NCBI GenBank assembly: GCA_027040375.1
Contig: JALUMJ010000004.1
Location: 1 to 16,967, forward strand
Source of the DNA: Campylobacteraceae bacterium
GTDB lineage: Bacteria; Campylobacterota; Campylobacteria; Campylobacterales; Sulfurospirillaceae
Length of the DNA stretch: 16,967 nt
Direction of reading: 5' to 3'
Under the pieces are notes generated by a model. It was not told the DNA's origin. It did not search any database and was given only the letters and a program-made list of their open reading frames with translations. This document shows positions 1 to 16,967 of this stretch, piece after piece. Position numbers and translations under genes: made by a program. Position 1 is the first letter of the stretch. Each line of letters opens with the position of its first letter.

Positions 1-132
1 ACCAACACTCCAGACAGGAAGAATTATAAGTTTATCAACTCCAGCGAAACACTCGACAAAACCTTTTAGATTATCATGAACTCTTGAGTATTTATGCGGT
101 TGCCAAATCACAGTTATCTTTTTTAAGAGCAT
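1..132 (-). pseudogene. murC: MurC (UDP-N-acetylmuramate--alanine ligase) fragment, N-terminal part absent
   Basis: Translated on the minus strand from 132, this frame gives 44 residues that include [13 protein letters not shown] and [12 protein letters not shown]. These match the start of the C-terminal domain of MurC, which adds L-alanine to UDP-MurNAc in the cytoplasm (family form: FQPHRYTR...D.LILLPIYAAGE). The frame runs off the left edge, so the 3' end is unseen. A whole MurC has over 300 residues before this point. Here the frame is open only back to a TGA at 238-240, and that extra stretch ([19 protein letters not shown]) does not resemble MurC. No convincing Shine-Dalgarno precedes the ATG. 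I read it as a 5'-truncated murC remnant, either a pseudogene or a partial duplicate. A frameshifted or misassembled gene is the alternative. Confidence 0.65.
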
Positions 133-157
133 TTTTACCAGCACACAAACAATGCTC
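127..157. repeat. Second stem-loop, overlapping the start of the murC fragment
   Basis: GAGCATT (127-133) and AATGCTC (151-157) form a perfect 7-bp stem with a 17-nt loop. The left arm covers the ATG (130-132) of the murC fragment. Only 8 bp separate it from the larger hairpin at 166-206, so the two form a hairpin pair. Confidence 0.45.
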
Positions 158-165
158 AAAGCAGG

Positions 166-206
166 AAGGGTCAGGACACAACTCACTACAAGTTCGCCTG
201 ACCCTT
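166..206. repeat. Long stem-loop downstream of the chemoreceptor gene
   Basis: The arms AAGGGTCAGG (166-175) and CCTGACCCTT (197-206) are perfect 10-bp inverted repeats. Inside them AACT (180-183) and AGTT (191-194) pair again around a 7-nt loop, giving a two-tier hairpin. It lies 7 bp past the chemoreceptor stop codon and could terminate or protect that transcript. There is no U-tract after it on the minus strand, so it is not a canonical intrinsic terminator. A REP-like dispersed element is the other reading. Confidence 0.6.
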
Positions 207-212
207 TTGGGG

Positions 213-2312
213 TTAAGTATTGATTTCTTTTAATTTGTCAGATAGTATTTTGGTGAGTTGATTTAAGTTTTCTGTTGCATCTACTATTTCATCAACATTT
301 TTAGCATTTTCTTTGGACATTTTGTTTACATTGCTTATCGCTTTAACCATCTCATCGACATCTACGCCCTCTTTTTCTATATCTTTCAATGTTTCAACAC
401 TAGCCTTGGCTGCATTTTGTGTTAATTCAGAGGTGTTATTTATCTTCTTTTCAACTTCTGATGATATATCTACTAATTTCTCAACTTCTTTTGAGTTAGA
501 AGTCATCCTTTCGCTTGCGGCATTGATGGATTGGACTAGCACGCTGATAGTAGAATTAATCTCGGTCAAACTTTTTTGTGTTCGCTCGGCTAATTTTCTT
601 ACTTCATCCGCAACAACAGCAAATCCTCTTCCGTGTTCCCCTGCCCTTGCAGCTTCTATAGCAGCGTTAAGTGCCAATAAGTTTGTTTGGTCAGCGATGT
701 CACTTATCACTTCCAAGACACTTTTTATCTGTTCTGTATCTTGTGCTAAAGTGCTAATATCTTGAGCGAGTCCTAGTTCATTGGACGCACTTTCTTGTAT
801 GATATCTGATAATTTGATAATTTCACTTTTTGCTTCTGTTAATACTTCATTTGCTTGATTTATATCACGACTACTTGATTTTGTTTTTTCTATAGAACTT
901 TGTAAATTTTCTACAACTTGTTCTGCCCTTTGGGTAGTATTGTTTATAATCTCAACAGTTTTGTCAACATTGCCACCAACTTGTTCTGATGTGCTTGAAA
1001 GGCTTTGCGAAATAGACAAGTTATTGTTTACATTATTTTTTGCATCATCTATCACATCTTTTAATGTCAATGCCAAATCATTAAAATTTTCTGCCATTTG
1101 CGATATTTCAACAGGGGCATTTGTGTCAGCTGTAAAAGACAAATCTTTGTTTTTTGAAATCTTCTGCATAGTTTCTTTAAAATTATTGATAGGAGAAATA
1201 ATACTATTTTTTATAAGAAAAGATGAAATAAAATAAAGAATAAGTATTATCGCCAAAGAGAGTGTTGCAATTATCAAAATAAGTCGTTGCGTTGATTTTT
1301 TTGTTTTATTTTCCATATTAGAAACTTTTGCATCAATAACATTTAGATAAACACCAGTACCAATTATCCAGTGCCAAGGTTTAAAAAGTGTTACATAACT
1401 TAGTTTATCTACAGGATGATCAAAGCCAGGCTTTGGCCATGCATATTTGACCATGCCTTCTCCATTTTTAGAAACAGCTTTAACTACTTCTCTAAAAAGA
1501 TATACTCCATTTGGGTCTTTAAAATTAGACATATCTTTTCCATCCAAAGAAGGTTTGAGAGGGTGCATAACCATTCTGCATTTTGTATCATTTATAAAGA
1601 AATAACCATTTTTTCCATATCTCATCTTTGAAATTTTTTCCATTGCTTTTTGTTTTAGCATTTTTTCTATCTCACTAGGATATATCCCCGTACCTATAAT
1701 CCAGTTATAAGGCTTAAAAACAAAAACTATGGATTTTTTATGAAGATATTTTTTGGCAGTAGGAGAGTAAAAACTATATGCGATAAAAGCACTATCGCCT
1801 CCTGTTTGTTTCAATTTATCTACTCCAAGTTGCACAAAAGGAACTTTTGGGTTATTTTTAAAATATTGACCAGTTAACTTCTTTTTGATTGGGTGCATTA
1901 CCATTTTATAATTAAAATCATTTATCCAATAATATCCATCTTTACCATATCTTGTGCTTGCAACTATGCCTTTTAGTAACTTTTTCATCTCATCTTCAGA
2001 AAGTTTATCTTTATTTTTAGCATAAGCACTGTTAAGTATAATTAGAAGTCTTTTCATTTTAGCCTTTAAAAACTTATCTCCATAGTTGCTTAAGTCTTTA
2101 CTGTAAGATACCACTACCTTTTTTGCCATATCTGTAACATCTTTGATTTCTGATTTTTTCGAACTCAGAACATCTTGTCGATACTGTTTTATATTATCAT
2201 TCGATATACTTTTTATCGAAATAATAGCAACTATCGATAAAATAATAGCAACTCCCAATAACGACAGCATCAAGATAAGCTGAACCCTTGCTTTGATAGA
2301 CATTCTTCCCAC
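213..2312 (-). CDS. Methyl-accepting chemotaxis protein with tandem Cache_2 sensor
   Basis: A transmembrane chemoreceptor of 699 residues that passes periplasmic ligand signals to CheW/CheA. TM1 is about residues 11-33. The periplasmic sensor carries two copies of one module: [12 protein letters not shown] and MVMHP at 121-141 recur as [12 protein letters not shown] and MVMHP at 231-251, and [13 protein letters not shown] (199-211) recurs as [13 protein letters not shown] (310-322). This fits a double Cache_2-type sensor, a fold that often binds small organic acids; the ligand here is unknown. TM2 is about 343-367, followed by HAMP (about 368-420) and a coiled-coil signalling domain with the conserved tip ([20 protein letters not shown] at 541-560, then [18 protein letters not shown]). 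No CheR/CheB-tethering pentapeptide is seen at the C-terminus. The start is GTG at 2312, chosen because AAGGA (2319-2323) sits 6 nt upstream; an in-frame ATG at 2303 has no well-placed Shine-Dalgarno. Confidence 0.95.
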
Positions 2313-2318
2313 AATTCA

Positions 2319-2323
2319 TCCTT
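2319..2323 (-). promoter_or_regulatory. Ribosome binding site deciding the GTG start of the chemoreceptor
   Basis: AAGGA on the minus strand lies 6 nt before GTG (2312-2310) but 15 nt before the alternative ATG (2303), so it favours GTG. Confidence 0.6.
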
Positions 2324-2339
2324 TTAATTTTTTGCATCA

Positions 2340-2345
2340 ATTATA
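2340..2345 (-). promoter_or_regulatory. Extended -10 promoter for the chemoreceptor gene
   Basis: On the minus strand the sequence reads TGATATAAT, a perfect TGnTATAAT extended -10 element. It would start an mRNA near 2333, about 20 nt before the GTG codon. No TTGACA-like -35 is evident. The -35 region, by spacing, would fall at about 2363-2368, on top of the opposing promoter. Confidence 0.6.
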
Positions 2346-2367
2346 TCAATAGTATCCTAAAATTTGG

Positions 2368-2373
2368 TATAAT
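2368..2373 (+). promoter_or_regulatory. Extended -10 promoter for the nucleosidase/radical SAM operon, probably leaderless
   Basis: TGGTATAAT (hexamer at 2368-2373) is a perfect extended -10 element. The ATG of the first gene is at 2380, only 6 nt after it, so the expected transcription start coincides with the start codon. No Shine-Dalgarno is present. A leaderless mRNA is the simplest reading. Confidence 0.6.
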
Positions 2374-2379
2374 AACACA

Positions 2380-2907
2380 ATGAACCCAAAAACTCTAATC
2401 CACACCGCACTTTTTTGTGAGGCAAAACCTATCATAGAACACTTCAAGATGCAATGCTTGCAAACAAAACCATATAGGATTTATCATAAAGATGATTTAT
2501 GGCTAATAGTAAGTGGTATGGGAAGTAAAAAAGCCTTACATGTAGAGGATGTTTTTAGGCTCCATCATATAAAGCAGGCTATCAATATCGGCATAGCTGG
2601 TTGCAAAGATGAAGATATTGCTATAGGCTCTTTGTTTTGTACAAATCATCACATAGAAGATATTTGTTATGCCACGCTTTCTTGTGTTGATGAACCGACG
2701 GACGACAGGGAGCAACTATCTTCGATGCTTGTTGATATGGAGTCAAAAAGTTTCCTACATGTAAGCAAATTATACCTAAGAGATGAAAATATCTTTGTTT
2801 TCAAGGTAGTTTCAGATTATTTGGATAAAACTATACCTAGTAAAGAATTTGTAGAAAATTTGATAAAAAATACCATAAAAAGTTGGGAAAGATACATTGA
2901 AGCTTAA
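2380..2907 (+). CDS. Short nucleosidase-like protein (MTA/SAH nucleosidase / nucleoside phosphorylase superfamily)
   Basis: At 175 residues this is shorter than typical MTA/SAH nucleosidases (about 230), but the key positions appear kept. They are an early Glu in ALFCEAKPII (E14), a GMGSKKA turn (47-53), INIGIAGC (69-75), VDMES (118-122, the Glu that contacts ribose) and VSDYLD (144-149, the catalytic Asp, D146). The family cleaves the N-glycosidic bond of nucleosides, by hydrolysis or phosphorolysis, in the cytoplasm. Which substrate is used cannot be told. Later starts would lose E14, so the ATG at 2380 is preferred although it has no Shine-Dalgarno. The last 11 bp overlap the radical SAM gene, implying coupled translation. 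It is too divergent and short to call mtnN; a specialised role in the operon's own pathway is my inference. Confidence 0.75.
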   Translation: MNPKTLIHTALFCEAKPIIEHFKMQCLQTKPYRIYHKDDLWLIVSGMGSKKALHVEDVFRLHHIKQAINIGIAGCKDEDIAIGSLFCTNHHIEDICYATLSCVDEPTDDREQLSSMLVDMESKSFLHVSKLYLRDENIFVFKVVSDYLDKTIPSKEFVENLIKNTIKSWERYIEA

Positions 2908-4147
2908 TTTAAAAGAAAAATTTGATAAAAATATAAAAAATACATATTTTTTAAAACTAGATGCGAAAACGCAAGATTTTATAAAAGAAAAAGCTCTGTG
3001 TTTTAGATTTTCTTTTCAAGAGTTAAAGCAACTCATCGACATGAGTATAGATTTTGAAATGTGGAATGAAAATAGAATTTATGAGATTTGGAAAGATTTT
3101 GAAAATAAAAAACAAACGATAGCACATGTAAAAAAAATCTATGAAGAGTTAAAAAATAATCCAAAAAGCTATGCAAAGTTTGCAAAAGTTGCACCATATA
3201 ACCACTCAAGAAAGATAAGTTTCATCCAAAATAACAAAGAAGAGCTAGGGCTTGGAAAATGCCCTGTGGCATCTGCTAAAACGAGGTGTTGCAATCTTAT
3301 GACGCTTGATGCGGTTGAGAGTTGTGGGTTTGATTGTTCATACTGCTCTATCCAGTCTTTTTACAATGAAAATAAAATCGGCATAGACAATAACTTTGCC
3401 AAAAAATTAAAAAATCTTGTACTTGACCCAAACAAGGACTATCATATAGGAACAGGACAGAGTTCGGATTCGCTTCTTTGGGGAAATAAAGCTGGCATAA
3501 TGGATGCTTTATTTGATTTTGCAAAAAAAAATCCAAATGTCATACTTGAATTTAAAAGCAAATCTAACAATATAAAATATCTCTTAGAAAATGATGTTCC
3601 AAAAAATATACTTTGCACTTGGTCGATAAATACTCCAACAATCATAGAAAATGAAGAGCATTTAAGTGCCACTTTAGAACAAAGGCTAGAGAGTGCGAGA
3701 GCTTTGGCGGATAAAGGAGTCCTTGTTGGGTTTCATTTTCATCCTATCGTTGTTTATGAGGGATATCTAAATGAGTATCAAAGAACAATAGAAAAAATAA
3801 CCAATATGTTTGATGCTAGCGAAGTGGCGCTTGTATCATTTGGAACTTTAACATTTATTAAGCCCGTGATAAAGAAATTGAGAAATAGGGATTTTAAAAG
3901 CAAAATTCTGCAAATGCCTCTTATTGATGCTAGCGGAAAATTCTCCTATCCGCTAGAGACAAAAATTGAAATGTTTAAAAACGCCTATAATGCTTTTAAA
4001 CCTTGGCATAAAAAGGTCTATTTTTATATGTGCATGGAAGACCATAGCCTTTGGAAAAAAGTCTTTAGGTATGAGTATAAAAACAATGACGAAATGGAAA
4101 AAGATATGGTGCAATCATATAAGGATAAAGTAAAGGCACTTGTATGA
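2897..4147 (+). CDS. Spore photoproduct lyase-like radical SAM protein
   Basis: A 416-residue cytoplasmic radical SAM enzyme. CGFDCSYC (143-150) gives the CxxxCxxC cluster motif, the spacing seen in spore photoproduct lyase (SPL). Other SPL-like blocks are EFKSKSNN (218-225), WSINTP (242-247), FHFHPIVVYEGYLNEYQ (279-295) and YMCMEDHSLWKKVF (377-390). True SPL splits the thymine dimer of spore DNA, but this lineage does not form spores and the residues after the cluster are SIQ, not the YLQ I recall in SPL. Further cysteines precede the cluster (C122, C131, C132), and none lies between C150 and C240. The chemistry is therefore unassigned: dimer repair or modification of a nucleoside are both possible. 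The start is TTG inside the nucleosidase gene, with GGGAAAG at 2885-2891 upstream. The stop overlaps the next start as ATGA. Confidence 0.85.
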   Translation: MKLNLKEKFDKNIKNTYFLKLDAKTQDFIKEKALCFRFSFQELKQLIDMSIDFEMWNENRIYEIWKDFENKKQTIAHVKKIYEELKNNPKSYAKFAKVAPYNHSRKISFIQNNKEELGLGKCPVASAKTRCCNLMTLDAVESCGFDCSYCSIQSFYNENKIGIDNNFAKKLKNLVLDPNKDYHIGTGQSSDSLLWGNKAGIMDALFDFAKKNPNVILEFKSKSNNIKYLLENDVPKNILCTWSINTPTIIENEEHLSATLEQRLESARALADKGVLVGFHFHPIVVYEGYLNEYQRTIEKITNMFDASEVALVSFGTLTFIKPVIKKLRNRDFKSKILQMPLIDASGKFSYPLETKIEMFKNAYNAFKPWHKKVYFYMCMEDHSLWKKVFRYEYKNNDEMEKDMVQSYKDKVKALV

Positions 4148-4800
4148 AGACGGCACTAATAACTGGCTCAAGCAGTGGCATTGGTCATGCGATTTATGAA
4201 TCGTTGAAAGAAAATGGATATAAAGTTTATGGCATCGGCAGACATGATTGTGAGATAGAGTGCGATTTACAAGACACTAAAACCCTAGAAAGAAAGATAA
4301 AAGAGTTTTTAAAAAATGCCGATGTGGATTTACTCGTAAATTGTGCTGGACTTGGTATCTTTGCTCCTCACGAAGAGATATCTATTAAAAAAATCACTGA
4401 ACTCATAGATGTAAATCTAAAAGCTCCGATAATATTGACAAATCTTTGTTTAAGGAGTTTGAAAAAAACAAAAGGGCACATCATAAATATATCTTCTATT
4501 GAAGCTACTAAACACTCAAAATTTTCTGCCCTTTATAGTGCCACAAAGGGAGGACTTAGAGATTTTTCACTATGTCTTTTTGAAGAGTTAAGAAAATCAG
4601 GTGTCAGAGTTACAAATATAAATCCAGATATCACAAAAACTGCTTTTTTTGATGAATTAAATTTTGAACCAACAGACGACAAAGAGAGTTATATCGACCC
4701 AAAAGAGATAGCAAAAGAAGTTTTACATATAGTAAACTCACCTTTTGTCACAACAGATATAACTTTAAGAACTCAAAAATTTATAATAAATAGGAAATAA
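4144..4800 (+). CDS. Short-chain dehydrogenase/reductase (classical SDR)
   Basis: A 218-residue Rossmann-fold oxidoreductase of the cytoplasm. The cofactor motif is TGSSSGIG (7-14), followed by NCAG (66-69), a structural Asn at 91, the catalytic Ser in INISSIE (114-120) and YSATK (131-135), and an NPDITKT segment (160-166) in place of the usual NPGxxxT. The catalytic set is complete, so it should be active. R33 after the glycine motif hints at NADP(H), but this is weak. The substrate is unknown. It starts within the radical SAM gene's stop (ATGA overlap), so it very probably acts in the same pathway as the two upstream genes. Confidence 0.88.
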   Translation: MKTALITGSSSGIGHAIYESLKENGYKVYGIGRHDCEIECDLQDTKTLERKIKEFLKNADVDLLVNCAGLGIFAPHEEISIKKITELIDVNLKAPIILTNLCLRSLKKTKGHIINISSIEATKHSKFSALYSATKGGLRDFSLCLFEELRKSGVRVTNINPDITKTAFFDELNFEPTDDKESYIDPKEIAKEVLHIVNSPFVTTDITLRTQKFIINRK

Positions 4801-4801
4801 C

Positions 4802-6028
4802 ATGTATATAAAACATTTAATAATATCTTGCATTTTAGGCACATTTTTGTTTGCAAACCAATCGCTCATAAATATCATAAAACAAGCTAAACCATACTCA
4901 AAGATAGAACTTCCTGTCGGTGTATTTAAGGGTCCTATCTTGATAGATAAGCCTATAATTTTGATTGGGGCTGGTAAAAAAAGTATCATACAAAACGATG
5001 GTAATGGTACAGTAATCACTATAACTTGCCCTTTTGTTACTATCAGCAATATCACCATAAGAAACAGTGGGCACCAAAGATATAATTTCGATAGTGGTAT
5101 CAAAATAGAAAAAAGCTCACATGTAGTGATAAAAAACTGTAATTTTGAAAAGATATTATTTGGCATCATTTTACAAGATAGTTCTAACTCTAAGATATTG
5201 GATAACAATATAAAATCTTATGGCTATAAAGTTGTGGATAACAGAGGAGACGGCATACGCTTGTGGAATTCAAATCATAATCTGATTGCAGGCAACAAGC
5301 TTTTAAAAAGCAGGGATATGTCTTTGAACCGCTCAAGCAACAATATTATAAAAAACAATACGATAGAAAAAAGTAGATATGGCATACTTTTAAATATGTG
5401 CAAAAACATATCTGTATCTTCAAATATAATCACTTCAAATTATGCTGGGATATTCATAAAAGGCGGAAAAAATTTGCAAATAGATGGAAATAAAATCATT
5501 AAAACACACCTTAGTACAGGCACAGGTGTTGTGATAAAAGGCGGAAAAAATATTCATATAACCCACAATACTCTTACGGGTCATGCACAGGCAATATATA
5601 TAGCTTCAGGCACTGAAGAGATAGGAATGCAAAGATATATAGAACACAATACGATTTTAAATAACAATGTTGCGCTGCACTTTTCCACAACAATAAAAAA
5701 CAATACCATTAAGAACAATGACATAATTGGAAATCTAGAAGATGTCGTAAAGGATGTTCCAAAGAGTAAATATTATCAGAATGATATAAAATTTAACTAT
5801 TGGGATAAGTACATTGGATTTGATAAAAATAGCGATGACATAAGCGACATCCCCTACCAGGTGTTTATCTATGCAGATAAGCTTTGGCAATTTGATCATC
5901 ATCTAAAGTTTTTTTATGGAACACCACTTCTTAGCATAGTAGATTTTATAGAGAAATTAGCACCTTTTGATGAACCAACTCTTTTACTTGAAGACTCGCA
6001 ACCAAGAACGAAGCCTATAAGTTTCTAA
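4802..6028 (+). CDS. nosD: NosD-like periplasmic right-handed beta-helix protein
   Basis: A 408-residue exported protein. Residues 1-18 look like a Sec signal peptide (MYIKHLIISCILGTFLFA). Residues about 75-315 are asparagine-rich beta-helix turns with repeated motifs such as IKNNTIEKS, ITHNTLTG and EHNTILNNN. The C-terminal block, NYWDKYIGFDKNSDDISDIP (332-351) and the hydrophobic tail LLSIVDFIEKLAPF, is typical of NosD, the periplasmic protein needed to mature the copper centre of nitrous oxide reductase. No nosZ, nosF, nosY or nosL is present here, so it is an orphan copy and may serve another protein. AGGAA lies 6 nt before the ATG and the gap to the SDR stop is 1 bp, so it is co-transcribed. 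The symbol is a family label and its function here is uncertain. Confidence 0.75.
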   Translation: MYIKHLIISCILGTFLFANQSLINIIKQAKPYSKIELPVGVFKGPILIDKPIILIGAGKKSIIQNDGNGTVITITCPFVTISNITIRNSGHQRYNFDSGIKIEKSSHVVIKNCNFEKILFGIILQDSSNSKILDNNIKSYGYKVVDNRGDGIRLWNSNHNLIAGNKLLKSRDMSLNRSSNNIIKNNTIEKSRYGILLNMCKNISVSSNIITSNYAGIFIKGGKNLQIDGNKIIKTHLSTGTGVVIKGGKNIHITHNTLTGHAQAIYIASGTEEIGMQRYIEHNTILNNNVALHFSTTIKNNTIKNNDIIGNLEDVVKDVPKSKYYQNDIKFNYWDKYIGFDKNSDDISDIPYQVFIYADKLWQFDHHLKFFYGTPLLSIVDFIEKLAPFDEPTLLLEDSQPRTKPISF

Positions 6029-6615
6029 TTTTTGCTACATTTTATAAAATCAATCACTTCTTTTGTGTTATTAATTATATAAAAATCTACAAAGGCTTTT
6101 TTGAGTCCTGTTGAGTCGCCTTCGCTTCCGTATATATAAGCTTTTAGTGAAATATATAAGTTTTTATAGTTGATTTGTACATATTCTGGCACCATATAGT
6201 AGCCATACGCATCACCATCCCATTTTGCCCATAGGTTATCCATATCGCTGTTTAAATCATTTGCTATCTCTTCTGCTGGGTCAGCATATAGTTTCTCTTG
6301 CGCTAAATCTAGCTCATCTACTTTGTGATTTTTATCTACATGTAGCTTCCAAATACCATTTTTTATAGGATAGTAGTTGTCTCTGTTTTTAACAAATGAA
6401 TTTTTTTTAAGATAATATATCTCACCTTGAATATCTGTTTTTTTATAATCTTTAAAATTCTTAATATCTTTTCCAAAGTATTTTTCTAAAGTATTTCCAA
6501 CGATTTCTCCAAAATTATCTGACGCAGTCGCATAACTTTGATTATTGTATTGGTCAGCACAATTTGAGCCAAACAATGAGAGCGTAACTAAAAGTAGTAT
6601 ATATAAAATCTTCAC
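6025..6615 (-). CDS. Small exported protein of unknown function
   Basis: A 196-residue protein that I do not recognise. A signal peptide is clear (MKILYILLLVTLSLFGS), and the context LFGSNC does not fit a lipobox, so it is probably soluble in the periplasm. Apart from one Cys near the new N-terminus (C19) the only other is four residues from the end (C193), so a disulfide between the two ends is possible. The mature part is rich in Tyr, Asp, Lys and Asn, and no catalytic motif is seen. The start is GTG, overlapping the TGA of the M23 peptidase gene (GTGA), with AAAGG 6 nt upstream. This tight coupling suggests a role in the envelope alongside the peptidase. Its 3' end overlaps that of the NosD-like gene by 4 bp on the other strand. 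Confidence 0.8.
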   Translation of the reverse strand: MKILYILLLVTLSLFGSNCADQYNNQSYATASDNFGEIVGNTLEKYFGKDIKNFKDYKKTDIQGEIYYLKKNSFVKNRDNYYPIKNGIWKLHVDKNHKVDELDLAQEKLYADPAEEIANDLNSDMDNLWAKWDGDAYGYYMVPEYVQINYKNLYISLKAYIYGSEGDSTGLKKAFVDFYIINNTKEVIDFIKCSKN

Positions 6616-7415
6616 ATTTTACCTTTAAAAAGTTTATTTATCGTACTTACAAATTGTAGTGGATTTATGGCATGCGAATACAGTCTTATACCAAAATGTA
6701 GATGTGGGCCATTTACCCTTCCGCTTTTTCCACTTAACCCAATGATTTCATTTTGTTTTACCTTATCTCCTGCTTTCACTAAAATCTTACTTAGATGATA
6801 ATAACAACTATAAAGTCCATCTCCATGGTCAATAACAACAGAGCCACCTGCATAATATCTTTTTTTAGCGATCACCACTACTCCGTCGTTTGATGCTTTT
6901 ATCTTTGTGCCGATTTTTGCTCTAAAATCAGTCCCTGTGTGAAAACTTTTTAAGACACTATTAAACATCCTTGCATTGCCATAAGAGCTAGTAATCTTCG
7001 AATGCAAAGGCAAGATAAAAGGCTTATTCCAATACCTTTTTGGTGTAGTAGTCGCATATATTTTTTTGGCTTCTTTGTACTGTGCATATATCTCATCGAG
7101 TGCTTTTTTACTTGGCTTTACTTTTGATTTTGCTACTTTGATTTGCTCTTTTTTGTACTTCCCCTTTCTTACATGTAGAGGTATTTTTTTACCATCTATC
7201 TTTAAAGCTTCATCTTTAAGCTTGTCCTTATAATCAATCGCTATAAGTGCAAATCTTTTGTTCTTTGCTACTGGATTTTGAAGTATCGGCAATTTTTTAC
7301 CATTTAAAGATATAGTATCACCCTGCTTCAACTCCACAAGTGCCACTTCTCCTTTGACTATATCTAAAGCATAAAGAGATAAAGACAAAAAGAGTAGAAA
7401 AGCTAATGTTTTCAA
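6612..7415 (-). CDS. Exported M23 (LytM) family metallopeptidase
   Basis: A 267-residue periplasmic zinc endopeptidase that should cut peptide cross-links or stems in peptidoglycan. The signal peptide is MKTLAFLLFLSLSLYA. An N-terminal beta-rich region (about 20-85) and a basic linker (about 86-130) precede the M23 domain. The zinc ligands are H159 and D163 in HTGTD and H240 in GPHLHFG, and H207 in YYHLS is the second catalytic histidine. The set is complete, so activity is expected. In Campylobacterota such enzymes shape the cell (Csd/Pgp proteins); which one this matches I cannot say. The start is TTG, overlapping the TGA of the DjlA-like gene (TTGA) with only a weak Shine-Dalgarno, so its translation probably depends on the gene before it. 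Confidence 0.92.
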   Translation of the reverse strand: MKTLAFLLFLSLSLYALDIVKGEVALVELKQGDTISLNGKKLPILQNPVAKNKRFALIAIDYKDKLKDEALKIDGKKIPLHVRKGKYKKEQIKVAKSKVKPSKKALDEIYAQYKEAKKIYATTTPKRYWNKPFILPLHSKITSSYGNARMFNSVLKSFHTGTDFRAKIGTKIKASNDGVVVIAKKRYYAGGSVVIDHGDGLYSCYYHLSKILVKAGDKVKQNEIIGLSGKSGRVNGPHLHFGIRLYSHAINPLQFVSTINKLFKGKM

Positions 7416-8161
7416 GCTCTACTCTTTTTTATAATCCCATAAGCTTCATTTATCTCTTGGAGTTTTACGGTTGCCTTGTCTATGATTGATTGCTCTGCTC
7501 CCTTTCCCATCAACAAATCAGGGTGATTTGCTCGCACTAATTTTTTGTATTTAGATTTGATGATTATCATGTCATCTTCTTTGCTTGCACCTAAAACTTT
7601 ATAGGCATTTTCTAGTGTATTTACTTGTTGATTGTATTGATTTGCATAAAAATTTTGAAATTTTTTGATTAAGTTTTCAAAATCACTCTTTTTTATCTCC
7701 AAAGCATTTGCAATATCTTCGCAAACCATTTGCTCTTCATTTGTAAATTCATTATCAATAAAAGCTAAGTTTAATAAATACTCTAAAGTGGAGAGTCTTT
7801 TTCTATAATCTCGTTTTGTTAATTTTAAATATTTTTGAGCGATTTCAAGTGTATTTTCAAAACCTTCAAGCTCTTTTTTGTATATGGCTTTTAGTTTCCC
7901 TCTTACCTCTTCTTGGTTTTGAAAAACTGATGAGAGTTGGGTGAGAGTGTTGCTAAGCATTTGTGCTTCTAATTCGCTCACATGTCCATCAGCTTTTGCA
8001 ACTTTTGCCATCAAAGCGATGAGAAGCCCAGCTTCATGGTCTTTTAAATCACCGTTAAATTTTTGCCTTACATCAGCGTTTATATTATAGCCATCACTTT
8101 TGTAATTACGGGTTAGCATATAAAATGCAATGATTGCGAAAAAAAGTAGTATAGATTTCAT
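7412..8161 (-). CDS. djlA: DjlA-like membrane co-chaperone (TerB-like domain plus C-terminal J domain)
   Basis: A 249-residue protein with one N-terminal membrane anchor (residues 2-17). A TerB-like helical domain follows, with acidic metal-site-like segments AKADGHVSELE (55-65) and FIDNEFTNEE (134-143). The J domain at about 184-246 has the HPD motif (213-215) needed to stimulate DnaK ATPase. This order is that of DjlA, a type III DnaJ protein anchored in the inner membrane and facing the cytoplasm. AAAGGAG lies 6-7 nt before the ATG and an extended -10 element lies upstream, so it heads its own operon with the M23 peptidase and the small exported protein. A DnaK link to envelope assembly is an inference from this context. 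Confidence 0.85.
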   Translation of the reverse strand: MKSILLFFAIIAFYMLTRNYKSDGYNINADVRQKFNGDLKDHEAGLLIALMAKVAKADGHVSELEAQMLSNTLTQLSSVFQNQEEVRGKLKAIYKKELEGFENTLEIAQKYLKLTKRDYRKRLSTLEYLLNLAFIDNEFTNEEQMVCEDIANALEIKKSDFENLIKKFQNFYANQYNQQVNTLENAYKVLGASKEDDMIIIKSKYKKLVRANHPDLLMGKGAEQSIIDKATVKLQEINEAYGIIKKSRA

Positions 8162-8186
8162 TTGATTGCTCCTTTAAAAAAAAGAG

Positions 8187-8192
8187 ATTATA
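8187..8192 (-). promoter_or_regulatory. Extended -10 promoter for the djlA-M23 operon
   Basis: The minus strand reads TGATATAAT. A transcript would start near 8180, leaving a leader of about 19 nt that contains AAAGGAG. No clear -35 is seen. It lies between the hairpin after aclA and the djlA-like start, separating two transcription units. Confidence 0.6.
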
Positions 8193-8221
8193 TCATTAAA
8201 GTTCTAAAGTAAGAGTAAGAT

Positions 8222-8250
8222 TTTGCAGACTAATTTTCATAGCCTGCAAA
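8222..8250 (-). terminator. Hairpin after aclA (weak terminator or mRNA 3' end)
   Basis: On the minus strand TTTGCAGGCT and AGTCTGCAAA form a 10-bp stem with one G-U wobble around a 9-nt loop, starting 8 nt after the aclA stop. On the plus strand the same position is an A-C mismatch, so the structure favours minus-strand RNA. The U-tract is poor (AAAATCTTAC follows), so termination may be partial. Confidence 0.5.
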
Positions 8251-8258
8251 TTTATTTT

Positions 8259-10073
8259 TTAGTATTCTAATTGTTCCACATCATAGAGTATATCATCCCA
8301 AGGATGTCTATACATTGGCATATTTAATCTTTTTTCATCCAAAATATGTCCGATAAAACCGATACATCTCCCTAGGATAAAAAATGCATTTAAAGCTCCA
8401 GCTTCTATAAATGTGCCTATCTCAGCATCATCATATCCAAGCTCTCTCCACATGTCAACCATCAATACACCGATAGTTCCATCAACATTTAAGATAAGAT
8501 TGTCTTTTTTGCTTGTTGTCTCTTTTTCGACTTCAAGTGCGTATTGTAAAATTGGGCTTGAAGGAAAATTTTCACTTACAAATTTTTTAAGACTACTGAT
8601 TCTCAAATCTGGATTTCTAACTGATTTAATTCTATGTCCGATACCAGGAATTGGGATCCCTTGGTCTTTCATGTATTTTAAAAACTCTTTTGGGCTTAAG
8701 TTATTATCAAATCCATATTTAAAATACTTAGCAGCATTGTCTATAGCTCCTCCAAACCTTGGTCCTATCGTCAAAAGTCCTGCTATGAGTGAACTTACAA
8801 CATCTTTTCCTGCTCTTGCCGTTACTTTTGCATTGTGTGCTCCACTAACTGCTGGTCCATGGTCTGCTACTGTTTTTAAAACTGTTTCTATAAAATCAAC
8901 TGCCCATCTTGGATATCTCTTCTTAAACCAAAGAATACTCATGACATCACCAAGAGTATATCCAGAATCTGGAGTTGCTACTTTTGAGATTGGAATACCA
9001 CAGTATGTTGCCTCTTCGCCTCTGTCATCACTGATAGTACAGATAAAGTTTCTAGCTTTTCTTATCTTTGAAATCTCTCTAACGCTTGGCTCTTCTATCT
9101 CTTTGATGACGCCTTTTGCTAGTAAATCTTCATAAACTTTATGTATGGTAGCAGGGATATCATTAAATGAATCTGGCACAAAAAATCCAGCTTCTGCCAT
9201 AGCAATATTTTTAGCTTCAGCAGTTTCTCTGTTTGCATTTGCACTAGCACCAGCATGACCAAATTGAACACCACTTTCAAAATGCTTAGCGATAGTTCCG
9301 ATACACCAAGCTATGATAGGCTTTTTAATCTTTCCACTTTTTACAGCTTCTATGACTTTATATTCTTCAGTTCCACCGACTTCGCCAAGTAAAATCATAT
9401 ATTTTACATCTGGGTTACTTTCCATTCTTAGAAGGTTATCTATAAAAACGGAGCCCACAAATCTATCTCCACCGATTGCTACACCCTCGGCTATACCATC
9501 AGCATTTAAAGAGATGATATTTGACATTTCATTGAACAAACCGCCACTTCTAGTAACAAGCCCACAACTGCCACATCTATTTAACTTGGAATTTATGATA
9601 TTTTCTATAGTTCCGCCTATATTTGCTATCTTAAAAGCTCCTGGAGCGATAGCGCCTACGGTTGCAGGTCCTATAACGGTAACGCCTTTATCTCTAGCAG
9701 CTTGATTCATGATTCTTGCTCTTCGCTCAGGTATGCCCTCAGCAGTCACCATGATGGTTTTAAATTGTCCATCAAGCTCTATTGCTTCCATGACGACATC
9801 ATACGCCGTTCTAAAAGAACCAAAGTTTAGTAAAACATCAGCTCCTGGAAATGCCTCCGCAGCTTCTGCTGTACTTCTATAAAGAGGTATCATAATTTCG
9901 GCATTACCAAAAAAGAATTTATCAAATTTTGCAGCACTTGTTGGTGCAACAATGGCTGCGATTGATGGTAATTTTCGCTCTATAGTATAGTCATAATCCA
10001 ACATTCTTTGAATCGCACTTCTATTGTTGTTCCAAAATATCGCTTGTGTATCTTTTGTAAATAACCTACTCAT
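8259..10073 (-). CDS. aclA: ATP-citrate lyase, large (alpha) subunit
   Basis: A 604-residue cytoplasmic subunit, about the length of AclA from other reductive TCA bacteria. With AclB it converts citrate, CoA and ATP to acetyl-CoA, oxaloacetate, ADP and phosphate. The N-terminal half is succinyl-CoA-synthetase-alpha-like, with CoA-binding segments and the phospho-histidine in FGHAGA (H273). The C-terminal half is a citrate-synthase-like domain with HGPAVSGAHNA (405-415), GIPIPGIGHRIKS (472-484) and NVDGTIG (529-535). All expected motifs are present. It starts 2 bp after the aclB stop, with a strong AGGAGGA (10083-10089) inside the last codons of aclB, which would couple equal synthesis of the subunits. 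Confidence 0.97.
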   Translation of the reverse strand: MSRLFTKDTQAIFWNNNRSAIQRMLDYDYTIERKLPSIAAIVAPTSAAKFDKFFFGNAEIMIPLYRSTAEAAEAFPGADVLLNFGSFRTAYDVVMEAIELDGQFKTIMVTAEGIPERRARIMNQAARDKGVTVIGPATVGAIAPGAFKIANIGGTIENIINSKLNRCGSCGLVTRSGGLFNEMSNIISLNADGIAEGVAIGGDRFVGSVFIDNLLRMESNPDVKYMILLGEVGGTEEYKVIEAVKSGKIKKPIIAWCIGTIAKHFESGVQFGHAGASANANRETAEAKNIAMAEAGFFVPDSFNDIPATIHKVYEDLLAKGVIKEIEEPSVREISKIRKARNFICTISDDRGEEATYCGIPISKVATPDSGYTLGDVMSILWFKKRYPRWAVDFIETVLKTVADHGPAVSGAHNAKVTARAGKDVVSSLIAGLLTIGPRFGGAIDNAAKYFKYGFDNNLSPKEFLKYMKDQGIPIPGIGHRIKSVRNPDLRISSLKKFVSENFPSSPILQYALEVEKETTSKKDNLILNVDGTIGVLMVDMWRELGYDDAEIGTFIEAGALNAFFILGRCIGFIGHILDEKRLNMPMYRHPWDDILYDVEQLEY

Positions 10074-10075
10074 GA

Positions 10076-11404
10076 TTATTTTTCCTCCTTAGCTAGAGAC
10101 ATTCTTACTATGTCAGTTACATGTGTTTCAGGTCCGTAAACTTCCATATATAGACCCAATCTATCTGCTGCTTCTTTGATGTCTTTTAAACCTTTTTTAT
10201 AGTTTGGCCCACCTCGTCTGACATAAATCTTCACACCTATTTCTTTAAATTTTTCAGCATACTCTTCCAAGGATTGGATAATGCCTGTAAATGTTTTTGC
10301 AACATCTGTAAAATTTGCGATTGCACCGCCGATTATAAGAATCTTATCTCTGCCTTTTGGGTCTTTAAATCTTGTCATAAGATCAAATATAGTATCTGCA
10401 TAAAATTTGGTTTCATCTGTGGTTGGTCCACCGCTATACTCTCCATAGTTTGCAAGTTCGCTTACATTGCCACTTAAGTCTGCTATAGTATCGGCATAAA
10501 CAACGCTAGCGCCACCGCCTGCTACCATAGTCCAAATTCTTCCCATCGGGTTTAAAATAGTAAGTTTTAGCGAAGCTCCACTCTTTGCATCGGCATCAGA
10601 TATGGCTTTTTCTTCAGATGATTGATCTTCCATGCCAAAAGCAGTTGGATACTCAATCTTGCCCCAATCTTCTAGCATAAGATACCCTGCAGTATCGTCT
10701 AGCCTTGCTACTAAGTCTAAGATTGCCATCTCGTTGTTTTCAAGCATAACAAGAGGGTTGATCTCAAGATATGCAAAGTTTAAGTCTCTATAAAACCTAA
10801 AGAAATCTATCGCAAAAGATATAAATGCTTCTTTTTTATCAGCAGGCAAATCAACTGGCGCATTTGCACGAACCAGATGGTCTATATTTGCATCTTGCAT
10901 ATTTATAGGAATCACAACTTCTGTTACTTTTTCTTCCCATCCATCTTCTACTTCCATGCCGCCTTCAGTTGACATGTAAAGAACATCGTCTTCACCGACA
11001 GTTGTAGCAGATATGTAATACTCTTGCTCTTCACTATGAGGAGTAAATGGCTCGATTATAAAGTGCGAAAGAGTTCCGTGCTGACCTGAGAGAAGAGTTG
11101 TAGGGTGAGATATCTGTTCATCTATCCAACTTGCAGCAACTTCCAAAGAAACATCGCCTGGTTTTTTATCTTTAAATAAAACCAGTCCGTTTTTCCCTCT
11201 TTTTCCAAAAAGCATGTCTGGCTTAGCTACGAGTGTTTCTTGCTTGAGCCACTCAAAACCATGTTCGTTTGCTTTTTTTCTTAATTCATCTCCACTACTA
11301 ACTAATACAGATTTAAACCCATATTGAAATCCACTAAAGTATTTTTCCCAATGCTTGGAAAAAATTGCTTTCCCATCATATTCACGAATCGCTCTTTGAG
11401 CCAT
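10076..11404 (-). CDS. aclB: ATP-citrate lyase, small (beta) subunit
   Basis: A 442-residue cytoplasmic partner of AclA. It has the ATP-grasp fold of succinyl-CoA synthetase beta: MAQRAIREYDGKAIFSKHW (1-19), KPDMLFGKRGKNGLVLF (61-77), the substrate segment IIEPFTPHSEEQEYYISATT (116-135), the Mg-site stretch YLEINPL (212-218) with DLVARLDD (230-237), and a C-terminal flavodoxin-like CoA ligase part with GGGASVVYAD (296-305) and GGPTTDE (325-331). The pair is the defining enzyme of the reductive TCA cycle, indicating autotrophic CO2 fixation. AAAGGA lies 6 nt before the ATG, and the 88-bp upstream gap holds a candidate promoter, so aclBA is probably its own unit. Confidence 0.97.
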   Translation of the reverse strand: MAQRAIREYDGKAIFSKHWEKYFSGFQYGFKSVLVSSGDELRKKANEHGFEWLKQETLVAKPDMLFGKRGKNGLVLFKDKKPGDVSLEVAASWIDEQISHPTTLLSGQHGTLSHFIIEPFTPHSEEQEYYISATTVGEDDVLYMSTEGGMEVEDGWEEKVTEVVIPINMQDANIDHLVRANAPVDLPADKKEAFISFAIDFFRFYRDLNFAYLEINPLVMLENNEMAILDLVARLDDTAGYLMLEDWGKIEYPTAFGMEDQSSEEKAISDADAKSGASLKLTILNPMGRIWTMVAGGGASVVYADTIADLSGNVSELANYGEYSGGPTTDETKFYADTIFDLMTRFKDPKGRDKILIIGGAIANFTDVAKTFTGIIQSLEEYAEKFKEIGVKIYVRRGGPNYKKGLKDIKEAADRLGLYMEVYGPETHVTDIVRMSLAKEEK

Positions 11405-11450
11405 AGTAAATCCTTTAAGTTTTCTTAAAAATTTTTATTAATTAAAATAT

Positions 11451-11461
11451 ATTATATTATA
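11451..11461 (-). promoter_or_regulatory. Candidate promoter for aclBA
   Basis: The minus strand reads TATAATATAAT, two overlapping -10 hexamers in an AT-rich gap. A transcript from here would have a leader of roughly 40-45 nt ending in AAAGGA and the aclB ATG. No clear -35 or TG extension is present. Confidence 0.45.
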
Positions 11462-11492
11462 CCGAGATTATGCTTAAAAAAATCTATAAGCT

Positions 11493-12179
11493 TTAGTGTC
11501 TTTGAAATACCATAAGTAGTTTTTCTGTACCACTTCCAAATAAATCTACTGGAAATGTTTCCACAAGTTTAAAGTTTTTTAGATTTTCAAAAGTTTTTTT
11601 ATGGTGATAATATTGTAGTATCTTACCAGTTGATTTTGTAAAAAAATCATTCTTTTTTTCAAAAAAAGTTAAGTTTGTAGTGAGTATTTCTTTTTCAAAA
11701 TAGGCTTCTACAGATAAAAATCCATCATTTTCATCTCTAACCATAACCCCATCAGCCAATTCAAAACCTTCGATTGTATTTATATCTGCTAAAAAATAGC
11801 CATCAGGTTTTAAAACACTTGAGAGTTTCGAGAAAAAGCCATCTATCTCATCAAGTTTTATATAATTAAGAACATCGGCAACCCCCAAAGCGCAATCAAA
11901 AGATGCGTCTTTGAGCTCATTTAACTCTTTTGTGCTAGCATCGACTCCTAAACTTTTGGCTCTTTTTACCATCATTTCACTTCTGTCTATGCCGCAAGAG
12001 TCAAAACCCTTATTTGCTAAAAGTTTCAACAGTTTACCATTGCCACAACCGATATCTAATACTTTTTTCACATCAAGAACAGATAGTAAATTTAAATATC
12101 TCTCATATAACTCTTCATACTCTCCATAAAAACCAATCATTGGTTCTATTTTGGCATATAAATCTAATGGCTTAATCAA
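11493..12179 (-). CDS. Class I SAM-dependent methyltransferase
   Basis: A 228-residue cytoplasmic methyltransferase with a Rossmann fold: motif I LDIGCGNGK (41-49), the acidic residue after strand 2 in GIDRSEMM (63-70), the motif IV region FDCALGVADVLNYI (94-107), and LKPDGYFLADIN (123-134) as the post-motif strand. The substrate is unknown; the best general match is the small-molecule UbiE/Methyltransf_25-type group. The start is TTG at 12179 with AAGGA 5 nt upstream; the next Met (residue 14) has no such site. It lies 35 bp after ridA and may be the last gene of the dapE-ridA operon. Confidence 0.85.
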   Translation of the reverse strand: MIKPLDLYAKIEPMIGFYGEYEELYERYLNLLSVLDVKKVLDIGCGNGKLLKLLANKGFDSCGIDRSEMMVKRAKSLGVDASTKELNELKDASFDCALGVADVLNYIKLDEIDGFFSKLSSVLKPDGYFLADINTIEGFELADGVMVRDENDGFLSVEAYFEKEILTTNLTFFEKKNDFFTKSTGKILQYYHHKKTFENLKNFKLVETFPVDLFGSGTEKLLMVFQRH

Positions 12180-12214
12180 CTAAATCCTTATTAAATTTTT
12201 GGACATCAAATATT

Positions 12215-12586
12215 TTATTTTATGGCAATAGCATCTATTTCTATGCTAACATTTAGTGGCAAAGTTTTCACCGCTACGGTTGAGCGAGCTGGTTTATGAT
12301 CACCAAAAAACTCGGCATAAATCTTATTTACCTCAGCAAAATCACTCATATCTGCCAAAAATATAGTAGTTTTTACTACACTTGAAAGAGAACTTCCAGC
12401 TTCTTTTAAAACCTCACTAAGATTAGTTAAAACTTGTTTTGCCTGCACTTCCACACCACCTTCAACCAAATCACCATCTTTTGTCAGCCCAATCTGTCCT
12501 GAAGTAAATATCATCTCGCCTACCTCAACAGCTTGAGAGTATGGTCCTATCGCAGCTGGTGCTTTATCTGTTTGGATAAATTTCAT
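12215..12586 (-). CDS. ridA: RidA / YjgF family enamine/imine deaminase
   Basis: A 123-residue protein of normal length for the family, which forms cytoplasmic trimers that hydrolyse reactive 2-aminoacrylate and related imines made by PLP enzymes. The family signature is present: IGPYSQAV (13-20), FTSGQIG (27-33), VKTTIFLADMSDF (71-83), the substrate-binding Arg in KPARSTVAV (R101) and IEIDAIA (115-121, with E116). The sequence fits active RidA. Its ribosome binding site, AAAGGGGG at 12593-12600, lies inside a 26-codon upstream ORF whose TAA is one base before this ATG. Confidence 0.95.
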   Translation of the reverse strand: MKFIQTDKAPAAIGPYSQAVEVGEMIFTSGQIGLTKDGDLVEGGVEVQAKQVLTNLSEVLKEAGSSLSSVVKTTIFLADMSDFAEVNKIYAEFFGDHKPARSTVAVKTLPLNVSIEIDAIAIK

Positions 12587-12587
12587 C

Positions 12588-12668
12588 TTATGCCCCCTTT
12601 GTTAGGAGCAAAGCCCCTGATAAATTCCTCGCGACTAAAGCACGAGCTATCGCTCTGTATAATTTCAT
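12588..12668 (-). CDS. Small 26-residue ORF between dapE and ridA
   Basis: Reading minus from ATG at 12668, the ORF encodes MKLYRAIARALVARN followed by LSGALLLTKGA and a TAA. Support for translation: AAAAGGA (12676-12682) sits 7 nt before the ATG and begins inside the dapE stop codon, and the TAA ends one base before the ridA ATG (TAAGATG). The N-terminal half is basic and the C-terminal half hydrophobic. Of its 81 bases 36 are G or C, more than the AT-rich flanks. It may act mainly through its translation, controlling hairpins over the ridA ribosome binding site. The alternative is a GC-richer repeat that happens to be open. I do not recognise a protein family. Confidence 0.45.
   Translation of the reverse strand: MKLYRAIARALVARNLSGALLLTKGA
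12592..12617 (-). promoter_or_regulatory. Mutually exclusive hairpins at the ridA ribosome binding site
   Basis: On the minus strand GGGGC (12613-12617) can pair with GCTCC (12605-12609) around a 3-nt loop. The same GCTCC can instead pair with a second GGGGC (12592-12596), which is the core of the ridA Shine-Dalgarno, around an 8-nt loop. One fold hides the site and the other exposes it. The whole region lies within the 26-codon ORF, so ribosomes there would decide the fold. Confidence 0.4.
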
Positions 12669-12680
12669 TTTATTGTCCTT

Positions 12681-13775
12681 TTAAAATTTTTCTATTATTT
12701 TGGTAAATATTTTGGTTAAATCTTCTACTTCTTGAAGTTTGCATCTTTCATTTATAGCGTGAATTCTGTCATTTATCACACCAAGCTCCACTGTTTTTGC
12801 TCCAAATTCTGCTAAAAGTCTAGCATCACTTGTGCCTCCGCCTGTTGTTAATTGTGGATTTACTTTTGTAATATCTTGCACAACGCTTTGGAGTAATTTT
12901 ACGATTTTAGAATCTCTTTTTGTCACAAAAGATTTTGCACTTTGATTAAGAATCAATTTAAAGTCTAATTCTTTAAAAAGAGTGTTTATATAAGCTTCTA
13001 TATCTTCTTTGCTAGTTTTTGTAGAATTTCTTACATTGAACATAAGTTTTAAATACCCTGGCGTTACATTTGTCACTTCCATTCCGCTTCTTATGTCCGT
13101 AACAACAAGCTGGCTTGGGGCAAAATTTTCATCTCCTTCATCAAAATTATGAGCAGTTAATTTATCCAATAGTGGAGATATGAGATTTATGGTATTGATG
13201 GACTTTTGAGGGTAAGCAGCATGTCCTTGTTTGCCAAAAACCTCTATGGTTCCGTTTATCGACCCGCGCCTTCCTATCTTGATAGTATCTCCAAAAATAC
13301 CTTCACATGTAGGCTCTGCTACTATCGAAAAATCTGGGATCATATCTTTCTTTTTAAGATATTTTAAAACCTCAATAGTTCCAAATTTAGCATCTCCTTC
13401 TTCATCACTAGTTAAGATGACGGACAAAGTCCCATTAAAATCTTTTGCATCTTTACAAGCTTTTAAAAACGCGGCCACTCCGCTTTTCATGTCTTGTGTG
13501 CCTCTTGCATAAACAAATCCATCTTTGATTGAAGGCTCAAATGGATCACTATCCCAACCAACTCCTGGGGGAACAACATCTACATGTCCAGCAAAACAGA
13601 GATGTTCGCCTTTTGAAAATACCTTATATAAAAAAAGATTTTTTGTATCATCTATATCTATTCTTATAGCTGTAAAATCTGATAAATATCCTTGTACAAA
13701 ATCAAGCAAACCTGCATCATCAGGTGTTATTGATTTATGGCTAAGTAGCTTGAAAAAAAGTTTTTGTAGTGTCAT
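12681..13775 (-). CDS. dapE: Succinyl-diaminopimelate desuccinylase
   Basis: A 364-residue cytoplasmic M20 metallohydrolase that converts N-succinyl-LL-diaminopimelate to succinate and LL-DAP, for lysine and peptidoglycan. Metal ligands and catalytic residues are visible: H64 and D66 in GHVDVVPPG, D95 in GTQDMKSG, E125-E126 in SDEEG, E154 in VAEPT, and H339 in NDRIHAINE. The dimerisation insert includes GRRGSINGTIEVFGKQGHAAYP (split here as GRRGSINGT and GKQGHAAYP, 168-189). I start it at ATG 13775, not the longer frame to 13838: AGGAAAA lies about 8 nt upstream, the protein then begins with the typical MTLQKLFFKLL, and the overlap with the upstream gene disappears. Confidence 0.95.
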   Translation of the reverse strand: MTLQKLFFKLLSHKSITPDDAGLLDFVQGYLSDFTAIRIDIDDTKNLFLYKVFSKGEHLCFAGHVDVVPPGVGWDSDPFEPSIKDGFVYARGTQDMKSGVAAFLKACKDAKDFNGTLSVILTSDEEGDAKFGTIEVLKYLKKKDMIPDFSIVAEPTCEGIFGDTIKIGRRGSINGTIEVFGKQGHAAYPQKSINTINLISPLLDKLTAHNFDEGDENFAPSQLVVTDIRSGMEVTNVTPGYLKLMFNVRNSTKTSKEDIEAYINTLFKELDFKLILNQSAKSFVTKRDSKIVKLLQSVVQDITKVNPQLTTGGGTSDARLLAEFGAKTVELGVINDRIHAINERCKLQEVEDLTKIFTKIIEKF

Positions 13776-13788
13776 ATCGTAGTTTTTC

Positions 13789-15003
13789 CTATTTGATTCT
13801 AGGGGATGGTTCGCCAAGATAAAAACCTTGAAATTCATCTATGCCTAAATCTAAACAAATGTCAAAGATTTCTTCACTATGAACAAACTCAGCTATAGTT
13901 TTTATATTAAGTTCTCTTGCAAATGCGATAATTGAGCTTACTATTGCATATGAGTTTTTATCCTTATGTACATTTTTTATCAAAGACCCATCAATCTTAA
14001 TATAATCAGGGTCTAATTTCATAAGATAAGAAAAATTACTATAACCTGTACCAAAATCATCTATCGCAATTTTACACCCCATTTTTTTTAATCTTTGTAT
14101 AAAATTCTCAGCTCGTTCAATTTGAGTTATATTTTCATCTTCTAGAATTTCAAAAACAACTTGTTTGGATACTCTGTATTTTTTTAGCATCGAAATCACA
14201 AAATTACTCACATTACTATCACTCATGTCTCTTGCTAAAAGATTAACAGAAACTATATCACTAGTCTTGCTTATCTTGGCAAAACTTTTTTCTATGAGAA
14301 GTTTTTCTATATCTGCATATCTTTTTACCTTTTTGGAAACACTCATAAAGAGTCCTGGTGGAATAATCTCTTCATTTTCATCTAGTATTCTTGCTAAACA
14401 TTCATATTTTATAACTTTTCGCTGTGCATTAAATATAGGCTGATAAAATGGTATAACCCTATCGTCTTTTATCGCACTTCTTATAAATTTAGACCATTTT
14501 ATCTGATTTATATACTCTTTTTTATCGTCAATTCTTTTAAAATAACACTGGTAGTCTATCTGTTTTATCTTTGCTTCTTTTAGGGCCATAGATGCTTTTT
14601 TTAATATATGGTCTTTTTCCAATGCAAACCCCAAAGTGACATTTATCTCAATCTCGTCTTTGTAATTTGGATTATCTATTATCTTACCTTTAAACAAATG
14701 TAATATTTTTATTGAAAGTTCTTCATATCTATCTATATCAAGTATTGCATCCTCTAGTAATGCAAACTCATCTGCCCCAATTCTGTATAAATTTAAGCCC
14801 TCTTGCAAGGCTAGATTTCTAAGAATATCTGCTACTTCACATAAAACATAATCACCTGCTTCATTGCCATAGTATTCATTTATATCTTTAAAAGAGTCAA
14901 TATTGAGAATTATAAGCTTTGGTTTATCCATGGCATTAATATCTTGCACAAGTGTAACCCTGTCATGGAGATTTGTCAATGCATCTATTTGTAGATTGCT
15001 CAA
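13789..15003 (-). CDS. GGDEF-EAL cyclic-di-GMP protein, probably a phosphodiesterase
   Basis: A 404-residue cytoplasmic protein with no membrane segment or sensor domain. A GGDEF domain (about 5-155) has GADEF at 76-80 instead of GGDEF, so cyclase activity is doubtful, though it may bind GTP. An EAL domain (about 170-400) reads ECLAR (201-205) and keeps the acidic and metal positions: N254 in SVNLL, E285 in FEILE, D315-D316 in DDFGTGYSN, K336 in YIKID, E372 in AEFVH and Q392 in FQGFYLG. This predicts hydrolysis of c-di-GMP to pGpG. The start is TTG with AAGGA about 7-8 nt upstream. A candidate promoter lies 30 bp before it. It ends 13 bp before dapE, so c-di-GMP turnover and DapE share a transcript. 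Confidence 0.9.
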   Translation of the reverse strand: MSNLQIDALTNLHDRVTLVQDINAMDKPKLIILNIDSFKDINEYYGNEAGDYVLCEVADILRNLALQEGLNLYRIGADEFALLEDAILDIDRYEELSIKILHLFKGKIIDNPNYKDEIEINVTLGFALEKDHILKKASMALKEAKIKQIDYQCYFKRIDDKKEYINQIKWSKFIRSAIKDDRVIPFYQPIFNAQRKVIKYECLARILDENEEIIPPGLFMSVSKKVKRYADIEKLLIEKSFAKISKTSDIVSVNLLARDMSDSNVSNFVISMLKKYRVSKQVVFEILEDENITQIERAENFIQRLKKMGCKIAIDDFGTGYSNFSYLMKLDPDYIKIDGSLIKNVHKDKNSYAIVSSIIAFARELNIKTIAEFVHSEEIFDICLDLGIDEFQGFYLGEPSPRIK

Positions 15004-15032
15004 GTTATTTTCCTTTTTTAGAAGCCCCTCAC

Positions 15033-15038
15033 ATTATA
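15033..15038 (-). promoter_or_regulatory. Candidate -10 promoter for the GGDEF-EAL/dapE/ridA operon
   Basis: The minus strand reads TATAAT 30 bp before the TTG start, leaving a leader of about 20-25 nt with AAAAAAGGA. There is no TG extension. A 9-bp palindrome sits immediately upstream and covers the -35 region. Confidence 0.4.
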
Positions 15039-15039
15039 A

Positions 15040-15060
15040 GATTTTTTATATTAAAAAATC
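15040..15060. repeat. AT-only palindrome across the mutS2 stop codon
   Basis: GATTTTTTA (15040-15048) and TAAAAAATC (15052-15060) are perfect 9-bp inverted repeats with a 3-nt spacer. The palindrome overlaps the mutS2 TGA and abuts the downstream TATAAT. It may terminate mutS2 mRNA weakly, or be an operator for the next promoter. Confidence 0.45.
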
Positions 15061-16967
15061 ATAATTTTACCAAAGTTGCTCCATATCCCCCCATATTGAT
15101 TGGTGCGTCACAGTATGAAACCAAACTTGGATAAGTGGATAAAAATGTCTTAACTGCATATGCTAATTTTCCTGTTCCAATTCCGTGATAAACAAGCACC
15201 TCATCATAGCCATTTATCAAAGCATCTGAGAGAAATTTATCTAAGTTTTCTATGGCTTCCTCTGCTCGTTGTCCGTGCAAATCCAAAGTTACAGAACTTG
15301 TAGCACTTGGCTTTGTGATAGTGATTTTTCTTCTTTTTTTGGGAGGAATTCCACTTTTTTTAAGCGTATTCAATGGCACTCTAAGTGTAATTCCCTCACA
15401 CTCTATGGAAGCTATATCTTTTTTTATGCTTTTAATTTGTCCTTTTGAGCTTCTATATTTTACATAATCTCCCACTGTCAAATTTTCACTTTTTTGAACT
15501 ATATTTATCTTTTTTGCTTTTACCTTAAACTCATGTGCTAAGTTCAAAGCCCTATGCCCTTCTTTTGAATCTTTAGATTTTATGGCAACTTTTGCTTCTT
15601 CTATGGCTTTGTTAAAGTTCTTTTGCATATTTAGAGTTTGTCGTTCAAACTCAAGTTTCGACAACTCTTGCTCATCTTTTAGAGCTATTTTTAATTTTCT
15701 TGCCTCTTCTAGCTTTTCTTCGAGTAGTTTTGATTGTTTTTTCATCTCTAACTCTAAATCTATATTCTTTTGAATTAAATCATTTAAATTTTCTTTATCC
15801 TCACCATAAACGATTCTAGCTTCTTTTATGATAGGTGCTGGAATTTTATATCTAAGGGCTGTCTCAAAAGCATAACTTTTTCCAATAGTACCGTTTAAAA
15901 ATTCATAAGTAGGTTGTTGATTTTTTTCATCATAAATTGCAGCTAAGAGTTGGACTTGCTCATTTGTAGCAAGTAGCGAAGCTAGTCTTTTGTGATGGGT
16001 TGTGATGATTATCTTTATATCTTTTTGGATTAGTTTTTCTACTATTACTTTAAACAAGCTTGCAGCCTCATCAGAGTCAGTTCCAAGTTCTATCTCGTCG
16101 ATGCCTACCAAGGTTGATTTTTTAGAAAAAAGTTTACTAAATTCGTGCATTCTGCCTGCAAAAGTAGATATGTCATTTTTCACACTCTGCGGGTCATCTA
16201 AGATAGCTACTATATCTTTAAAAGAGCCTATTTTTGTGTGAGTTGAGTCTATAGACATCGGGAGCAGATATTTCGCTAAAAAAGCAGCACTTAGAAGTGA
16301 CTTTAAAAACATAGTTTTTCCACCAGCATTTACACCCGTTATCATAAGCACATGTTTGCTAAAATCAACACTTATGGGCTTTGGGCTACCAAGGGCTGGA
16401 TGTGAAAACTTAGATATTTTTATATCATGGCTACTATTGGCTAAAACAAATTCTAGATTTGAATTTTTAGCAAATGTTACTCTTGCAAAATAAGCATCAA
16501 ATTTATCAAATTCTCTATTTACAAATGTCAAAAAATGAACAAACTTTGAAAACTTCGCTGATATTTCTTTTGCATATTTATATATCAATTCCTCTTTTTT
16601 ATCAAGCAAACCGCTCTCTTTTGATTTTAAAGAAGAGATTGAATCTGGGAATATATAGAAAAATCCGCCACTACTTCTACCAACAACGCTTCCTTTTATG
16701 ACATGATTAAAACCACCTCTTAAAAGCAGGGCTTCTTGGTTGTTAATATAATGCACTTGCCTGTCAACTAGATAATTTGAAAGTTTTGAGTTCGACATGA
16801 GACGCCTAAGAGCGGTGCTGGTTTCTTCTTTTATCTTGCTAAGTGCATAAGAGATAGCTCCGAACTGCTCATCTATAGTGCTTTTTAGCTCGCCTTTTTC
16901 ATCAAAGTATTTGCAAATCTCTTTTATCTCATCAGGAATTTCTATCTTTTGCATCCACAAACTAAGA
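15059..16967 (-). CDS. mutS2: MutS2 endonuclease/ATPase, 5' end outside the window
   Basis: The reading frame is open through the right edge, so the first ~100 or more residues are missing. Counting from the TTG at 16960, the visible part has the tail of the MutS core and clamp helices, the ATPase with Walker A GVNAGGKT (209-216) and Walker B STLVGIDEIELGTD (282-295), a charged coiled coil (about 390-470), a KOW-like segment VGDYVKYRSSKGQI (496-509), and a C-terminal Smr nuclease domain with LDLHG (559-563) and HGIGTGKL (592-599). MutS2 acts on branched DNA to limit recombination and, in some bacteria, rescues collided ribosomes. Walker A differs from the common GPNTGGKT. It is the most upstream gene seen of the minus-strand block; murC usually lies close by in this class. 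Confidence 0.93.
   Translation of the reverse strand, partial: LSLWMQKIEIPDEIKEICKYFDEKGELKSTIDEQFGAISYALSKIKEETSTALRRLMSNSKLSNYLVDRQVHYINNQEALLLRGGFNHVIKGSVVGRSSGGFFYIFPDSISSLKSKESGLLDKKEELIYKYAKEISAKFSKFVHFLTFVNREFDKFDAYFARVTFAKNSNLEFVLANSSHDIKISKFSHPALGSPKPISVDFSKHVLMITGVNAGGKTMFLKSLLSAAFLAKYLLPMSIDSTHTKIGSFKDIVAILDDPQSVKNDISTFAGRMHEFSKLFSKKSTLVGIDEIELGTDSDEAASLFKVIVEKLIQKDIKIIITTHHKRLASLLATNEQVQLLAAIYDEKNQQPTYEFLNGTIGKSYAFETALRYKIPAPIIKEARIVYGEDKENLNDLIQKNIDLELEMKKQSKLLEEKLEEARKLKIALKDEQELSKLEFERQTLNMQKNFNKAIEEAKVAIKSKDSKEGHRALNLAHEFKVKAKKINIVQKSENLTVGDYVKYRSSKGQIKSIKKDIASIECEGITLRVPLNTLKKSGIPPKKRRKITITKPSATSSVTLDLHGQRAEEAIENLDKFLSDALINGYDEVLVYHGIGTGKLAYAVKTFLSTYPSLVSYCDAPINMGGYGATLVKL

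Follow-up and report, generated by a model that had tools for sequence, protein, structure and literature searches.

A conserved nucleosidase–radical SAM–dehydrogenase module of Campylobacterota and Fusobacterium, with a possible role in radical SAM adenosylation

Menaquinone can be synthesized by a pathway in which the radical SAM enzyme MqnE is followed by a futalosine or MTA nucleosidase. In the synthesis of C35 hopanoids, diploptene receives a deoxyadenosyl radical through the action of HpnH, adenine is cleaved off by HpnG, a putative phosphorylase, and ribosylhopane is converted to bacteriohopanetetrol by an enzyme described as not yet established (PMC12583986). Spore photoproduct lyase (SPL) works on thymines in DNA (PMC3742179). 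The locus considered here lies in a stretch of 16,967 nucleotides (the window) and encodes a short nucleosidase (NUC), a radical SAM enzyme with the SPL fold (rSAM) and a short-chain dehydrogenase (SDR). It shares with the futalosine pathway the pairing of a radical SAM enzyme with an MTA nucleosidase (MTAN)-fold enzyme, whereas MqnE belongs to a different radical SAM subfamily. As rSAM is found in about one quarter of the Campylobacterota genomes searched (96/397), the module does not belong to the core metabolism of this phylum.

An earlier note on this DNA had reported the positions of the three genes and the overlaps that lock them together, and all of these are present in the sequence (Table 1). 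Pfam assigns NUC to PF01048 (30.4 bits; cut-off 25.1), rSAM to the SPL family PF20903 (47.6 bits; cut-off 27) and SDR to PF00106 (128.4 bits; cut-off 26.6). The catalytic residues that the note described as intact proved to be invariant in the aligned relatives: E14, E121 and D146 in 19/19 NUCs, C143, C147 and C150 in 20/20 rSAMs, and Y131 and K135 in 18/18 SDRs, all of which also have the G8, G12-I13-G14 and S118 of a classical SDR. Among the protein matches listed (best 120 of 4045), the closest named relative is Sulfurospirillum sp. 1612, with 79% identity. The source assembly (1.67 Mb in 224 contigs) is 91% complete.

Table 1. Positions of the module genes, their overlaps and the following gene in the window.
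Feature	Position	Strand	Description
NUC	2380-2907	+	175 aa; compact MTA-nucleosidase-fold enzyme
rSAM	2897-4147	+	416 aa, TTG start; Q-type SPL-fold radical SAM enzyme
SDR	4144-4800	+	218 aa; classical short-chain dehydrogenase, module-specific relative
NUC/rSAM reading-frame overlap, 11 bp	2897-2907	+	read from sequence
ATGA overlap, rSAM stop/SDR start	4144-4147	+	read from sequence
NosD-like gene	4802-6028	+	TIGR04247, 316.6 bits vs cut-off 300

The fourth gene, which begins 1 bp past the SDR stop, is perhaps an orphan NosD; NosZ (TIGR04246) remained below cut-off throughout the 91%-complete source genome, with a best score of 20 bits. A NosD-like gene is also found 3' of SDR in L032 (on a contig shared with L075) and L073. 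Elsewhere in the window, two ORFs on the minus strand (8259-11404) score as citryl-CoA lyase/succinate-CoA ligase-like and probably encode the subunits of ATP citrate lyase, an enzyme of the reverse TCA cycle. A MutS2 gene (15059-16960, minus strand; 521 bits), matched by its model only from position 120 on, stops 7 bases short of the window edge, and its N-terminal part probably lies beyond it.

The distribution of the three genes was analysed in 397 Campylobacterota genomes (f and g codes are family and genus labels within this set), with E thresholds of 1e-5 (search with the window rSAM) and 1e-8 (Y-type profile) for rSAM, 1e-10 for NUC and 1e-50 for SDR. The window rSAM identified 93 genomes, 80 with close relatives (Q-type) and 13 with distant matches (22–26% identity over partial length); a profile built from these distant proteins (Y-type) brought the total to 96, 16 of which have a Y-type enzyme at E <1e-140. 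NUC was detected in 105 genomes and SDR in 79. Of the 96 rSAM genomes, 95 have NUC; in the remaining one (G358), an 86-aa piece of NUC lies at the end of a contig, next to its SDR. SDR is present in 77 of the 96, the other 19 having none at E 1e-50, and all SDR genomes other than G163 and G210 (77/79) have rSAM. Conversely, NUC occurs without detected rSAM in 10 genomes: nine belong to f7, and in the tenth (G210) NUC is cut by a contig end. These 10 genomes and the 19 rSAM genomes without SDR count against the association. It nevertheless far exceeds chance: Fisher tests on the 397 genomes, with the first rSAM list (n = 93) and uncorrected for relatedness, gave p ~1e-74 for NUC and rSAM and p 5e-58 for SDR and rSAM, values that are not true probabilities, because the genomes are related; a better guide is provided by genus g2, in which three of 15 genomes have all three genes and 12 have none. 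The view, put forward in the earlier note, that the three genes form one unit is thus borne out by their co-occurrence across the 397 genomes and by their linkage. The conditions which that note named as refuting (genes rarely neighbours, or a sporadic and unlinked rSAM) were checked and do not refute it, although the genes lie apart in many genomes. It is almost certain that NUC, rSAM and SDR constitute a real conserved module.

Gene order was counted after the removal of loci with identical rSAM C-termini (from 132 to 123 loci; 111 Q-type and 12 Y-type), the contig-derived rSAM loci being the best 80 of 527 confirmed. The immediate upstream neighbour of rSAM is a same-strand NUC in 37/111 Q-type and 6/12 Y-type loci, and the immediate downstream neighbour is SDR in 14/111 and 6/12, respectively. 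When the start of the longest ORF is taken for each gene, the NUC and rSAM frames overlap by 4–61 bases in 35 of the 37 Q-type pairs, and rSAM and SDR by 4 bases in nine of the 14. ORF calls yielded no NUC at 14 of 40 Q-type rSAM neighbourhoods (seven in f8, four in f9 and one each in f10, f4 and f3), the ORF filter having overlooked some real genes, such as the NUC of L068, which the genome search puts next to rSAM. The genome search puts NUC next to rSAM in the f3 case, and NUC lies elsewhere in the same genome in the remaining 13. Among 22 such separate NUC loci (L169–L190), SDR is found directly 3' in seven (L169, L170, L171, L182, L183, L184 and L186); the ORF filter found nothing at L188.

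No recurrent fourth gene emerged from the clustering of neighbours, which yielded lineage-specific company only. In f7 this consisted of trmD-rplS-like genes on the upstream side and a VTT-domain protein; several f8 genomes had FliD/FliS-like genes, f9 had a c226-family gene 3' of NUC, and genus g1 had NosD. As the neighbours vary among lineages, no acceptor can be named. In f8, SDR repeatedly lies next to or near fliD/fliS-like genes, whether or not NUC and rSAM are there as well (L151, L152, L153, L154, L170, L186, L193 and L199; assigned by profile for L151, and by similarity or eye for the others). In five f7 loci (L165–L167, L197 and L198), the gene directly 3' of NUC encodes a membrane protein with a VTT domain (DedA-like), with no rSAM or SDR nearby, and the VTT gene lies 5' of SDR in other f7 loci.

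Searches of mobile records revealed no module in viral contigs and a single plasmid record, NZ_CP084075.1 from Fusobacterium vincentii. This record, 2.1 Mb long, is filed as a plasmid and is probably a chromosome. It encodes a 623-aa ORF corresponding to NUC at residues 3–170 (E 3e-26) and to a Y-type rSAM at residues 296–615 (E 6e-109), and the following ORF, read in this one record, is an SDR (E 2e-74). Inspection of the two halves shows the DME, SD and CX3CX2C motifs to be retained. The best 120 of 693 matches to the fusion are all 623 aa long, and the named relatives among them, from F. polymorphum, F. animalis, F. nucleatum and F. watanabei, are annotated as 'spore photoproduct lyase (family protein)'. 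The module therefore extends beyond Campylobacterota, and its NUC and rSAM are able to act as one unit.

The rSAM shares the fold and cluster motif of SPL (TIGR04070, PF20903), with CX3CX2C (C143/C147/C150) present in 121/121 Q-type proteins, and differs from SPL in being partnered or fused with a nucleosidase. The donor cysteine of Bacillus and Geobacillus SPL (C141 Bs/C140 Gt) is missing from both types: Gln188 occupies this position in 121/121 Q-type and Tyr in 11/11 Y-type proteins, in a register set by alignments to SPL chains, including the C140S and C140A mutants. At the position of SPL Tyr98 (Gt)/Tyr99 (Bs), the Q-type proteins, to which the window rSAM belongs, have Ser (115), Thr (3) or Ala (3 of 121), whereas the Y-type have Tyr (9/11) or Phe (2/11). 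Scores against TIGR04070, for which the curated cut-off is 400 bits, reach only 58.6 for the window rSAM, 87.7 for the Y-type protein of L151 and 69.7 for the Fusobacterium fusion. Four additional cysteines (C122, C131, C132 and C379), with no Y-type counterpart, are invariant in the Q-type and may form an auxiliary cluster. By indirect alignment, C122 lies one column off the clostridial donor C74 (C. acetobutylicum), the presumed equivalence of C74(Ca) and S76(Gt) being deduced from a title that names the S76C mutant; Y-type L151–L156 have no Cys at this clostridial position.

These replacements bear on whether rSAM could repair DNA, as the earlier note had hinted. The genome paper on Nautilia profundicola assigns an SPL homologue to DNA repair and reports that three of four vent species share this gene, which was not detected in non-vent members of the group (PMC2628731). 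Among the best 80 of 527 loci, the Q-type family is represented in Malaciobacter halophilus DSM 18005, Sulfurimonas indica NW8N and Arcobacter sp. CECT 8985. That rSAM reverses a thymine-type photoproduct, as proposed for the Nautilia homologue, seems very unlikely: SPL-type repair appears doubtful because Gln or Tyr stands at the Bacillus-type donor position, Tyr98 is replaced in all 121 Q-type proteins, the score falls far below the SPL cut-off, and repair gives NUC and SDR no obvious role. The hosts are presumably non-spore-formers.

The Q- and Y-type rSAMs are diverged and have the same partners. Family f8 contains both, the Y-type in genera g36/g39 and the Q-type in g12/g13, and relatives of the Y-linked NUCs among the matches listed (best 120 of 246) carry the name Sulfuricurvum. 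The f8 rSAMs were rejected as one clade (p-AU 0.0013), the f8 SDRs group in a single branch (94/91, not starred), and the Y-linked SDRs were rejected as one clade (p-AU 0.005), these p-values being weakened by the naming of the tested groups after the first trees had been seen. Support for an f8 NUC clade was weak (0.46) in the first tree; in a quick NUC tree, the Y-linked NUCs formed one branch with a support of 0, and constraining the f8 NUCs together improved the likelihood by 21. The NUC tree, which has little power, does not contradict partners of a single lineage, and because its support is weak, the matter of rSAM replacement is settled by the SDR tree. The trees omitted NUCs below 55 bits, SDRs below 190 bits, ORFs shorter than 110 aa and unlabelled loci, including L161–L163 and L187–L190. 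The simplest reading of these sequences is that rSAM was swapped while its partners stayed, in which case the Q- and Y-type enzymes would do the same job.

The Q-type rSAMs have a helical N-terminal extension of ~100 aa (residues 1–110 in the window), which is weakly resembled by a C-terminal extension of ~70–90 aa in the Y-linked NUCs (compared for L151–L164). When all 2186 ORFs were ranked with each of the two profiles, three related Q-type rSAMs took ranks 1, 3 and 5 in one list, and in the other, ranks 1 and 5 went to two Y-linked NUCs. Comparison of the two extensions with hhalign gave P 0.0011 for small alignments (scores as high in 0/120 shuffles and 0/149 control windows) and P 0.012 for larger ones (1/150 and 3/149). 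The Fusobacterium linker scored above 100/100 shuffles with one profile; for the three remaining profiles, 9, 22 and 17 of 100 shuffles scored as high. It is suggested, and not claimed, that these extensions are one small helical domain that changed partner.

NUC has the PF01048 fold and the catalytic Glu/Glu/Asp of a nucleosidase, within the conserved motifs E14, D119-M120-E121 and S145-D146. It shares its whole fold with H. pylori MTAN (171–173 of 175 residues at 2.1–2.2 Å) and with Chlamydia CT263 (165–168 residues at 2.1–2.3 Å). The equivalents of Glu12/Glu174/Asp197 of MTAN (MtnN/Pfs) are present, whereas Lys142 stands where MTAN has Arg, and NUC is shorter than solved MTANs by ~50 residues upstream of the DME motif. 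Canonical MTAN (TIGR01704, cut-off 73.8 bits) is absent from the five family matches of NUC at E <=0.1, and scores are low for futalosine hydrolase (TIGR03664; 24 bits vs cut-off 124.7, with 41.7 for the best relative tried) and HpnG (TIGR03468; 20.1 bits vs 187.1). NUC is not the general MTAN of these genomes, as a separate canonical MTAN gene scores over the curated cut-off in 15/15 rSAM+NUC genomes tested; in the fragmented source genome, MTAN is seen just as a C-terminal piece, below cut-off.

This second nucleosidase, already encoded in all 15 genomes tested, also weighs against an alternative in which NUC would be a dedicated 5'-deoxyadenosine nucleosidase, clearing a co-product that rSAM releases on consuming SAM and by which it is inhibited, with rSAM and SDR acting sequentially on an unrelated substrate. 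To our knowledge, most other radical SAM enzymes lack a nucleosidase of their own, which again speaks against co-product clearing. The NUC-rSAM fusion is compatible with it, and 5'-deoxyadenosine is stated to inhibit radical SAM enzymes and to be cleaved by the promiscuous MtnN (PMC8102628). For the SPL mutants C141A and Y99F, consumption is reported to be about one SAM for each repair (PMC3742179); neither of these residues is present in the Q-type rSAM. Taken together, such housekeeping seems unlikely.

The nearest families of NUC act on 5'-modified adenosines or futalosine. This counts against a reading in which rSAM would modify a purine nucleoside or modified base, NUC would free the base, and SDR would reduce or oxidise the product, as does the failure of any further gene family to recur across lineages in the clustered neighbourhoods. 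The intact catalytic residues of an MTAN-fold enzyme, together with the action of SPL on thymines, lend this reading some plausibility, and it is best regarded as improbable.

The unusual-nucleoside pathway envisaged in the earlier note survives in part: a nucleoside-type intermediate is likely, repair is not retained, and the pathway may be narrowed to a radical SAM enzyme, a nucleosidase and a reductase, in that order. We tentatively favour, by analogy with the hopanoid and menaquinone pathways and on a different radical SAM subfamily, a role for rSAM in adenosylation. The SPL-fold enzyme would split SAM and the 5'-deoxyadenosyl radical would add to an acceptor, NUC, adjacent or tethered, would hydrolyse adenine off the adenosylated intermediate, and SDR would reduce (or, less probably, oxidise) the exposed five-carbon sugar or the acceptor. 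The predicted order of adenosylation, adenine removal by a PNP-family enzyme and reduction is that of HpnH and HpnG. The HpnH model is not among the family matches of rSAM, and HpnG, HpnH and QueL are not among the structure matches listed, which excludes nothing. A bolder and more doubtful proposal is that the module represents a third, unrecognised radical SAM adenosylation pathway, on the SPL fold and in both Campylobacterota and Fusobacterium, in which rSAM and NUC, fused or tethered, would lengthen a metabolite or a macromolecule; the added unit, of five carbons derived from ribose, would then be reduced by SDR.

Text searches of the open-licence literature found no document mentioning 'spore photoproduct lyase' and 'Campylobacterota' together and no description of a NUC-rSAM-SDR module, which is apparently undescribed so far. 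The SPL annotation of the module rSAM is probably wrong, given the near-strict partnership with NUC, the fusion and the missing SPL donor residues. A widely kept enzyme carries a spore DNA-repair label in bacteria that make no spores, including several Fusobacterium species, and it forms with NUC and SDR a defined set of three enzymes, the product of which can be sought directly. If rSAM does adenosylate its acceptor, it would provide radical SAM chemistry with a new scaffold and a new class of product, and if the module is indeed a third adenosylation pathway, hundreds of proteins currently catalogued as 'spore photoproduct lyase' would be part of it.
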